64,000 bases of DNA, from positions 1,432,001 through 1,496,000 of the forward strand of contig NZ_CP038141.1 in assembly GCF_006542355.1 (NCBI RefSeq), given 5' to 3'. Below are positions 1 through 64,000 of the stretch, piece by piece. The notes beneath the pieces were generated by a model, which saw only the letters and a program-made list of their open reading frames with translations, did not search any database and was not told the origin of the DNA. The first letter of the stretch is position 1, and each line of letters begins with the position of its first letter. Made by a program: the position numbers and the translations under genes. The DNA is from Swingsia samuiensis. GTDB lineage: Bacteria; Pseudomonadota; Alphaproteobacteria; Acetobacterales; Acetobacteraceae.

Positions 1-2
1 AG

Positions 3-1445
3 CTAAAGGATGTGGATCAGGCGTGGTTAGATCGCTTTAAGACCCCATTGCCAGTTGAAACCGAAATCCGTAGTGTTTCCCTGTCTTTGGCTTCTGCCTT
101 AACGATGCCTAATGGGCAACCTCCTGAAAATGCACAGGATGATTTGCGGACTACAATTTCTGGGAAAATTAGCGCATCTCATAGTGATCTAACGGTACAG
201 GGAAAAGCGCATCTTTTGCGTATTCCAAATGCCATACTCAACGATGCTTCTTTTCATGCTCAGGTAAATGGTTCCGGATGGTCAGACATTGCCATAAATG
301 ATTTGTCTTTTCAAAGTCGAGAGGCGGCTTTGAACGGAAAATTACATGCTGTGCTGGATAAAAATACTCCACCTCTTGTGAATGGTGACTTGCATGTCAC
401 GCAGCTTGATCTGGATGCGCTGCATGATGTGTGGTGGGACAAGGTAAGAGAGGCTCGAACGACGCAAGGCCAACAAGCTTCTAATAAGCCTTCTGTTTTA
501 GTGCCTGGGCTTCCCGGGCAAGTAAAAGCCCCTGCTGTTGCACCTTCAGCCCCTCATAAAGAGGAAGCCATGCCATCTTCTCTTCCAAAATGGGTGGAGA
601 GGTTGCGTGCTCTTGATCTGGACCTTCATTTAGCTCTGGATCGAGTAATATTTTATAAGCGAGATTATACAGATTTAGCGACGCACGTGACGCTATCAGG
701 AGGTCATTTGCGTCTGGAGCCAATAACAGGCCAAGGGCAAGGTATTTCGCTTTCCGGTCAGGTGGATGTGGACGCCTCTTCATTACCCGTTCAACTCAGC
801 ATGACATTTCAACCATTAATTTTGCCAGTTGGCTTGGTAGAGCAAGGCTTGCAATTGCCATTTTTGCTTCAAGGCCCAATGCAGTTTGTGGGACAAGTGA
901 CAGGTCAGGGGCAGACAAAAGAGGAGTTGTTACAGTCTTTAAAAGGGCATTTAGGGGTTTCCATGGTTGATGGCCGTGTAGATGGAAATGTCTTAGGGCG
1001 TTTAGCCGGAAAAGCCGCTTTCCTTGAAAATGGCTTCCACTCATTGAGATGCCTTGGTGTGCATATGACCTTAGGCGACGGGGCGGCTGATTTAGATACA
1101 ATGAGTTTGCAGGCGGGGCACTTTCAGACAACGGGCCATGGTCGTGTGCAGTTAATGACCAATGAGATGTTACTCCACATGCTTCCAAGTTTGGATTTGG
1201 GAGGCGCTGGTGCATCGACACCTGTGTTGGTCACAGGGCTTCTCAATGACCCACATATTGCCCAAGACCGTGATGCAGGTGGTCGTTTTCAGGTGACGTT
1301 TGGTGGTAATGCAGAGGTTGATCCGTGCAATGCAGCCTTGGCCGCTGGTCGAGAAGGACATGAAGGCCCTGTTCCAACCCAACAACAAGAAAAGAGCCGC
1401 GTTCAGCCGGCGAATATTCTGCGGGCATTGGGGGTTGTGCATTGA
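3..1445 (+). CDS. AsmA-like envelope protein, C-terminal part (5' end outside window)
   Basis: About 480 residues are visible. The frame is open to the left edge and the first in-frame start (GTG at 12) is not a convincing initiation site, so the gene begins outside the window. The last ~150 residues resemble the AsmA C-terminal region: a 'LKGHLGVSMVDGRVDG' stretch, a repetitive beta-rich segment and a closing 'TGLLNDPHI' motif. A Pro/Ala-rich linker lies near residues 145-190. AsmA proteins are inner-membrane-anchored periplasmic proteins linked to outer-membrane lipid homeostasis and are related to the bridge-like lipid-transfer family. The missing N-terminus would hold the membrane anchor. 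Its TGA stop overlaps the TTG start of the next gene by 4 bp, so the two are probably co-translated. The family call is by motif and composition. Confidence 0.75.
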   Translation, partial: LKDVDQAWLDRFKTPLPVETEIRSVSLSLASALTMPNGQPPENAQDDLRTTISGKISASHSDLTVQGKAHLLRIPNAILNDASFHAQVNGSGWSDIAINDLSFQSREAALNGKLHAVLDKNTPPLVNGDLHVTQLDLDALHDVWWDKVREARTTQGQQASNKPSVLVPGLPGQVKAPAVAPSAPHKEEAMPSSLPKWVERLRALDLDLHLALDRVIFYKRDYTDLATHVTLSGGHLRLEPITGQGQGISLSGQVDVDASSLPVQLSMTFQPLILPVGLVEQGLQLPFLLQGPMQFVGQVTGQGQTKEELLQSLKGHLGVSMVDGRVDGNVLGRLAGKAAFLENGFHSLRCLGVHMTLGDGAADLDTMSLQAGHFQTTGHGRVQLMTNEMLLHMLPSLDLGGAGASTPVLVTGLLNDPHIAQDRDAGGRFQVTFGGNAEVDPCNAALAAGREGHEGPVPTQQQEKSRVQPANILRALGVVH

Positions 1446-2131
1446 GTAATCGGAAGCGTTTTTGGAAAAATGTAACGGTAGGGGAGGAAAACGGGCTTTT
1501 CTCCCCCCATCTAGATGACCGCCCTTTACGATTGCCACAAGGCACGGTGCTTGCCGTAGCGAGTAAGCCGTTAGCAGAGGCGGTTGCTAAAGAATGGGAG
1601 AATATTGCCGCCGATGCAGTATTTTCCCCAGAGGATTTACCTCTAACGCGTATTACGGGAACGTTCCTCGAAAGAGTAAAGCCGCATCTGGGAATGATGC
1701 GTGAGGAACTGTTTAAATACGGTATTGATGATGAGCTTTATTACCGTGCAGATGAACATAACCCTGTATTAGAAAAAATATTTTCTTGGATGGCCGGCTT
1801 AGGGTTGTATCCCAAGGTTACTCATAGCTTCATGCCTGTTGAGCAATCAGAAGAGTATCGCAAACAGCTTAAAGAGCTGATTACCCAACAGGCGCCAGTC
1901 GAATTGGCGGTATTAGGCGTCATAACCCCTGTTTTGGGGAGTTTGCTTTTGGGAGTTGCTCTTATTCACCACATTATCACCTCAGAAGAGGCTTTGTCTG
2001 TCACGAATTCGGATGAACAAAAGCAGCTTCTAACATGGGGTTATGATTCTGATTTGGAAAGAACAATTAAAACACGCCAACAAGATATTGATGAGGCAAT
2101 ACTATTTCTGAAACTTGCAAAAGAAATATAA
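1442..2131 (+). CDS. ATP12 family F1-ATPase assembly chaperone
   Basis: This 229-residue protein begins with the ATP12 signature 'KRFWKNVTV...' followed by 'LDDRPLRLP' and an 'AVAKEWENIAADAVFSPEDL' type block (residues ~5-70). It ends with the family's C-terminal Trp-Gly-x-Asp helix ('WGYDSDLE') and a final helix. Mitochondrial Atp12 binds the F1 alpha subunit before hexamer assembly, and bacterial homologues are typical of Alphaproteobacteria. The TTG start overlaps the TGA of the AsmA-like gene (TTGA), which argues for translational coupling and explains the absence of a separate ribosome binding site. The length is normal for the family. The ATP synthase genes themselves are not in this window. 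Confidence 0.88.
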   Translation: MSNRKRFWKNVTVGEENGLFSPHLDDRPLRLPQGTVLAVASKPLAEAVAKEWENIAADAVFSPEDLPLTRITGTFLERVKPHLGMMREELFKYGIDDELYYRADEHNPVLEKIFSWMAGLGLYPKVTHSFMPVEQSEEYRKQLKELITQQAPVELAVLGVITPVLGSLLLGVALIHHIITSEEALSVTNSDEQKQLLTWGYDSDLERTIKTRQQDIDEAILFLKLAKEI

Positions 2132-2211
2132 TATTACAAATTCTAGCATTATATTGCCATATTCTAAAAGTACTTCATCATATAGCTGTGAAAGAGAAAG
2201 CTTCTTAAGCA

Positions 2212-2226
2212 TTAAGGCTTTCTTAA
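2212..2226. promoter_or_regulatory. CtrA-type box TTAA-N7-TTAA
   Basis: A perfect TTAA-GGCTTTC-TTAA lies 42 bp before the start of the 42-residue ORF and in the gap after the ATP12 gene. A further TTAA half-site sits 3 bp upstream (2205-2208). TTAA-N7-TTAA is the established full CtrA site of Alphaproteobacteria, where it commonly overlaps the -35 region. Of the gap 2132-2268, only this box stands out. Binding is inferred from the motif and from the presence of ctrA at 28.2-28.9 kb. Confidence 0.5.
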
Positions 2227-2268
2227 ATTTTGTAGCTATTTAAGTGCAACCTATCGGAGCGTAAAACT

Positions 2269-2397
2269 ATGTTAGTATCCAATCGTCGCACAATGCGTCA
2301 CGTGGGTACACGTATGGTCGCGAAGTGCTCGATGGCGGCTTGGGTTCTTTTAGCCATAACGCCTATTATTGTTTTGTTCTGTGCTTTAAATGGCTAA
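2269..2397 (+). CDS. Small single-pass membrane peptide, 42 aa
   Basis: ATG to TAA encodes 42 residues. The N-terminal half is basic (several Arg, Lys and His within residues 6-19) and residues ~22-41 form one hydrophobic helix ('AAWVLLAITPIIVLFCAL') ending in Asn-Gly-stop. The charge bias predicts an N-in inner-membrane topology. A Shine-Dalgarno-like GGAG lies 9 nt before the ATG, a CtrA-type box lies upstream, and a strong intrinsic terminator starts 2 bp after the stop, so it looks like a complete monocistronic unit. I do not recognise a family. A noncoding transcript from the same promoter-terminator pair is the alternative. Confidence 0.55.
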   Translation: MLVSNRRTMRHVGTRMVAKCSMAAWVLLAITPIIVLFCALNG

Positions 2398-2398
2398 A

Positions 2399-2440
2399 TA
2401 AAAAAGAGCTCAGTGAGCGTGTTTGCTGAGCTCTTTTTTA
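2399..2440 (+). terminator. Intrinsic terminator, likely bidirectional
   Basis: Arms 2401-2413 and 2426-2438 form a perfect 13-bp stem (AAAAAGAGCTCAG with its complement) around a 12-nt loop, followed by a T-rich run. The left side is A-rich, so the structure also reads as a terminator for ispDF, which arrives on the minus strand and ends at 2477. Confidence 0.85.
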
Positions 2441-2476
2441 TTTTAAAAATCGATCAAATGATAACGAAAGAGCCTT

Positions 2477-3643
2477 TTAAGGCTCTCCATTGTCAGGAAC
2501 CATAATACTTACGGTTGCCGTGGCTGCAATGCCTTCTTCTCGACCAGTAAATCCGAGTTTTTCAGAAGTCGTTGCTTTAACAGAAATACGACTGACACTC
2601 ACCTGAAGCAGTTCGGCTAAGCGTTGCTGCATGGCTTGAGCATGTGGGCCAATTTTAGGGCGTTCACAAATCAAAGTAATGTCTGCATTCACTAAAAACC
2701 CGCCGCGAGCACGGATGCGTTCTCCTGCATGAACAAGAAAGCGGGCGGAGTCCATGTCTTTCCATTCATTGTCTGTGGGAGGAAAGTGACGGCCTATATC
2801 GCCCTCTGTAAGAGCGCCATAAATCGCATCGCACAGTGTATGAATGCCGACATCTGCATCCGAATGTCCTGCAAGGCCTTTGGTATGCGGAATTTCAATA
2901 CCACAAAGAATAAGTTTACGACCTTCGGCAAAAGCATGGACGTCATAGCCTAGGCCTACACGTGGGAGTAGATTTCGGTCGATTACACCTTCAAGACGCA
3001 TGAGATCCTCCGCGATTGTGAGTTTGATATTATTTTCTGAGCCTTGAACAATGGCAACAGGGTGGCCTCCACGTTCGAGAAGGCCAGCATCATCCGTGAA
3101 GATATCTTTTTGAGAGCGATGAAGTTCAAGGAGTGTTTTAAAATGAAACCCTTGTGGGGTTTGTGCGCGCCATAATCCATCACGAGAGATCGTATCAACG
3201 ATGATATGATCGTGAACCTTCTTGATAGTATCACTGACGACCACAGCAGGAATAACCCCAGCATGCGTTTCAAGCGCCTTAATAACATTCGTAGTGACGT
3301 CAGCAGGCACGTAAGGACGCGCGCCATCATGCACGAGAACCAGATCAGGTGGCTCAGGGAGAGAAGCAAGAGCTTCTAGCCCATTCCGAACACTGTCGTG
3401 CCTTTCTGCCCCACCGGCAACAGGCTCCATCACATCAAGGCCTTGGAGGCTCTCAGCGAGTAATGGATCACTCCCAACAGGGAGAAGAATATCAACATGA
3501 GGCAAAAGAGATTCAGCCGCTCGACGGATGACAGGCTTGCCCCGGAGCATACGGAATTGTTTGCAGGAAGAAGCACCTTGTGGTGCTCCAGCAGAGAAAC
3601 GCCGGCCCTGGCCAGCAGCAAGAAGAAGTGCAGCGATACGCAT
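2477..3643 (-). CDS. ispDF: Bifunctional IspDF (MEP cytidylyltransferase / MEcPP synthase)
   Basis: This 388-residue fusion carries out steps 3 and 5 of the non-mevalonate isoprenoid pathway: CTP-dependent cytidylylation of methylerythritol phosphate, and cyclisation to methylerythritol cyclodiphosphate. The IspD half (residues ~1-225) begins with the nucleotide-binding 'LLAAGQGRRF' loop and contains 'VLVHDGARPYV'. The IspF half (~230-388) starts 'VGLGYDVHAF', supplying the metal-binding Asp and His, and has 'AGHSDADVGIH'. Fused IspDF is usual in Alphaproteobacteria. A TTG four codons upstream (3655) is possible; I chose the ATG at 3643 because the IspD fold starts immediately after it. The gene follows apaG closely and appears to be last in a metZ-apaG-ispDF unit. 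Confidence 0.95.
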   Translation of the reverse strand: MRIAALLLAAGQGRRFSAGAPQGASSCKQFRMLRGKPVIRRAAESLLPHVDILLPVGSDPLLAESLQGLDVMEPVAGGAERHDSVRNGLEALASLPEPPDLVLVHDGARPYVPADVTTNVIKALETHAGVIPAVVVSDTIKKVHDHIIVDTISRDGLWRAQTPQGFHFKTLLELHRSQKDIFTDDAGLLERGGHPVAIVQGSENNIKLTIAEDLMRLEGVIDRNLLPRVGLGYDVHAFAEGRKLILCGIEIPHTKGLAGHSDADVGIHTLCDAIYGALTEGDIGRHFPPTDNEWKDMDSARFLVHAGERIRARGGFLVNADITLICERPKIGPHAQAMQQRLAELLQVSVSRISVKATTSEKLGFTGREEGIAATATVSIMVPDNGEP

Positions 3644-3687
3644 GGTCGCAAGCAATGGGCTGCCAAAGGCCGAACGTCAAGAGATCT

Positions 3688-4161
3688 TTAATGGACTAAA
3701 CGTGTATGATGCGGGCTATCGAGGCTAAACGCTGGAATGGTCACATCAAATCGTTTGCCAGAAGAGGGCTCAAGCATATGGTAAACGCCCTTCATAATGC
3801 CGATCGGAGTGGTGAGCATTGCCCCGGATGTATAATCATACTGGTTCTGGGGAGAGATAATAGGTTGCTCTCCTACGACACCTTCGCCATGAACATGTTC
3901 TGTACGCCCTAGGCCATCAACAATTTCCCAGCTGCGGGAAACGAGTTGGAAAGACTCGGCGCGCTCATTTTCGATCGAGATATGGTAAGCCCAAGCGAAA
4001 CGATTCTCCTCAGGGGAGGATTGATCTTCTAACCAGAAAGTACGCACCGTTACGGTAACATCATCTGTTGTTTGGCTAAATTGCGGGGCGTTATCCATAG
4101 CTTCAGCCAAAATACTTTCTGATTCTGTTGAGAGATAAGGTTGAGATGGCTTTTGAGACAT
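3688..4161 (-). CDS. apaG: ApaG domain protein
   Basis: At 157 residues this is somewhat longer than the usual ~125-130. The extra length is a polar N-terminal extension of ~30 residues. From residue ~35 onward it follows the ApaG/DUF525 pattern: 'VSRSWEIVDGLGRTEHVHG', then 'GVVGEQPIISP', 'YTSGAMLTTPIGIMKGVY' and a closing 'IPAFSLDSP'. The fold is an Ig-like beta sandwich. In E. coli apaG sits with apaH, and a role in Co2+/Mg2+ resistance has been proposed, but the biochemical role is unsettled. It lies 48 bp after metZ and ~45 bp before ispDF with no terminator between. An AGAGAG stretch precedes the chosen ATG; an internal Met at residue 22 would give the classical length. Confidence 0.9.
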   Translation of the reverse strand: MSQKPSQPYLSTESESILAEAMDNAPQFSQTTDDVTVTVRTFWLEDQSSPEENRFAWAYHISIENERAESFQLVSRSWEIVDGLGRTEHVHGEGVVGEQPIISPQNQYDYTSGAMLTTPIGIMKGVYHMLEPSSGKRFDVTIPAFSLDSPHHTRLVH

Positions 4162-4209
4162 AACTCTCTTTTAAAGCCATCTTCTTTATTTGTCAGGGGG
4201 GAGGTCGGA

Positions 4210-5403
4210 TTATTGAACTGCGTGAGCAGCGGCTGCACCGCGTTTTAAATCTTCAATCAGATCACTCGCGTCTTCTAAACCAATGGAAAGGCGAATGGCA
4301 CCCGCTGTGATACCAAGGCGTGCTCTTTCTTCTTCACTAATTTTCATGTGTGTTGTGGTTGCAGGGTGTGTGGCGATACTTCTTGCATCTCCAAGGTTAT
4401 TAGAAATGGAAATAACCTTGAGAGCATTTAAGCAGGCAAAGGCACCTTTTCGGCCATTTTCAACCTCAAGAGCGATCATCGAACCACCATTATTCATCTG
4501 CAGGCGCGCAAGTTCAAATTGAGGGTGATCGGCACGGCCGGGATAGCGCAAGGCTTTAATCCCCGGGATCCCAGAGAGAGCATCTGCAACCTCGGCTGCA
4601 TTTTTAGCCATGGCATCTGTACGGAGCTTGAGTGTTTCTAGCCCCTTGAGCAAAACCCATGCATTGAAAGGTGAGAGAGCATTGCCTGTATTGCGGGTAA
4701 AAGGTTGAAGTGTTTCTTCAATCCACTTGCGGGGCCCTAATACTGCACCCCCAAGAACACGGCCTTGACCATCAATATGCTTCGTACATGAATACAAGAC
4801 AACATCCGCACCCAATTTAAGAGGGGATTGGCCGGTGGGAGAAGCAAAAACATTATCAACCATGAGAAGTGCGCCGGCTTTGTGGCTCAACTCAGCAATG
4901 CGTTTAATGTCTAAGACATCCAACATGGGGTTAGATGGGCTTTCAATGAGAACAGCCGCTGTCGGACGGGAAAGAGCGCGCTCCCAACCTTCATAGTCGT
5001 TTCCATCGACAAGTTCAGTTTCAATTCCAAAACGTGGAAGGAGGGATGTTACAATCCAATAGCAGGAGCCAAACAAGGCGCGAGAAGCAACAACGCGCTG
5101 CCCGGCATTAACGTGTGAAAGGAGAGCGGACGATACGGCTCCCATTCCAGTTGCTGTTGCAACACAAGCTTCTGCCCCCTCCAGAAGGGCTAGGCGTTCT
5201 TGGAATGTGTCAACTGTCGGGTTGCCAAAGCGGGAATATTGGAAGTGTTCAATCTCGCCTTTAAAGGTTGCTTCAGCTTGCTCTGCACTTTCATAAAGAA
5301 AGCCGGAGGTAAGGAAGAGAGCATCAGACGTTTCACCATATTCTGTACGATTGGGTGCGTCGTGTAGAAGGCGTGTTGCGGTTTTCCAGTTTGATTGTGT
5401 CAT
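4210..5403 (-). CDS. metZ: O-succinylhomoserine sulfhydrylase
   Basis: This 397-residue enzyme of the Cys/Met-metabolism PLP family makes homocysteine from O-succinylhomoserine and sulfide in the cytoplasm. Visible motifs are 'FQYSRFGNPTVDTFQERLALLEGAE' (split here over residues ~54-78), 'VDNVFASPTGQSPL' and the PLP lysine K208 in 'YSCTKHIDGQGR', with the C-terminal 'SIGLEDASDLIEDL'. The ATG at 5403 was preferred over an upstream TTG at 5439 because GGAGGG lies 8-9 nt before it. A SAM-II riboswitch lies in the leader, which fits feedback control by S-adenosylmethionine. metZ is favoured over cystathionine gamma-synthase or O-acetylhomoserine sulfhydrylase by overall resemblance; substrate preference is not proven by sequence. 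Confidence 0.9.
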   Translation of the reverse strand: MTQSNWKTATRLLHDAPNRTEYGETSDALFLTSGFLYESAEQAEATFKGEIEHFQYSRFGNPTVDTFQERLALLEGAEACVATATGMGAVSSALLSHVNAGQRVVASRALFGSCYWIVTSLLPRFGIETELVDGNDYEGWERALSRPTAAVLIESPSNPMLDVLDIKRIAELSHKAGALLMVDNVFASPTGQSPLKLGADVVLYSCTKHIDGQGRVLGGAVLGPRKWIEETLQPFTRNTGNALSPFNAWVLLKGLETLKLRTDAMAKNAAEVADALSGIPGIKALRYPGRADHPQFELARLQMNNGGSMIALEVENGRKGAFACLNALKVISISNNLGDARSIATHPATTTHMKISEEERARLGITAGAIRLSIGLEDASDLIEDLKRGAAAAHAVQ

Positions 5404-5487
5404 GGGGCAGTCCCTCCATAAGGTTTTTGCAAAAAGCAAAAAGCATGTGGCGGGCCGTGGAAGTCCTGAGGATTTATGGAATACCGC

Positions 5488-5547
5488 AGGGCCTCTTTAG
5501 CGCAATTTTTTATCCTCGCCGCAAGCCGGCCGCTCAAATCACGAGGG
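5488..5547 (-). promoter_or_regulatory. SAM-II riboswitch in the metZ leader
   Basis: Read on the minus strand, CCTCG (5546-5542) pairs with CGAGG (5518-5514). Between them lies the TGATTTGAGCGGCC-type segment followed by GGCTTGC, and downstream come ATAAAAAAT and GCTAAAGAGG (5501-5492). This order (P1 arm, GATTTG, CCGGCTTGC, P1 arm, TAAA linker, GCTAAA pseudoknot tail) matches the SAM-II (metA) class known from Alphaproteobacteria upstream of methionine genes. SAM binding is expected to close the pseudoknot and lower metZ expression. Confidence 0.85.
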
Positions 5548-5574
5548 TTAAACACGGTTATGTTTAACAGGCCT

Positions 5575-5604
5575 TATATGAACGGTCTTTTAAAGGAGCG
5601 TCAA
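5575..5604 (-). promoter_or_regulatory. Candidate metZ promoter
   Basis: TTGACG (5604-5599) and CATATA (5580-5575) are separated by 18 bp and lie just upstream of the SAM-II aptamer, so a transcript from here would carry the whole riboswitch. The -35 matches consensus well and the -10 only moderately. Confidence 0.4.
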
Positions 5605-5657
5605 CCATTTAGTCTTTTGAAAGGAAAAATCTGCGGTAAAATGATTTTTATTTTTCT

Positions 5658-5707
5658 AAAATAAAAATTACCAAGCAACGCCAGTCTTTAAGATAGGATT
5701 TGCTTGG
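5658..5707 (-). terminator. Candidate intrinsic terminator after the secreted His-rich protein gene
   Basis: CCAAGCAA (minus strand 5707-5700) pairs with TTGCTTGG (5678-5671) across a 21-nt loop, followed by TAATTTTTATTTT. It lies 13 bp beyond the stop of the gene at 5720-6277. The long loop lowers confidence. Confidence 0.5.
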
Positions 5708-5719
5708 CAGTGTATTGTT

Positions 5720-6277
5720 TTAGTGTGATTTTGGTACAGGAGGTGCGTTTAACGTATCTTGATATTCATGCCCGTTCCAAATCCAACGATCATTTCGTCC
5801 AACCAGCAAATCTTTCATGCCTTTATGTTTGGTCGGCAGAACAGAAATGTCTCCATTGATGCCATCAAGTGCAGTGACCCAGTTATTATTGTGCCACAGA
5901 TAGACAGAGGTTGTGCATCCTGCTGAGCCACACATCCCTGCTGATTGGAGTTGGACAAAAAGCGCTTCATCACTTTTCTTGGATGACAAGGGGGCAGAGC
6001 CAACCAAAACGGCAGGATGGTCATGATGTTTGGCTGCATCTGCCAAATCATCAGCACTTAATTTACGGGCATCAGCATCCAGCTTGGTGCCAGGGTGGGC
6101 ACTTAAGATGACCGGAGCGGGTCCATTCTCGTTTCCTGCGGAATACCGAGAATGGCGATGGTGGCCTTTGCTGTGGTGAGAAGCAGCCGTTGCAGTATGC
6201 GAAGAGAAAGTCATGGCTGAAAATGCAAGTGCTATAACAGCCAAGGACGAGCGGGGAAGAATCTGCGGTATCATCAT
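5720..6277 (-). CDS. Secreted His-rich protein of unknown function
   Basis: This 185-residue protein has a clear Sec signal: a hydrophobic core at residues ~11-24 and an Ala-x-Ala type cleavage region near residue 31. A short histidine-rich patch follows (residues ~34-43). The mature part holds two cysteines five apart (C116 and C121, in 'MCGSAGCTT'), a Trp-rich stretch, and a C-terminal 'GMKDLLVGRNDRWIWNGHEY' block resembling periplasmic hypothetical proteins of acetic acid bacteria. The cysteines could form a disulfide and the His patch could bind metal; both are inference. The gene is flanked by its own candidate terminator. A TTAA-N7-TTAA motif lies 10 bp before the ATG. Confidence 0.75.
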   Translation of the reverse strand: MMIPQILPRSSLAVIALAFSAMTFSSHTATAASHHSKGHHRHSRYSAGNENGPAPVILSAHPGTKLDADARKLSADDLADAAKHHDHPAVLVGSAPLSSKKSDEALFVQLQSAGMCGSAGCTTSVYLWHNNNWVTALDGINGDISVLPTKHKGMKDLLVGRNDRWIWNGHEYQDTLNAPPVPKSH

Positions 6278-6287
6278 AGTGAAACTA

Positions 6288-6302
6288 TTAACGCATAATT
6301 AA
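6288..6302. promoter_or_regulatory. TTAA-N7-TTAA motif before the secreted His-rich protein gene
   Basis: TTAA-CGCATAA-TTAA is a perfect match to the CtrA consensus but lies only 10 bp before the ATG of the minus-strand gene. If it overlapped a -35 element, transcription would begin inside the coding region. A repressive site or a chance match is therefore more likely than an activating one. Confidence 0.3.
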
Positions 6303-6340
6303 GGTTCACAATCCATTGCAGATTCTGTGATTTTATACAA

Positions 6341-7090
6341 TTAGGCGTGTCGTAATGTCACAACCAAGACATCACGAAAGGCGGGTTGTGTTGAATCTAC
6401 CGGGGTAACAGCCGTTACACCATGATAAACCTGATGATCATTTACTAGAGCCGCATCCAAAGGATGAGCCAACGTAAAAGAACCAAGGAGTTCTTTTTGA
6501 TTATCGTGAATTGTGGTGATGCCTTGCTCAACATTATGGCGGTTAACCATTAAAACAAGAACCCAATCAACACCGTCTTTATGAAGGCCTTCTGGTGTTG
6601 GTTTGCCTTCAGCATCAGGCAACGCTTCAATCCGAAATTGATGCACCTCAGCATGCCAAGCAAGGGGTTTTTGCTCTTCTGGGGTAAGAACGTCCGCCAT
6701 GTCTCCAATGGTTCGGATAGCGGAGAGCATAACTGGATGATGGGCAATATTATCAGTTATGGGGCGAAACCAGCGCTCAACCCCACCATTGAGCATATTG
6801 TAGTCTCGGCTTTGATAATGGGGTTGGTGCGGTTTGCGGGTAATGTCTGTGGGGGTGACAGAGAATGTTGCATAACGCCGCCGACGGTAACGCCCTCCGT
6901 CTGCCATATAACGGTCAATGCCGAGGTGATTCCAACTCTCGGCAAAACTCTCCCAGTTTTTAAAACCACGATCTTCAAAAAGAGCTAATGTTTTTTCAGA
7001 CTGGAGAAAGTCAAAGCCTTGAGAAGAAAGGTTTTTCTGTGCTTGTTCAAAGAGAGGCGAAAATTTGTCAGACTGGCCTTTGGTGTTCAT
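6341..7090 (-). CDS. 2-oxoglutarate/Fe(II) dioxygenase family protein
   Basis: This 249-residue protein matches the 2OG-Fe dioxygenase family that includes bacterial free L-amino-acid hydroxylases such as the L-isoleucine dioxygenases. A candidate Fe triad is visible: H170 and D172 in 'LHKDGVDWVLVL', and H223 in 'VYHGVTAV'. R239, near the C-terminal strand, could bind 2-oxoglutarate. 'RRRRYATFSV' near residue 70 is also typical of the family. The enzyme should be cytoplasmic because no signal peptide is present. The substrate cannot be read from sequence. Neighbours give no pathway hint, and the gene appears to be transcribed on its own. Confidence 0.8.
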   Translation of the reverse strand: MNTKGQSDKFSPLFEQAQKNLSSQGFDFLQSEKTLALFEDRGFKNWESFAESWNHLGIDRYMADGGRYRRRRYATFSVTPTDITRKPHQPHYQSRDYNMLNGGVERWFRPITDNIAHHPVMLSAIRTIGDMADVLTPEEQKPLAWHAEVHQFRIEALPDAEGKPTPEGLHKDGVDWVLVLMVNRHNVEQGITTIHDNQKELLGSFTLAHPLDAALVNDHQVYHGVTAVTPVDSTQPAFRDVLVVTLRHA

Positions 7091-7148
7091 ATTGGCTCAC
7101 ATTAAACAAGGTCATGTCCGACAAATTTTGAGTGCTTCTTAAAAAGTG

Positions 7149-8378
7149 TCAAGAACCAAGGTCTGGTTTTACAGGGGAGAAACGCTCTTTTAGAGCTTCT
7201 CGCACCGCCGCACACACTCCGACAAGGCCAGCTTGGTGCTGACGATAGAGCCCCTCATGGATGAAGCGCGCGAAGCGGCCAGAGAAGAAGCCTCCACCAA
7301 AACCACGTTTGGCGTCCCACATGCCCCAGCCATTATAGTTTCCTAAAGCAACAACAGCCCCTTTATCATGATAAACGAAGGGTTCTGGTGTTTGATTATT
7401 GGCAATTTTAGGCAATGCCTGCCCGATGTAAATCCCTTCCTGACGCGCAACCTGAGCAGTCGGGGCGACAGGCGCTTCTTCAATACGAGAGCAATCCCCA
7501 AGAGCAAAGATGCGAGGGTCGTTGGTGGTTTGAAGGGTTTTTGTGACACTTAACTGGCCTGCACGGCCTCTCTCAAGCCCTTCGAAGAGCTCCGTTGCGC
7601 TCGATGCGCGAACCCCGGCGGCCCAAACTCTTAACGTAGCAGGGATATGTTCACCGGATTTGAGAGCAAAGCCAGCCTCATCAGCGCCAACAACCATGGC
7701 GCCTAATTTAACCGTAATGCCAAGGTCTTCCAGTTGGCGTGTTGCTGCTTGGGAAACACTTTCTGGAAAAGCTAACAAAATACGTGGAGCTGTTTCGACC
7801 AGAACCGCGTTGAGGCTTTCCTTGCGGACGGTAGGGCCAAGGCCTGGTGCTGTATCAATTGCTTTGCAAAGCTCTGCAATTAATTGCACGCCAGTGGCTC
7901 CACCCCCAACGATGGCAAGATCAAGTCTTTTACCTGCGGCACGTGCAGCGAGAAGCTGCTTGCGGAACTCTGAGTGAATCACATTGGCGTCTTTTAAACT
8001 GTCAATAAAATAACAATTTTCAAGTACGCCTTGAATGCCGAAATCATTAGCGCGAGCGCCGAGAGCAACTAATAAATAATCGTAGGGAATTGTACGTCCA
8101 TTTTCGAGAGTAACAGAGCGTGTTTCCCGATCAACGGCATTGGGTGAGCTTTGAACAAAATCAAAACCAAATTTTTCTGCGGCTTTGACAAAAGATAACG
8201 TATTACCTTCTTCTGTAATCGTGCCAGCTGCAAATTCATGAAGAACTGGTTTCCAGTAATGAACTGGACTACGGTCGACGAGCGTAACGTCAAAGTTACT
8301 TTTTCGACCTAGGATTGTGGCAGCTTCTAAACCACCAACGCCGCCTCCCAAAACAACGACACGAGTTGCAGAAGACAT
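7149..8378 (-). CDS. ndh: Type II NADH dehydrogenase (NDH-2) / FAD-dependent oxidoreductase
   Basis: This 409-residue flavoprotein passes electrons from NADH to quinone without pumping protons and sits on the inner face of the membrane. The FAD-binding 'VVVLGGGVGGLEAA' starts at about residue 7. A second Rossmann motif, 'LAIVGGGATGVQLIAEL', lies near residue 155, and 'IFALGDCSRI' supplies the FAD pyrophosphate Asp. The C-terminus lacks a clear transmembrane helix, as in many NDH-2. I chose the ATG at 8378 over a TTG two codons upstream because AAGGA precedes it at a normal distance. NDH-2 is prominent in acetic acid bacteria, where fast NADH oxidation supports incomplete sugar oxidation. Confidence 0.88.
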   Translation of the reverse strand: MSSATRVVVLGGGVGGLEAATILGRKSNFDVTLVDRSPVHYWKPVLHEFAAGTITEEGNTLSFVKAAEKFGFDFVQSSPNAVDRETRSVTLENGRTIPYDYLLVALGARANDFGIQGVLENCYFIDSLKDANVIHSEFRKQLLAARAAGKRLDLAIVGGGATGVQLIAELCKAIDTAPGLGPTVRKESLNAVLVETAPRILLAFPESVSQAATRQLEDLGITVKLGAMVVGADEAGFALKSGEHIPATLRVWAAGVRASSATELFEGLERGRAGQLSVTKTLQTTNDPRIFALGDCSRIEEAPVAPTAQVARQEGIYIGQALPKIANNQTPEPFVYHDKGAVVALGNYNGWGMWDAKRGFGGGFFSGRFARFIHEGLYRQHQAGLVGVCAAVREALKERFSPVKPDLGS

Positions 8379-8489
8379 GAACAAATTTCCTTATATCCAG
8401 GCGTTCGAAATAATAACTATAATCTTGCTAACGGCAGAGGAAGGGGAGCACAAGCCCACCTCCCGTTATCGTGTTCATTGAATTGATTT

Positions 8490-9725
8490 TTAACTTCGAT
8501 AAGACCCGTTAATATCAATGTAACCATGTGTCAGATCACACGTCCAGACGCGTCCTACCCCTTGGCCCAAGCCCAGATCGACATGGATAGTGATATCCTG
8601 ACCTTTCATGTGAGCCACAACGGGGGTTTCGTCATAATTTTCAATGACACCACCATTTTTGGCAATCCACGTTCCACCAACGGCTACGGAAAGTGTGTCA
8701 CGGTCAGCGGGCTCTCCGCTTTTACCGACGGCCATAACAACACGCCCCCAGTTCGCATCTTCTCCAGCAATAGCTGTTTTGACGAGAGGTGAGTTAGCGA
8801 TTGAAAGGGCAACACGATGTGCCGACAGGTCAGATTGAGCGCCTGTAACATCGATCTGGATTTGTTTGGTTGCGCCTTCGCCGTCACGTACGACAAGAAG
8901 AGCAAGCTCAAGAAGAACGTCGTTGAGAGCTTGAACAAAATCGTGAAGTGCAGGATCCTGAACGCTAGTTACGGGTTTGTTTTTCGCCTGTTTTGTTGCG
9001 AATAACATAACCATATCTGATGTAGATGTATCAGAATCTACCGTAATGGCATTGAAGCTTTTGGCTGTTCCTGCGGCTAAAAGGCTCTGAAGTACGTCTT
9101 GAGGTAAATCTGCATCTGTGGCGACATATGCTAACATCGTCGCCATGTCGGGCGCGATCATACCTGAGCCTTTAGCAATTCCCTGAATACGAACAGGTGT
9201 TCCATGAATGGATGTATCGCGACGGGCAGCTTTTGGGAAAGTATCCGTGGTCATAATCGCACGGGCAGCTTCTTCCCAATGGTCTTCAGAAAGCTTGGAT
9301 TTAGCATCTGGAAGAGCTGTAATAATGCGTTCTTGAGGAAGTTGCTCTCCTATAACCCCCGTAGACGCAAGGAATATATCCTGAGTGGAGCACTCAAAAA
9401 GCGCGCTAGCGGCATCTGCGCAGTCTTCACACGCTTTAACACCGGCTTGTCCAGTAAAGACATTAGCATTGCCTGCGTTGACAATCAAAAGACGTGCTTG
9501 GGGTGTTTGGAGGGCTTGGCGGCACCATACAATAGGAGCGCCCGGGCAAGCATTTTTTGTGTAAACGCCCGCGGCAACTGTACCGGGGGCGAACTCCGCC
9601 AGCATGAGGTCTGTCCGACCTTTATAGCGGATGCCGGCAGCGACGGCAGAAAGCCGCACGCCAGCAACCGTTGAGAGCTCGGGTAAAGGACGAGCCAGCG
9701 GGGAGGTGGCGTGCGAGCTTGCCAT
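8490..9725 (-). CDS. argJ: Bifunctional glutamate N-acetyltransferase / ornithine acetyltransferase
   Basis: At 411 residues, ArgJ recycles the acetyl group between N-acetylornithine and glutamate and can also acetylate glutamate with acetyl-CoA in arginine synthesis. The autoproteolytic site is visible: '[20 protein letters not shown]', with the nucleophile T196 that becomes the N-terminus of the beta chain. The oxyanion-hole '[10 protein letters not shown]' is near residues 121-130. The long upstream in-frame extension (to 9815) overlaps the parvulin gene and is rejected. The ATG at 9725 lies 4 bp after the parvulin stop, so the pair is probably translationally coupled. Confidence 0.95.
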
Positions 9726-9729
9726 GATA

Positions 9730-10638
9730 TTACTTTTTATCAGGAGTTGTTGAAAGTGGTTTGCCTTGTGCGTCGAAGTGGACAATCTGAACTTGAGATT
9801 CAGCTTGTTGAACAACTTGACGGACTTTTTCGCGGATCAACTCTTGATGGATTTGGTCATGCATCTGGTCGAATGTTGGGATTGGCGCAGCGCGATCTCC
9901 CAAAACCTGAATAACATGATAGCCATACTGAGTATGAACTGGCTTTTGTGAGATTGTGTTTGGCTTCATAGAAAAGGCAGCTTCTGAGAAAGCAGGAAGC
10001 ATGTCACCTTTTTTGAACCAACCTAAATCACCACCATTGGCTGTAGCAGAACCTTTGTCTTTAGATAGTTTTGCAGCAAGCTTTCCGAAGTCAGCGCCTT
10101 TGTTAAGTTGCTTAATGATGTCTTCTGCTTGAGATTCTGTATCAACAAGAATGTGGCGTGCATGCACTTCTTGTTCTGGTTTTTTGTTTGCGTAGTGTGT
10201 TTGGTAGTAGTCGTGCAAAGCAGCATCTGTGATTTGGGGAGCTACTTTAGCTTCAAGATAAGCATTTTGTAAGGCGGTATTGGCCGCTGTTTCCATAGCT
10301 GCTTTGACAGCAGGTTTGTTCTCTAAACCTTCTTTATTCGCCGCAATCTGAATCGCTTTTTGATCCACTAGCTGGTTCACAAGAAGAGGAACCAACATGG
10401 AAGGTTGGATCTGTCTTGCTTGTGGAGGAAGGTTGGTCGCCGCTTGTTGAACATCTCCCAGTGTGATTTTTGAACCGTTAACAGTTGCAATCACCATGCC
10501 GGGATTTGGAGCTGGCGCCGCTGCAGGAGCAGAGGAGCTTGTTGCAGGTGCGGTAGATTGAGCATGTGCGAAAGGAGAGGTAAAGGCAGATCCTGCCAAA
10601 AGAGTTGCACATGCTAAAATGGAATAAGATAATTTCAC
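9730..10638 (-). CDS. Secreted parvulin-type peptidyl-prolyl isomerase
   Basis: This 302-residue protein has a Sec signal peptide (residues 1-26, ending 'AHA'), an Ala/Pro/Ser linker (27-48), a SurA-N-like helical region (~50-150) and one PPIC rotamase domain (~157-250) with 'HARHILVDT', 'GGDLGWFKKGDMLPAFSEAA' and 'GYHVIQV'. It should act in the periplasm on folding envelope proteins, as PrsA/PpiD/SurA relatives do. There is no lipobox, so it is probably soluble. argJ follows with a 4-bp gap although the functions seem unrelated. The gap 10639-10911 separates it from divergent secA. Confidence 0.88.
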   Translation of the reverse strand: MKLSYSILACATLLAGSAFTSPFAHAQSTAPATSSSAPAAAPAPNPGMVIATVNGSKITLGDVQQAATNLPPQARQIQPSMLVPLLVNQLVDQKAIQIAANKEGLENKPAVKAAMETAANTALQNAYLEAKVAPQITDAALHDYYQTHYANKKPEQEVHARHILVDTESQAEDIIKQLNKGADFGKLAAKLSKDKGSATANGGDLGWFKKGDMLPAFSEAAFSMKPNTISQKPVHTQYGYHVIQVLGDRAAPIPTFDQMHDQIHQELIREKVRQVVQQAESQVQIVHFDAQGKPLSTTPDKK

Positions 10639-10788
10639 GTAGATAACCTCAAAGTAAAAAAAGAATACTCACTAGCATGACAAAGCTGAATGTCACCTGC
10701 AAGAGCGCGCAGTTCTTTATTCGGTTCGTATAATAGGAAAAATAATATGAAAAAACAGTATTTAGATCGCTTCTTGTCACCTAATCCA

Positions 10789-10817
10789 TTGACCCGTGGC
10801 GGTCCGAGGCTTATTTC
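10789..10817 (+). promoter_or_regulatory. Candidate secA promoter
   Basis: TTGACC (10789-10794) and TATTTC (10812-10817) are separated by 17 bp, ~95 bp before the secA ATG. The -10 is weak. The rest of the 272-bp gap 10639-10911, which also holds the promoter of the divergent parvulin gene, shows no gene or strong hairpin that I could see. Confidence 0.35.
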
Positions 10818-10911
10818 CTCGTAAACGTGAAAATTGTGAACACCCGTTTAGGTTACTTTCCCGATGAGGGGAGAGATAATCATTTCGGGTGTCGACATCT
10901 CAAGGTTCAGC

Positions 10912-13626
10912 ATGTTCGCACGCCTCGCCCGCGCCCTCTTTGGTTCTGCTAATGACCGTTCGCTTAAAGCGTATCAACGTCGTATACCGGAGATCAATGC
11001 ATTGGAGCCTTCGGTTCAGGCTCTCAGTGATGAACAGCTCCAGCACAAAACGGTAGAGTTTCGTGAGCGTCTCTCAAAAGGGGAGACGTTGGATAAATTG
11101 CTGCCAGAAGCTTTTGCGGTTTGCCGGGAGGCCTCCAAGCGTGTGCTGGGGAAACGCCACTTTGATGTTCAGTTGCTGGGCGGAATGGTGCTGCATGATG
11201 GTCGTATTGCTGAAATGCGGACGGGTGAAGGAAAAACTCTTGTTGCGACCTTGGCTGTTTATCTGAATGCGCTCTCTGGGAAGGGCGTACATGTTGTTAC
11301 GGTAAATGATTACCTCGCGCGCCGCGACTCTGAAGAGATGTCGGTTCTTTATGGTTTCTTGGGACTGACGACAGGCGTTATTATTCCGAATCTTTCAGAT
11401 GATGAAAGAAGAAGCGCATACGCAGCTGATATTACTTACGGAACCAATAACGAGTTTGGCTTTGATTATCTGCGTGATAATATGAAGTATTCTCTTGAGG
11501 AGATGGTTCAACGTCCTTTCAATCATGCGATTGTGGATGAAGTTGATAGTATTCTGATTGATGAAGCACGAACCCCGCTTATTATTTCAGGGCCGGCAGA
11601 TGATAGTTCGGAACTATACCGATCGGTTGATCTTGTCGTAACGCAGCTGGTTAAAGAGCCTGAAACTTTTGATAAAGATGAAAAACTTCGCAGTGTTACC
11701 CTGACAGAAAAAGGGTCTGACCGCGTTGAAGAAATACTTGCTGAAGCAGGCGTCTTAAAAGAAGGCGGATTATACGACGTTCATAACGTTGCTGTTGTGC
11801 ATCATGTGCAGCAATCTTTGCGTGCCCATACGCTGTTTACGCGTGATGTGGATTATATTGTCCGTGATGGCAAAGTCATTATTATTGATGAGTTTACAGG
11901 CCGAATGATGGATGGCCGTCGTTATTCAGACGGTTTGCATCAGGCATTGGAAGCAAAAGAATCGGTTGAGGTTCAGCAAGAAAATCAGACGCTTGCTTCC
12001 ATAACCTTCCAAAATTACTTCCGCTTATACCCTAAACTGTCTGGCATGACCGGAACAGCAATGACGGAGGCAGACGAGTTTGCGGAAATTTATAACCTGA
12101 CCGTTGTCGAAATCCCAACGAATCGTCCTGTACGCCGTATCGATACAGATGATGAGGTCTATCTGACAGCAACAGAAAAATACAACGCTGTTGCGAATCT
12201 GATTCAGGAAGTGAGGGAAAAAGGGCAGCCTACTCTGGTTGGCACAACCTCGATCGAAAAAAGTGAGTATTTATCACATATTTTAACGCAGCGCGGTATT
12301 AAGCATAATGTTCTAAATGCTCGGCATCACGAACGTGAAGCCAGTATTGTGGCACAAGCAGGTGCCCCCGGCGCTATTACCATTGCTACAAATATGGCTG
12401 GTCGTGGCACGGATATTAAGCTGGGTGGCAATCTCGATATGCTGGTTCATGCTTGTACAGATGGCATTGAGGATGAAGCTGAGCGCGCACGTATTGCGGC
12501 AGAAGTGCAGAAAACGGTCGAAGAAAAGCATGAAGCTGTTCAGAAAGCGGGTGGCTTATACGTAATTGGGACAGAGCGGCATGAAAGCCGCCGTGTAGAT
12601 AACCAGTTGCGTGGCCGTTCAGGACGGCAGGGGGACCCTGGGAATTCCCGTTTCTTCCTTTCTTTGGAAGATGATTTGATTCGTATTTTTGCTAGCGACC
12701 GTATGGCTGCCATGATGCAAAAGATGGGTCTTAAAGAAGGCGAGGCGATTGTTCATCCATGGTTGAATAAAGCGCTGGAAAAAGCCCAGAAGCGTGTTGA
12801 AGCGCGTAATTTCGATATGCGAAAAAACACGCTGAAATATGACGACGTGATGAACGATCAGCGTAAGGAAGTTTACGCTCAACGTCGTGAATACATGTCA
12901 TCCAATGATCTGGCGCATGTGATTGCAGATTTGCGACTGCATACGATTGAGGACATTGTGCATGCTCATATCCCTGAGAAAGCATTTGTCGAAGCTTGGG
13001 ATATTGATGGCCTAACAAAAGAAGTGATCAAAACCTTGAATCTGAATTTGCCGATTTCTGAATGGGCAGCAGAGGATGGGATGGATGAGCACGGGATGAT
13101 TGAGCGCATAGAAGCAGAAGCTCAAAAAGCTCAAGCATCGCGTACGGCCAATATGGGCCCAGAACTGATGCGAATGATTGAAAAACAAGTCATCCTCACA
13201 ACGTTTGATGCGGTGTGGAAAGAGCATTTGCATGGTCTGGATCAATTGCGGCAAGGCATTGGTTTGCGTGCTTATGGCCAACGTGATCCACTTAATGAGT
13301 ATAAACAAGAAGCATTCCAGATGTTTACAGGGATGCTGGATGATATGCGCTTGCGTGTTACTCAGACGATGAGTCATATTCAGGCTGTGAGTGAACCTCC
13401 TGCTTACCCTGAAGTTGAAGCAATAATGGCGACAAACATGGAGGAGACGTCATCGGCTGAAGTTGACAGCATTGCTGCTGCACAAGCCCCTCCAATTCCT
13501 CCCGCAAATGGGATACAGCCCGATGCAGAGCTGCTTCAGCAATGGTATGAAACTACGCCACGTAATGCGCCTTGTCCCTGCGGGTCAGGTCAAAAATTCA
13601 AGCACTGTCATGGCAGGCTCGCCTGA
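10912..13626 (+). CDS. secA: Preprotein translocase ATPase SecA
   Basis: At 904 residues this is the ATP-driven motor that pushes unfolded preproteins through SecYEG. Nucleotide-binding domain 1 has the Walker A 'MRTGEGKTL' (residues ~102-110) and the DEAD-type '[16 protein letters not shown]'. Domain 2 has '[10 protein letters not shown]' and '[13 protein letters not shown]'. The protein ends with the SEC-C zinc motif '[14 protein letters not shown]', which binds SecB or ribosomes. I chose the ATG at 10912 ('[15 protein letters not shown]', the family start) over an upstream ATG at 10864; AAGG lies ~6 nt before it. It stands alone in front of yebC. Confidence 0.97.
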
Positions 13627-13658
13627 GCCTCTGACGTGAGATAAAAGAGGAGAGACTA

Positions 13659-14408
13659 ATGGCTGGTCATTCACAGTTTAAGAATATTATGCACCGCAAA
13701 GGTGCACAGGATGCCAAGCGTGCTAAACAGTTTGCAAAGGTGCTGCGTGAAATAACAGTTGCTGCTCGCACCGGTTTGCCAGACCCTGCGTCTAATCCTC
13801 GGTTACGTGCGGCTATGTCTATGGCGCGTGAAGTTAACATGCCTAAAGACAACGTTGAGCGTGCTATCAAGAAAGCCTCTGGAGCAGCAGGCGGAGAGGA
13901 TTACGTAGAAGTCCGTTATGAAGGCTACGGCCCAGCAGGTGTCGCTATTATTGTGGAAGGCTTAACGGATAACCGCAACCGTACGGCTGGAGAAGTCCGA
14001 GCAGCATTTTCAAAGCATGGTGGTTCTTTAGGTGAATCCAACTCTGTTTCCTTCATGTTCCAGCGTTTGGGGGTGATTACTTACCCTAAAGATGCTGCTT
14101 CTGAAGAAGATATGCTGGAAGCCGCGATTGAAGGCGGTGCAGATAACGCAGAGCTAACGGAAGACGGTCATGAAGTGACGTGTGAAATGGAAAACTTCTT
14201 TGCTGTTCGTGATGCGTTGGAAGCACGTTTTGGGGAGCCACAATCTGCAAAGCTTGATTGGCGTCCAAACAACACAGTAACTTTGGATGAAGAAAAAGCA
14301 CGGTCTGTCTTGAAATTGATTGATGTCTTGGAAGACAGTGATGACGTTCAGGCCGTCTATGCGAATTTTGATCTGCCAGAAGATGTCGCACAGGCTTTGG
14401 CCGCTTGA
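13659..14408 (+). CDS. yebC: YebC/PmpR (TACO1) family protein
   Basis: This 249-residue protein begins '[20 protein letters not shown]', the diagnostic YebC start, and continues with '[13 protein letters not shown]', '[14 protein letters not shown]', 'DNRNRTA' and '[18 protein letters not shown]'. YebC proteins were annotated as transcriptional regulators. Work on the TACO1/YebC family also supports a ribosome-linked role in relieving stalling at proline-rich stretches. It is first in a run with ruvCAB, a common bacterial arrangement, and its TGA overlaps the ruvC TTG by 4 bp. Confidence 0.95.
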
Positions 14409-14911
14409 TACGTTTGATGGGCATTGACCCCGGTCTACGCTTTATGGGCTGGGGGATAATTGATGTTGAAGGCAATCGTATAAAGCATGTAGCATCCGGC
14501 GTTATTGCCACAGATGGTGCAGAATCAGTTCCGTTGCGGTTGTGTGAGCTTCATGGAGCTTTGCAAAATCTTATCCGGGAATATGCACCGGCAGAAGCGG
14601 CTGTTGAGGAAACATATGTCAACAGGAATGGATCTTCGACCTTAAAACTTGGATATGCAAGGGGTGTCGCACTTCTAACCCCGGCTTATGAAGGTCTGCC
14701 AGTGGCTGAATATGGCGCTATGATGGTTAAGAAATCAGTTGTGGGCACAGGGGCGGCCACCAAAGAACAAGTAACCATGATGGTAAAGCGCCTTTTACCG
14801 GGTGCTGTTATTCATAAAGCGGATGCATCGGATGCTCTGGCTGTTGCGATTTGCCATGCACATCACCGCGCAAGTGCGGCCCATGTGGCTCTTGGAAAGC
14901 GAATGGCATGA
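14405..14911 (+). CDS. ruvC: Crossover junction endodeoxyribonuclease RuvC
   Basis: At 168 residues, RuvC resolves Holliday junctions as a dimer working with RuvAB. The RNase-H-fold acidic residues are visible: D8 in '[12 protein letters not shown]', E68/E69 in '[10 protein letters not shown]', and D140 and D143 in '[17 protein letters not shown]'. The TTG at 14405 overlaps the yebC stop (TTGA). An internal TTG (14414) and ATG (14417) are alternatives, but all leave 'GIDPG' at the N-terminus. The ruvA ATG overlaps its own TGA, so ruvC, ruvA and ruvB form a tightly coupled chain. Confidence 0.93.
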
Positions 14912-15531
14912 TCGGGCAGTTAACGGGTCTCGTCGGGCAGATTGAAGGGGAACGCTGCATCGTTGACGTGAATGGTGTGGGGTATGTTGTGTCTGCCTCC
15001 ACACGGACGTTAGGCGAAATCCCTCAACCTCCTTCTGTTGCGCGTCTGCTTATTGAGACGATTGTGCGTGAAGATGCGATCTTGTTGTATGGATTTACGA
15101 CTTCTGATGAACGCGAGTGGTTTCGTTTGCTGACAACCGTGCAGGGCGTTGGAGCAAAAGTGGCATTGGCGATTTTATCTGCGAATAGCCCCAATGAACT
15201 ATTATTGGCAATCAATGCTGGAGATCGTGCATCTTTAACGCGTGCTGCGGGTGTAGGGCCGCGTTTGGCCGATCGTATTTTGAGCGAGTTACGCAATAAA
15301 GTGGCTAAAATGCCAGTCGGAAGTGTTGCAACATCCGTGCATCTTGGCTCTGATGATACACCTGTTTCAGCCGCCACCAGCAGTGTTGAAAATGATGCAT
15401 TGCTTGCATTGGGAGGTTTGGGGTTCAGGCGTATTGAAGCATGGCCGATTTTAAAGCGTGTGCTTGCTGAAAATGAAGGCGCTCATCTGGATGTCGTTAT
15501 TCGGCTTTGTCTGAAAGAGTTGGCACGATGA
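14908..15531 (+). CDS. ruvA: Holliday junction branch migration protein RuvA
   Basis: This 207-residue DNA-binding subunit of the RuvAB motor forms tetramers that hold the four-way junction open. It starts '[26 protein letters not shown]' (here split across residues 1-26), which is the OB-fold domain. Helix-hairpin-helix signatures follow: '[13 protein letters not shown]' and '[16 protein letters not shown]'. The C-terminal domain III (~150-207) binds RuvB. The ATG at 14908 overlaps the ruvC TGA (ATGA); a longer upstream in-frame extension is rejected because it runs inside ruvC. Confidence 0.96.
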
Positions 15532-16577
15532 ATGAATACCGTGAGACAGACCCGGAACGCCTGCCAGAAGATAGCGTCGATAGTGGATTAAGACCTGAAA
15601 CGCTGGCTGATTTTACAGGGCAAAAAGCCAGTCGGGAAAATCTAGCAATCTTTATTGAAGCTGCCAAAGCGCGTGGTGATGCGTTAGACCATGTGTTGCT
15701 TCATGGCCCTCCGGGCTTAGGTAAAACGACACTTGCACAAATTGTCTCGCGTGAGCTTGGTGTGGGTTTTCGTGCAACGTCAGGTCCTGTTATTCAACGC
15801 GCAGGAGATCTGGCCGCTATTCTCACCAATCTTCAGCCGCGGGATGTGCTCTTCATTGATGAGATCCATCGTCTACAGCCAGCGATTGAAGAAATTCTTT
15901 ACCCCGCGATGGAAGATTTTCAGCTGGATTTGATTATTGGGGAAGGGCCAGCAGCGCGGTCAGTGCGTATAGATTTATCACCTTTCACTCTGGTTGCAGC
16001 GACAACACGTGCAGGCTTGTTGGCAACGCCGTTACGTGATCGCTTTGGTATTCCACTACGCCTTGTCTTCTATACTCCTGATGAACTTCAGGCGATTGTT
16101 TCTCGTGGCGCCAAAAAACTTGGGATGCATTTAAACGAAGGCGGAGCGAAAGAAATTGCTCTGCGCTCTCGTGGTACGCCTCGTATTGCTGGGCGCCTGC
16201 TGCGACGGGTTCGTGATTTTGCGTTAGTGGCCAAGAAAGCGATCATTGATCGTGACGTGGCTGATGCTGCTTTAGCACGGCTGGAGGTGGATGAGCGCGG
16301 CTTGGATGCCATGGATCGGCGCTATCTTCTACGCATTGCTCAACACCATCATGGTGGCCCTGTGGGGGTTGAAACCTTGGCAGCCGGTTTAGCGGAAGCG
16401 CGAGATACGTTAGAAGATGTGATAGAGCCTTACTTGATACAGGAAGGTTTGGTGCTTCGAACAGCGCGTGGACGTGTTTTGGGGGAAGCAGGCTGGAGGC
16501 ATCTTGGATTGGCTCCTCCTGCGAGTCAGGTCGACCTTCTATCGGCTTTATCTCAAGATGAAGAAGCGTCAGATTAA
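15528..16577 (+). CDS. ruvB: Holliday junction branch migration ATPase RuvB
   Basis: This 349-residue AAA+ hexameric motor drives branch migration. Visible are Walker A '[12 protein letters not shown]', Walker B '[10 protein letters not shown]', sensor 1 'LVAATTRAG' and the arginine-finger region '[12 protein letters not shown]'. A winged-helix DNA-binding end follows ('[12 protein letters not shown]', '[16 protein letters not shown]'). The start ATG overlaps the ruvA TGA (ATGA), so I chose it over the upstream in-frame ATG at 15507. The 3' end lies 30 bp before ybgC, with no terminator seen, so the Tol genes may be read from the same transcript. Confidence 0.97.
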
Positions 16578-16607
16578 ATATAACGCATATGTGATGGAGA
16601 AGCTTTT

Positions 16608-17033
16608 ATGGCGACTCATAAAATTCGTTTCAGGGTTTATTATGAGGATACAGATGCTGGCGGGATTGTATATCATGCCCGGTATTTAGGTTTCGCAGAG
16701 CGTGCGCGCGGAGAAGCCATGCGCAGTGCAGGGGCCTCCGTTACAGAGCTATTAAACACGTCTGGCTTAGTGTTTGTCGTACGAAAGGTGGATATTCGTT
16801 ACCGCTCTCCTTTACGACTCGATGATGAAATGGAAATCGAGACTGCCCTTTTGTCCCAGACACCCGCCCGTCTTGTGTTACAACAAACGGTACGGAATTA
16901 TTCAGGAAGTAACGAAGTGGCGGCTGTATTGGATGTTGAGCTAGCCTGTCTTTCTGCAAAAGATATGAAACCTGCCAAAATTCCGTCGCGTTGGTGTGAT
17001 GCTATAAAAAAATTGGAGGCTGGAGAGGTCTGA
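16608..17033 (+). CDS. ybgC: Tol-Pal-associated acyl-CoA thioesterase YbgC
   Basis: This 141-residue hotdog-fold thioesterase has the active-site signature 'YYEDTDAGGIVYHARYLGF', with D16 as the probable catalytic residue. YbgC hydrolyses acyl-CoA thioesters and is almost always the first gene of tol operons, where it has been linked to phospholipid synthesis at the inner membrane. AGAAGC before the ATG serves as a modest ribosome binding site. An 84-bp gap follows before tolQ and holds a weak hairpin (ACCCCT/AGGGGT) with no T-run, so read-through is expected. Confidence 0.93.
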   Translation: MATHKIRFRVYYEDTDAGGIVYHARYLGFAERARGEAMRSAGASVTELLNTSGLVFVVRKVDIRYRSPLRLDDEMEIETALLSQTPARLVLQQTVRNYSGSNEVAAVLDVELACLSAKDMKPAKIPSRWCDAIKKLEAGEV

Positions 17034-17117
17034 CCCACTTTCCTGTTTCCTTGTGACATGCAATTGAAGATAACCCCTCACAGAATTTAAGGGGTAGGAT
17101 CAGGACAGGAGAGAATA

Positions 17118-17870
17118 GTGGATCATGGGGTAACGTCGAGCACACTTGGAGCGGTTGGTGCAGCAGGTCTATCGCCTCTGGATCTGTTCTTGCACGCCTC
17201 CTTTGTCGTCAAGCTTGTGATGATTGGGTTGGTTCTGTGCAGTATCGGTGTATGGGCTGTTATCGCAGAAAAATTCTTTTTGCTCCGTCGCGTGAATCGT
17301 GAAGCAACAGAATTTGAAGATCGTTTCTGGTCAGGTGGCTCTTTAGATGATTTGTATGAATCGGACGGAGCGCGCCCAATGAACCCTATGGCGGCTGTTT
17401 TTGGCGCTGCTATGGGTGAGTGGAGACGTTCAGCGCGTATTGCTGGAGCGGATCTTGCACGCGGTGGTGCACGGGATCGTATTGACCGTGCGATTAATAT
17501 TACGGTTGCGCGTGAAAATGACCGTTTGGGCCGTCACTTGGTCTTTCTTGCTACGACAGGCCCTGTTGCTCCGTTTGTTGGTCTTTTTGGAACGGTATGG
17601 GGTATTATGCATGCATTCGGTTCGATTGCGGCGATGCATAATACGAATTTGTCTGTTGTTGCTCCTGGTATTTCAGAGGCATTGTTTGCAACAGCCATAG
17701 GGCTTGTTACCGCTATTCCTGCTTATGTTGCTTATAACGTAATTAGCAACTCTCTTGATCTGTTTACAGATCGTATGGAAGCGTTTGGCACGGAATTTGC
17801 AGCAATTCTTTCGCGTCAATCAGAAGAGCGCGTTGAACGTGCTGATGCTGTTGCTGACAGGAAGGCTTGA
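17118..17870 (+). CDS. tolQ: Tol-Pal system protein TolQ
   Basis: This 250-residue member of the MotA/ExbB/TolQ family forms, with TolR, the proton-driven stator of the Tol-Pal machine, which constricts the outer membrane during division. Three transmembrane helices are evident: residues ~28-50, ~142-165 ('GLFGTVWGIMHAF' follows a TM) and ~180-205. The cytoplasmic loop lies between TM1 and TM2. The GTG start at 17118 is supported by AGGAGA at ~7 nt upstream. tolR begins 3 bp after the stop. Confidence 0.95.
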   Translation: MDHGVTSSTLGAVGAAGLSPLDLFLHASFVVKLVMIGLVLCSIGVWAVIAEKFFLLRRVNREATEFEDRFWSGGSLDDLYESDGARPMNPMAAVFGAAMGEWRRSARIAGADLARGGARDRIDRAINITVARENDRLGRHLVFLATTGPVAPFVGLFGTVWGIMHAFGSIAAMHNTNLSVVAPGISEALFATAIGLVTAIPAYVAYNVISNSLDLFTDRMEAFGTEFAAILSRQSEERVERADAVADRKA

Positions 17871-17873
17871 ACG

Positions 17874-18305
17874 ATGGGAATGTCTGTCGGAGGAAGAGGG
17901 CGCGGTCGTCGTCGGCGGCCTGCTTCGGAAATTAATGTCACGCCACTTGTAGACGTAATGTTGGTGCTGCTCATCATTTTTATGGTGACAGCCCCTATGC
18001 TTACAAGCGGGGTTAATGTTGATTTGCCGAAGACAGATGCAAGCCCCGTCAATGCGGACACTAAGCCGATTACGGTTTCTCTCCGAAGTGATGGCAGCAT
18101 CTTTCTTGGAGATACGCAGGTCACATCGGATCAGCTTCTTCAGCAATTGAAAGCAATGTCATCAAATGATTCCAGTCGGCGTATTTTTGTCCGCGCCGAT
18201 GCTCACATTGATTATGGCCATGTGATGCAGGTGATGGGACAAATAACATCTGGTGGCTTTACGCATGTGGCTCTGTTAGCTCAGCAGCCATCAAGCGGCC
18301 GTTAA
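17874..18305 (+). CDS. tolR: Tol-Pal system protein TolR
   Basis: This 143-residue ExbD/TolR family protein has a basic, Arg-rich N-terminus (residues 8-15) followed by one transmembrane helix (~26-45). The helix carries the conserved Asp D27 in 'PLVDVMLVLLIIFMV', the proton-path residue. The periplasmic domain (~60-140) matches the TolR fold that contacts TolA and peptidoglycan. It lies 3 bp after tolQ and 17 bp before tolA. Confidence 0.95.
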   Translation: MGMSVGGRGRGRRRRPASEINVTPLVDVMLVLLIIFMVTAPMLTSGVNVDLPKTDASPVNADTKPITVSLRSDGSIFLGDTQVTSDQLLQQLKAMSSNDSSRRIFVRADAHIDYGHVMQVMGQITSGGFTHVALLAQQPSSGR

Positions 18306-18322
18306 GGGAAGGACACTCGCTC

Positions 18323-19318
18323 GTGGTGCGTCCGCGTCGTTCAGACAGGCGTTGTTTTCGGGCAGCGTTGCTTGGATCTGTTGGGATTCATGCAGCGCTC
18401 ATCCTGTTCTTCGTCTTGAAAACTCCGTTTCAGAAGCCGCCTGAACCGCCTGAGCCGCCCGCGGTTCAGATGGAGTTTGATACCCCAGGCCCTCCAACTC
18501 ATCCCATCAAAGCAGAACGCCCTGCACCGAAACCAGCGCCAGCTCCTGCGCCTGTTAAGAATGCTGCGCCTCCTGCACCGACACCGCCTGTGAAGGCCCC
18601 AACGGAGGAACCACCACCTCCGCCACCGCCGCCACAGCCTGTTCCACCACCGCCTGAGACGAAACCGGTCAAGCTTCCTCCTATGAAGCTTCCGCCGAAA
18701 TTAACCTCACCTACGCCAGAAGCAGTGCGGGCTGCGCCTCCACGGCCATCGCCTCCATCTCCTTCTCGTATGGTGGCGCCCCCAAGCCCTCAGACGCATC
18801 CAACGGATAAGTTGCCAGATACGCCTAAATTCTCGCACTTTACCCAGCCGAATGCGTCTAAGCATACGCAATCGGATAGCCATTCTTTGTTGGCAACGCT
18901 GGATAGTTTCCGCGCGGATCAAAAACAGACCCATTCTCCACACTCGCGGCCTAATCCTCCTCAAGGAGGTGCCCCTGGTGGTGGTGGTGTACCGAATGGG
19001 GATATAACTCAGGGGCTCTCAGCGGCTGAGCAAAGAGCAGTTGGTGCCTCTGTAAGGCGTTGTTATACGGAAGATACTGAAGCGCGCGATTATGCGAAGT
19101 TTTTTGCACACATGATCGTAACAGTGGATTCCACAGGAGAGGCGCGTTTGGTCAATTTTGCACCAGACACATTAGCTAAAATGAGGTCTGATCCTTCTTA
19201 TCGTGCTTTTGCAGAACGTGCGCGTGATGCTGTTTTAAGTCCAACTTGTGCTCATTTACCAATCCCTGCCCATCTATTGGGTCGAACGGGTAAAATGCGT
19301 TTTGTTTTCAGGCCATAA
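18323..19318 (+). CDS. tolA: Cell envelope integrity protein TolA (proline-rich form)
   Basis: This 331-residue protein has one N-terminal transmembrane helix (~15-35). A very proline-rich periplasmic spacer (~38-215) includes a run of eight prolines broken only at its edges, and a globular C-terminal domain (~225-331) follows with 'GLSAAEQRAVGASVRRC' and 'RAFAERARDAVLSPTC', typical of alphaproteobacterial TolA. Classical E. coli TolA instead spans the periplasm with an alanine/lysine-rich helix, so this one resembles TonB in its middle part. The position between tolR and tolB supports the call. The GTG start at 18323 has GGAAGGA upstream. Confidence 0.85.
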   Translation: MVRPRRSDRRCFRAALLGSVGIHAALILFFVLKTPFQKPPEPPEPPAVQMEFDTPGPPTHPIKAERPAPKPAPAPAPVKNAAPPAPTPPVKAPTEEPPPPPPPPQPVPPPPETKPVKLPPMKLPPKLTSPTPEAVRAAPPRPSPPSPSRMVAPPSPQTHPTDKLPDTPKFSHFTQPNASKHTQSDSHSLLATLDSFRADQKQTHSPHSRPNPPQGGAPGGGGVPNGDITQGLSAAEQRAVGASVRRCYTEDTEARDYAKFFAHMIVTVDSTGEARLVNFAPDTLAKMRSDPSYRAFAERARDAVLSPTCAHLPIPAHLLGRTGKMRFVFRP

Positions 19319-19336
19319 TTCGAAAAAGGAACGAAC

Positions 19337-20698
19337 ATGACTTTTATCTCTGATTCTGAGGCCGATGCTTTAAAAGCCTTTTTATCACGCCGCTCAGTGC
19401 TTGGCACAACCGCTGCTGTTGGTGGGTTATTAGCGACACCTCTCTCAGCTTTTGCAGCTGGTGCATCCAGTGAAGCTGGCGCTGCTGAGATTACAGTTGA
19501 TCAGGCGCGCCAAGCGGCAATTCCCATTGTTATTCCAAATTTTGGTGCAGGTTTGGGTGAGCAAATCTCGAATGTTATTTCTTCTGATTTGCAAAGCACG
19601 GGCCTCTTCCAGGTGATGAGTGGGGATGTCTCATCTTCATCAACGCCTGATTTTAGCGCGCTTAAAGCTCGTGGGGCCCGTGCAGCTGTTGCTGGGCATG
19701 CTGTTGGTTCAGGTAGTGTGCGGGTAGAGATGCGTCTATGGGACGTTGTTTCTGGAGATCAGCTTCAAGGCACCGCTTACACAGCCTCTCAATCCAACTG
19801 GCGCCGGATTGCTCATATTATTGCTGATGTGATTTATGAGAGAATGTTGGGAGAAAAGGGATATTTCGATACCCGCATTGCGTACATTGCGCGTACAGGG
19901 CCGCGTAAACACCAAATCACACGTTTGGCTTTGATGGATCAAGATGGCGCAAACCAACGTATGCTCACGGGGGGACAATGGCTAACGTTAACGCCACGTT
20001 TTAACCCTGTGCGTGATCAAGTAGCGTTCATGTCTTATGCGAATAACCGTCCACGCGTTTATTTGTTTGATCTAGGATCCGGCCGCCAGCAGATGTTGGG
20101 TGAGTTTGAGGGGATTTCTTTCGCTCCACGTTTCTCGCCTAATGGAAGTCAGGTTGTTCTGTCCGCAACGCGGGGTAGTGGTTCCGACATTTTTACGGTG
20201 GATTTAGGCTCACGCAGCAAACGTCAGTTGACGAATTCTGGGGGCGCTATTGATACAAGCCCTTGCTATAGCCCTGATGGAAGTCAGATTGTTTTCAACT
20301 CTGACCGTGGTGGCAGCCCACAGCTTTATATCATGAGTGCATCAGGTGGGGGGGCTCGTCGTATCTCCTACGGTTCAGGTCATTATGGTTCACCTGTATG
20401 GTCTCCTCGTGGGGATTTAATTGCCTTTACGCGTATTGGGCATGGTGGCTTCTCATTAGGTGTGATGAATCCTGATGGCTCAGGTGAGCGTATTTTAACG
20501 CAAGGCTTTACCGTTGAATCCCCAACATTCTGTCCAAATGGGCGTGTCTTAGCTTTTTGCCGTCAGAGTGCGTCTGGTTCTGGTGGGGCAGGGTTCTCTT
20601 CAGGTATTGGCACGATTGATATCACGGGTTTCCATGAACGTCCTATCCGTACCTCGACAGGCGCTTCAGACCCAGCATGGTCTCCTTTGAACGGCTGA
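19337..20698 (+). CDS. tolB: Tol-Pal system beta-propeller protein TolB
   Basis: At 453 residues, the periplasmic TolB binds Pal and releases it from peptidoglycan. The N-terminal domain (~50-190) is followed by a six-bladed beta propeller with repeated 'SPDGSQIVF', 'SPRGDLIAF' and 'SPNGSQVVL' blades. The signal region is unusual: 'SRRSVLGTTAAVGGLL' (R18, R19) then 'AFAA', which reads as a twin-arginine signal, whereas TolB is normally a Sec substrate. The gene ends with a strong terminator 30 bp downstream, closing the ybgC-tolQRAB unit. Confidence 0.95.
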   Translation: MTFISDSEADALKAFLSRRSVLGTTAAVGGLLATPLSAFAAGASSEAGAAEITVDQARQAAIPIVIPNFGAGLGEQISNVISSDLQSTGLFQVMSGDVSSSSTPDFSALKARGARAAVAGHAVGSGSVRVEMRLWDVVSGDQLQGTAYTASQSNWRRIAHIIADVIYERMLGEKGYFDTRIAYIARTGPRKHQITRLALMDQDGANQRMLTGGQWLTLTPRFNPVRDQVAFMSYANNRPRVYLFDLGSGRQQMLGEFEGISFAPRFSPNGSQVVLSATRGSGSDIFTVDLGSRSKRQLTNSGGAIDTSPCYSPDGSQIVFNSDRGGSPQLYIMSASGGGARRISYGSGHYGSPVWSPRGDLIAFTRIGHGGFSLGVMNPDGSGERILTQGFTVESPTFCPNGRVLAFCRQSASGSGGAGFSSGIGTIDITGFHERPIRTSTGASDPAWSPLNG

Positions 20699-20727
20699 AG
20701 GTTTCTTCGGGGCACTCATGCGAAACG

Positions 20728-20762
20728 AATCCTGAATCCCTATGGGGTTCAGGATTTTTTTA
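20728..20762 (+). terminator. Intrinsic terminator after tolB
   Basis: Arms 20728-20740 and 20744-20756 form a 13-bp stem with one G-T pair around a 3-nt loop, followed by a run of T. It separates the tol block from pal. Confidence 0.88.
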
Positions 20763-20957
20763 TGTGATTTTTTTGCCATATTAATGAGATTAAATAAAAA
20801 GGCTTTTTTATCTGCCGGGTTGTGGTTAAACCCAAAAAAAATCAAATAAAGACAGGATTTAGCCATTTTTTAGTGGTCTTTTTTGTGTAAAGATGGATGT
20901 GAGTATTTTAAAGAAAACATTGTGCTTTCTGTTAACGATTTCTTTATAACGCGATAC

Positions 20958-20987
20958 TTGACGGTATATTGGAGACGTGCGTATTCC
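20958..20987 (+). promoter_or_regulatory. Candidate pal promoter region
   Basis: TTGACG (20958-20963) and TATTCC (20982-20987) have 18-bp spacing, ~107 bp before pal. The gap 20699-21094 (396 bp) otherwise holds the tolB terminator and AT-rich DNA in which I see no gene. A one-mismatch CtrA-like motif (TTAA-N7-TTTA at 20932-20946) also lies there. Confidence 0.3.
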
Positions 20988-21094
20988 AGAAAGGAAGTTG
21001 GAGCTTATAGGTCGTTAAAAAGCGACTGAAAAGCGTGCGACGTATTCCACATTTACGGATCTATTTAATAGAACTGTCCTCAAGGTTAAGATTT

Positions 21095-21580
21095 ATGAAG
21101 TTACAAGTATTTGGTGCACTTGGTCTTGCACTTGCTTTAGCCGCTTGCTCTAGTGGGAATACTAATGCAGATAACGCTGCAGGTGCGGGCAACACAGCAA
21201 ATATGCAATCTAACGCTCCTGTCCCAGGCAGCGAAGAAGATCTAGTTGCAAATGTTGGTGATCGTATTTTCTATGAATTGAATGTATCTCACCTTTCAAG
21301 TGATGCGCGTGCAACATTAGACAAGCAAGTTGCTTGGTTGCAAAAATATCCACAAGTTAGCGTTCAGATTGCTGGTAACTGCGATGACCGTGGAACAGAA
21401 GAGTATAACATTGCTCTAGGTCAGCGCCGTGCCAATGCTGCACGTGACTATCTTGTAGCAAAAGGCATTAGCGCTTCTCGCATTACGACAATTTCTTATG
21501 GTAAAGACCGCCCAACGGCAGATGGTGATGATGATTCATCATGGTCACAAAACCGTAACGCAATTACATCAGTACACTGA
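21095..21580 (+). CDS. pal: Peptidoglycan-associated lipoprotein Pal
   Basis: This 161-residue outer-membrane lipoprotein has the lipobox 'LAAC' with acylated C18, then a flexible Asn/Ala-rich linker to residue ~50 and an OmpA-type peptidoglycan-binding domain (~60-161). 'DDRGTEEYNIALGQRRANAA' carries the Asp and Arg that hold diaminopimelate. It bridges the outer membrane to peptidoglycan and cycles on and off TolB. The ATG at 21095 was chosen over an upstream ATG at 21035 because it gives a proper lipoprotein signal and has AAGG nearby. pal is separated from tolB by a terminator and has its own terminator. Confidence 0.95.
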   Translation: MKLQVFGALGLALALAACSSGNTNADNAAGAGNTANMQSNAPVPGSEEDLVANVGDRIFYELNVSHLSSDARATLDKQVAWLQKYPQVSVQIAGNCDDRGTEEYNIALGQRRANAARDYLVAKGISASRITTISYGKDRPTADGDDDSSWSQNRNAITSVH

Positions 21581-21610
21581 ACTAACAGTTACTTGATGAG
21601 TTGACATCTG

Positions 21611-21646
21611 AAAGGGTCGAGGGAAATATCTCTCGACCTTTTTTGG
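21611..21646 (+). terminator. Intrinsic terminator after pal
   Basis: AAAGGGTCGAG (21611-21621) pairs with CTCGACCTTTT (21632-21642), followed by further T. It sits between pal and cpoB and would set pal levels above those of cpoB and tilS. Confidence 0.8.
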
Positions 21647-21711
21647 TTTTTGACCCTTTATAAGCGGTCGTTTTGATGTATCGCGTCTTACGTGTTCAGG
21701 AGAGATTAGCC

Positions 21712-22602
21712 ATGGCTGTGTCCCGTTCTATTCGTGTCGTAATGCTGGGAACAGCGCTCTCTTTTATGGCGCCGATGGCATCGGCTTTTGCTCAAGATGA
21801 AGCAGGTGCTCTTTCATCACGGGAAGCTATTGTTTTGCAAAATCAGATTGCAGCTTTAAGGCAGCAACTTTCCCAAGCGCAAAATAATGCTTTGGCTGCT
21901 CCGTCAAGCTCTTCAGAAGGATCTGTTTCTAAATCTGATGGAAACTTGGTTGCTCAGCTTTTGGATCGTGTTTCTGCTTTGGAAGAGCAAAATCGTCAGA
22001 TGCGTGGGCAGTTGGATCAACTATCCAATTCCTTCAATCAGGCACAAGCAACTTTATCGAAGAAAATTTCTGATATGCAGTTTGCCGCTCAAAATGGTGG
22101 CGGCTCTGCTGCATCCGATGTAGATTCCTCACAAAGTATGGATACAAAGGCCACAAAAACATTATCGGCTCCGGGGGCAGCTGCTACTGGAGGCGAAGTG
22201 GCGGCAACACAGCCTAAAACGGCTTTAGAAGCACTGAAGCAAGGAAATAGTGCATTAAGGGCAGGGCGCTATTCTGAAGCAGAAACAGATGCACGCTTTG
22301 CAGTGAAGACCGCCAAAACACAAGGCGGCCGCATGGATGCTCAGTTCCTTTTAGGCCAATCTTTAGCAGGACAAAAACAGTATCGTCAGTCGGCTGTTGC
22401 GTATTATGATGCCTATGGCAAATCCCCCCGAAGCCCAAAGGCGCAAGATTCTTTATTAGGTGTTGCGGCATCTTTGATAGCTTTGGGAGACAAAAGCTCT
22501 GCGTGTCAGGCGCTGGATAAGTTGAAGTCAGAATTTCCATCCCCTACGCCGAGAGTCAAAGCTGCTTCAAAAACCTTTCGTGAGCGTGCAGCCTGCCATT
22601 AA
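21712..22602 (+). CDS. cpoB: Tol-Pal system protein CpoB (YbgF)
   Basis: This 296-residue periplasmic protein has a Sec signal (residues ~1-28, 'SAFAQ'), a coiled coil (~38-115, rich in Gln and heptad leucines) that mediates trimerisation, a Ser/Ala linker, and a TPR domain (~165-290) with 'ALKQGNSALRAGRYSEAE' and 'QFLLGQSLAGQKQYRQSA'. CpoB coordinates outer-membrane constriction with peptidoglycan synthesis through TolA and PBP1B. The ATG at 21712 has AGGAGA 7-8 nt before it, better than upstream candidates at 21673 and 21676. Six bp separate it from tilS. Confidence 0.92.
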   Translation: MAVSRSIRVVMLGTALSFMAPMASAFAQDEAGALSSREAIVLQNQIAALRQQLSQAQNNALAAPSSSSEGSVSKSDGNLVAQLLDRVSALEEQNRQMRGQLDQLSNSFNQAQATLSKKISDMQFAAQNGGGSAASDVDSSQSMDTKATKTLSAPGAAATGGEVAATQPKTALEALKQGNSALRAGRYSEAETDARFAVKTAKTQGGRMDAQFLLGQSLAGQKQYRQSAVAYYDAYGKSPRSPKAQDSLLGVAASLIALGDKSSACQALDKLKSEFPSPTPRVKAASKTFRERAACH

Positions 22603-22607
22603 GTGTA

Positions 22608-23831
22608 GTGACACAACAGCCTCTTCACGTAGAGGAGTTTGTTCGCTTAGTTGAAGCGTTAGGGCCATGGCTGCCCGATGTGGAGGATGCTCCCATTGGG
22701 GTTGCTGTGTCCGGAGGAGCAGACTCTCTGGCTTTGGCTTGGCTCGCGCGGCAGTGGCGAAAAAATATTGTTGCGTTTGTGGTTGACCATGGATTGAGAG
22801 CAGAAGCTGCAGCAGAGGCTCGAGGGGTGGCTCAGCAATTGGCAGCGCTCGGTATAGTCACACACGTTTTAAAGCTTGCTCCATTCCCTTCTGGGCGTAT
22901 TCAGGAGCGTGCTCGTGATGCACGTTTTGATGCGTTGGAAAAAGCATGTGCTGAGGCTGGATGCATTGATCTGTTGGTGGGGCATCATCTTCATGATCAG
23001 GATGAAACGGTCTGGATGAGGTCTGCGGCAGGGAGTGGCTCACACGGTTTGGCGGGTATAGCGCCAGTAAGTATTCGTGGGAGGATCCGTGTCGTGCGCC
23101 CTTTATTGAGTGTGCATCCAGAACGTTTGCGAGGGATGTTGCGCAGAATGGGTTTGGATTGGGTTGAGGATCCTTCCAACCATAATCGTCGTTTTGAACG
23201 TGTTCGATGGCGTCAGGATTTAACTTCTGACCAACGGCTTCAAAGCCGGGTATGGCAGAGGCAAGCGGATAGCCAACGTAAGAAACAGGATGAAAAGCTG
23301 GCGTACCATTTGGCGCAATATGCAACATGGCACGCCGAAGGATGGGTATTTTTGCATAAAGACGGACTTGAAGAACATGCTCTTTCTTCTTTAATCCGGT
23401 TGGTTGCAGGCAATAAGTACCGTCCAGCGCGAGAAAAGGTTCAATCTTTGTTAAGGCAGGGGCAAGGAACGCTTGGTGGTGTGACTATGCAACCAGCAGG
23501 GCGTTTTGGAGAGGGGGTTCTTTTGGTGCGTGAAGAACGTGCTGTTGAGAAAAAAATCCCTGCTCACTCTTGTCAGGTATGGGATCAGCGATGGCTGTGT
23601 AGAGTAGAAGATATTCCAGAAGGAGCACAGATTGGAGCGGTAGGAGACTATGCGGCTCAATATGATGGAAGAAAGTTAGGGGTTCCAGCGAGAGCATTAC
23701 GTGTTCTGCCAGCTTTGTGGTATGGAAATGAAATAATAAGATTGCCTCAACCCTTGTCTTTGAGTGAAGAGACCTCATTTATATGGGCAGGAAATGTTCC
23801 AATAACGGGTGAAAACCCTGTTGCTTTGTAA
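22608..23831 (+). CDS. tilS: tRNA(Ile)-lysidine synthetase TilS
   Basis: This 407-residue N-type ATP pyrophosphatase modifies cytidine 34 of the CAU-anticodon isoleucine tRNA to lysidine. The PP-loop 'VAVSGGADSLALAWL' is at residues ~31-45, with 'VDHGLRAEAAAEA' and 'HHLHDQDETVWMR' completing the active site. 'RWLSVHPERLRGMLR'-type sequence and 'WVEDPSNHN' match the family. The GTG start lies 5 bp after the cpoB stop. tilS and ftsH are neighbours in many bacteria, as here. Confidence 0.92.
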   Translation: MTQQPLHVEEFVRLVEALGPWLPDVEDAPIGVAVSGGADSLALAWLARQWRKNIVAFVVDHGLRAEAAAEARGVAQQLAALGIVTHVLKLAPFPSGRIQERARDARFDALEKACAEAGCIDLLVGHHLHDQDETVWMRSAAGSGSHGLAGIAPVSIRGRIRVVRPLLSVHPERLRGMLRRMGLDWVEDPSNHNRRFERVRWRQDLTSDQRLQSRVWQRQADSQRKKQDEKLAYHLAQYATWHAEGWVFLHKDGLEEHALSSLIRLVAGNKYRPAREKVQSLLRQGQGTLGGVTMQPAGRFGEGVLLVREERAVEKKIPAHSCQVWDQRWLCRVEDIPEGAQIGAVGDYAAQYDGRKLGVPARALRVLPALWYGNEIIRLPQPLSLSEETSFIWAGNVPITGENPVAL

Positions 23832-24001
23832 AAACTATGTCATAATATATACTAAATCCCTTTATTTTGCTCTGTTAGGGCTAGGATCAGGGGCGAGATG
23901 TCCTATCTTATAAAGAGAAGTGTAATAGTGATGCCGGCCTGTGTGACAGATGAGGCCAAGACTACATCTAAGAAACAGTCTGAAGGACGACAGAGAACGA
24001 G

Positions 24002-25906
24002 ATGAATAATTTAGGCCGTAATGTTGCGATCTGGGTGGTTATCATCACGGTTGGAATGGCAGTCCTGACTGCGTTTCAGCCAGGGGGCGGTAGTCATGCT
24101 ACACAACAGATTGCATATTCAGATTTTATTCATGATGTAGGGGAGCATCAGGTTCGTTCTGTTGTGATCCAGGAACAGAATATTACTGGAACATTGACGA
24201 ACGGAACATCTTTCGAGACGTATGCCCCTCTTGATCCGACATTGCCTGCCCGATTGACAAGTTCCGGTGTAGAAGTAACAGCCAAGCCCTTAGAGAATGG
24301 TGAAAATCCAATTCTGCGGTATATTGGTGCGTATCTTCCAATGCTCTTGTTGATTGGTCTTGGCTTTTTGGTGTTCCGTCAAATGCAAGCCGGGGGTGGC
24401 CGTGCAATGGGGTTTGGTAAATCCCGTGCGCGTTTGCTTACTGAGAAAACAGGTCGTGTGACGTTTGCGGATGTAGCTGGGATTGATGAGGCAAAGTCAG
24501 AACTTGAAGAAATTGTTGAGTTTTTGAAAGACCCTCAAAAGTTTACCCGTCTTGGTGGAAAAATTCCTAAAGGGGCTCTTCTTGTTGGCCCTCCAGGAAC
24601 AGGTAAAACGTTGTTGGCCCGTGCTATTGCAGGTGAAGCCAATGTTCCGTTCTTTACCATTTCTGGTTCAGACTTTGTTGAGATGTTCGTCGGTGTTGGT
24701 GCGTCTCGTGTTCGTGATATGTTTGAACAGGGTAAGAAATCAGCGCCTTGCATCATCTTTATTGACGAAATTGATGCCGTAGGTCGCCATCGTGGAGCCG
24801 GTCTTGGGGGTGGTAATGATGAGCGTGAACAAACATTAAACCAGATGCTGGTTGAGATGGATGGTTTTGAAAGCAATGAAGGAGTGATCCTGATTGCAGC
24901 GACAAACCGTCCAGATGTTTTGGATCCTGCATTATTACGTCCGGGGCGTTTTGACCGTCAGGTTGTCGTGCCTAACCCAGATGTTGCTGGTCGTGAGAAA
25001 ATCTTGCGTGTACATATGAAGAAAGTGCCTCTTTCTTCGGATGTTGATCCAAAGATTATAGCGCGTGGAACTCCGGGCTTTTCGGGTGCGGATTTGGCCA
25101 ACCTTGTAAATGAGGCAGCTCTGATGGCTGCACGGCAAGGACGCCGCACTGTAGGCATGGCTCAGTTTGAAGAAGCTAAAGATAAGGTCATGATGGGTGC
25201 GGAACGTCGTTCCATGGTGATGACCGAAGATGAAAAGCGGGCTACGGCCTATCATGAAGCTGGTCATGCTATTTGTGCTCTCTTCACACCAGGAAGTGAT
25301 CCCATTCATAAAGCAACGATCGTACCGCGTGGTCGTGCTCTTGGCTTGGTGATGACACTGCCTGAAAAAGATAATATTTCTTACAGTCGCAAGTGGTGTT
25401 TAGCGCGGTTAGTGATTGCGATGGGTGGTCGTGTCGCAGAAGAGATTATCTTTGGGCCGGAAGAAGTCAGCGCAGGCGCATCGGGTGATATTAAGAGCGC
25501 AACAGACCTTGCCCGTCGCATGATCACGGAGTGGGGAATGAGTGATAAGCTCGGTATGATCGCTTATGGTGATAACGGGCAGGAAGTTTTTCTTGGTCAT
25601 TCTGTTGCTCAAAACAAAAATATTTCTGAGCAGACAGCCCGTGAAATTGATAAGGAGATTAAGTCTCTTATTGATACCGCCTACCAACAGGCACATCATC
25701 TGTTGCTAACGCATATTGATGATTTGCACCGCCTTGTTGCTGCCATGTTAGAGTATGAAACTCTTACGGGTGATGAAGTTGGTCGCGTTATTCGTGGCGA
25801 GCCAATTGAGCGGTCTGATGATGATGAACAGATGCCAGATAATCGTCGACCATCTGTGCCAACAACACGGCCTGAAGCATTTGATCCTGCGCCTCAAGCA
25901 GGTTAA
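24002..25906 (+). CDS. ftsH: ATP-dependent zinc metalloprotease FtsH
   Basis: This 634-residue membrane protease has two transmembrane helices (~8-25 and ~108-127) flanking a periplasmic domain. The AAA+ module has Walker A 'GPPGTGKT' (196-203), Walker B '[10 protein letters not shown]' and the SRH '[19 protein letters not shown]' region. The M41 peptidase has the zinc motif HEAGH (418-422). It degrades misassembled membrane proteins and regulatory proteins. A 170-bp gap precedes it; I see TAATAT near 23853 but no convincing full promoter. A strong terminator follows. Confidence 0.97.
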
Positions 25907-25924
25907 CTAGACGTCAATCGCACC

Positions 25925-25971
25925 AAAAGGCGCGTCATCAAGGAGTCTCCTTGGTGCCGCGCCTTTTTTAT
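25925..25971 (+). terminator. Intrinsic terminator after ftsH
   Basis: AAAAGGCGCG (25925-25934) pairs with CGCGCCTTTT, with the stem continuing inward past one mismatch to a 3-nt loop, then a T-run. It lies 19 bp after the ftsH stop and isolates glmM. Confidence 0.88.
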
Positions 25972-26003
25972 TATTGAAGATTAAAGATAGGATGTGCTGA
26001 GAA

Positions 26004-27362
26004 ATGGCCAATAAACGGTCTTTATTTGGAACCGATGGTATTCGCGGAACGGCTAACTCTGCGCCGATGACCGTTGAAGTTGCACAGAAACTGGGTCAAG
26101 CGGCTGGCCTGTATTTTATGCGAAGTGAAAACCGTCGTCATAGTGTTGTTCTAGGTAAAGATACGCGTTTATCAGGCTATATGCTGGAATGTGCGCTTGT
26201 CGCAGGATTTTTGTCCGCCGGGATGGATGTTATTCTGGTTGGTCCTCTTCCGACCCCTGCTATCGCCATGTTGACGCATTCGTTGCGTGCAGATTTAGGC
26301 GTGATGATTTCAGCCTCTCATAATCCTTTTACAGATAATGGTATTAAGCTTTTTGGCCCGGATGGGTTTAAGCTATCAGATGGGGTTGAGGCTGATATTG
26401 AGGCTTTGATGGCAGAAGATCTGTCAGACCGTCTTGCGTCTCCAGCTGAAATTGGCAAAGCCTCGCGTTTAAATGATGCTGCTGGACGATATATTGAAAA
26501 CGCTAAAGCATCTTTCCCGCGTGGCTTACGTCTGGATGGTTTGAAGATTGTGATAGACTGCGCGAATGGTTCAGCCTATCGCGTGGCACCTAAGGCTTTG
26601 TGGGAGCTTGGGGCTGAAGTTATCAAAATTGGAACGAACCCTGATGGGTTAAATATTAATGACGGTGTGGGGTCTACGCATCCCGAACAACTATGCGCCG
26701 CAGTGAAGGAGCATAAAGCTGATTTTGGGATCGCCCTTGATGGTGATGCTGATCGTGTTTTGATTGCAGATGAAAACGGTAATCTTGTTGATGGTGATCA
26801 GATCTTGGGGTTAATCGCCACATTCTGGAAGCAACATGATCGCTTGAATGGTAATATTGTTGTTGCAACAATTATGTCCAATATGGGGCTTGAAAAGGCT
26901 CTTAAAAAAGAGGGGCTGGAATTGCAACGCACGGCCGTTGGCGATCGGTATGTTGTTGAGCGGATGCGTGAAATAGGAAGTAATCTTGGTGGTGAACAGT
27001 CAGGCCATATGGTTCTTTCTGACTATGCAACAACGGGGGATGGCCTGATTGCAGCATTACAAGTGCTGGCTGTTTCTGTTGAAACGAAAAAGCCCGCGAG
27101 TGAGATTTGTAAGTTCTTTGAACCTTATCCTCAGTTGTTAAAGAATGTGCGGTATACTGGGGAAAGCCCTTTAAAAAATCCAAGTATAGAAAAAGTAAAA
27201 CAGTGGGCTGAAGAAAGGCTTGCTGGCCGTGGGCGTTTGGTATTGCGCGCGAGCGGAACGGAGCCTCTTATTCGTGTTATGGTAGAGGCAGAAGATGCTG
27301 CTTTGGTTGAAGACGTTGTTGATACGGTTTGCGATGCTATTCGTGAATTGACAGGGGAATAA
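26004..27362 (+). CDS. glmM: Phosphoglucosamine mutase
   Basis: This 452-residue enzyme interconverts glucosamine-6-phosphate and glucosamine-1-phosphate on the way to UDP-GlcNAc for peptidoglycan and LPS. It starts '[12 protein letters not shown]'. The phosphoserine loop '[14 protein letters not shown]' carries S105, the metal loop is 'DGDADR', the sugar loop is 'GEQSGH', and the phosphate loop is '[14 protein letters not shown]'. The length is standard. thiD follows 5 bp after the stop, so the two are probably co-transcribed. Confidence 0.96.
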
Positions 27363-27367
27363 GGTGG

Positions 27368-28180
27368 ATGCACGGCCGTGTTCTTACGATAGCAGGAAGT
27401 GACTCCGGGGGGGGCGCAGGCATACAGGCTGATCTAAAGACGATTACGGCTTTAGGCGGCTTTGGCATGAGTGCGATTACGGCTCTTACCGCACAAAACA
27501 CGGTTGAGGTTAAAGAGGTTCATACCGTGCCGGTGTCGTTTATTCGGAAACAGATTCAGGCTGTGGTTACGGATCTCGGGGTAGATTGTTTTAAAACAGG
27601 TATGTTGGCATCCGCAGAGATTGTTCATGCGGTAGCGGATGAGTTGGATAACTGGAAAGGGATACCACTTGTTTTAGACCCGGTTATGGTGTCGACAAGT
27701 GGCTCGTCTCTTTTAGCACCTGATGCCATCAGTGCGGTGATAGAGCGGTTATTGCCACGCAGCACTATTGTAACCCCTAATATTCCTGAAGCAGAAATGA
27801 TGACAGGGATTGAGATTAAAACTTTGTCGGATATGCGGAGAGCAGCGGCTATCTTACAGCAAAAGGGTGCAAATTCTGTATTGCTGAAAGGGGGGCACCT
27901 TGAGAGCGATACATTAATTGATCTTTTGGTTTTAAAAAATGGTACTGAAATAGTTTTAACAAGCACAAAGATAAAAACGCGGCATACACATGGAACAGGG
28001 TGCACACTTGCGAGTGCGATTGCTGTTGGGGTAGCGCAAGGATATGCCGCGGAAAAGGCTGTTCGTCGTGGGAGCGATTATTTACGACAAGCATTGTTAA
28101 ACGCTCCCGGATATGGGCACGGTCATGGACCAGTAGATCATGGGGTGACGGTTCAAGAATATTGGAAGACTATTAAATAA
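27368..28180 (+). CDS. thiD: Hydroxymethylpyrimidine / phosphomethylpyrimidine kinase
   Basis: This 270-residue ribokinase-fold enzyme phosphorylates HMP and HMP-phosphate for thiamine synthesis. '[20 protein letters not shown]' near the N-terminus, '[12 protein letters not shown]' and '[14 protein letters not shown]' (anion hole and catalytic Asp region) are family hallmarks. It lies 5 bp after glmM. The last 8 bp overlap the 3' end of the convergent ctrA gene, and no terminator separates the two. Confidence 0.93.
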
Positions 28181-28934
28181 GTGCAGGTGAAGTGGTGCTT
28201 TGCAGAGGGGGTGTTTGAGGGAAATGGTTAGGGATTTTCTTAATATGAGGTAGAGTTGTACTTAATTCGTTTTGTAGAACATATCCACGCCCCCACACAG
28301 TAGTAATCAAGTTCTGTGCACCGGCTTTTTGAAGTTTTCTTCTTAATTTGCAAATAAAGACATCAATAATTTTCATTTCAGGCTCATCGATACCGCCATA
28401 TAAATGATTGAGGAATGCATCCTTAGTCAGAACGGAGCCTTTGCGGATTACAAGAAGTTCTAAAATAGCATATTCCTTACCCGTGAGGTAAAGGGGCTGG
28501 CTATTGATGGAAACGTTTTTACTGTTAAGATCCAGTTCTAGATTGCCAATAGTTAAGCGTGGTTCTGAAAAGCCACGAAAACGACGCGCTACTGCTTGTA
28601 AGCGAGCAACAAGTTCACCAGTATCGTAAGGCTTAGTCAAATAATCATCAGCACCAAGTGAAAAAGCTTTGATTTTAGCTTGAGGGCGTAAAAGACCGGA
28701 TAGAATAATAATAGGTGTTGTAATCTTTGCGGCACGAGCCCGGCGGATCACCTCATACCCTTCGATATCTTCAAGCAATAGTTCTAATACGACCACATCA
28801 TAATCATAGTGGCGAAGCATATCGATTGCTTCTTCACCGGACGTTGTATGATCCACCATGAAAGATGCTGTCCGCAACATGAGAGTAAGGTTGTTGGAAG
28901 ATTGAAGGTCATTATCGACAAGAAGAATACGCAT
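28173..28934 (-). CDS. ctrA: CtrA-family response regulator with Glu at the phosphorylation site
   Basis: This 253-residue protein has a receiver (~1-118) and an OmpR-type winged helix (~125-225) that is almost the CtrA signature: 'LTGKEYAILELL', 'FLNHLYGG', 'KIIDVFICKLRRKL', 'VWGRGYVL'. CtrA controls the cell cycle in Caulobacter and mainly motility in many other Alphaproteobacteria. Counting from the ATG, residue 51 is Glu (GAA codon at 28782-28784 on the minus strand) in 'VVVLELLLED', where Caulobacter CtrA has its phospho-accepting D51. One acidic-pocket residue is also changed (D7-N8-D9). The switch Ser ('IILSG') and Lys ('TKPYD') remain. The C-terminal tail of ~25 residues ends in Ala-Leu-Ile, without the Ala-Ala degron. 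It is divergent from fliI. AGGAG lies 8 nt before the ATG. Confidence 0.92.
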   Translation of the reverse strand: MRILLVDNDLQSSNNLTLMLRTASFMVDHTTSGEEAIDMLRHYDYDVVVLELLLEDIEGYEVIRRARAAKITTPIIILSGLLRPQAKIKAFSLGADDYLTKPYDTGELVARLQAVARRFRGFSEPRLTIGNLELDLNSKNVSINSQPLYLTGKEYAILELLVIRKGSVLTKDAFLNHLYGGIDEPEMKIIDVFICKLRRKLQKAGAQNLITTVWGRGYVLQNELSTTLPHIKKIPNHFPQTPPLQSTTSPALI

Positions 28935-29047
28935 TTTTTAACTCCTGAACTTATGAACAAATTATTACAACCAAAGATTGTATTTGTCGATAAAAAACAA
29001 CAAAAAATCACAAAAAGAATTAATCTTTCAATTTTGGGTTGTGGTTA

Positions 29048-29062
29048 TTAAGCGCTTTTTAA
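29048..29062. promoter_or_regulatory. CtrA-type box TTAA-N7-TTAA upstream of fliI
   Basis: TTAA-GCGCTTT-TTAA lies 42 bp before the fliI start, in the 170-bp gap shared with divergent ctrA. This is a perfect full-site match in front of a flagellar gene, a typical class of CtrA target. It could also act on ctrA itself, whose start is 113 bp away. Confidence 0.65.
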
Positions 29063-29104
29063 GGGTTGTATGGTTTGTTTGATGAGAGATGAGGTGGATA
29101 TAAA

Positions 29105-30466
29105 TTGCTTATTTTCAATGAATTAGATGGCTTTAGACAAAAATTTTCAGACATGAAATCTAATCATGCCTTTGGTGTTGTTCATAATGTCCGTGGATTG
29201 TGTTTAACGATTCGTGGGCTTGAGAGAATCATCTCTATTGGGGATAGGGTTACAATAAAATCACGTAACAATGATTATATACAATCTGAGGTTGTGTCTT
29301 TTGATAATGATCAGGCCACAGTGATGGTCTTTGGTTCTTTGGAGGGAATTGGGCCCGGTTGCGAAGCGCAGATTACATTGCAGGCTAGTTTGGCCCCCGA
29401 GTTGAAGGTGAGCGATGCGTGGTTAGGCCGTATTGTAGATCCTTTGGGAAGGCCGATAGACGGACAAGGGGCATTGTGTGCAGACGAATATGGTCAGCCG
29501 TTGAAAGCACTTCCTCCAGATCCGGCTTTGCGGGCCCGGTTGGGAGAGCGCATTGATTTAGGGGTAAGGGCGTTGGACGTTTTTACAACATGCCGGCAAG
29601 GGCAAAGATTGGGGCTTTTTGCAGGGTCTGGTGTTGGGAAATCTACTTTGCTGTCTATGTTGGCGCGTGGAACAGAATGTGATGTAGCCGTTATTTCACT
29701 GGTGGGAGAGCGTGGACGAGAGGTTCGGGAGTTTATAGAAGATAGTTTAGGTGAAGAGGGGCTAGCGCGGAGTGTGGTCGTTGTCGCAACATCTGATGCT
29801 CCACCCTTGATGCGACGGGATGCAGCCGTTTCAGCAATGACAATTGCAGAATATTTCCGTGACCAAGGAAAATCAGTTCTTCTGCTGATGGATAGCGTAA
29901 CGCGTTATTGCATGGCACTTCGTGAGATTGCGCTTTCATCAGGGGAGCCACCAGCAACGCGCGGGTATCCTCCATCTGTTTTTGCTGATCTGCCTAAATT
30001 ATTGGAGCGTGCTGGCCCGGGATATGCGCATCAAGGGATGATAACGGCGCTATTTACCGTTCTTGTTGAAGGAGACGACCATAATGAACCTGTGGCCGAT
30101 GCTGTAAGAGGTATTTTAGATGGTCATATTGTTTTGGATCGACGCATTGCAGAGCAGGGACGTTATCCAGCAATTGATGTTTTGCGTTCCTTATCGCGCT
30201 CTGTCCCAGGATGTCATTCTGTAAAAGAAACATATTTGGTGAAGAAAGCCCGAAGTATTATGGCTATCTATGACCGTATGGCCGATATGATTCGTTTGGG
30301 AGCTTATAAAGATGGTGCAGATCTGGAGGTAGATGAAGCCATTCGTATCATGCCTGCTTTAAAATTATTTCTTAACCAGATGAAAGATGAAAGAACGGGT
30401 ATCAATGATGCCTTTGAACAGCTGGCTCAGATTTTGAGTGAGGAAGAAAGTAGTGTGTCCTCATGA
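29105..30466 (+). CDS. fliI: Flagellum-specific ATPase FliI
   Basis: This 453-residue protein is the ATPase of the flagellar type III export apparatus, a relative of the F1 beta subunit. Walker A is 'GLFAGSGVGKSTLLSML' (P-loop residues 174-181), the Walker B region is 'VLLLMDSVTRYCMALREI', and 'ATRGYPPSVFADLPKLLERAG' is characteristic of FliI/YscN. The TTG start at 29105 has GAGG ~10 nt upstream; an ATG at 29153 would remove the start of the N-terminal beta barrel. The stop overlaps fliJ by 4 bp (ATGA). A CtrA box lies upstream. No other flagellar genes are in the window. Confidence 0.93.
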   Translation: MLIFNELDGFRQKFSDMKSNHAFGVVHNVRGLCLTIRGLERIISIGDRVTIKSRNNDYIQSEVVSFDNDQATVMVFGSLEGIGPGCEAQITLQASLAPELKVSDAWLGRIVDPLGRPIDGQGALCADEYGQPLKALPPDPALRARLGERIDLGVRALDVFTTCRQGQRLGLFAGSGVGKSTLLSMLARGTECDVAVISLVGERGREVREFIEDSLGEEGLARSVVVVATSDAPPLMRRDAAVSAMTIAEYFRDQGKSVLLLMDSVTRYCMALREIALSSGEPPATRGYPPSVFADLPKLLERAGPGYAHQGMITALFTVLVEGDDHNEPVADAVRGILDGHIVLDRRIAEQGRYPAIDVLRSLSRSVPGCHSVKETYLVKKARSIMAIYDRMADMIRLGAYKDGADLEVDEAIRIMPALKLFLNQMKDERTGINDAFEQLAQILSEEESSVSS

Positions 30467-30915
30467 GGTCGGTGGATCAATCAGGCCCGTTGGAATCTTT
30501 ATATAAACTTCGTTCTGACGAGTGTGATCAAATAGAACAGGTCTTTACATCTTATCATTTAAAAGAAAGAGAGGCGGAATCTCTTTGGAGAAGGTCTCTT
30601 CAAATTAAAAAGGAAGAACAGGAAAAAGCAGAAAATGCGCAGCGTTCAGGAGACGAGGCATCTATACAGGAGTTTAGTGTGTGGTTGCCCTATGGGCAAA
30701 AAGAAATCGAAGAAACATATAAGAGGTATCAAAAGGCCAAAGGAGAGTGTGAAGTCGCACATCAAGAGTTAATACAGGCTCAGGCTGCCCTTCAAGCTGT
30801 TGAGAAATTAAGAGAGCAGCATAAAGTGGCTGATGTACGTGCGAGTTTGCTAAAAGAGCAAATGATTTTGGATGAAATAGCCTTACGGCATTTTATCAGA
30901 CGCAGTTACTTTTAA
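30463..30915 (+). CDS. fliJ: FliJ-like flagellar export chaperone
   Basis: This 150-residue, highly charged protein is almost entirely predicted coiled coil, with Glu, Gln, Lys and Arg in heptads from residue ~10 to ~140 and very few aromatic residues. That composition and the 4-bp overlap with fliI fit FliJ, the central stalk of the FliI ring that also helps dock export chaperones. Sequence identity in this family is low, so the call rests mainly on position and coiled-coil character. Its last 33 bp overlap the 3' end of the convergent hypothetical gene. Confidence 0.72.
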   Translation: MRSVDQSGPLESLYKLRSDECDQIEQVFTSYHLKEREAESLWRRSLQIKKEEQEKAENAQRSGDEASIQEFSVWLPYGQKEIEETYKRYQKAKGECEVAHQELIQAQAALQAVEKLREQHKVADVRASLLKEQMILDEIALRHFIRRSYF

Positions 30916-31308
30916 TACGTGCGATAAATGTTGCCGTGTTCCAATAAGAGCGCATGTAACGGGGTGCTCTTTATCTCTGACAAAAGCGATGAGAAGTTCG
31001 GCATTACTGGGGAATAGATCGCTCTCCAGATAGAGAACCGGCGCCATTTCTTTCGTTTTCTCAGCAGTTTCGGCTGCGTGAGATAATAGGCGAGTGATTG
31101 CCTTCTCTAAGGCTGGTATGATGATTTCATGGGGAGAGGGATGCTCTGGTGCATGAGAAGAGACAAGCTCTGTCCAGCCCTCTTTTGTGACGAAAACAGG
31201 TATTCCGTCTGGAGGTGTTTGTCGTTCAGCGCGTAGGATAAGACCTGTCTGTGCAAGAGTAATAATATCGATGGCAGGGAAGAGAGAAGGGTCAAGAGAG
31301 ATCGACAT
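30883..31308 (-). CDS. Hypothetical cytoplasmic protein, 141 aa
   Basis: I do not recognise this protein. From the ATG at 31308 it reads 141 residues with a mixed alpha/beta pattern: 'FPAIDIITLAQTGLILRAER', then 'PVFVTKEGWTELVSSH', a helix with several Ala/Glu/Lys, and two strands 'MAPVLYLESDLF' and 'CALIGTRQHLSHVLKV'. No signal peptide or transmembrane segment is present. The longer in-frame extension to 31443 runs into the aminopeptidase gene and is rejected. The ribosome binding site is weak. It lies 73 bp after the aminopeptidase gene and overlaps fliJ convergently by 33 bp, so a flagellar role is possible but unsupported. Confidence 0.6.
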   Translation of the reverse strand: MSISLDPSLFPAIDIITLAQTGLILRAERQTPPDGIPVFVTKEGWTELVSSHAPEHPSPHEIIIPALEKAITRLLSHAAETAEKTKEMAPVLYLESDLFPSNAELLIAFVRDKEHPVTCALIGTRQHLSHVLKVTASDKMP

Positions 31309-31381
31309 AATGCGCTTTGAATATAAAATACTGGGGAAAGACCTCTCTATGAAGAGCTCATAGAGAGGAACGTAGGGATGG

Positions 31382-32656
31382 TTATTTTGTAATCCACTCG
31401 CCTGAACGCATGAGAGGAGTACGGTTCCCATCTTTAATGCCATCGAGGTCGATTTGGTCTGACCCGATCATCCAGTCAATGTGAATGAGAGAGTCATTTG
31501 CGCCACGTTTTAAGAGTTGTTCTGGGGATAGGCCATCTACATCATGCATACATGAGGTGTAAGCCTGCCCTAAAGCAATATGACTGGAGGCATTCTCATC
31601 AAAAAGGGTGTTGCGGTAGAGAATACCACTTTGAGAAATAGGAGAAGAGTGGGGAACGAGTGCTACTTCTCCAATTCGGCGTGCTCCGTCATCTGTATTC
31701 AATATGCGCTGAAGAACATTTTCCCCTTTGCTCGCATGCGCTTCGACAATACGGCCTTCCTCAAACGTGACAGAAATTTCATCAATTAAAGAACCTTGAT
31801 GAAAAAGAGGCTTGGTGCTGCTGACATGCCCATCCACACGATTGCAATGAGGTGTGGTGAAAATTTCTTCTGTTGGGATATTAGGGTTACAGACAACTCC
31901 ATTAAGTGCTTTCTCAGCTCCACCAGTCCATGCATGGCCATCTGCGAGGCCGACGGTTAGGTCTGTTCCCGGGCCTGAGAAATGCAGCGCATCGAAGCGC
32001 GTTTCATCCATGTATTTGGCTCGTGCATGAAGCCGGGCATTATGTTCTTTCCAAGCCTGAACGGGGTCTTCTTGATCTACGCGAGAGGCTTTAAAGATAC
32101 CATTCCACAGAGCCGCGAGAGCATCTTTTTCGGAAAGGTCAGGAAAAACCTGCATGGCCCAAGCAGGTGTCGCGCAGGCAATGATGTTCCAATTGACCGC
32201 AAATTGTGTAATGAGTTCCATCGCTGGGCGATTAGCTTTTGAGTTTGCTTTGTTTGCGCGTGCAATGCGTTCTGGATTTTGTTCGGCAAGGAGAGTGGGG
32301 TTGGCACCAGTGATGGCCATACGCGCGGCTCCTTCACGGAACGCACGAGCAATACCATCGGCCATCCATGTGGGGGCGATATCAAAAGCATCATCAGAAG
32401 CGTACATGTAACGTGCAAGTGTAGCTTCATCATCAGCGTAAAAAGTCGTAACTAAAGAAGAGCCAGCTTTATAGGCATGCTCTGTAATGCGGCGTATCAA
32501 AGGAACGGCATCAAGGGGAGCGGTAATAAGAAGCTGTTGCCCTGGTTGAACGTTTAAACCAATACGAACAGCAACTTCAGCTAAGCGATCAAGAAGTTGT
32601 TCATGAGAAAAATGAGAAGACACAGGCACGTTTGACTCTCTATGGGTTGGGTTCAT
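31382..32656 (-). CDS. M29 family aminopeptidase
   Basis: This ~424-residue protein belongs to the thermophilic aminopeptidase T/AmpS family (M29), cytoplasmic dimetal exopeptidases. It begins with 'LLDRLAEVAVRIGLNVQPGQ', the usual N-terminal helix. Further matches are 'ALHFSGPGTDLTVGLADGHAW', 'PTEEIFTTPHCNRVDGHV', a Glu-rich metal region ('SVTFEEGRIVEAHASKGE'), and C-terminal 'HIDWMIGSDQIDLDGI' with conserved metal-binding acids. Starts at 32656 (ATG), 32665 (ATG) and 32692 (TTG) are all possible; none has a strong Shine-Dalgarno. It is divergent from the glycosyltransferase gene at 32763. Confidence 0.88.
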   Translation of the reverse strand: MNPTHRESNVPVSSHFSHEQLLDRLAEVAVRIGLNVQPGQQLLITAPLDAVPLIRRITEHAYKAGSSLVTTFYADDEATLARYMYASDDAFDIAPTWMADGIARAFREGAARMAITGANPTLLAEQNPERIARANKANSKANRPAMELITQFAVNWNIIACATPAWAMQVFPDLSEKDALAALWNGIFKASRVDQEDPVQAWKEHNARLHARAKYMDETRFDALHFSGPGTDLTVGLADGHAWTGGAEKALNGVVCNPNIPTEEIFTTPHCNRVDGHVSSTKPLFHQGSLIDEISVTFEEGRIVEAHASKGENVLQRILNTDDGARRIGEVALVPHSSPISQSGILYRNTLFDENASSHIALGQAYTSCMHDVDGLSPEQLLKRGANDSLIHIDWMIGSDQIDLDGIKDGNRTPLMRSGEWITK

Positions 32657-32762
32657 TTTTCTCATCGTGACGGTTGGAGAGCAGAAGTTCAAGGCTTGAA
32701 AATGCCTCTGATAAAGACAGAAGGGAATTTAATGTGTGTCGTTGTAATATTAAGAGTGACAT

Positions 32763-33557
32763 ATGAACCCGGGATTACATATTTTCTCGGATAATCCTTC
32801 ACTTGATCAACGGCCTTTTGATGTTGCTGTTGTGATGCCAAGCTTGCTTCGGCCTTCGTTAAAGCGAGCGGTTGAATCTGTTTTTGCGCAGCATGGGAAT
32901 CTACGTGTCCAAATTATGATCGGTGTGGATACTACACCGCCCGAGGATGCTTTATTGGTCTTAGAAGAAGCTTTTCGTGAACGCCCGAAAGATTGGGTTA
33001 TTAATGTACTTTGGCCCGGCTATTCGACGTCCCAACGTCATGGAGGGTTGGGGCGTGCGAAAGATGGAGGTGTCCTGAGGAGTGTGCTTAGTCAGTTATC
33101 AAACGCACCTCGGATTGCTTATTTAGATGATGATAATTGGTGGGCACCCCATCATCTTCAGACATTGCTAGCCGCTATTGAAGGGTATGATTGGGCATGG
33201 GCTGGCCGTTGGTTTGTTCATCCCAAAACGCAGAGACCAATTTGTGAAGATCAATGGGAATCTGTCGGTCCAGGAGGCGGTATTTTCCGAGAAACGCAGG
33301 GCGGCTTCGTTGACCCAAATTGTTTAATGATTGATCGGACGCGTGTTCCAGAGGCGTTGGATTTGTGGAATCATCCAATGGCAGAAGATAAAACGCAACT
33401 CACAGCAGATCGGAATGTGTTTCGGTGGCTTAAAGAACGATCAGGTAGGCCAACGGGTGAATATTCATCATTTTATGTGGTGCGAGAAACAGATGGAATG
33501 CAGCCATTCCGTTTAAGATTTATGGGAGATTTATGGGAAAAGTCTGGGGAAGTTTAA
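32763..33557 (+). CDS. Family 2-like glycosyltransferase
   Basis: This 264-residue protein has a GT-A fold pattern. 'DVAVVMPSLLRPSLKRAVESVF' opens the nucleotide-binding region, 'IAYLDDDNWWAPHHLQTLL' gives the metal-binding DxD-type motif (near residues 120-130), and 'GGIFRETQGGFVDPNCLMI' resembles the acceptor loop. It has no transmembrane helix. Donor and acceptor cannot be told from sequence. It stands alone between divergent and convergent neighbours, with no other envelope sugar genes nearby. Confidence 0.75.
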   Translation: MNPGLHIFSDNPSLDQRPFDVAVVMPSLLRPSLKRAVESVFAQHGNLRVQIMIGVDTTPPEDALLVLEEAFRERPKDWVINVLWPGYSTSQRHGGLGRAKDGGVLRSVLSQLSNAPRIAYLDDDNWWAPHHLQTLLAAIEGYDWAWAGRWFVHPKTQRPICEDQWESVGPGGGIFRETQGGFVDPNCLMIDRTRVPEALDLWNHPMAEDKTQLTADRNVFRWLKERSGRPTGEYSSFYVVRETDGMQPFRLRFMGDLWEKSGEV

Positions 33558-33576
33558 TTCCCCTAGACATTAGCAA

Positions 33577-33861
33577 TTACATTGAACGAATGGTGCTGCG
33601 GCGTGGACGACGTTGTTGTCTTTGTTCGTCGAGAGGGCGTTGAGCACGTGAAGCTGCACGGGCTTCTCTCTCTTTGGCCGCTGTTTTTAATTCAATTTCC
33701 AATTCGCGAATGCGTTTTTGGATACTTTCTTTTAAAGCTGGGGATGTATGAGACTTCATGGATCCCAAAGTTTCTTTGAGGTCGCGAAGTTGTTTTTCTT
33801 TTTCCGCGTAGTTACGGCGGATCGGTTGATTGTCGGACAACTGTCCTTGAAAAGCACGCAT
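33577..33861 (-). CDS. Small basic coiled-coil protein, 94 aa
   Basis: This 94-residue unrecognised protein is mostly helical with heptads ('EKEKQLRDLKETLGSMK', 'IQKRIRELEIELKTAAKERE') and ends in a very Arg/Gln-rich, probably disordered tail from residue ~66. The composition would suit nucleic-acid or ribosome binding, which is inference only. The ATG at 33861 has only a weak upstream GAAAGA. It lies downstream of hisC in the same direction, with a 23-bp near-perfect palindrome 35 bp before its start. A spurious ORF is possible, but the codon pattern looks like that of real genes. Confidence 0.6.
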   Translation of the reverse strand: MRAFQGQLSDNQPIRRNYAEKEKQLRDLKETLGSMKSHTSPALKESIQKRIRELEIELKTAAKEREARAASRAQRPLDEQRQQRRPRRSTIRSM

Positions 33862-33895
33862 TTTTAAAATCTTTCAGCACGAAACAACAAAGAAA

Positions 33896-33918
33896 TGTCG
33901 TTCATGGCATGAACGACA
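33896..33918. repeat. Perfect 11-bp inverted repeat between hisC and the 94-aa gene
   Basis: TGTCGTTCATG (33896-33906) and CATGAACGACA (33908-33918) are exact reverse complements around one base. On the minus strand the downstream sequence is T-rich (TTTCTTTGTTGTTT), so it could be an intrinsic terminator for hisC. The symmetric 23-bp form would equally suit a dimeric repressor site for the 94-aa gene. The gap 33862-33997 also holds weaker hairpins around the hisC stop. Confidence 0.6.
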
Positions 33919-33997
33919 AATGAAACATGATCTACGCTTCACGATCTCTGAAAGGTTCATGGTTTCTGGGAAGAACGAGTGTTCTCCCCAAGTATTT

Positions 33998-35065
33998 TCA
34001 GGACTTTCCTGAAAGAATACTTTGCAGAGTATCTATAAGACGTTTGCAAGCCTCATCAGTTCCAATTGTGATGCGCAACCAGTTTTGAATGCGTGGTGTT
34101 GAGAGGTGTCGCACAATGATGGAGCGCTCGCGTAAAGCCTTGGCAAGTTCTCCCGCCTGATGTTCAGGATGATGGACGAGAATAAAATTGGAACGGGAAG
34201 GTAAGACGTCAAAACCTAATTGGCGCAGTGCAGGAATAAGTGTTTCTCGTGTTTGAATGACGCGAGCGGTAATCTTGTCTAACCATTCTTTATCTTTAAT
34301 GGCAGCAATGGCTCCAGCCTGCGCTGGGCGAGAGAGAGGATAAGAATTAAAGCTGTCTTTAACGCGATTTAGCCCTTCGATGAGTTCGGGTGAGCCTATT
34401 GCAAAACCAACGCGTAACCCGGCAAGTGCGTAAGATTTTGAGAGAGTTTGCACAATCAGAAGGTTGTCGTGCTTTTTGGTCAGCTCTATGGCTGAATCAG
34501 CTCCAAAATCCACATAGGCTTCATCAATCAGAACGGTTCGGTCTGCATGCTGGCGAGCAAGGTGAGCAATTTGGTCTAAAGATAAGGTCAGCCCGGTATT
34601 GGCGTTGGGGTTTGCAATAACGATTCCCCCGCAAGGGCCTTTATAATCTTCAATATCGATTTCAAACCGTTCATTGAGAGGGAATTGTTGGAAGGGCTGG
34701 CCGAAAAGCTCACAATAAACAGGATAAAAACCGTACGTGATGTCTGAAAATAAAAGAGGGGCATCATCATGAAAAAGTGCGCGAAAAGCATGCGCCAAGA
34801 CTTCGTCTGAGCCGTTACCCACAAAAACATTCTCTGTTGAGACATTAAAGCGTTCTGCTATGGCGTGACGGAGTTCTGTTGCCGTAGGGTCTGGGTATAG
34901 GCGTAAGTCATCTGACGCAGCAGAACGAATGGCTTCCAGCACTTTTGGGCTGGGGCCATAAGGGGATTCATTGGTGTTGAGTTTGATAAGATCTGCAACT
35001 TTGGGCTGCTCCCCAGGAACATAGGGGTGCAGATCGTGAACACGTTTGTTCCAGAAGCGGCTCAT
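33998..35065 (-). CDS. hisC: Histidinol-phosphate aminotransferase
   Basis: This 355-residue fold-type I PLP enzyme converts imidazole acetol phosphate to histidinol phosphate. It begins 'LHPYVPGEQPKVADLIKLNTNESPYGPSP' (here spanning ~12-40). It has 'GNGSDEVL', 'ANPNANTG', 'IDEAYVDF', and PLP lysine K210 in 'TLSKSYALAGLRVG'. 'RSNFILV' and 'LRITIGT' supply phosphate-binding arginines. Related HisC proteins can also act on aromatic amino acids. Its ATG overlaps the stop of the ankyrin gene by 4 bp, so the two are translationally coupled. No other his genes are present. Confidence 0.92.
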   Translation of the reverse strand: MSRFWNKRVHDLHPYVPGEQPKVADLIKLNTNESPYGPSPKVLEAIRSAASDDLRLYPDPTATELRHAIAERFNVSTENVFVGNGSDEVLAHAFRALFHDDAPLLFSDITYGFYPVYCELFGQPFQQFPLNERFEIDIEDYKGPCGGIVIANPNANTGLTLSLDQIAHLARQHADRTVLIDEAYVDFGADSAIELTKKHDNLLIVQTLSKSYALAGLRVGFAIGSPELIEGLNRVKDSFNSYPLSRPAQAGAIAAIKDKEWLDKITARVIQTRETLIPALRQLGFDVLPSRSNFILVHHPEHQAGELAKALRERSIIVRHLSTPRIQNWLRITIGTDEACKRLIDTLQSILSGKS

Positions 35066-35562
35066 GCTTTTACTCCATTAAAGAGAGACATCATATTTTG
35101 ACGTTCTGCAAAGTCCCGTGCAGATACGCCGTCTATGTCTTTAAGATCTGGGTTGGCTCCTCTTTCCAAAAGGAAACGCGCCATATCTTCACGGCCAAAC
35201 ATAATGGCGAACATTAAAGGGGTGCGCCCTGAGAAATTGGCATGATCAATGTGAGCGCCATGTTCTAATAAAAGAGTCGCAATATCGATTTGGCCTTTAA
35301 AAGCTACCCCAGACAGAGCTGTCGCTCCCTTAAGGTCAAGCACATTAGGGTTCGCACCATTTTTAAGTAAAAGCTGAACCGCATCAATGTTGCCATTATA
35401 TGAGGCAACAATTAACGCCGTATAACCCCGGCTGTCGGCCGCATCAATGGTCATGCCAGCATCAAGGAACTGCTGCAATAAATCATGATTCCCATCCCGA
35501 GCGGCATCAACGAACAAGGCTGTAATTTGTTCAGGAGTGAAGTTGGTATCTGGGTGGCTCAT
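35062..35562 (-). CDS. Ankyrin repeat protein
   Basis: This 166-residue protein consists of about four to five ankyrin repeats (~13-150), seen as recurring 'GYTALIVASYNGNIDAVQLL', 'GATALSGVAFKGQIDIATLL' and 'GRTPLMFAIMFGREDMARFL' units. There is no signal peptide, so it should be cytoplasmic. Ankyrin repeats bind other proteins; the partner here is unknown. The stop overlaps the hisC ATG by 4 bp, an arrangement that ties its translation to a histidine-synthesis enzyme. Confidence 0.88.
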   Translation of the reverse strand: MSHPDTNFTPEQITALFVDAARDGNHDLLQQFLDAGMTIDAADSRGYTALIVASYNGNIDAVQLLLKNGANPNVLDLKGATALSGVAFKGQIDIATLLLEHGAHIDHANFSGRTPLMFAIMFGREDMARFLLERGANPDLKDIDGVSARDFAERQNMMSLFNGVKA

Positions 35563-35613
35563 GGTTCATTTAGTTCCCGTATAAAAGGGGTAATGTGTTT
35601 ATATAAGATTAGG

Positions 35614-36636
35614 TTAGCCTGTTACGGAGTGACGCGAAAGAGTAAGTGTTTCTCCAGACTCCAGAGCGATAAAGGGCTTGGGGTTTCCCCGCATTGCTAA
35701 GTTTAAACGAGCGACTGGTTCTAGAATTGGTTCATCTGTGAGCTGAAAGGTTCCAAAATGGATCGCAAGGCCATGTTCTGCGTTAAGAGTCTTGAAGGCC
35801 ATGACCGCTTCTTCTGGGTTCATGTGTTGAGAGCGAAGAAGCGAACGAGGGGAATAAGCTCCAATCGGGAGGATCGCGAGGTCCTGTCGAGGCCATTTTT
35901 GATGGATCGCATCAAAGTGATAGCCCCATGCCGTATCCCCTGCAAAAAAGACACACTTCTTTTCCGTTTGGATCATGAATCCGCCCCATAATGCCTTGTT
36001 TGTGTCAAAGGGAGTGCGAGCACTGTTGTGAAGCGCTGGCGTGGCACTAATTGAAAAACCATTCTCAAGAGCAATATTTTCCCACCAATCAAGTTCGATA
36101 ATTCGAGAAAGACCTGCTTTGGCGAGGTGCTTTCTGTTCCCGGGCAGAGAAATGCATAAAATATCTTTATTTTTGGCCAGAACTCGCAAAGAGGGAAGAT
36201 CCATATGATCGTAATGGCAGTGAGAAACTAGAATAAGATCAATCGGGGGGAGTTTTTCTAAGGCGATGCCAGGTGGGATCACTCGTTTGGGGCCAAAATG
36301 GCGGAATGGTGAGCATCTTTCAGAGAAAATCGGGTCTGTTATGATCCGAAATGGCGGAGCATTTCTCTGACCGAATTGTAAAAGCACGGTAGAATGACCG
36401 ATGAACGTTGCGGTGTATTCTCCTGCGAGTGGGGTGGGTAAATCATGCTGAGGAGGAATGGGCAGATCGCTGGGCCAACGAGGGCGATTTTTAAGTTGCC
36501 ATTTTAAAATATTATAAGCTTTGCGGAATGGATTCTTTTTTGCAACAGTGTTGCTTAAAGTCCATTCTTGGGGGTTGGTGTAGTGGTTTCCATCAAAGTG
36601 GAGAGGCATTTTTTTAAGCACAAGATCGTGTTTCAC
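35614..36636 (-). CDS. MBL-fold hydrolase (NAPE-PLD/UlaG-like)
   Basis: This 340-residue metallo-beta-lactamase fold protein has the metal motif H139-x-H141-x-D143-H144 ('SHCHYDHMDLPSL'), preceded by 'TFIGHSTVLLQF' and 'RIITDPIFSERCSPFRHFGPKR'. Later come 'FFAGDTAWGYHFDAI' (metal Asp) and 'AIHFGTF' (last His). These features resemble bacterial relatives of N-acyl-phosphatidylethanolamine phospholipase D, which often act on lipid or phosphoester substrates. No signal peptide is obvious. The substrate is unknown. It is divergent from tkt. Confidence 0.83.
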   Translation of the reverse strand: MKHDLVLKKMPLHFDGNHYTNPQEWTLSNTVAKKNPFRKAYNILKWQLKNRPRWPSDLPIPPQHDLPTPLAGEYTATFIGHSTVLLQFGQRNAPPFRIITDPIFSERCSPFRHFGPKRVIPPGIALEKLPPIDLILVSHCHYDHMDLPSLRVLAKNKDILCISLPGNRKHLAKAGLSRIIELDWWENIALENGFSISATPALHNSARTPFDTNKALWGGFMIQTEKKCVFFAGDTAWGYHFDAIHQKWPRQDLAILPIGAYSPRSLLRSQHMNPEEAVMAFKTLNAEHGLAIHFGTFQLTDEPILEPVARLNLAMRGNPKPFIALESGETLTLSRHSVTG

Positions 36637-36758
36637 AATAAGGTTTACTTGTCAGGCATTGCTTATATAGCGATATCGGGTCATGCCCTTATATGAGAAG
36701 GGCGAGAACATAATTCTAGTTCGTTCTCGTTCGTCACAAGCCGGAGACTTCAATACCG

Positions 36759-38816
36759 ATGAGTAAGTTACCAGAGCTCGGTATCAATACCATCCGCACA
36801 CTATCTATGGACGGTGTCGAGCGTGCGAATTCGGGACACCCCGGAACCGCGATGGCTATGGCGCCAGCTATGTATGCCCTTTGGCAGCATGACCTAAATT
36901 ATGATCCGGCTGACCCGCTATGGCCAGCCCGTGACCGCTTTGTTCTATCAATCGGCCACGCATCAATGCTTTTATATTCGACGCTGTATTTGACAGGCGT
37001 TCGTGATATTGAAAATGGCAAAGTTATTGATCGTCCGGCTCTTACCGTTGAAGATCTAAAACATTTCCGCCAGTTGGATTCACGGACCCCAGGTCATCCT
37101 GAGTATCACTTTACCGCTGGAGTAGAGACAACAACTGGCCCGCTAGGGCAGGGTTGTGGAAACTCGGTCGGTATGGCGATGGCTCAGAAATGGCTCTCTG
37201 CCACGTATGATCGTCCAGGATTTAAGCTCTTTGATTATCACGTCACAACATTCTGTGGTGATGGTGATATGATGGAAGGTGTTGCTTCTGAAGCTGCGTC
37301 CACAGCTGGACATCTTGGCCTAGGGAATTTGACTTGGGTTTATGACTCAAACCATATTTCAATTGAAGGGTCGACCGATCTTGCGCTGACAGAAGATGTC
37401 GCGAAAAGATTTGAGGCCTATAATTGGCATGTTCAGACGCTTGATGATGGCAATGATGTTGCTGCTATCCTTAAAGCTCTTGAAGCCGCTAAAAAAGTTA
37501 CAGACCGTCCAAGCATGATCGTTCTAAAGACGATTATTGGTTACGGTGCTCCTCATAAAGCCGGTACAGCTGAGGCTCATGGTGAACCTTTGGGGGCAGA
37601 AGAACTTAAAGGTGCCAAGGCAGCTTATGGCTGGCCTAAAGATGCTCCTGAGTTCTATGTTCCCGAGGGCGTGCTAGAGCATTTTGCTGATGGAATTGGC
37701 AAGCGCGGGGCAAAAGCTAATTCGGAATGGCGTGAGCTTTTTGCAAAATATAGCAAAGAATATCCGAAAGAAGCCAAAGAACTTGAAGCGATCTTTGCGC
37801 ATCGTCTTCCTGAAGGGTGGGATAAGGATATTCCAACATTCCCAGCTGATGCTAAGGGGATTGCTTCTCGTGCAAGTTCAGGTCAGGTTCTGAACGCTGT
37901 TGCAAAAAATCTGCCATGGATGATTGGTGGATCTGCGGATCTAACACCATCAACAAAAACAGATATTAAAAATGGCGGTTCTTTCCAGCCTCCTCAATGG
38001 AATGGAACATATGCAGGTCGGAACATCCATTTTGGTGTTCGTGAACATGCTATGGGATCAATTTGTAACGGTATCGCACTTTCCGGTATCCGTGCTTATG
38101 GATCGGGCTTCTTCATTTTCTCAGATTATATGAAGGCACCAGTTCGTCTTTCAGCGATCATGGAACTGCCTGTTCTTTATATTTTCACGCATGATTCAAT
38201 TGGTGTTGGTGAAGATGGCCCAACACATCAACCGATTGAACAGCTTGCTCAGCTTCGCGCAACGCCTGGACTAATGACCATTCGTCCATCTGATGCAAAC
38301 GAAGTTGCTGAAGCATGGCGTACTATTATTCCATTAACGCATAAACCTGGTGTTCTGGTGTTAAGTCGTCAGAATTTGCCAACACTTGATCGTACAAAAT
38401 ACGCACCGGCTTCAGGCCTTGCAAAAGGTGCTTATGTTTTGGCGAGCTGTGAAGGTAAGCCAGACGTGATTTTGATGGCTTCTGGATCTGAAGTTTCTCT
38501 TGTTGTTGATGCTTATGAGAAGCTAACAGCAGAAGGTGTTAAGGCGCGGGTCGTTTCGATGCCAAGTTTTGATCTCTTTGAAGATCAAAGTCAGGAATAT
38601 CGTGATTCTGTCCTTCCTCCAGATGTAATTGGCCGTGTTGCTGTTGAGCAGGCCGCTGCCTTTGGTTGGGATCGTTATGTTGGTTTGGGTGGCAAGATTA
38701 TTGCCATGAATTCATTTGGTGCATCTGCTCCCGGTGCTGCTGTGATGAAGAAATTCGGCTTCACACCAGAAGCTGTTTATGAAGCAGCGAAACAGCAAGT
38801 CGCTCGTAGCAAGTAA
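36759..38816 (+). CDS. tkt: Transketolase
   Basis: This 685-residue thiamine-diphosphate enzyme transfers two-carbon units among sugar phosphates. 'VERANSGHPGTAMAMAPAMY' opens the protein. The ThDP motif 'GDGDMMEGVASEAASTAGH' lies near residues 167-185, and 'GVREHAMGSICNGIAL' and 'THDSIGVGEDGPTHQPIEQL' are the pyrimidine-domain signatures. CCGGAGAC lies just before the ATG. It is first of a tightly packed operon (tal-pgi starts 12 bp after it). The 122-bp upstream gap holds an AT-rich stretch suitable for a promoter, but I cannot fix one. Confidence 0.96.
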   Translation: MSKLPELGINTIRTLSMDGVERANSGHPGTAMAMAPAMYALWQHDLNYDPADPLWPARDRFVLSIGHASMLLYSTLYLTGVRDIENGKVIDRPALTVEDLKHFRQLDSRTPGHPEYHFTAGVETTTGPLGQGCGNSVGMAMAQKWLSATYDRPGFKLFDYHVTTFCGDGDMMEGVASEAASTAGHLGLGNLTWVYDSNHISIEGSTDLALTEDVAKRFEAYNWHVQTLDDGNDVAAILKALEAAKKVTDRPSMIVLKTIIGYGAPHKAGTAEAHGEPLGAEELKGAKAAYGWPKDAPEFYVPEGVLEHFADGIGKRGAKANSEWRELFAKYSKEYPKEAKELEAIFAHRLPEGWDKDIPTFPADAKGIASRASSGQVLNAVAKNLPWMIGGSADLTPSTKTDIKNGGSFQPPQWNGTYAGRNIHFGVREHAMGSICNGIALSGIRAYGSGFFIFSDYMKAPVRLSAIMELPVLYIFTHDSIGVGEDGPTHQPIEQLAQLRATPGLMTIRPSDANEVAEAWRTIIPLTHKPGVLVLSRQNLPTLDRTKYAPASGLAKGAYVLASCEGKPDVILMASGSEVSLVVDAYEKLTAEGVKARVVSMPSFDLFEDQSQEYRDSVLPPDVIGRVAVEQAAAFGWDRYVGLGGKIIAMNSFGASAPGAAVMKKFGFTPEAVYEAAKQQVARSK

Positions 38817-38827
38817 GGAGAGAAACC

Positions 38828-41695
38828 ATGGCTGGTACATCTAATACCAGCCCCTCAAGGGGGGCTGATTCTATCCGTAAGTTAGGAGAGTATAAACAAT
38901 CTCCATGGCTGGATTTTATTCAGCGTAGCTATACGGAAAGTGGTAAGCTTAAAGGCCTTGTCGATTTAGACGACCTTCGCGGCGTAACATCTAATCCAGC
39001 GATTTTTGAAAAAGCGATTGGTTCTGGTACGGATTACGATCCTCAGATCAATGAATTGTTGGCAAAAGATGCTCTTCCTCCAGGAGAGCTATATGAAACG
39101 CTGGCAATTACAGATATCCGTGCAGCATGTGCGGTTATGCACCCAGTGTTTGAAAAGACAAAAAAGATTGACGGGTATGTCAGTCTTGAAGTTTCTCCAT
39201 ATCTTGCTTTTGATACAAAAGGTACGATTGAAGAAGCACGTCGTCTTTGGAAAGAAGTTGATCGTGATAACCTCATGATCAAAATTCCTGGTACGAAAGA
39301 AGGCACTGTAGCGGTTCGTGATGCTATTGAAGATGGTATCAATGTTAACGTTACACTTCTTTTCGCTTTAGATGCCTATAAAGCTGTTCTTGAAGCTTAT
39401 ATTTCTGGTTTGGAAGCTCGTGCAGCTAAAGGCGAAAGTGTCGCCGATATTGCAAGTGTGGCTTCATTCTTTGTGAGCCGTATTGATGGCAAGATCGATG
39501 CTGAAATTGATCGTCGTGTCGCAGCGGGTGATAAAGACGCGGAAGCTTTAAAGGCACTTCGTGGTAAAGTTGCGATTGCAAATGCAAAGCTTGCATATCA
39601 GCACTATCTTGAAGTGACTAAAAGCCCACGTTGGCAAGCACTAGCTCAAAAAGGTGCTCAGCCTCAACGTCTGCTTTGGGCAAGTACAGGCACAAAAGAT
39701 AAAGCCTATTCTGACGTTCTGTATGTTGAAGAATTGATTGGTGAAAACACCGTCAATACTATTCCGCCAGCAACGTTTGATGCGTTTCGCGATCATGGTA
39801 AAATTCGTGCCAGCCTCATTGAAAATGTTGATGCGGCCCGTCAGGTTCTAGCGGATGCTAAACGTTTAGGTTTAGATTTGGACGGTGTTACATCAACATT
39901 GGTTGTTGAAGGTTGTGCCGCTTTCTCAAAATCCTTCGACACGCTTTTAGGGGCTGTAGCCGCTAAGCGGGAGGCAGTGCTGGGAAAACGGTTACTCCAC
40001 GTCAGCGCTGATCTTCCCTCAGAGCTGCGCGATATCGTTGCAGAAGCTGAGGCGACGTGGAGTACGGAAGGTCTTGTTCGCCGCCTTTGGAAAAAGGATG
40101 CATCGGTTTGGACAAATGGGCCAGAAGCTAAGTGGCTTGGATGGTTGAATATCGTTCAGGAACGTTTAGCTCATGTTGATGAACTAGAAACATTAGCGCG
40201 AGATGTTAAAGCGCGTGGTTTCTCGGATGTTCTTCTTTTGGGTATGGGCGGATCAAGCCTTGGCCCTGAAGTTTTAGAGAAAACATTTGGTCAAAAAGCG
40301 GGTTGGCCAAAACTACATGTCCTAGATAGTACAGACCCTCAGCAAGTCAGTACTTTTGAAAAAGCAGTAGATGTTAAAAAGACGCTCTTTATTGTGGCCA
40401 GTAAGTCTGGTGGCACGTTAGAGCCTAACATCTTATTTGCTTATTTCTGGGATGTGGCCAAGAAAGCGTTGGGAAAAGATCCTGGTGATAACTTTATCGC
40501 CATTACAGATCCTAACTCCCACATGCAGGACGTCGCTAAAGAACATCATTTTTGGCGCACATTCTTTGGTGACCCGGCAATCGGTGGACGTTTCTCTGTT
40601 CTTTCTAACTTTGGACTGGTTCCTGCTGCGGTAAGCGGGATTGAGGTTCGTAAGTTCTTAGAATCAACACGTCTCATGATTGAAAGCTGTGACGCAAGCG
40701 TTCCGGCCGAAGTGAACCCAGGGATCTCTCTTGGTTTAATTCTAGGTCATGCTGCTAAAAATTTTGGCAGAGACAAAGTGACAATTCAGGCATCTGAAGG
40801 AATTGCTTCTTTTGGTGCTTGGTTGGAGCAGTTGGTTGCAGAAAGTACTGGTAAAATTGGTAGGGGCTTGGTTCCTATAGACGAAGAAGAACTTGGTTCT
40901 CCTGAAGTCTATGGCAAAGACCGTGTTTTTGTTGATCTGTTATTGGGTGATGAAAAGCCGAATAGCCGTTTGGCAGCTTTGCGTAATGCGGGTTCACCTG
41001 TTGTTACGGTGCGTTTGACGGATCCGGAGCAGATTGGCCAAGCTTTCTTCTTGTTTGAACTTGCCATTGCTGTAGTCGGCTCTGTTTTGGATATTGATCC
41101 TTTTGATCAACCAGACGTCGAGTTCAGTAAAGTTGAAACGCGGAAGCTCACCTCGGCTTACGAAGAAACAGGTTCTCTTCCAAAAGAAGCGCCTTTTGCA
41201 GTAGATGGGGATCTCTCTTTCTATGCAGACGACAAAAATGTCGCAGCTCTTGGAAAGGGCGATGCTGTTTCTATTTTGAAAAAGCATTTTGCACGCGTTG
41301 GGGCTGGGGATTACGTCGGGCTTTTGGCTTATATTGAACGTGATCTAGAAACCCGGCGCTGGGCTCAAGATGTTCGTATGAAGCTTAGGGATGCGTTAAA
41401 GGTTGCTACTGCTGCAGAGTTTGGGCCTCGGTTCTTACACTCAACAGGGCAGGCTTATAAAGGTGGCCCTAACAGTGGCGTATTCCTTCAGGTTACTGCC
41501 ACAGATGCGAATGATTTGCCTGTCCCAGGGTATCGCTTCACGTTTGGTGTGGTGAAAGCTGCCCAAGCACGTGGTGATTTTGAGGTATTGTCTTCTCGGG
41601 AGCGTCGCGCTCTACGAGTTCATATTAATGGATCGTTGGAAGCTGGTCTAAAGACACTTGCTGACGCGATCAGTAAAGCAATTACAGGAGCGTAA
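38828..41695 (+). CDS. tal-pgi: Bifunctional transaldolase / glucose-6-phosphate isomerase
   Basis: This 955-residue fusion links two sugar-phosphate enzymes. The transaldolase half (~1-385) has 'LDDLRGVTSNPAIFEKAI' and the Schiff-base lysine near residue 151 in 'NLMIKIPGTKEG'. The isomerase half (~395-955) has 'LLLGMGGSSLGPEVL', 'IVASKSGGTLEPN' and a later catalytic His/Lys region including 'HINGSLEAGLKTL'. The fusion is known from acetic acid bacteria and some other lineages. It would channel fructose-6-phosphate between the non-oxidative pentose-phosphate pathway and glucose-6-phosphate, allowing cyclic use of the pathway. Spacings to tkt (11 bp) and gnd (3 bp) show one operon. Confidence 0.96.
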   Translation: MAGTSNTSPSRGADSIRKLGEYKQSPWLDFIQRSYTESGKLKGLVDLDDLRGVTSNPAIFEKAIGSGTDYDPQINELLAKDALPPGELYETLAITDIRAACAVMHPVFEKTKKIDGYVSLEVSPYLAFDTKGTIEEARRLWKEVDRDNLMIKIPGTKEGTVAVRDAIEDGINVNVTLLFALDAYKAVLEAYISGLEARAAKGESVADIASVASFFVSRIDGKIDAEIDRRVAAGDKDAEALKALRGKVAIANAKLAYQHYLEVTKSPRWQALAQKGAQPQRLLWASTGTKDKAYSDVLYVEELIGENTVNTIPPATFDAFRDHGKIRASLIENVDAARQVLADAKRLGLDLDGVTSTLVVEGCAAFSKSFDTLLGAVAAKREAVLGKRLLHVSADLPSELRDIVAEAEATWSTEGLVRRLWKKDASVWTNGPEAKWLGWLNIVQERLAHVDELETLARDVKARGFSDVLLLGMGGSSLGPEVLEKTFGQKAGWPKLHVLDSTDPQQVSTFEKAVDVKKTLFIVASKSGGTLEPNILFAYFWDVAKKALGKDPGDNFIAITDPNSHMQDVAKEHHFWRTFFGDPAIGGRFSVLSNFGLVPAAVSGIEVRKFLESTRLMIESCDASVPAEVNPGISLGLILGHAAKNFGRDKVTIQASEGIASFGAWLEQLVAESTGKIGRGLVPIDEEELGSPEVYGKDRVFVDLLLGDEKPNSRLAALRNAGSPVVTVRLTDPEQIGQAFFLFELAIAVVGSVLDIDPFDQPDVEFSKVETRKLTSAYEETGSLPKEAPFAVDGDLSFYADDKNVAALGKGDAVSILKKHFARVGAGDYVGLLAYIERDLETRRWAQDVRMKLRDALKVATAAEFGPRFLHSTGQAYKGGPNSGVFLQVTATDANDLPVPGYRFTFGVVKAAQARGDFEVLSSRERRALRVHINGSLEAGLKTLADAISKAITGA

Positions 41696-41698
41696 GAC

Positions 41699-42697
41699 AT
41701 GCGTATTGGTATTATTGGCCTTGGAAGAATGGGCGGTAACATTGCTGTCCGCCTTACGCGCCATGGGCATGATGTTGTTGTGTATGATCGTACGCCAGCC
41801 GTAACCGCTGCAACAGTTGAACGTGCAGAAAAAGGCCGTGCAAAAGGAGCAGACAGCATTGAAGGTCTGGTAAAGGATCTTGAGGGTGATAAGCACCGTG
41901 TTGTTTGGGTTATGCTTCCTGCCGGTCCAATTACAGAAGCCTGTGTTCAGCAACTTTCTGGCCTTCTAGGCAAAGGCGATGTCATCATTGATGGTGGAAA
42001 CACCTATTATAAAGATGATGTTCGCCGTGCGAAAGAGTTGGCTGAGAAGGGCATTTCCTATGTTGACGTAGGAACTTCTGGTGGCGTCTGGGGCTTAGAG
42101 CGCGGCTATTGCATGATGTATGGCGGTTCTCAGGAAGCAACAGATTATATCGATCCTATTCTAAAAGCTTTGGCTCCTGGAAAAGGTGATGTTCCTGTTA
42201 CACCTGATCGTAACAAATCAGGTTTGGATTCACGTGCAGAGGAGGGATATCTTCACTGCGGTCCAGCAGGTTCTGGCCATTTTGTGAAGATGGTTCATAA
42301 CGGGATTGAATACGGCATGATGCAAGCCTTCGCAGAAGGTTTTGATATCATGAAGAGCAAAAACTCTTCTGTTCTTCCTGAAAATGAGCGTTTCAAGCTC
42401 AATATGGCTGATATTGCTGAAGTTTGGCGTCGTGGCAGTGTGGTATCGTCTTGGTTGCTTGACTTAACGGCAGAAGCACTTGCCAAGTCTGGGGATTTAG
42501 CTGAGTTCTCTGGTGAGGTATCTGATTCAGGCGAAGGTCGTTGGACGATTGAAGCTGCTATTGAAGAAGATGTACCAGTTCCCGTCATAACAGCATCGCT
42601 CTTTACGCGTTTCCGTTCTCGTTCTGGAAACAACTTTGCTGAGAAAATTATCTCGGCACAGCGTTTCGGATTTGGCGGACACGTCGAAAAGAAGTAA
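41699..42697 (+). CDS. gnd: 6-phosphogluconate dehydrogenase, short (GndA/YqeC) type
   Basis: At 332 residues this is the short form of decarboxylating 6-phosphogluconate dehydrogenase, versus ~470 in the E. coli form. The N-terminal Rossmann '[17 protein letters not shown]' is followed by '[16 protein letters not shown]', '[19 protein letters not shown]' and the catalytic region '[20 protein letters not shown]'. Short enzymes often prefer NAD+; cofactor choice here is inference. It makes ribulose-5-phosphate from 6-phosphogluconate. It begins 3 bp after tal-pgi and is followed by a strong hairpin before the HAD gene. Confidence 0.95.
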
Positions 42698-42707
42698 GTC
42701 TGACAAA

Positions 42708-42740
42708 AAGGGCTTAAGAAAATATCTTTCTTAAGCCCTT
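42708..42740 (+). terminator. Strong intercistronic hairpin after gnd (no T-run)
   Basis: AAGGGCTTAAGAAA (42708-42721) pairs exactly with TTTCTTAAGCCCTT (42727-42740) around a 5-nt loop, 10 bp after the gnd stop. The T-run expected of an intrinsic terminator is missing (AGTGAAT follows), so it may be a partial terminator or a 3'-end stabiliser that sets higher levels of the upstream tkt/tal-pgi/gnd mRNA. Confidence 0.55.
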
Positions 42741-42758
42741 AGTGAATAAGAGGGTTGT

Positions 42759-43619
42759 ATGACCATTGATTTTGATGCGATTCAGGCTGAACTTCCTCCG
42801 CTCCCGGAGGAGATTAAGATGGTTGTATCTGATATGGATGGTACAATCCTCACCCCCAACAGAGAGTTGACCTCTGCAACGTTGCAGATGGCAAAAGTAC
42901 TAAAAGAACGAAGTGTTCCGCTTTGTTTGGTGAGTGCGCGGCCGCCTGAAGCAATGATTGAATATATAAAAAAACTTGAGATTTCAGGGGATAATGCTGC
43001 ATTAAATGGTGGTATTATTTTTTCTCAAGTAAATATGTCATCAAGCTTGAATCACGTTCTGTCTAAAGAAACGCTGTCTATAATTTATGACATGTTACAT
43101 GCTCATGGCATAGAAATATGGATGTATCGTCAGTCCTCTTGGATAGTAGCTGATTTGGCAAGCCCTTTCGTTGAGCAAGAGCGGCGTAAGACTGGGTTAA
43201 CACCGCATCAAGTAAAAGATTTACGTCAAGAAATTACCAATATTGGCAAAGTTGTTGGTGTGAGTAATGATTTTGATCTTTTGCAGCGAGTTGAAACGGA
43301 ATTAAGTGTAGTTTTGAAGAAAGAGGCAAGTGTGCATCGTTCTTCCGATATTCTTTTGGGGATTACTCCAGCACTTGCTAATAAAGGTGAAGCTGTGCGT
43401 ATGTTAGCGCATAGTTATGGTGTTGAGTTACAAAACGTAGCCTGTTTGGGCGATGCACATAATGATTTGCCAATGTTTTCCGTTTGTGGCCTTAAAATTG
43501 TTATGGGGCAGGCCGATGACGATGTGAAAGCGGCAGCTCAGGTTCAAACAGATACGAACGAACATGATGGTTGGGCTAAGGCCGTAGAGCACTATGTCCT
43601 ACCGAGGATTGCAAATTAA
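42759..43619 (+). CDS. HAD-family (Cof-type) phosphatase
   Basis: This 286-residue haloacid dehalogenase protein has motif I 'VVSDMDGTILTPNRELT' (nucleophile D25, acid D27), motif II Ser in 'LCLVSARPPEAMIEYI', a C2-type cap, motif III Lys in 'NKGEAVRMLAHSYGV', and motif IV 'CLGDAHNDLPMFSVCG'. Cof-type enzymes dephosphorylate sugar phosphates or similar small molecules. Its place between gnd and pgl suggests a pathway intermediate as substrate, for example clearing overflow sugar phosphates, but this is inference. The stop overlaps the pgl start (TAATG). Confidence 0.88.
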   Translation: MTIDFDAIQAELPPLPEEIKMVVSDMDGTILTPNRELTSATLQMAKVLKERSVPLCLVSARPPEAMIEYIKKLEISGDNAALNGGIIFSQVNMSSSLNHVLSKETLSIIYDMLHAHGIEIWMYRQSSWIVADLASPFVEQERRKTGLTPHQVKDLRQEITNIGKVVGVSNDFDLLQRVETELSVVLKKEASVHRSSDILLGITPALANKGEAVRMLAHSYGVELQNVACLGDAHNDLPMFSVCGLKIVMGQADDDVKAAAQVQTDTNEHDGWAKAVEHYVLPRIAN

Positions 43620-44353
43620 TGACAACCGATATCCGTAATGCACAGTTTGAAACTCTTTCTGATTCAGAGGCAGTCGCGCGGCGAATGGCAGACCTTCTGA
43701 TTGAAGGAATTCGTTCTAAGAAAGATGGGAATTTTAGGGTGGCCCTTTCAGGAGGATCAACCCCAAAGCGTCTTTTTGAACTTTTGGCGGCCCCTGAAAC
43801 AGCTAAGCAGATTCCTTGGGAACGTTTAGAAATTTTCTATGGTGATGAGCGTCATGTGCCTGATGGTCATCCTGATAGTAATTTTGCGGTTAGTGATGAG
43901 ACGTTGCTTCGCAAAGTAAATATTCCAGCTGGAAATATTTATAAAATTCCTACGGATAAAACTGTGCAGGAAGATGCCAAGATTTATCAGGATACGTTGC
44001 AGAAGGTTTATGGCAGCCAATCTTTTAATAAGAATAAACCATTATTTGATATTGTGATGCTTGGCTTAGGAACAGACGGCCATACAGCGTCTCTTTTTCC
44101 TGGCCAATCTGTTTTAAAAGAAAAAGATGCATGGGTTGGAACATGCGCTCCGCAAACTGCACCTTATGAGCGCATTACACTGACATATCCGGCTCTTGAA
44201 TCGAGTGAGCTGGTTGTCTTTCTTGTGACGGGTGCCTCTAAGGTCGAGATGTTGAAACGCCTCCGTGAGGGTGATCTGTCTTTGCCTTCAGCTAATGTAA
44301 CAAGTAATGGACGTATTTTGATCCTTGCTGACCGTGCAGCGGCCGGAGTGTAG
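43619..44353 (+). CDS. pgl: 6-phosphogluconolactonase
   Basis: This 244-residue member of the DevB/NagB-like family hydrolyses 6-phosphogluconolactone to 6-phosphogluconate. 'VALSGGSTPKRLFELLA' (phosphate loop), 'IFYGDERHVPDGHPDSN' (active-site Asp/Glu/Arg/His) and 'MLGLGTDGHTASLFPG' are all present. The start overlaps the HAD stop by one base. zwf, which makes its substrate, is not in this operon. rpiA starts 1 bp after the stop. Confidence 0.94.
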   Translation: MTTDIRNAQFETLSDSEAVARRMADLLIEGIRSKKDGNFRVALSGGSTPKRLFELLAAPETAKQIPWERLEIFYGDERHVPDGHPDSNFAVSDETLLRKVNIPAGNIYKIPTDKTVQEDAKIYQDTLQKVYGSQSFNKNKPLFDIVMLGLGTDGHTASLFPGQSVLKEKDAWVGTCAPQTAPYERITLTYPALESSELVVFLVTGASKVEMLKRLREGDLSLPSANVTSNGRILILADRAAAGV

Positions 44354-44354
44354 G

Positions 44355-45047
44355 ATGGATATTGTCGTTGAAGTCCATAAAAAGACAGCAGCACGTTTAG
44401 CGGCTGATATGGTCCAAAATGGTATGGTTGTTGGGCTGGGAACGGGAAGTACCGCAACCTACATGATTGAGCGGTTAGGGGAACGTATTGCCGAGGGGTT
44501 GGAGGTTCTGGGGATCCCAACTTCTGAAGATAGTGCGCGTAAAGCACGACAGGCGGGCATACAGTTAACGACGTTTGCAGCTCATCGCCACCTTGATCTT
44601 GCTATTGATGGAGCAGATGAGGTTCAGCGCGGCCCATTGAACCTTGTTAAGGGACTTGGTGGCGCTCTCGTTCGTGAGAAGATTGTTGCGCAGGCTGCTC
44701 GAAAATTCGTTGTTATAGTAGATGGCAACAAGCCGGTTGATCATTTAGGGCAACGGACTGCTATTCCAGTAGAGGTGATACCATTTGGTTGGGAAAGCAC
44801 AGCGGATCAGCTGTCTCAATGTGGTGCAAAAAGCTTGCACCCCCGAATGGATAGAGCTGGTCATTTATTTGTTAGTGATAACGGTAACATGATTTTGGAT
44901 TGTAACTTTGGTCCAATAGAAAAGCCTGATTTTCTTGCATCTCAGATTGATTCGATCGTAGGCGTGGTTGAGCATGGCTTGTTTTTGAATATGGCATCTG
45001 AAGTGTTGGTCGCGACTGAGCAGGGAGTGGAACGATGGGAGCCGTAA
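44355..45047 (+). CDS. rpiA: Ribose-5-phosphate isomerase A
   Basis: This 230-residue enzyme interconverts ribulose-5-phosphate and ribose-5-phosphate. 'VVGLGTGSTATYMIERL' (phosphate loop), 'AIDGADEV' (with the catalytic Asp), 'LVKGLGGALVREKIVAQAA' and 'VVIVDGNKPVDHLG' match RpiA throughout. The ATG at 44355 follows the pgl TAG directly; the upstream in-frame extension lies within pgl and is rejected. The last 13 bp overlap gntK. Confidence 0.95.
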   Translation: MDIVVEVHKKTAARLAADMVQNGMVVGLGTGSTATYMIERLGERIAEGLEVLGIPTSEDSARKARQAGIQLTTFAAHRHLDLAIDGADEVQRGPLNLVKGLGGALVREKIVAQAARKFVVIVDGNKPVDHLGQRTAIPVEVIPFGWESTADQLSQCGAKSLHPRMDRAGHLFVSDNGNMILDCNFGPIEKPDFLASQIDSIVGVVEHGLFLNMASEVLVATEQGVERWEP

Positions 45048-45607
45048 AAACGATGGAAACCGTCCAAGTGAACCACGTAGAAAGTATTAGACCTCGTTAT
45101 CTTGTTGTGATGGGGGTTTCAGGTACTGGAAAAACGACAATTGGAGTTAATCTTGCGGAAGCACTTCATTGGGCTTTTCAGGAGGGAGACTCTTTACATC
45201 CTCAAAGTAATGTTGAGAAAATGCACGCAGGAGTGCCATTAACAGACGCTGACCGTTGGCCTTGGCTTGAGTTGTGCCATGAGTGGCTGGAAAAAGAAGT
45301 CGCTATTGGCAGAGGCGCTGTTTTGACATGCTCTGCTTTGAAAAAAGTTTACAGGGATGTATTGAGTAGAAAGCTGCCGGTTGAGTTCGTTCATATTAAA
45401 GTTGCGGCAGAGATTCTTTTAGAACGGATGCAACAAAGAACGGGTCATTTTATGCCGCCTAGTTTGCTTCCAAGCCAGCTTGCGACACTTGAAGATCCAA
45501 CAGATGAAGAGCATGTAATTCGCGTTTCAGGATTAGAACCTCCAGATATTATTCTGGAAAAAATTATTGAAGTTTTACAAAAGAACGATACTCCAAGATT
45601 TGATTAA
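45035..45607 (+). CDS. gntK: Gluconokinase, GntK family
   Basis: This 190-residue P-loop kinase phosphorylates gluconate to 6-phosphogluconate, the substrate of gnd in the same operon. The P-loop 'VMGVSGTGKTTIG' (27-35), 'FQEGDSLHPQSNVEKMHAGVPLTDADR' (split over ~50-76) and 'LTCSALKKVYRDVL' are diagnostic. Acetic acid bacteria make gluconate in the periplasm, so this enzyme is the cytoplasmic entry point. The ATG at 45035 lies within the rpiA end, with GGAGTGG upstream; a second ATG at 45053 is possible. Confidence 0.93.
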   Translation: MGAVKTMETVQVNHVESIRPRYLVVMGVSGTGKTTIGVNLAEALHWAFQEGDSLHPQSNVEKMHAGVPLTDADRWPWLELCHEWLEKEVAIGRGAVLTCSALKKVYRDVLSRKLPVEFVHIKVAAEILLERMQQRTGHFMPPSLLPSQLATLEDPTDEEHVIRVSGLEPPDIILEKIIEVLQKNDTPRFD

Positions 45608-45608
45608 G

Positions 45609-46064
45609 ATGCGCCTGTTTATTGATGCTGATGCGTGTCCCGTTAAAGATGAAGTTTATCGTGTAGCAGGCCGTTATGGCCTGCATACGTATGTTGTTGC
45701 TAATCAATGGATTAATGTTCCGCCATCGCCTGCTATTGAGCGTATTGTGGTGGAAATCTCTCCAGACGCTGCTGATGACTGGATTGTCGAGCAGGTGTCC
45801 GATGGAGATATTATTATTACGAATGATATTCCTCTAGCCGTAAGAGGGTTACAAAAAAATGCAGCTATCTTGCGCCCCAATGGAACAGAAATAGATCATA
45901 ATTCAGTGGGTCTGGTTTCAGCAATGCGAGATTTGATGCACGATTTGCGTGAGACTGGTGAGATGACATCTCGCAACGCTGCTTTTTCCAAAGCGGATCG
46001 TAGTCGTTTTTTGAGTGCTTTAGATACGTTAATTGTGAAGCAGCGCAGAAAAACTAAAGCTTAA
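45609..46064 (+). CDS. yaiI: YaiI/YqxD family (UPF0178) protein
   Basis: This 151-residue protein has the family signature 'LFIDADACPVKDEVYRVAGR' at residues ~3-22 and later 'GDIIITNDIPLAVRGL' and 'NGTEIDHNSVG'. The conserved acidic residues place it near PIN/NYN-like nuclease folds, but no activity is established that I can name with confidence. The ATG lies 1 bp after the gntK stop; an upstream in-frame Met is inside gntK. It appears to be the last gene of the pentose-phosphate operon. Confidence 0.9.
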   Translation: MRLFIDADACPVKDEVYRVAGRYGLHTYVVANQWINVPPSPAIERIVVEISPDAADDWIVEQVSDGDIIITNDIPLAVRGLQKNAAILRPNGTEIDHNSVGLVSAMRDLMHDLRETGEMTSRNAAFSKADRSRFLSALDTLIVKQRRKTKA

Positions 46065-46154
46065 AAAATAGATCCCACTTCTTCAATTTTTATCCACAGA
46101 GCCTTCCCCTAAGATATTCTATGAATCTGGGGATAACAGAGAAAGCAGAGTATT

Positions 46155-46190
46155 GGGTAAAAGGCCCTCCTGAGAGGGAAGGCCTTTTAG
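46155..46190 (-). terminator. Candidate terminator between convergent yaiI and gpmA
   Basis: On the minus strand AAAAGGCC is followed by CCCTC, a short loop, then GAGGGCCTTTT, giving a stem of about 13 bp with a 2-nt bulge and ending in TTTT. It starts 4 bp after the gpmA stop. The A-rich left side means it may also serve yaiI on the plus strand. Confidence 0.65.
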
Positions 46191-46193
46191 ATA

Positions 46194-46946
46194 TTATTTT
46201 TTCTTACCTTGGTTCGCTACTGCTGCGGCCTTTGCGGCAATTTCTTCAGCATCACCAAGATAATAGTGTTTGATAGGCTTGAAGTTTTCATCAAACTCAT
46301 AAACCAAAGGAACACCTGTTGGAATATTGAGTTCTAGAATCTCGTCTTCAGATAAATTATCAAGATATTTGACAAGGGCACGTAATGAATTGCCGTGCGC
46401 TGCGATAATAATTTTCTCCCCTTTTTTGAGACGAGGGAGAATATTTTCATTCCAATATGGAATAACACGCTCAATAGTAAGCGCGAGGCTTTCTGTCGTT
46501 GGGAGTTGATCCTTCGTTAAATGGCTATAGCGAGGATCATGCCCAGGAAAGCGCTCGTCGTTACGCTCTAGTTCAGGAGGGGTCACGGTGAAGCCACGGC
46601 GCCATTGTTTGACTTGCTCATCACCGTATTTCTCAGCAGTTTCTGCTTTGTTGAGGCCTTGTAACGCACCATAATGACGTTCATTCAGACGCCATGATTT
46701 TTCAACGGGTAGCCAAGCTTGATCAAGTTGATCAAGGATGTTCCACAAAGTGTGGATCGCACGTTTTAAGACTGAAGTATACGCAAAGTCGAAAGTGAAA
46801 CCTTCCTTTTTGAGGAGATCACCGGCAGCTTTTGCTTCTGTGCGGCCTTTGTCGGATAAATCGACATCGTACCATCCGGTGAAGCGATTTTCTTGGTTCC
46901 ACTGGCTTTCACCGTGGCGAACAAGAACCAACTTTGTGATGGCCAT
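46194..46946 (-). CDS. gpmA: 2,3-bisphosphoglycerate-dependent phosphoglycerate mutase
   Basis: This 250-residue enzyme interconverts 3- and 2-phosphoglycerate. The phosphohistidine is in '[20 protein letters not shown]' (H11), and '[22 protein letters not shown]' (split over ~86-107) and '[17 protein letters not shown]' (second His) are clear. AGGAGTT lies before the ATG. It is the only lower-glycolysis enzyme in the window and is transcribed alone, towards the pentose-phosphate operon. Confidence 0.96.
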
Positions 46947-47076
46947 GGTTCAACTCCTAAAATCATTAAAGTTTGTTTCGAACGGAAAGAACCTTGCGGC
47001 AGGATAGAGAGAACCGCAACCCTTCTTATGGTGTTTGAAATAGATTTAATACTTCATATTCTTGTTAGTGTAGGGA

Positions 47077-47118
47077 GAAGAAAATTAAGCATCTCATAGA
47101 GATAAGATAATTTTCTTC
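47077..47118. repeat. AT-rich 11-bp inverted repeat with inner stem
   Basis: GAAGAAAATTA (47077-47087) and TAATTTTCTTC (47108-47118) are exact complements; an inner ATCTC/GAGAT stem (47091-47095 and 47099-47103) caps it. It lies 24 bp downstream of the MscS gene stop and ~130 bp upstream of the gpmA start on the minus strand. There is no clean T-run, so a terminator role is plausible but not clear. The gap 46947-47141 holds nothing else that I can identify. Confidence 0.5.
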
Positions 47119-47141
47119 CTGCCTTTGAAGATGAAACTGTT

Positions 47142-49493
47142 CTACACAGTTGTTAAGCTAATATTTTCCGTATGAAACCGCCGGAATAGGTCAAATAATA
47201 TCAGGCTCTGTACGTTTGAAGCATTGCGTGCAGATGCGATATTGAACGTTAACCCCATAGTGATGGAGGTGCTGCTCAAGGCGCTAACAGTGGTGTAGGG
47301 GGTAGGCTTTGATAGTATTTCTGGGCGTTGAGCGGCGACTTCCATAAACAAAGCCGTTGCTTTTTCAATATCTGCTTCAATAGGAATTTGGAAATTCAAA
47401 GTAATGGAGCTCATCGAGCCTGCTTGTGTATCATTCTTGATGCTGCTTGTAATAAATTGCGAGTTAGGAACAATTAAGGTTGAGCCATCGCTTAAATTGA
47501 TGTCCGTTGCCCGGATACTAATCCGTTTAATATCTCCCTTTGCTCCGCCAATTTCTACGATGTCTCCTACTCGAACGGGACGTTCAGCGATTAGAATAAT
47601 TCCCGAAACAAAATTTTGAACAATGGATTGCAAGCCAAAACCGATCCCCACGGACAAGGCACTTACGACCCATGTGAGATTTTGAACGGATAGTCCAGCG
47701 ATTGTGAGTATACTGAGAAAGACGAGTGTCCATGCGCAGTATGTAAAAATACTTAAAATTGAGGTTTGGGCACCAATATCCAGCCGTGTTGTAGGGAAAA
47801 ATTGAGTGCGGATCCATTCACGGCAATGGCGGATGAGATAGCTGGCGATGAAACCAAATAATAAACAGATGAGAATAGTATCAAGTGAGAAAGGGATACC
47901 GTAGATAGAGTTTCCGACAAATAATGCGTGTAGGCGTGACCCTATATCGATGAAGTTGACATTCCCATTTTCCTGAATGATCGAAATGAAAAGGAAAAAT
48001 AAGAAAATATTTCCACTGCCAGAAAGCAGAACACTCAGTTGTGTAAGACGACGAGTGGAGATTCCTAATGGCCGTAAATGAGAAGCTACAGACCCTTCAG
48101 GGTAAAAAATACGTTCTAGAAAAACGCGCCAGCCTGTACCAACGGTTATAATAATTAAAAGGCCAGAGAGGGCAATTAAGATCCAGCTGGTGCAGATGAA
48201 AGCAAAAGGAATATAACCGATTAAAATGGCAAGAACGGAAATGCAGGTGATAAAAGTCGATATTCCAAGAGCGGGAGGGGCAAAGAAAAAAAGGTCGTTT
48301 TGTTTCTCGAAACTTCTAAAGGTCATTACAGCAGAGAGCGAAACACTGAGTGTGAAAATAATTTCAAGTAATTCGAGTAAGGTATGGCCAAAAACACCTT
48401 GTGTTTGAAAGCCGCGCAAAAGGTTGAGCAGCAGAAGATTAATTGCAAGTATCCAATTCGCTTTATGTAAAGTGGCTCGTTCTTTTTGAGGGAAGTCGTT
48501 TAATAAACCTTTTGAACCAAAGAAAAGCTGCCCTGCGCCAATTAAAAATCCACAAATAGGGAAGCTGCTCATGAGTAGGGATGTAACGAGGTCATTCGTT
48601 CCATTAAAAGGAAGAGATTTCCATATAGCCCATATTGCAGAGACGATAGCACAACAGATGAAACCATTAAGGTTGATCAGAATAATATTGTGAAGGATCC
48701 GTTCTTTAATATTGTTTTCTGTTGAAGAGGTTAGATCATGATAGGGGACAATTTTTTTTGAGAGGTTTAAAGCAAGAGAAGAAAATATTGCTAGGAGAAG
48801 AAGTGTTCCGATAACTCCACTAATGAGAATGGGCCAATGAGATAAAGCGCCGTCATTTTGAATGAATGTTTTATTTTGAGGGGTCTCGGAAATTAAGTTT
48901 TGCCAAAAGAGGAGTGAAAGAGGAGAAGTGCTTTTTTTTGAAAGAGTAGCATTCTGTAGGTGAGAGAGCTTGGAGGTAATAAGACTATTTAACTGTTGAG
49001 ATTGAAGTAAGTATAATCGACTTCTCATTAAAGCAGATTTAATGGACTGAGATACTTTTTGAAGTTCGTTTCGTTGGGTTGTAATAGCAGGGTCTTCATT
49101 TGCTTCTGCTTTTGTTCCATAAATTTTTAGGTAATCATCAAAAATATCATTATATGACTGGACTTCAGCGATGGTTCCTTTCATGGATTTTTGGATATTT
49201 TGGCAACGTTCGAGTAAGATATTTAATTCATTGCTGCTAATATTGCTTGGTGAATGATTAAGTGTATTAAAAATTTCTTTGATTAAGAAAGAGTTTTGAT
49301 CCAGTTTTACTTTGATGCGATCGGCAAAATTTTTCCAACTGAGGCTATGAGAGGCATCAGACAGGTTTAACGTTTTTGAAGCTGTTGTTTCGATCGGGTC
49401 ATTTGTAGCTGCGTGAGAAGTGTTGCTCACTCCCCAAGACAAGCAACACAAAATGAAGAAAAAACGAATGAATTGAGATGGGAAAAAGCGCAT
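47142..49493 (-). CDS. Large MscS-family mechanosensitive channel
   Basis: This 783-residue protein has a Sec signal (~1-28) and a long periplasmic, helical N-terminal region (~30-215) like the DUF3772 class. About ten transmembrane helices follow (~220-570). The MscS pore and beta domain (~590-760) has 'VGIGFGLQSIVQNFVSGIIL', 'ERPVRVGDIVEIGG', 'IRATDINLSDGSTLIVPNS' and 'SVFNIAS'-like strands. Such channels release solutes on osmotic downshock. It is separated from pyrD by 6 bp and may share a transcript with it. Confidence 0.88.
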   Translation of the reverse strand: MRFFPSQFIRFFFILCCLSWGVSNTSHAATNDPIETTASKTLNLSDASHSLSWKNFADRIKVKLDQNSFLIKEIFNTLNHSPSNISSNELNILLERCQNIQKSMKGTIAEVQSYNDIFDDYLKIYGTKAEANEDPAITTQRNELQKVSQSIKSALMRSRLYLLQSQQLNSLITSKLSHLQNATLSKKSTSPLSLLFWQNLISETPQNKTFIQNDGALSHWPILISGVIGTLLLLAIFSSLALNLSKKIVPYHDLTSSTENNIKERILHNIILINLNGFICCAIVSAIWAIWKSLPFNGTNDLVTSLLMSSFPICGFLIGAGQLFFGSKGLLNDFPQKERATLHKANWILAINLLLLNLLRGFQTQGVFGHTLLELLEIIFTLSVSLSAVMTFRSFEKQNDLFFFAPPALGISTFITCISVLAILIGYIPFAFICTSWILIALSGLLIIITVGTGWRVFLERIFYPEGSVASHLRPLGISTRRLTQLSVLLSGSGNIFLFFLFISIIQENGNVNFIDIGSRLHALFVGNSIYGIPFSLDTILICLLFGFIASYLIRHCREWIRTQFFPTTRLDIGAQTSILSIFTYCAWTLVFLSILTIAGLSVQNLTWVVSALSVGIGFGLQSIVQNFVSGIILIAERPVRVGDIVEIGGAKGDIKRISIRATDINLSDGSTLIVPNSQFITSSIKNDTQAGSMSSITLNFQIPIEADIEKATALFMEVAAQRPEILSKPTPYTTVSALSSTSITMGLTFNIASARNASNVQSLILFDLFRRFHTENISLTTV

Positions 49494-49499
49494 AGGTTT

Positions 49500-50567
49500 C
49501 TACTTATTTGCTGTTTTTATATCGGTGATGCTGGATAAACCGGCGTTTTCCATTTCTTGTAAGAGTTCTCTTTTTAAGCGCGCTAAAATACTTGGTCCTT
49601 GCAGTACAAAAGATGTGTAGATTTGAACCATATCCGCTCCCATTTGCAGTCGATCAAAGATATCTTGGCCACTCTCAATCCCCCCGCATGAAATGAGGGC
49701 AATTCGCCCTTGATTGATCTGAGCAACCAGTTTCAGCACTTCGCGTGATCTTTGTGTGAGGGGACGGCCAGAAAGCCCTCCTGTTTCAGCCGCGTGCTTG
49801 CTGGTAAGATAAGACGGACGTGCGATTGTGGTATTGGTGAGGATAAGCCCTTGAGCATCGCCTTTAATGGCTGCTTCTACGATAGGTTCGTAGGATTGGT
49901 TATCCATATCGGGAGCAAGTTTTACAAGCAATGGAGGGCGTTGAGGATTACGCGTATTAATGGCTGCCAGAAGCTCTTCGAGCATTTTGGCAGATTGTAA
50001 GTCTCTTAGCCCTGGTGTGTTGGGAGATGATAGGTTCATGGTGATGTAATCAACATATGGGCTGACGCGTGACACAAGTTCAGGGTAGTCCCGTAAAGGA
50101 TCGGCGCCAGTTTTGTTGATCCCAATATTTCCGCCTATTGGGATTGTTGCACCACGGGTTCGCCCATTCGGCATAGGGCGGTGTAAACGTGCAAGATTGC
50201 GGCAAAAACGATTAATACCATATCCATTGAACCCCATTCGGTTAATAATGGCACCATCCTCGGAAAGACGAAATAAACGAGGATGAGGGTTTCCGGGTTG
50301 AGGGCGTGGAGTAACCGTTCCGGCTTCAATATGGCCAAATCCGAGTTTGGCGAGAGGGCGGACGGCTCTGGCGTTTTTATCAAAACCAGCGGCAAGGCCA
50401 ATGGGGTTAGGAAAAGTTAGTCCTAATGCTTTCGTTTGAAGGCGAGGGTCATCAGGTTGAGAAAAGCTACCAAGGCCAAGTGCCATAGAGTGTATGGCGA
50501 CTTCATGAGCAGCTTCAGGGGAGAGGCGGTGTAAAAGGAAGGTAGCTATTTTCCCAAAATTCAGCAT
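49500..50567 (-). CDS. pyrD: Dihydroorotate dehydrogenase (quinone), class 2
   Basis: This 355-residue FMN enzyme oxidises dihydroorotate with quinone as acceptor at the inner membrane in pyrimidine synthesis. The N-terminal amphipathic helices 'LLHRLSPEAAHEVAIHSMAL' define class 2. 'NPIGLAAGFDKNA', 'GHIEAGTVTPRPQPGNP', 'NLSSPNTPGLRDLQ' (catalytic Ser), 'LVKLAPDM' and 'ISCGGIESGQDIFDRLQMGA' follow. AGGAGC lies before the ATG. The MscS gene follows 6 bp downstream. Confidence 0.96.
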   Translation of the reverse strand: MLNFGKIATFLLHRLSPEAAHEVAIHSMALGLGSFSQPDDPRLQTKALGLTFPNPIGLAAGFDKNARAVRPLAKLGFGHIEAGTVTPRPQPGNPHPRLFRLSEDGAIINRMGFNGYGINRFCRNLARLHRPMPNGRTRGATIPIGGNIGINKTGADPLRDYPELVSRVSPYVDYITMNLSSPNTPGLRDLQSAKMLEELLAAINTRNPQRPPLLVKLAPDMDNQSYEPIVEAAIKGDAQGLILTNTTIARPSYLTSKHAAETGGLSGRPLTQRSREVLKLVAQINQGRIALISCGGIESGQDIFDRLQMGADMVQIYTSFVLQGPSILARLKRELLQEMENAGLSSITDIKTANK

Positions 50568-50652
50568 GAAATGCTCCTAAGGTAACCTGTAAAAACGACG
50601 CGAAGATTATATAAAGTGATCATAGTATAAGATGGATGGGATCATTTGTTGA

Positions 50653-51003
50653 ATGGTTAATTTTGTAATTAAATCAATAATCTCAGGTATATTGATTGCT
50701 TTGGCATCCACACTGGCAAAACGCTTTCCGGGTTTTGGTGCCTTAGTGGCATCTTTGCCGTTGGTGTCAGTAATTGGAATGATCTGGCTGTGGTATGATA
50801 AGCCCGACCCGGAAAATATGGCAGAGCACGCGGGAGCAACATTTTGGTATGTGTTACCTTCACTCCCTATGTTTCTCCTTATGCCATATTTATTACGACA
50901 AGGATGGGGTTTTTGGAGTTCATTAATGACAGGATGTGCTTTGACTGTCGTTTTATATGCTTTGGTGACGCTTTTTGCGTCTCGCTTAGGAGTGCATTTA
51001 TAA
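50653..51003 (+). CDS. DUF3147 family membrane protein
   Basis: This 116-residue protein has four predicted transmembrane helices (~5-22, ~27-48, ~63-83, ~88-110) and the family start 'FVIKSIISGILIALASTLAKRFPGFGALVASLPLVS' (here ~4-39). No function is established for DUF3147. It is divergent from pyrD, with an 85-bp gap. Its 3' end lies 1 bp from the convergent antiporter gene, with no terminator between. Confidence 0.85.
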   Translation: MVNFVIKSIISGILIALASTLAKRFPGFGALVASLPLVSVIGMIWLWYDKPDPENMAEHAGATFWYVLPSLPMFLLMPYLLRQGWGFWSSLMTGCALTVVLYALVTLFASRLGVHL

Positions 51004-51004
51004 A

Positions 51005-52258
51005 CTATGTCTTGTTTTTAGGGTATAGTTTACGGGCTACTCGTTCCATAGTTAGTCCTTGGACGAGTATTGTGAAGATGACTACTCCATAACAAATAGG
51101 GAGCAGAAAGTCTCGTAAAGGGCCGGGAGGAAGGCCAAGAGCTAATGCAATGGAAATTCCTCCGCGCAGTCCTCCCCATGTTAAAATAATAAACATGCGT
51201 CCGCGATCCCAATTCCTGAGGTAAGTCGGTAAAGTCGAGAGGAAAACGCTTAAACTGCGGCTTATAAGAGAGAGTGGAATTACAATAAGTGCTGTTAGAA
51301 TAGAAAAGATGGTTGGCGTTATTTCCAATATCTCAAAGCCAATTAGTAAAAAGAGAAAGATGTTTAAAATTTCTTCTAACAGAGACCATGCCGTATCGAG
51401 TGTATGACGTGACTGATCATTAATAACTTTATGCGCATAACGTGTCCCAAGGCTCATCCCAGCGATAACGACAGCGATCGCTCCAGACATTTCAAAGTGG
51501 TTCGCAATACTAAATGTGGCAGTTGCGAGAGCAAGTGAGATGAGAAGCTGAGTATGCGTGTCTTGTGTTAAGCGTAAAATTTGAAGAGCAATCCATCCTA
51601 TTATGGCACCTAAAATTCCTCCCCCGATTGCTTCTTGGCAAAAACTCAAAGCAAGATGTGAAAGTGTAATATTCTGACTTTCTCCGGTTGCTAAGCCTAA
51701 AGTAACTCCAAAGATAACGACACCTACACCGTCGTTGAAGAGGCTCTCTCCAGCAAAGATAGCTTGTAATGGAGCGGGTAACCCCAAACGTTTTAACATC
51801 CCAACAACAGAGACGGGGTCTGTTGGCGCTAATATCGCCCCTAATACAATACACCAGCTGAGTGGAATGGGATGATGTAAGAGAGCGAAGGCTCCGTATG
51901 TCACGTAAGCTAATAAAGCAACAGCGAGTATAGTTCCCAAAAGGGAGAGGGCTGCAATGGAAGCTAGTTTTTCTTTTAAATATTTTAGATCAACCTGCAT
52001 TCCTCCAGCAAAAAGTAAAAAAGATAAAGCGCCGTTTAATAAGCTTTTTGGTAAATTAATGGCTCCTAAAACAGAGCGAGGAATAAGCTGTAAATCATAG
52101 GCAGGGATAAAAGGATTAAGAACAAGAATAAATAGGGATGTCAGCAGAGAAAAAAGAAGTATACCGATGGTCATCGGTAATCGTAAAGTACGATCATTAA
52201 TGATGGCAAAAAGCGATGATAAAACAAGAAGAAGTGCAATAAGGTCGATCGTATCCAT
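51005..52258 (-). CDS. Sodium:proton antiporter, CPA1 type
   Basis: This 417-residue membrane protein has about twelve transmembrane helices and the CPA1 signature 'LGAILAPTDPVSVVGMLKRL', then 'GESLFNDGVGVVIFGVTLGLA' with the Asp of the ion site. 'MIFILTWGGLRGGISIALAL'-type sequence sits near the C-terminus, with a conserved Arg. It has only a short cytoplasmic tail. It should exchange Na+ (or K+) for H+ and help with pH tolerance, which suits an acid-producing host. panC ends 3 bp upstream, so panB-panC-antiporter may be one transcript. Confidence 0.9.
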   Translation of the reverse strand: MDTIDLIALLLVLSSLFAIINDRTLRLPMTIGILLFSLLTSLFILVLNPFIPAYDLQLIPRSVLGAINLPKSLLNGALSFLLFAGGMQVDLKYLKEKLASIAALSLLGTILAVALLAYVTYGAFALLHHPIPLSWCIVLGAILAPTDPVSVVGMLKRLGLPAPLQAIFAGESLFNDGVGVVIFGVTLGLATGESQNITLSHLALSFCQEAIGGGILGAIIGWIALQILRLTQDTHTQLLISLALATATFSIANHFEMSGAIAVVIAGMSLGTRYAHKVINDQSRHTLDTAWSLLEEILNIFLFLLIGFEILEITPTIFSILTALIVIPLSLISRSLSVFLSTLPTYLRNWDRGRMFIILTWGGLRGGISIALALGLPPGPLRDFLLPICYGVVIFTILVQGLTMERVARKLYPKNKT

Positions 52259-52261
52259 CGG

Positions 52262-53089
52262 TTATAATTTCATATTATCAAGTAAACGAATATTATTGTT
52301 TTGTGCAACGACAAGGATTAGATCGCCTTCCTCAGCAGTTTCTTTTAATTCAAAGCTAAAAGGGTGAACAATATAAACATACTCTACTGTATTTACCCCA
52401 TTTGCTTCGATGATTTTCGTGATTTCATGTTGAAGGGTGGAGGAGTTCTGCATTCCTGAGAGGAAAAGTTCTTTTCCATGGAGCAGGCCACGGTAAATCG
52501 CCGTTGCTGCCTGTTGCTGTGAAGTGGACAGGTAGCTGTTTCGGCTTGAGAGTGCGAGACCGTTCTGATTACGGATAATATCTCCAATAATAATCTTAAC
52601 TGGAATATTTAAATCACGAACAAGCTGCTGGATTACCGCGCATTGTTGGGCATCTTTTTGCCCGAAATAGGCTCTGTCAGGCTGTATAATGTTAAAGAGT
52701 TTGGCTACGACCGTTGCAACGCCATCGAAATGTCCAGGGCGTGACGCTCCTTCGATGCGATGGGCGAGAGGGCCAACATCAATGCGTGTTGAAAACCCGT
52801 CAGGGTAAATCTCATCTGCGCTGGGCGTAAATAAAATATCGACCCCCTCTTCTTGGAGAAGGGCACTATCACGCTCAAGAGCACGAGGATATTTATCGAG
52901 ATCTTCATGTGCTGAAAATTGCGTTGGGTTAACAAATATACTGACGATAACAACATCATTCTGGCGTTTCGCCTCACGCACAAGGCTTATATGGCCTTCA
53001 TGTAGAAACCCCATTGTTGGCACAAAGCCAACACGCTTCAAAGAAGCGCGGGCGTTGCGCAGGTCAGTAATGGTGGAGCATATTTTCAT
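52262..53089 (-). CDS. panC: Pantothenate synthetase
   Basis: This 275-residue class I tRNA-synthetase-fold enzyme condenses pantoate and beta-alanine with ATP. 'VGFVPTMGFLHEGHISLVREA' carries the HxGH nucleotide site, and 'IFVNPTQFSAHEDLDKYPRALE', 'FGQKDAQQCAVIQQLVRDL' and 'GLALSSRNSYLS' (KMSKS-like) follow. The start overlaps the panB stop by 4 bp (ATGA). Together panB and panC make pantothenate from ketoisovalerate and beta-alanine. Confidence 0.96.
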   Translation of the reverse strand: MKICSTITDLRNARASLKRVGFVPTMGFLHEGHISLVREAKRQNDVVIVSIFVNPTQFSAHEDLDKYPRALERDSALLQEEGVDILFTPSADEIYPDGFSTRIDVGPLAHRIEGASRPGHFDGVATVVAKLFNIIQPDRAYFGQKDAQQCAVIQQLVRDLNIPVKIIIGDIIRNQNGLALSSRNSYLSTSQQQAATAIYRGLLHGKELFLSGMQNSSTLQHEITKIIEANGVNTVEYVYIVHPFSFELKETAEEGDLILVVAQNNNIRLLDNMKL

Positions 53090-53919
53090 GAATTTAACAG
53101 CTTCTGCACGTTTTCAGCGGGCATGGAGGCGCTTTGTGCATCTGTTGGGAATTGTCCGGCTTCTACTTCAGAAACATATTGATGAATGGCTTTTACCATT
53201 TCTGCACCAATCTCTGTAAAACGACGTGCATGGCGCGGTGTTTTGCTATCAAATATGCCCAGAAGATCATGCCATACTTGGACTTGACCGTCACATCCTG
53301 CTCCTGCGCCAATTCCGATTGTAGGAATGGTTAGTTTTTCTGATACTATTTTTGCGAGTTGGGCGGGCACAAGTTCAAGAACAACCCCGAATGCTCCGGC
53401 TTTTTCAAGAGCAAGGGCATCTTTAATCAGTTGCTTGGCATCTTCAATTTCCTTGGCTTGAACACGAACGCCTTGCTGAAGCTGTGATTGTGGTGTGAAA
53501 CCTAAATGCCCCATAACAGGGACACCTAAAGCTGTTAGTTTTTTAACGGTCGGAACAATCTGCTCTCCCCCTTCGAGCTTAAGAGCAAGGGCTCCTCCTT
53601 CCTGCATGAGGCGTTTTGCTGCAACGAGGGCGGTTTGTTCATCTCCATAGGTTAAGAAAGGAAGATCTGCCACAACAAGAGAGGTTTTGCTGCCTCGCAT
53701 GACCATTTGTGTGTGACGGATCATATCTTCTAATGTGACGGGGATTGTTGTGTCATAACCTTGGACGACCATTCCCATAGAGTCTCCGACGAGGAGCATA
53801 GGAACGCCTGCTCTTTCAGCAATGAGCGCTGAAGGGTAGTCATACGCGGTCAGCATGGCGATGCGATGGCCTGTTTTTTTCATTTTCTGGATATCGAAAA
53901 TTGTTTTACGCATGGCCAC
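53086..53919 (-). CDS. panB: 3-methyl-2-oxobutanoate hydroxymethyltransferase
   Basis: This 277-residue TIM-barrel enzyme adds a hydroxymethyl group from methylene-THF to ketoisovalerate. 'MLTAYDYPSALIAERAGVPMLLVGDSMGMV' (~18-47, with metal Asp), 'VVADLPFLTYG', 'ALKLEGGEQIVPTV', 'VMGHLGFTPQS' and 'IPTIGIGAGAGCDGQVQVWHDLLG' are all intact. It is first in the panB-panC pair. A TTAA-N7-TTAA motif lies 27 bp upstream of its ATG, shared with the divergent 93-aa gene. Confidence 0.96.
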   Translation of the reverse strand: MAMRKTIFDIQKMKKTGHRIAMLTAYDYPSALIAERAGVPMLLVGDSMGMVVQGYDTTIPVTLEDMIRHTQMVMRGSKTSLVVADLPFLTYGDEQTALVAAKRLMQEGGALALKLEGGEQIVPTVKKLTALGVPVMGHLGFTPQSQLQQGVRVQAKEIEDAKQLIKDALALEKAGAFGVVLELVPAQLAKIVSEKLTIPTIGIGAGAGCDGQVQVWHDLLGIFDSKTPRHARRFTEIGAEMVKAIHQYVSEVEAGQFPTDAQSASMPAENVQKLLNS

Positions 53920-53945
53920 GACCTATTTTTAGAAAAGAAATATGT

Positions 53946-53960
53946 TTAATCTTGGCTTAA
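53946..53960. promoter_or_regulatory. TTAA-N7-TTAA (CtrA-type) motif between panB and the 93-aa gene
   Basis: TTAA-TCTTGGC-TTAA is a perfect full-site match, 52 bp before the TTG of the plus-strand 93-residue gene and 27 bp before the panB ATG. The spacing towards the plus-strand gene fits an activating CtrA site; the assignment is by motif only. Confidence 0.45.
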
Positions 53961-54011
53961 ATTCTTTCAAAATTCAAATCGGCTGTTTTTTCATAGATTT
54001 AGGAGAGATGA

Positions 54012-54293
54012 TTGGCGTTCGAATTCAAACGCGATAAGGGCAAGCCTAGCATAGATTCATGGGACGAGCCTTATTTAGAGACATGTTGCCGATCGACACT
54101 TCATCGTGTGTTGTTATGCAGCGATGCAGGGCGGCCGATGAGCCTCAAAGACCAGCCGTGCTTGGAGCGTCTGCACGAAATGGGCCTTCTGACTTTACGT
54201 GAGGATCGTAGATTTATCATCACCCAGAACGGGCTAAAGCGGCATGAGAAAGAAATAGGCTCTGTTCATCAGGTTTTGCATTTAAAAAAATAA
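54012..54293 (+). CDS. Small winged-helix-like protein, 93 aa
   Basis: This 93-residue unrecognised protein has an acidic N-terminal third ('DSWDEPYLETCC') followed by a pattern like a small winged helix (~28-80): 'LHRVLLCSDAG', then 'CLERLHEMGLLTLREDRRFI' and 'ITQNGLKRHEK', the usual helix, recognition helix, wing and 'ITxxGxxxxxx' order seen in MarR-like and phage-type regulators. It holds four Cys residues. The TTG start has AGGAGA just upstream. It lies 43 bp before dusB. A DNA-binding role is inference. Confidence 0.65.
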   Translation: MAFEFKRDKGKPSIDSWDEPYLETCCRSTLHRVLLCSDAGRPMSLKDQPCLERLHEMGLLTLREDRRFIITQNGLKRHEKEIGSVHQVLHLKK

Positions 54294-54336
54294 AGGATTG
54301 TTTGCTCTTATATCAGGAGAGCGGTAAGTTATAAGC

Positions 54337-55428
54337 ATGACAGCTTCTTCCTCTTTTAATCCTCCTAATCGTGTCTTGAAGCCAATTGATCTTGGCCAAG
54401 GGATTGTTATTGATGATCCCGTTATTCTTGCGCCTATGTCGGGTGTAACGGATTTGCCGTTTCGGCAGTTGGCGCGAGATTTAGGTGCAGGGCTTGTCGT
54501 GTCAGAGATGATCGCATCTTGGGCGATGATTCGTGAGAATGAAAATACGATGCGCATGGCCCGTATGGCAGAGCGCGGGCCAAATGCCGTTCAGCTTGCG
54601 GGGTGTGATCCAGATGCAATGGCTCAAGCTGCAAAAATTGCTGTTGATGGAGGAGCCAATCTTGTTGATATCAACTTTGGCTGCCCAGTAAAAAAGGTTG
54701 CTGTTGGGCAAATGGCTGGTTCCGCCCTAATGCGTGATGAGCAGCAGGCTGGGCGGTTGTTGGAAGCAACCGTGAAAGCGGTGAATGTTCCCGTCACATT
54801 GAAAATGCGTATGGGGTGGGACCACAATTCACTCAACGCTCCAAGATTGGCTAAAATTGCAGAAGAAAGCGGAGTAAAGCTGGTCACGGTTCATGGCCGA
54901 ACCCGTCAGATGTTTTATAATGGCAAAGCGGATTGGGAGTTTGTTAAGACGGTAAAAGACGCTGTTGCTTTGCCAGTCATTGTGAACGGAGATATTAACA
55001 CCATCCGTGATGCCCGTATGGCTCTTTATCAGTCGGGCGCTGATGGGGTGATGATTGGACGTGGGTGCTATGGCCGACCTTGGTTTACAGCTCAGGTCGC
55101 AGGGTCCCTCAAAACTGGGCAAGACATTCCCGATCCAGATTTGGCAACGGAGAAGGAAATCGTTTTACGGCATTATCGTATGATGTTGGATCATTTCGGA
55201 GAGCGACCTGGGCTACGTTTAGCCCGTAAGCATGTGTCTTGGTATTCAGCCGGATTGCCGGGGTCTGCTCAATTCCGCTCCACGATTAATCGGATTGATA
55301 ATGCGCCAGAGGCGATCACTCTTCTTACAGATTTTTATGATCGTCATCTTGAAGCTGGTGTTATGCGCGATCGGGAGGTTGGGCCTGCGGCGAGTATGGG
55401 GCGCAACAACTCTCAAGAAGCTGCATAA
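54337..55428 (+). CDS. dusB: tRNA-dihydrouridine synthase DusB
   Basis: This 363-residue FMN enzyme reduces uridines in the tRNA D-loop. '[22 protein letters not shown]' opens the TIM barrel, '[12 protein letters not shown]' carries the catalytic C116, and '[18 protein letters not shown]', 'VIVNGDI' and '[16 protein letters not shown]' follow. In Alphaproteobacteria this gene (also called nifR3) classically heads the dusB-ntrB-ntrC-ntrY-ntrX run; here ntrB is absent and the next gene is a reduced ntrC. Confidence 0.95.
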
Positions 55429-55452
55429 GCTCAATGATCTTGATGGTGTGTT

Positions 55453-56181
55453 TTGAATAAGATTGCATTGCGGTTAAAAGAGGTCGTTCCTGGGCAAGAG
55501 CTAAGGCATGCTTTCCTTTGCGGAACATCTTACGATGTAAGGCATGAATTTGCTCGATTATTACACACGCATGGGATGCACTCAGAAGGGCCATTTATCG
55601 TTGCTTCCTTAATGTCCTTACCCAGTGTTCTACGAGATAAATCGTTATTTGGAGCTGAGCAATCAGGTTGGATTGAACAGGCCAGAGGCGGTACATTACT
55701 ATTGGATGAATTAGATGGCCTTTCACTTGCTTCACAGCATCGGTTTGTTGACGCAATTATTGGCTTGGGAGCAGAGTTGCGAGTGATTGTTGGGAGCCGT
55801 TATGAGTGGGATCTGCTCATGACAAGCGGTGCATTGCATGATGAGCTCAAGAAATGGATGCTGCAATTCTCTCCCCATCAAATTTTTAGTGCAGGAAAAA
55901 TTAAAGAACTTTACCCGGACGCTCGTAGGCATGAGCGAACAACGTCAAAGTCTTTGAGTGTTGCTTTAAGGGAGTATGTTGAAAGGATTTTGGAAACAGA
56001 AAGTGAAGATTTGCATACGCATTTTATCGAGAAAGTAGAGAGACCTCTTATAACAGCCGTTTTAAAATACACATCAGGCAATCAGTTAAAAGCGTCGAGT
56101 ATTCTAGGGTTAAATCGTAACACGTTAAGAAAAAAAATTCAGAGTTTGGGAATACAGATATCAAAGGGAAGCAACGAGTGA
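55453..56181 (+). CDS. Degenerate NtrC: truncated AAA+ remnant with intact Fis-type HTH
   Basis: This 242-residue protein sits where ntrB-ntrC normally lie. The receiver domain is gone. The AAA+ region (~10-150) keeps recognisable 'SLFGAEQ' (64-70) and Walker B 'GGTLLLDELDGL' (79-90). The Walker A position reads 'CGTSYDVRHEF' with no GKE/GKT, and the GAFTGA sigma-54 loop between SLFG and the Walker B block is deleted. The C-terminus (195-240) is by contrast a nearly perfect NtrC end: 'VERPLITAVLKYTSGNQLKA' continuing into 'LGLNRNTLRKKIQSLGI'. ATP hydrolysis and sigma-54 activation should be lost, leaving a Fis-like DNA-binding protein. The TTG start lies 24 bp after dusB and the stop is 11 bp before ntrY. 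It is a full-length ORF, not an obvious frameshift product. Confidence 0.85.
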   Translation: MNKIALRLKEVVPGQELRHAFLCGTSYDVRHEFARLLHTHGMHSEGPFIVASLMSLPSVLRDKSLFGAEQSGWIEQARGGTLLLDELDGLSLASQHRFVDAIIGLGAELRVIVGSRYEWDLLMTSGALHDELKKWMLQFSPHQIFSAGKIKELYPDARRHERTTSKSLSVALREYVERILETESEDLHTHFIEKVERPLITAVLKYTSGNQLKASSILGLNRNTLRKKIQSLGIQISKGSNE

Positions 56182-56192
56182 GGAGAGGCGTC

Positions 56193-58541
56193 ATGCGGCA
56201 TGCTTGGGAGCGTTTGTGTAGTACGCGTAGTGCCGTTGTGTTGACCGTAATGGCGTTAATTCTAGCTTTTGCTACTTTCGTTGTCTTGGCTGGGGGGATG
56301 TCGATTGCATATCGTCCCCAAGTTCAGGTTATTATTTTCTTCCTTGATTCACTTATGGTGATGTTAATTTCGGCAGTCACGGTCGGTCAGATTGGGAAAA
56401 TGTTAGATGAGCGGCGGCTAGGTTTCGCTGGTGCTCGACTGCATGTCCGATTGATTACTCTCTTTGGGGTCGTGGCTGTTCTTCCAACAATTGTCGTTGG
56501 TGCTGTTGCCGCGTTGTTTTTCCATTATGGGGTTGAGATCTGGTTTTCTAACCGTGTGAAGACGGCTTTAAATGAAGCGCGCTCGGTTGCGGCTGGGTAT
56601 TTGCAAGAACATAATGATAATATTCGTACAGAAGCGTTTGCTTTGGCCAATACGCTTATTTCAATTCAGAATGACGAACTTTTCACGCATGGGACAGATT
56701 TGTTTCATAATCCGGCCCGCCTGCAAGAACTATTAGGGGATGAAGTTTATGAGCGTGGTTTAACGGAAGCTGAAGTATTTGACCCTCTGACGAATAAAGT
56801 TTTGGCAGTAGGGGGGCTTTTGGGATCAGCGGATATGAATTCTCATCCACCGCTCCCCCCTAAATCAGTCGTGGAAATGGCACGAGCCGGAGATGTAGCT
56901 ATTCTGGATCGTCCTGACCAACGTATGATCAGGGCAATTATTTCCTTAAGTGGTAATTCAGGGCTGATGTTAATTATTTCCCGTCCTGTAGATCCTGATA
57001 TCGTAGAGCACATGCGTCGAACAGATAAGCTCGTGCAGGATTATCAATACATGATTGATAATCGTGGAAAAACTCAGGTAACGGTTGTTGTTATTTTTGG
57101 CCTGATGGGGCTTCTCGTTCTTGCTGTTGGAATGTTGACAGGGCTTTCGTTAGCGAACCGGATTGCTAACCCTCTTGGACTGCTTATTTTAGCTGTAACG
57201 CGAATTTCGCAAGGGGATTTGGGGGTGCGTGTGCCAGTCCCTGCTGTGGCAAATAATAAAGATGATGAAGTAACGGGTTTATCACGTGCGTTTAATCAAA
57301 TGACGGATCAGCTGGAGAGCCAGCGTTTTGAACTGATGCGCGTGTATGATGATATTAATGAACGCCGGCGGTTTACAGAAACGGTGCTATCGGGTGTCTC
57401 TGCTGGCGTTATTGGATTGGATCGGCAACAGATTATTGAATTGCCTAACCGTGCGGCATCAAGCGTCTTGCAGCGTGACCTTCAGCCTGCAATCGGATTG
57501 AAACTGGCAGAAAGAGTGCCAGAGTTTTCTGATTTGTTAGAGAAAGCCAATCAGTCCCCTGACCGGATTCATACTCAAGAAGTTCAGGTGGATATTCATG
57601 GCGCTGAAAAGCCGGGAGGGCCGGGAGAAGGGGGAGGAGCAGGTGCTGGGCGAACATTGCTCGTTCGTATTGTTGCAGAGTTTCGAGAGGCTGAGGTGCA
57701 AGGGTATGTCGTTACCTTTGATGATATAACGGACTTGCAATCGGCTCAGAGGAAAGCAGCTTGGGCGGATGTCGCGCGAAGAATTGCTCATGAAATTAAA
57801 AACCCATTAACTCCCATTCAGCTTGCTGCTGAAAGATTAAAAAGACGTTTTTTAAAAGAAATCACCAGTGATCCAGAAATTTATGTACAACTGGTGGATA
57901 CAATTGTGCGCCAGGTTGGGGATATAGGGCGTATGGTTGATGAGTTTTCAGCTTTTGCGCGGATGCCTCAACCTATCATACAGGCGGAAGATTTTTCTCG
58001 TATTTGCCGAGAGGCTCTTATCCTGCAAAGAAATGCACATCCTAATATTTTATATGAGACATTAAACTTTCCCGTGTCCGGGCCTTTGGTCAAATGTGAT
58101 AGAAGATTAATCGGTCAGGCATTAACGAATTTGTTGCAGAATGCGGCAGATGCCATCCTGATGGTAGAACAAGGAAAACAAGATGAATGTTTTTCTGGGC
58201 AAGAGCTGCAACCTATTGGACATATTGTAATGAATATGTACCTTAAAGAAGGACAGGCCGTTTTAGAGATCGATGATGACGGGGTTGGTTTGCCGACAGG
58301 TGAACGACATCGTTTGACGGAACCGTATGTAACGCATAAAGCAAAGGGAACGGGTCTTGGTCTTGCGATCGTTAAAAAGATTATGGAAGACCATGGGGGA
58401 ATATTATTGTTATCAGATCGAGAATCACAATCGACAAACATAAGGCGGGGGACGCGCGTTACATTGTCTCTCCCGTTAAATGATACCATGATCGAAGGTG
58501 AGCATCAGGATAGCGTAAAAGAGGAAGAGGGCCGGGCATAG
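56193..58541 (+). CDS. ntrY: Sensor histidine kinase NtrY
   Basis: This 782-residue membrane kinase has N-terminal helices (~15-40, ~48-70, ~85-110), a long extracytoplasmic segment (~115-285), another helix (~290-312), a HAMP domain (~315-370), a PAS domain (~385-510), HisKA with H533 in 'RRIAHEIKNPLTPIQLAAER', and an HATPase with 'LLQNAADAIL', 'DDGVGLP' and 'GTGLGLAIVKKIMEDHGG'. NtrY phosphorylates NtrX and senses redox or nitrogen-related cues in other Alphaproteobacteria. A Gly-rich insert (~472-490) interrupts the PAS domain. The ATG at 56193 has GAGGAGAGG just upstream, better than the GTG at 56178 that overlaps the previous stop. Confidence 0.93.
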   Translation: MRHAWERLCSTRSAVVLTVMALILAFATFVVLAGGMSIAYRPQVQVIIFFLDSLMVMLISAVTVGQIGKMLDERRLGFAGARLHVRLITLFGVVAVLPTIVVGAVAALFFHYGVEIWFSNRVKTALNEARSVAAGYLQEHNDNIRTEAFALANTLISIQNDELFTHGTDLFHNPARLQELLGDEVYERGLTEAEVFDPLTNKVLAVGGLLGSADMNSHPPLPPKSVVEMARAGDVAILDRPDQRMIRAIISLSGNSGLMLIISRPVDPDIVEHMRRTDKLVQDYQYMIDNRGKTQVTVVVIFGLMGLLVLAVGMLTGLSLANRIANPLGLLILAVTRISQGDLGVRVPVPAVANNKDDEVTGLSRAFNQMTDQLESQRFELMRVYDDINERRRFTETVLSGVSAGVIGLDRQQIIELPNRAASSVLQRDLQPAIGLKLAERVPEFSDLLEKANQSPDRIHTQEVQVDIHGAEKPGGPGEGGGAGAGRTLLVRIVAEFREAEVQGYVVTFDDITDLQSAQRKAAWADVARRIAHEIKNPLTPIQLAAERLKRRFLKEITSDPEIYVQLVDTIVRQVGDIGRMVDEFSAFARMPQPIIQAEDFSRICREALILQRNAHPNILYETLNFPVSGPLVKCDRRLIGQALTNLLQNAADAILMVEQGKQDECFSGQELQPIGHIVMNMYLKEGQAVLEIDDDGVGLPTGERHRLTEPYVTHKAKGTGLGLAIVKKIMEDHGGILLLSDRESQSTNIRRGTRVTLSLPLNDTMIEGEHQDSVKEEEGRA

Positions 58542-59939
58542 ATGGAGCACGAAATCCTGATCGTTGATGACGAACCAGATATTCGGTTTCTTATTGAAGG
58601 TATCCTGAATGATGAGGGATATGTAACACGTTCGGCGGCTAATTCCGATCAGGCATTGGAGTTGTTTCGTAAACATCGTCCATCCTTAGTTATTCTTGAT
58701 ATTTGGCTTCAGGGATCACGGCATGATGGTATTGAGTTGCTCAAATTCATTAAAGCAGAAGAGCCTGAACTCCCGGTCTTGATGATTTCCGGGCATGGAA
58801 CAATAGAGACAGCTGTTTCAAGTTTGAAACATGGGGCCTATGATTTCATAGAAAAACCATTCCAATCAGATCGATTGCTGGTTGTGGTACAAAGAGCATT
58901 AGAAGCTGCCCGTCTTAAGCGAGAGAATGCAGAGCTACGGCTAAAAGCTGGTCCTGAAAGTGATTTATTTGGTGATGGTCCGACGATCTCCGTTATTCGT
59001 GGTCAAATTGAACGTGTCGCCCCAACGAATTCGCGTGTTTTGATTACTGGTCCTGCAGGGGCAGGGAAGGAAGTTGCTGCGCGTATGCTTCATGCGCGTT
59101 CACGTCGTGCAGAGGCTCCCTTTATTGCATTAAATTGTGCCACTTTAGCGCCGAGCCGTTTTGAAGAAGCACTTTTTGGAATTGAAGGGGAGAATGGTCA
59201 GCCGACGCGCCGAGGGGTGTTGGAGCGCGCCCATAAAGGAACGTTGCTGCTTGATGAAGTGGCGGATATGCCTTTGGAGACACAAGGTAAAATTGTTCGT
59301 GCTTTGCAAGATCAGAGCTTTGAACGTGTTGGAGGAAATACGCGTATAAAAGTTGATATACGTGTTATAGCGACAACGAACCGTGATTTGCAGACAGAGA
59401 TTGCTGAGCGGCGTTTCCGAGAGGATCTTTATTATCGTTTGGCTGTCGTTCCGTTGAAAATGCCTTCTCTAAGAGAGCGTCGAGAAGATATTCCGAGCCT
59501 TGCTCATCATTTTCTTTCGCGTAGTGCTCAAACTTCAGGGCTTCCTATGCGTGAATTATCGGTTGATGCATTGGCCGCACTGCAAGCTTATGACTGGCCT
59601 GGTAATTTGAGAGAGTTGAAGAATCTGATGGAGAGGCTTCTGATTATGATGCCAGGGAGTGGGGAGCCTATTCGGGCAGATATGCTCCCTGCGGATATGG
59701 GACAGCAGGCACCATCTATGACACGCTTGAACTCAGGGGCAGATGTAATGAGCCTGCCATTGAGAGAAGCACGAGATCAGTTCGAGACGCAGTATCTGCA
59801 GGTGCAATTAATGCGATTTGGTGGCAATATTAGCCGGACTGCCAATTTTGTGTGTATGGAACGCAGTGCCTTACACCGTAAATTAAAGCAGCTTGGGGTG
59901 ACAATGAATGAGGATCGTGCGGCGTCGCCTGAGAATTGA
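58542..59939 (+). CDS. ntrX: Response regulator NtrX
   Basis: This 465-residue NtrC-class regulator has a receiver (~1-125) with phospho-acceptor D53 in 'LVILDIWLQGSRHDGIELL'. The AAA+ domain (~140-380) has Walker A 'ITGPAGAGKEVAARM' (170-177) and 'GTLLLDEVADMPLETQGKI'. A Fis-type HTH (~420-460) ends 'SALHRKLKQLGV'. The sigma-54-contacting GAFTGA loop is replaced by 'GIEGENGQPTRRGVLE', as is known for NtrX proteins, so it probably does not activate sigma-54. The ATG comes 1 bp after the ntrY stop. hfq follows 39 bp later, the order typical of Alphaproteobacteria. Confidence 0.95.
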   Translation: MEHEILIVDDEPDIRFLIEGILNDEGYVTRSAANSDQALELFRKHRPSLVILDIWLQGSRHDGIELLKFIKAEEPELPVLMISGHGTIETAVSSLKHGAYDFIEKPFQSDRLLVVVQRALEAARLKRENAELRLKAGPESDLFGDGPTISVIRGQIERVAPTNSRVLITGPAGAGKEVAARMLHARSRRAEAPFIALNCATLAPSRFEEALFGIEGENGQPTRRGVLERAHKGTLLLDEVADMPLETQGKIVRALQDQSFERVGGNTRIKVDIRVIATTNRDLQTEIAERRFREDLYYRLAVVPLKMPSLRERREDIPSLAHHFLSRSAQTSGLPMRELSVDALAALQAYDWPGNLRELKNLMERLLIMMPGSGEPIRADMLPADMGQQAPSMTRLNSGADVMSLPLREARDQFETQYLQVQLMRFGGNISRTANFVCMERSALHRKLKQLGVTMNEDRAASPEN

Positions 59940-59978
59940 TATGGATAAAGAAATTTTATGATGAATGAGATAAGATAA

Positions 59979-60236
59979 GTGAATTCAGAACTCTCTTCGT
60001 ATGTGGATAAACCAATGGCGATTCAAGAAGCCTTTCTTCAGCATCTTTATGAACAGGAAATGTCAGTAACTGTGTTTCTTGTGAACGGTGTAAAACTACA
60101 AGGTGTTGTGGCACAGTTTGATCAGCATACGCTGCTTTTACGAAGAGATGGCCATGTTCAGCTTGTTTATAAGCATGCTGTAAGTACGATTATGCCTGCG
60201 GGAATGTTGCCGCGTTTATTGGATAGTGCGTCGTGA
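59979..60236 (+). CDS. hfq: RNA chaperone Hfq
   Basis: This 85-residue Sm-like hexameric RNA chaperone mediates small RNA-mRNA pairing. '[20 protein letters not shown]' and '[20 protein letters not shown]' form Sm1, and '[12 protein letters not shown]' is Sm2 with the poly-U-binding Lys-His pair. The C-terminal tail is very short. The GTG at 59979 gives the listed length; an ATG at 60015 would give a product closer in start to E. coli Hfq. The stop overlaps the hflX GTG by 4 bp. Confidence 0.95.
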
Positions 60237-61540
60237 GTGGATTTGAGACGAAGAAAGCTGCCACGCGGGCGGCAGTTATTCTTCCTTGGGAGAAAACAGG
60301 CCCTCAAGAAGATGTAAGAGCGGCAGATGCTCGTTTGGAAGAAGCTGTTGGGTTGACGGCCTCTATTGGGCTTGTTGTTGTGCGTCAGGCAACACTTTTA
60401 CTGCGAGCAAGACGCCCTGCTACGCTTTTGGGAAGTGGTCAGGTTGAACAGTTAGCAGAAGCGGTTGAAGAAGATAAAGTTGATGTGGTGATTATCGATG
60501 CCAGACTTTCGCCGGGTCAGCAGCGTAATCTTGAGAAGGCTTTAAACTGTAAGGTTTTAGATCGAACCGGGCTTATTTTGGATATTTTTGGAGCACGTGC
60601 CGCCACACGAGAAGGTGTGCTTCAGGTTGAATTGGCACATTTAGAATATCAGCGTTCTCGCCTTGTGAGGTTATGGACCCATTTGGAGCGTCAAAGAGGC
60701 GGGTTCGGGTTTTTGGGTGGTCCGGGTGAAACCCAGATGGAAGCGGACCGTCGGATGTTGGCCGAACGTATCGGGAAGATCAAAAAAGAACTTGAGCAAG
60801 TTCGACGGACACGCGGTTTGCACCGTGATGCGCGCAAACGTGTTCCTTTTCCCATTGTCGCATTGGTGGGGTATACGAATGCGGGGAAATCAACACTGTT
60901 TAATGCTCTGACAGGTGCCTCCGTGCATGCGCAGGATCAGTTGTTTGCAACGTTGGATCCTACCATGCGGGGTGTTCGCTTGCCTTCCGGGCGTAATATT
61001 ATCCTTTCTGACACGGTTGGCTTTATTAGTGAGTTGCCTACAGAATTAATCGCTGCTTTTAGAGCGACGTTGGAGGAAGTTTCCCAAGCCGATGTAATTT
61101 TGCATGTGCGTGATATTGTGCATCCTGATAGCGCAGCGCAACGGGCTGATGTGCTGAATGTATTAGATGGTATGGTGCGTGATGGCATGCTGGATGCGCA
61201 GTGGCCCGAGAGAACGATTGAAGTTTTAAATAAAGCAGATTTATTAGGGGGCATAGAAGCTGTTCCAAAGCGTGAAAATGCGATCGCAATATCTGCCATT
61301 ACAGGGGAAGGTATCCCTGACCTGTTTGAAGCACTGGATCAGTTTTTAACGCGCACTATGTTGACTATGACAGCCCGCTTGTCATTGACGGATGGGGCTG
61401 CTTTGGCGTGGTTATATGAGCATGGTGAAGTGATAGAACGCCTGGATCATGAAGATGGGATGGATATTCAGGTCAGGTTATTCGCGGCAGATCGAGAGCG
61501 GTTTGAAATACATTATCCAGATCGTTTTATAGATGTGTGA
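60233..61540 (+). CDS. hflX: GTPase HflX
   Basis: This 435-residue ribosome-associated GTPase splits stalled or heat-damaged 70S ribosomes. The N-terminal domain has '[20 protein letters not shown]' and '[21 protein letters not shown]', followed by the helical linker '[20 protein letters not shown]'. The G domain has G1 '[19 protein letters not shown]', G3 '[12 protein letters not shown]' and G4 'VLNKADLL'. The GTG start overlaps hfq (GTGA), the standard hfq-hflX pairing. The last 28 bp overlap the convergent OpgC-like gene. Confidence 0.95.
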
Positions 61541-62676
61541 ATGGATGTCGCGGTTCGGGCTGCTTTAGCTTTTTGGCGGGCTTTGTCGAGAGGAATCGCT
61601 AATGCATACGTAAGAGAAAAGCCGACTATATTGAGGATGATTTGTAAGAAAATACCCGTTCCAAAGGTGGAGAAAACAAGTCGTCCTAGAAGATCCAGAA
61701 CAGTACCAAAAGAGAATACTTCGAGGGAATTTCGTCCGAGAAGAGCGAATGCTTGACCCAGCTTGGTTGTGGCAAGTTCCTTCATTTTTTGAGATGATTG
61801 CACCAAGTAAAAAATAGACATGATGTCCAGTAGTCGCCAAGGGGCGAGGGTGGCTTTTCCTATGCTGGGAGGGACGGGGAAAAGGCGTAAAGCGCCAAGG
61901 TGCCAATATTCATATGGGAAACATAGAATGAAGGCGCCAAAGAGATAAGACCAACAAATGAATTTAAGCCATCGATACGAAGGCAGGCTTCCATGGTTTG
62001 AGGTTGCCCATACAGCGCCTAAAATTCCTAGAATATAGAGTAACTGCCAGCCGAAAGGGTTGAGATACCAACCATTAGGGTCCAGCCAATTCGGGATGGT
62101 GAGGTGAGGATCAATGTTTGCAATTGCCCAGATGATTATGCTTGAGGCTAATAAGAGCCAAACACTCTTTTTGAGAACCATATAAATTAAAGGGAAAAGA
62201 GCTAGTAAAACGATATAAAGAGGTAGAATGTTTAAATAGCTGGGGAGCGCATCAAAAGTGAGGATACGCCACACCCAATCATATCCGTGAGCTAATTGGG
62301 GTTCTAAAATATATTCTGGGACAGGCTGATAATGGCGCCAGTGTCTTACTGTCCAAATAAAGATAAATGTCAGCCCGGTTTGATAAATATATAGCTTTAA
62401 GCATCGGCTGAAAATACGTTGAAAACCAGTGAGCCAACCTTGTCGATCAATAAGACGCCCATAAGCAAGAAAAGACGCATACCCTGCTAGCATAACAAAT
62501 ATCTCAGCAGCGTCTGCAAAACTGAAGTTTCTTATTGTAATGCGATTAGCGAGATCATCAGGGACATGGTCTGCCAGCATCATGAGCAGGGCGAGGCCAC
62601 GTAAAGCATCGACACGATGATCTCGAAGATGTTTTTTAGGAGGGTTTGAAGTTAAAGATGGGGTCGACGCTTGCAT
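61513..62676 (-). CDS. OpgC-like membrane acyltransferase family protein
   Basis: This ~387-residue polytopic membrane protein has about ten transmembrane helices. The N-terminal 'HRVDALRGLALLMMLADHVP' and 'FSFADAAEIFVMLAGYASFLAYGR' are the OpgC (glucan succinyltransferase-like) signature; a His and Asp in the first helix are typical of membrane acyltransferases. OpgC modifies osmoregulated periplasmic glucans in other Proteobacteria. No opgG/opgH is visible here, so the acceptor is unknown. I chose the ATG at 62676; a TTG at 62703 is possible. It overlaps hflX convergently by 28 bp with no terminator. Confidence 0.85.
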   Translation of the reverse strand: MQASTPSLTSNPPKKHLRDHRVDALRGLALLMMLADHVPDDLANRITIRNFSFADAAEIFVMLAGYASFLAYGRLIDRQGWLTGFQRIFSRCLKLYIYQTGLTFIFIWTVRHWRHYQPVPEYILEPQLAHGYDWVWRILTFDALPSYLNILPLYIVLLALFPLIYMVLKKSVWLLLASSIIIWAIANIDPHLTIPNWLDPNGWYLNPFGWQLLYILGILGAVWATSNHGSLPSYRWLKFICWSYLFGAFILCFPYEYWHLGALRLFPVPPSIGKATLAPWRLLDIMSIFYLVQSSQKMKELATTKLGQAFALLGRNSLEVFSFGTVLDLLGRLVFSTFGTGIFLQIILNIVGFSLTYALAIPLDKARQKAKAARTATSIHTSIKRSG

Positions 62677-62809
62677 TGGTATGAATAAGTCCAAAGGAAG
62701 CAAGAGTAATTACATTGTTTCCTATTTATTAAAATATAAAAAATAATCACGCGTAAAGCACTTCTATTATAACATTTAGTTTATTATTTAATTTTTTATG
62801 AAGTTCACC

Positions 62810-64000
62810 CTATTTTTTTAATAAAGGGCGGAGTGTAGAAATAACATGTTCAGGTGTAATCATGTAGCTGCACTCAAACATACGGTCTGTACCCTTGAAG
62901 TAAGGGCAGAAAAGTGGGTCATTTCGATCTAGTAGTTGTGAGGTATCATTAGCACACCCAGTGCAAACATGACGGTTGATTACTCGATACGGCGTAAAGA
63001 ACTCGTTAAATGGTTCGGTAAAACCACTAATCATTACGACAGGCGTGTTTACAGTCCATGCAAGCCAAGAAAGACCAGAAGATAGACCAATAAAGAAATC
63101 CGCGTGTTTAAGCCAACGTGCACGCTCAGTTAGAGGTTTGTCCCCAGTTTCATCAATGACGTCTTTTGGCAACATATTCCAAATATTTTCTTGGCCTTTC
63201 CCCTTACTCTGATCAATGCAGACGATGCGGTATCCCTGTTTTTGGAGGAATTGAATAATATTGGGCCAACCATGGGGGTTTAACCAATATTTATATAATC
63301 CAGATGCTTGTGTTGCGATACATATGTAAGGCTCTTCTAAAGGGCGGTCATTATTTTCGAGTGTAATGTGAGGTTTACGCTCTATGGGAGGTAATCCTAA
63401 AATATAAGGGGCTGTATGGACTAGGCCAGATTGGCGATAGTCATTGGGTTGGTATTTCCGCTCTAAGTCATTCGCGAAAATCATGACTTTGTAATGAGCG
63501 TAATAGTCGTTTTCTTTTTGAAGCTCTTTGTTGGTTATAAAGGTAATATGAGGATATTCTTTTTCAAATAAAGGGATAAGAGCCGGAGAAACGCAGCAGT
63601 CTATACGGCAGTTATGAATTTTTGAAAAAGCAGAAACATGCTCTATCCATGCGATATGATCTCCTAGTGCGCCCAAATGCATGGAGACTAGGATTTTTTT
63701 ATTTTCCAAGGAAAAAACATGAGAAAAAATTTCTTCCTGATTTTTCCAAATTGTAAGTTCTAAAGGAAAAAAATATCGCTTCTCAGTTTGGAGGAGCCCA
63801 GATGAGAAGAGAGCATCATCAAAAATGACGGTGTTCGTGTGTGTGTCCCGTAAACGAACATGCCAGTGTGCTGGTTCAGGAAGCCATATACGACACCCAT
63901 CCATAAAGTCGAAACGAATGTCATTGGGGCCTTTTTGGGATAGTTTTTTTTCAATATTTCCAAAAGGATTATTAGGATTATTTCTTAATTGAATAGATGG
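62810..64000 (-). CDS. Autotransporter strand-loop-strand O-heptosyltransferase (5' end outside window)
   Basis: The frame stays open to the right edge: upstream of the ATG at 63904 the codons continue through 'NPFGNIEKKLSQKGPNDIRFDF', so about 395 residues are visible and the true start lies beyond 64000. It resembles the TibC/Aah-type (BAHT) enzymes, which add heptose to Ser residues on self-associating autotransporters. Visible are the N-terminal beta domain ('IRFDFMDGCRIWLPEP'), a GT-B fold nucleotide-sugar region ('FIGLSSGLSWLAWTVNTPVV'), and a C-terminal cysteine set ('HVCTGCANDTS', then 'LFCPYFKGTDRMFECSYMI') like the iron-finger of TibC. The target autotransporter would be expected next to it, off the right edge. 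Confidence 0.85.
   Translation of the reverse strand, partial: PSIQLRNNPNNPFGNIEKKLSQKGPNDIRFDFMDGCRIWLPEPAHWHVRLRDTHTNTVIFDDALFSSGLLQTEKRYFFPLELTIWKNQEEIFSHVFSLENKKILVSMHLGALGDHIAWIEHVSAFSKIHNCRIDCCVSPALIPLFEKEYPHITFITNKELQKENDYYAHYKVMIFANDLERKYQPNDYRQSGLVHTAPYILGLPPIERKPHITLENNDRPLEEPYICIATQASGLYKYWLNPHGWPNIIQFLQKQGYRIVCIDQSKGKGQENIWNMLPKDVIDETGDKPLTERARWLKHADFFIGLSSGLSWLAWTVNTPVVMISGFTEPFNEFFTPYRVINRHVCTGCANDTSQLLDRNDPLFCPYFKGTDRMFECSYMITPEHVISTLRPLLKK

Follow-up and report, generated by a model that had tools for sequence, protein, structure and literature searches.

How can CtrA work if its phospho-acceptor position is occupied by glutamate? This question is raised by a gene on the minus strand (28173..28934) of the window, i.e. 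the whole 64,000-nucleotide stretch of DNA analyzed here, which belongs to a genome of two contigs and 2.19 Mb. The open reading frame, together with profile and PDB matches, defines a 253-aa protein composed of a pseudo-receiver and an OmpR/PhoB-type DNA-binding domain. Among the NCBIfam models the CtrA model NF045991 was the nearest one (323 bits versus 158 for the runner-up), although this score lies below its cut-off of 350 bits, which is specific to Rhodobacterales. In the PDB search other OmpR-type regulators ranked first, and the CtrA receiver 4qpj_C was matched at 1.4e-30. Over its whole length the protein is closest to CtrA. Codon reading bore out two statements of the initial annotation, Glu at the phospho-acceptor position 51 (GAA, 28782..28784, minus strand) and Asn at residue 8 (AAT, 28911..28913, minus strand), the latter meaning that the Mg2+ pocket has lost its second acidic residue as well. 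Lacking the acceptor Asp and a further pocket residue, the receiver has the features of a pseudo-receiver and not those of a canonical CtrA. The conserved basic pocket residue is present as Lys101 according to codon reading and alignment (AAG, 28632..28634, minus strand) and is the likely partner of Glu51. Identity comparison indicated a conserved DNA-binding domain at about residues 125-222 (28269..28562, minus strand). The protein ends with Ala-Leu-Ile. A C-terminal Ala-Ala degron, tried as a candidate feature, is absent here, and the ends of the relatives are too variable to decide on it.

The CtrA alignment across the Acetobacteraceae suggested by the initial annotation revealed a wide distribution of E51. 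Out of 80 named loci retrieved, 79 were readable at residue 51 and carried 67 D, 10 E, 1 A and 1 G. E51 was found in 4 Gluconobacter loci, 4 Acetobacter loci, all of which retain D8, Acidomonas, and Bombella mellum. A second Bombella locus has A51, so that E51 occurs in one of two, and G51 is found in one Roseomonas locus. In a family sample of 220 genomes, CtrA was matched in 196 (E<=1e-40), and the five pocket positions could be read in 179. The 41 unread genomes were 24 without a CtrA match at this threshold and 17 represented by fragments, broken or too diverged sequences, or G113, G133 and G239. E51 was detected in 36 of the 179 readable genomes, spanning 19 genera. The substitution had been attributed to "this lineage". 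This holds for the whole genus, but the distribution is much wider: E51 extends over a large part of a clade and occurs in four or more separate places of the CtrA gene tree.

Several other family members deserve mention. D51 is carried by L086, a metagenome bin labelled Asaia bogorensis, contrary to a rule that acetic acid bacteria have E51. Over residues 1-199 its canonical CtrA does not differ from the protein of G234, a ChpT-bearing genome of 4.9 Mb, and the label of the bin is probably wrong. In the small-genome relative G057 (L361) the ctrA homology is split over two frames, and residue 51 is Ala. The near-complete genomes G124, G180, G222, G054 and G140 are without CtrA at E<=1e-40 and outside the ChpT matches; the first three are single contigs of 2.7 Mb. 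For Granulibacter, absence of ctrA is already in print, according to the available text of PMC2877005.

Is the relay that phosphorylates CtrA still present in these bacteria? As a marker of ChpT we used PF10090 (E<=0.001), which matched 137 of the 220 genomes. Thirteen of these, with a weak match or with matches solely in long kinase frames, were set aside as ambiguous, and 124 were counted as positive. No PF10090 match was found in the window genome, and ChpT was found in none of the 5 tested genomes of its genus (5 of 26, the window genome among them). Among the 179 readable genomes, those with a canonical pocket comprised 110 ChpT-positive, 5 ambiguous and 6 negative cases, compared with 1, 2 and 33 for the 36 E51 genomes and 2, 3 and 17 for genomes with otherwise broken pockets. 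Four of the 6 canonical negatives are drafts of 84-92% completeness, and the other two, G038 and G055, lie inside the ChpT-less clade. Fisher's test for E51 versus ChpT yielded p of about 6e-26, a value uncorrected for kinship, and therefore we relied on the CtrA gene tree instead.

The model NF046020 was rejected as a test for CckA. In a scan that scored the best four candidates at most per genome, it matched 191 of 220 genomes at E<=1e-70, including the window genome, and paralogous kinases match as well. It was therefore replaced by a kinase tree and a CckA-clade profile. This profile was built from 16 CckA-clade proteins, the first of which matches PDB CckA 5idm at 1e-35, and was run on 80 chosen genomes at E<1e-130. 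Matches were obtained in 18 of 25 ChpT-positive, 1 of 50 ChpT-negative and 1 of 5 ambiguous genomes, the sole ChpT-negative one being G187, which has a canonical CtrA. None of the 36 E51 genomes matched at this threshold. Since 7 of the 25 ChpT-bearing genomes were missed, absence of CckA can be stated firmly for the group and less firmly for a single genome. In the kinase tree of 60 rows, 30 of them top matches to the CckA model, 33 rows (32 distinct genes) grouped with Caulobacter CckA (0.99), and no row from 12 E51 genomes, G055 or G071 was in this clade. A CckA-clade kinase was among the retrieved kinases in only 3 of 10 comparison genomes, and the tree is therefore used as supporting evidence only. 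In the window genome, where all 25 candidate kinases were scored against the CckA model, CckA and ChpT were not found.

The proposal of the initial annotation that this CtrA is uncoupled from CckA-ChpT is thus strongly supported by the lack of ChpT in 33 and of a CckA profile match in all of the 36 E51 genomes. Loss of CckA-ChpT phosphorylation appears well supported, and the window CtrA very probably works without it. Persistence of the relay genes had been suggested as a check. Here cckA and chpT spoke for uncoupling, and divK was uninformative and was dropped as a marker, being nearly absent from the family (7 of 220 genomes at E<=1e-22, 37-42% identity, with Caulobacter DivK as query). All 38 genomes examined for GcrA have it.

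The pocket alignment of 258 distinct sequences, with the diverged CtrA of G065, G146 and G196 outside it, revealed a characteristic pattern around E51. D8 is retained in 173 of 190 D51 sequences and in only 6 of 61 E51 sequences. Hence, the other 55 have lost the Mg2+ site that serves phosphotransfer. At position 8 the E51 proteins carry S, P, N, T, G, H, Y or D. All 61 aligned E51 sequences have a basic residue at position 101 (Arg instead of Lys in 9), compared with 2 of 7 sequences with A, G, H or N at position 51. Three very diverged CtrA from genomes without ChpT (G065, G146, G196) combine E51 with Ile101. The E51 codons are 50 GAA and 17 GAG. Mean identities of receiver and DNA-binding domain are 62% and 76% in the E51 set, and 69% and 76% in the canonical set. 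The receivers of the E51 set thus diverge faster than the DNA-binding domains, and the DNA-binding half, described by the initial annotation as almost canonical, is conserved. Arg51 was found in six genomes of two genera (L362, L363, L364, L365, L367, L369) and Ser51 in one genome of a third (L368), all of them ChpT-less and belonging to genera g68, g96 and g24. In these proteins the DNA-binding half is still CtrA-like, and the receiver is fully degenerate and without Lys101, perhaps as a further step of the same receiver decay. Together with the E51/Ile101 proteins they indicate that Glu is dispensable for a relay-free CtrA.

The CtrA gene tree was built without the five pocket columns, and some of its nodes are weak. 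Its main clade (58 sequences, support 0.895) contains 43 E51, 11 D51, 2 A51, 1 H51 and 1 N51 sequences, and in the 11 D51 members the pocket is mostly broken. No clear ChpT was found in the tested genomes of this clade, 3 being ambiguous and 4 genomes of the genus and 8 named rows lying outside the test. E51 also occurs outside the main clade in g81, G171 and G156, and therefore at no fewer than four separate places on this tree. G156 combines E51 with ChpT and has no CckA match in a draft of 88% completeness. A second CtrA-like copy in this genome has D51 and is without Lys101.

Taken together, the window protein is probably a true CtrA orthologue that has turned into a phosphorylation-independent pseudo-receiver regulator, held by Glu51 and controlled by its abundance. 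With the relay gone, the receiver would cease to switch. Glu51, held by the basic residue 101 and S/T79, may replace the contact made by the aspartyl-phosphate, and this contact would keep CtrA competent for DNA binding. CtrA would then be locked "on", and its activity would be set by the amount made or destroyed, as the initial annotation had suggested. That Glu51 itself holds CtrA active is the leading reading, which we favor with some reserve. In the window lineage relay loss was likely followed by D51E and then by drift at D8; in other lineages D8 was lost and D51 retained. A more general proposal, which we regard as tentative, is that the phosphorelay switch was hard-wired repeatedly: after loss of CckA-ChpT, a phosphomimetic Glu would have been fixed by the contact between Glu51 and Lys/Arg101, shifting all control to CtrA abundance. 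As judged from sequence, the protein should be filed as CtrA by descent and, by its presumed function, as a pseudo-receiver variant and not as a phosphorelay regulator.

The pseudo-receiver may also operate without such a lock. CtrA would then bind DNA via intrinsic dimerization or via its DNA-binding domain alone, Glu51 being a tolerated, fold-stabilizing replacement. In ChxR, which carries Glu at the acceptor site, replacement by Asp or Ala did not abolish DNA binding, as stated in the available portion of PMC4395418, and the occurrence of R, S, A, H, N and G at position 51 in ChpT-less relatives points in the same direction. However, the presence of E51 in 43 out of 58 sequences of the main clade while residue 8 varies argues against this reading, as does the invariable pairing of E51 with a basic residue 101 in the 61 aligned sequences, even though the latter is missing in the three diverged proteins. 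On this evidence we consider a CtrA without the lock rather unlikely.

A different kinase or a small phosphodonor might modify CtrA at another residue and so keep the switch. The window genome retains other hybrid kinases, including its best match to the CckA model, the REC-HisKA-HATPase-REC kinase L165, but this protein lies outside the CckA clade, and the loss of D8 in 55 of 61 E51 sequences also speaks against a preserved switch, which makes this explanation improbable. L165 is located at about 320.7-321.8 kb of G000:C1, with a receiver match, a second two-component gene, nearby at 324.0 kb. Similar kinases were found in three other E51 genomes (L166, L167, L169), and L165 is a candidate for the signalling that replaced CckA.

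The surroundings of ctrA and its conservation within the genus bear on the integrity of the gene. Between ctrA and the divergently oriented neighboring gene, motif matching identified a CtrA-box-like site of the type TTAA-N7-TTAA (29048..29062, no strand assigned), which reads TTAAAAAGCGCTTAA towards ctrA. The neighbor encodes a FliI-like flagellar/type III export ATPase (29105..30466, plus strand; Pfam ATP-synt_ab and T3SS_ATPase_C) and is followed by fliJ (30463..30915, plus strand; Pfam FliJ, 5.6e-8). In the genus set of 26 genomes, which includes the window genome and for which the genus was taken as Gluconobacter, a box with at most one mismatch was found within 200 bases before ctrA in 25 genomes (5 exact), with 6.7 expected from shuffles. 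Its position was -127 to -129 in 22 genomes, with a variable spacer. For the upstream stretch of the window genome itself the shuffle probability of a one-mismatch box is 0.53, and the weight of the box therefore lies in its conservation. Genome-wide, 65 boxes were counted versus 87 for the reversed control. Due to this lack of enrichment the count lends no support to a large regulon. Among the D51 family loci examined, exact boxes seldom occur upstream of ctrA (L058), and no consistent GANTC site was found close to the gene in the genus.

The ctrA-fliI neighborhood is common to the window and its D51 relatives (L374-L378). In three of these (L374, L375, L376) chpT is located about 6 kb from ctrA. 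The gene order in L376, whose locus was read completely, is chpT-cheA-cheW-cheY-cheB-cheR-ctrA-fliI (Pfam names, CheY denoting a single receiver domain only), which links ChpT to chemotaxis genes, and the L376 ChpT matches PDB ChpT 4fmt at 2e-7. No che or chpT genes were seen beside ctrA-fliI-fliJ in the window. Further downstream in the window, a 955-aa open reading frame among sugar-phosphate genes (38828-41695) represents a transaldolase-phosphoglucose isomerase fusion according to Pfam. At 56178-59939 an open reading frame resembling a membrane histidine kinase precedes one for a receiver-containing sigma-54 activator, a pair which we take to be NtrYX-like.

Decay of ctrA into a functionless gene is very improbable here. 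Some small-genome relatives do have a split ctrA (G057) or lack any CtrA match at E<=1e-34 (G054, G140, G232); against this stand the absence of internal stops in all 26 genus matches, a mean identity of 91% of the DNA-binding domain within the genus, and the conserved upstream box. The two objections raised by the initial annotation itself, a sequencing error at codon 51 and a second, canonical CtrA in the genome that would make this one a paralogue, can practically be dismissed: nothing was found in their favor, E51 is present in 26 of 26 genus genomes, which excludes the error, each of these genomes has a single CtrA match at E<=1e-40, and in a search of the whole window genome no further CtrA turned up, the best of the other OmpR-type regulators being only 34% identical. 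Residue 8 is Ser in 25 of the genus genomes and Asn in the window genome.

Relay loss in the Rhodospirillales is already known, as far as the consulted parts of two papers go. Brilli 2010 described the phosphorelay of its Rhodospirillales cluster as absent to a varying extent, with chpT not found and cckA called present by best hits (PMC2877005). In contrast, our profile and kinase tree find no CckA in E51 genomes. A 2021 paper on chromosomal location reported ctrA, gcrA and ccrM in 72-82% of Rhodospirillales genomes and chpT, cckA and divL in only 27-36% (PMC8116508). The term "D51" is absent from the main texts of both. A tie of relay loss to E51 or pocket decay was not found in the open-licence papers searched.

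For the best-studied cell cycle switch of bacteria, this distribution amounts to a natural experiment. It suggests that selection can maintain CtrA in the absence of the phosphorelay and hints at the order in which a relay is dismantled. Two questions become directly testable in bacteria that are harmless and can be cultured, namely whether the ancestral role of CtrA in motility needs phosphorylation, and whether pseudo-receivers owe their activity to the residue at the acceptor site. With the acceptor replaced and the relay enzymes not found, evolution seems to have rewired a molecular switch into a fixed part.

The window protein is an orthologue of the canonical CtrA of Caulobacter, Brucella and Rhodobacter, with a DNA-binding domain of the same type and an upstream CtrA-box-like site, and it shares its flagellar neighbor genes with the D51 loci of the Acetobacteraceae. 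It differs from canonical CtrA in lacking the acceptor Asp and D8 in a genome where no CckA or ChpT was found. The initial annotation had correctly named D51E as the laboratory phosphomimetic of CtrA, a use documented in the accessible sections of PMC6363796 and PMC5189948. The residue and the substitution are the same, whereas the E51 described here, known from genome data, is natural, common to many species and accompanied by loss of D8 and the relay. If the proposed reading is true, a whole bacterial clade would live with an allele that, when also stabilized, kept Caulobacter cells under stress in G1 (PMC5189948, same sections). The aspartate-less OmpR-PhoB regulators ChxR and HP1043 likewise lack the acceptor Asp, with Glu in the case of ChxR (PMC4395418, as excerpted). 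In the consulted part of PMC12632262, pseudo-receivers are described as commonly having Glu at the acceptor site, Asn as the second pocket residue and Arg in place of Lys, and the window CtrA shows the first two of these traits. CtrA is not mentioned in the main texts of these two papers. Unlike ChxR and HP1043, the window protein derives from a phosphorelay-controlled CtrA, and across the family the decay of its receiver is tied to the loss of the relay.
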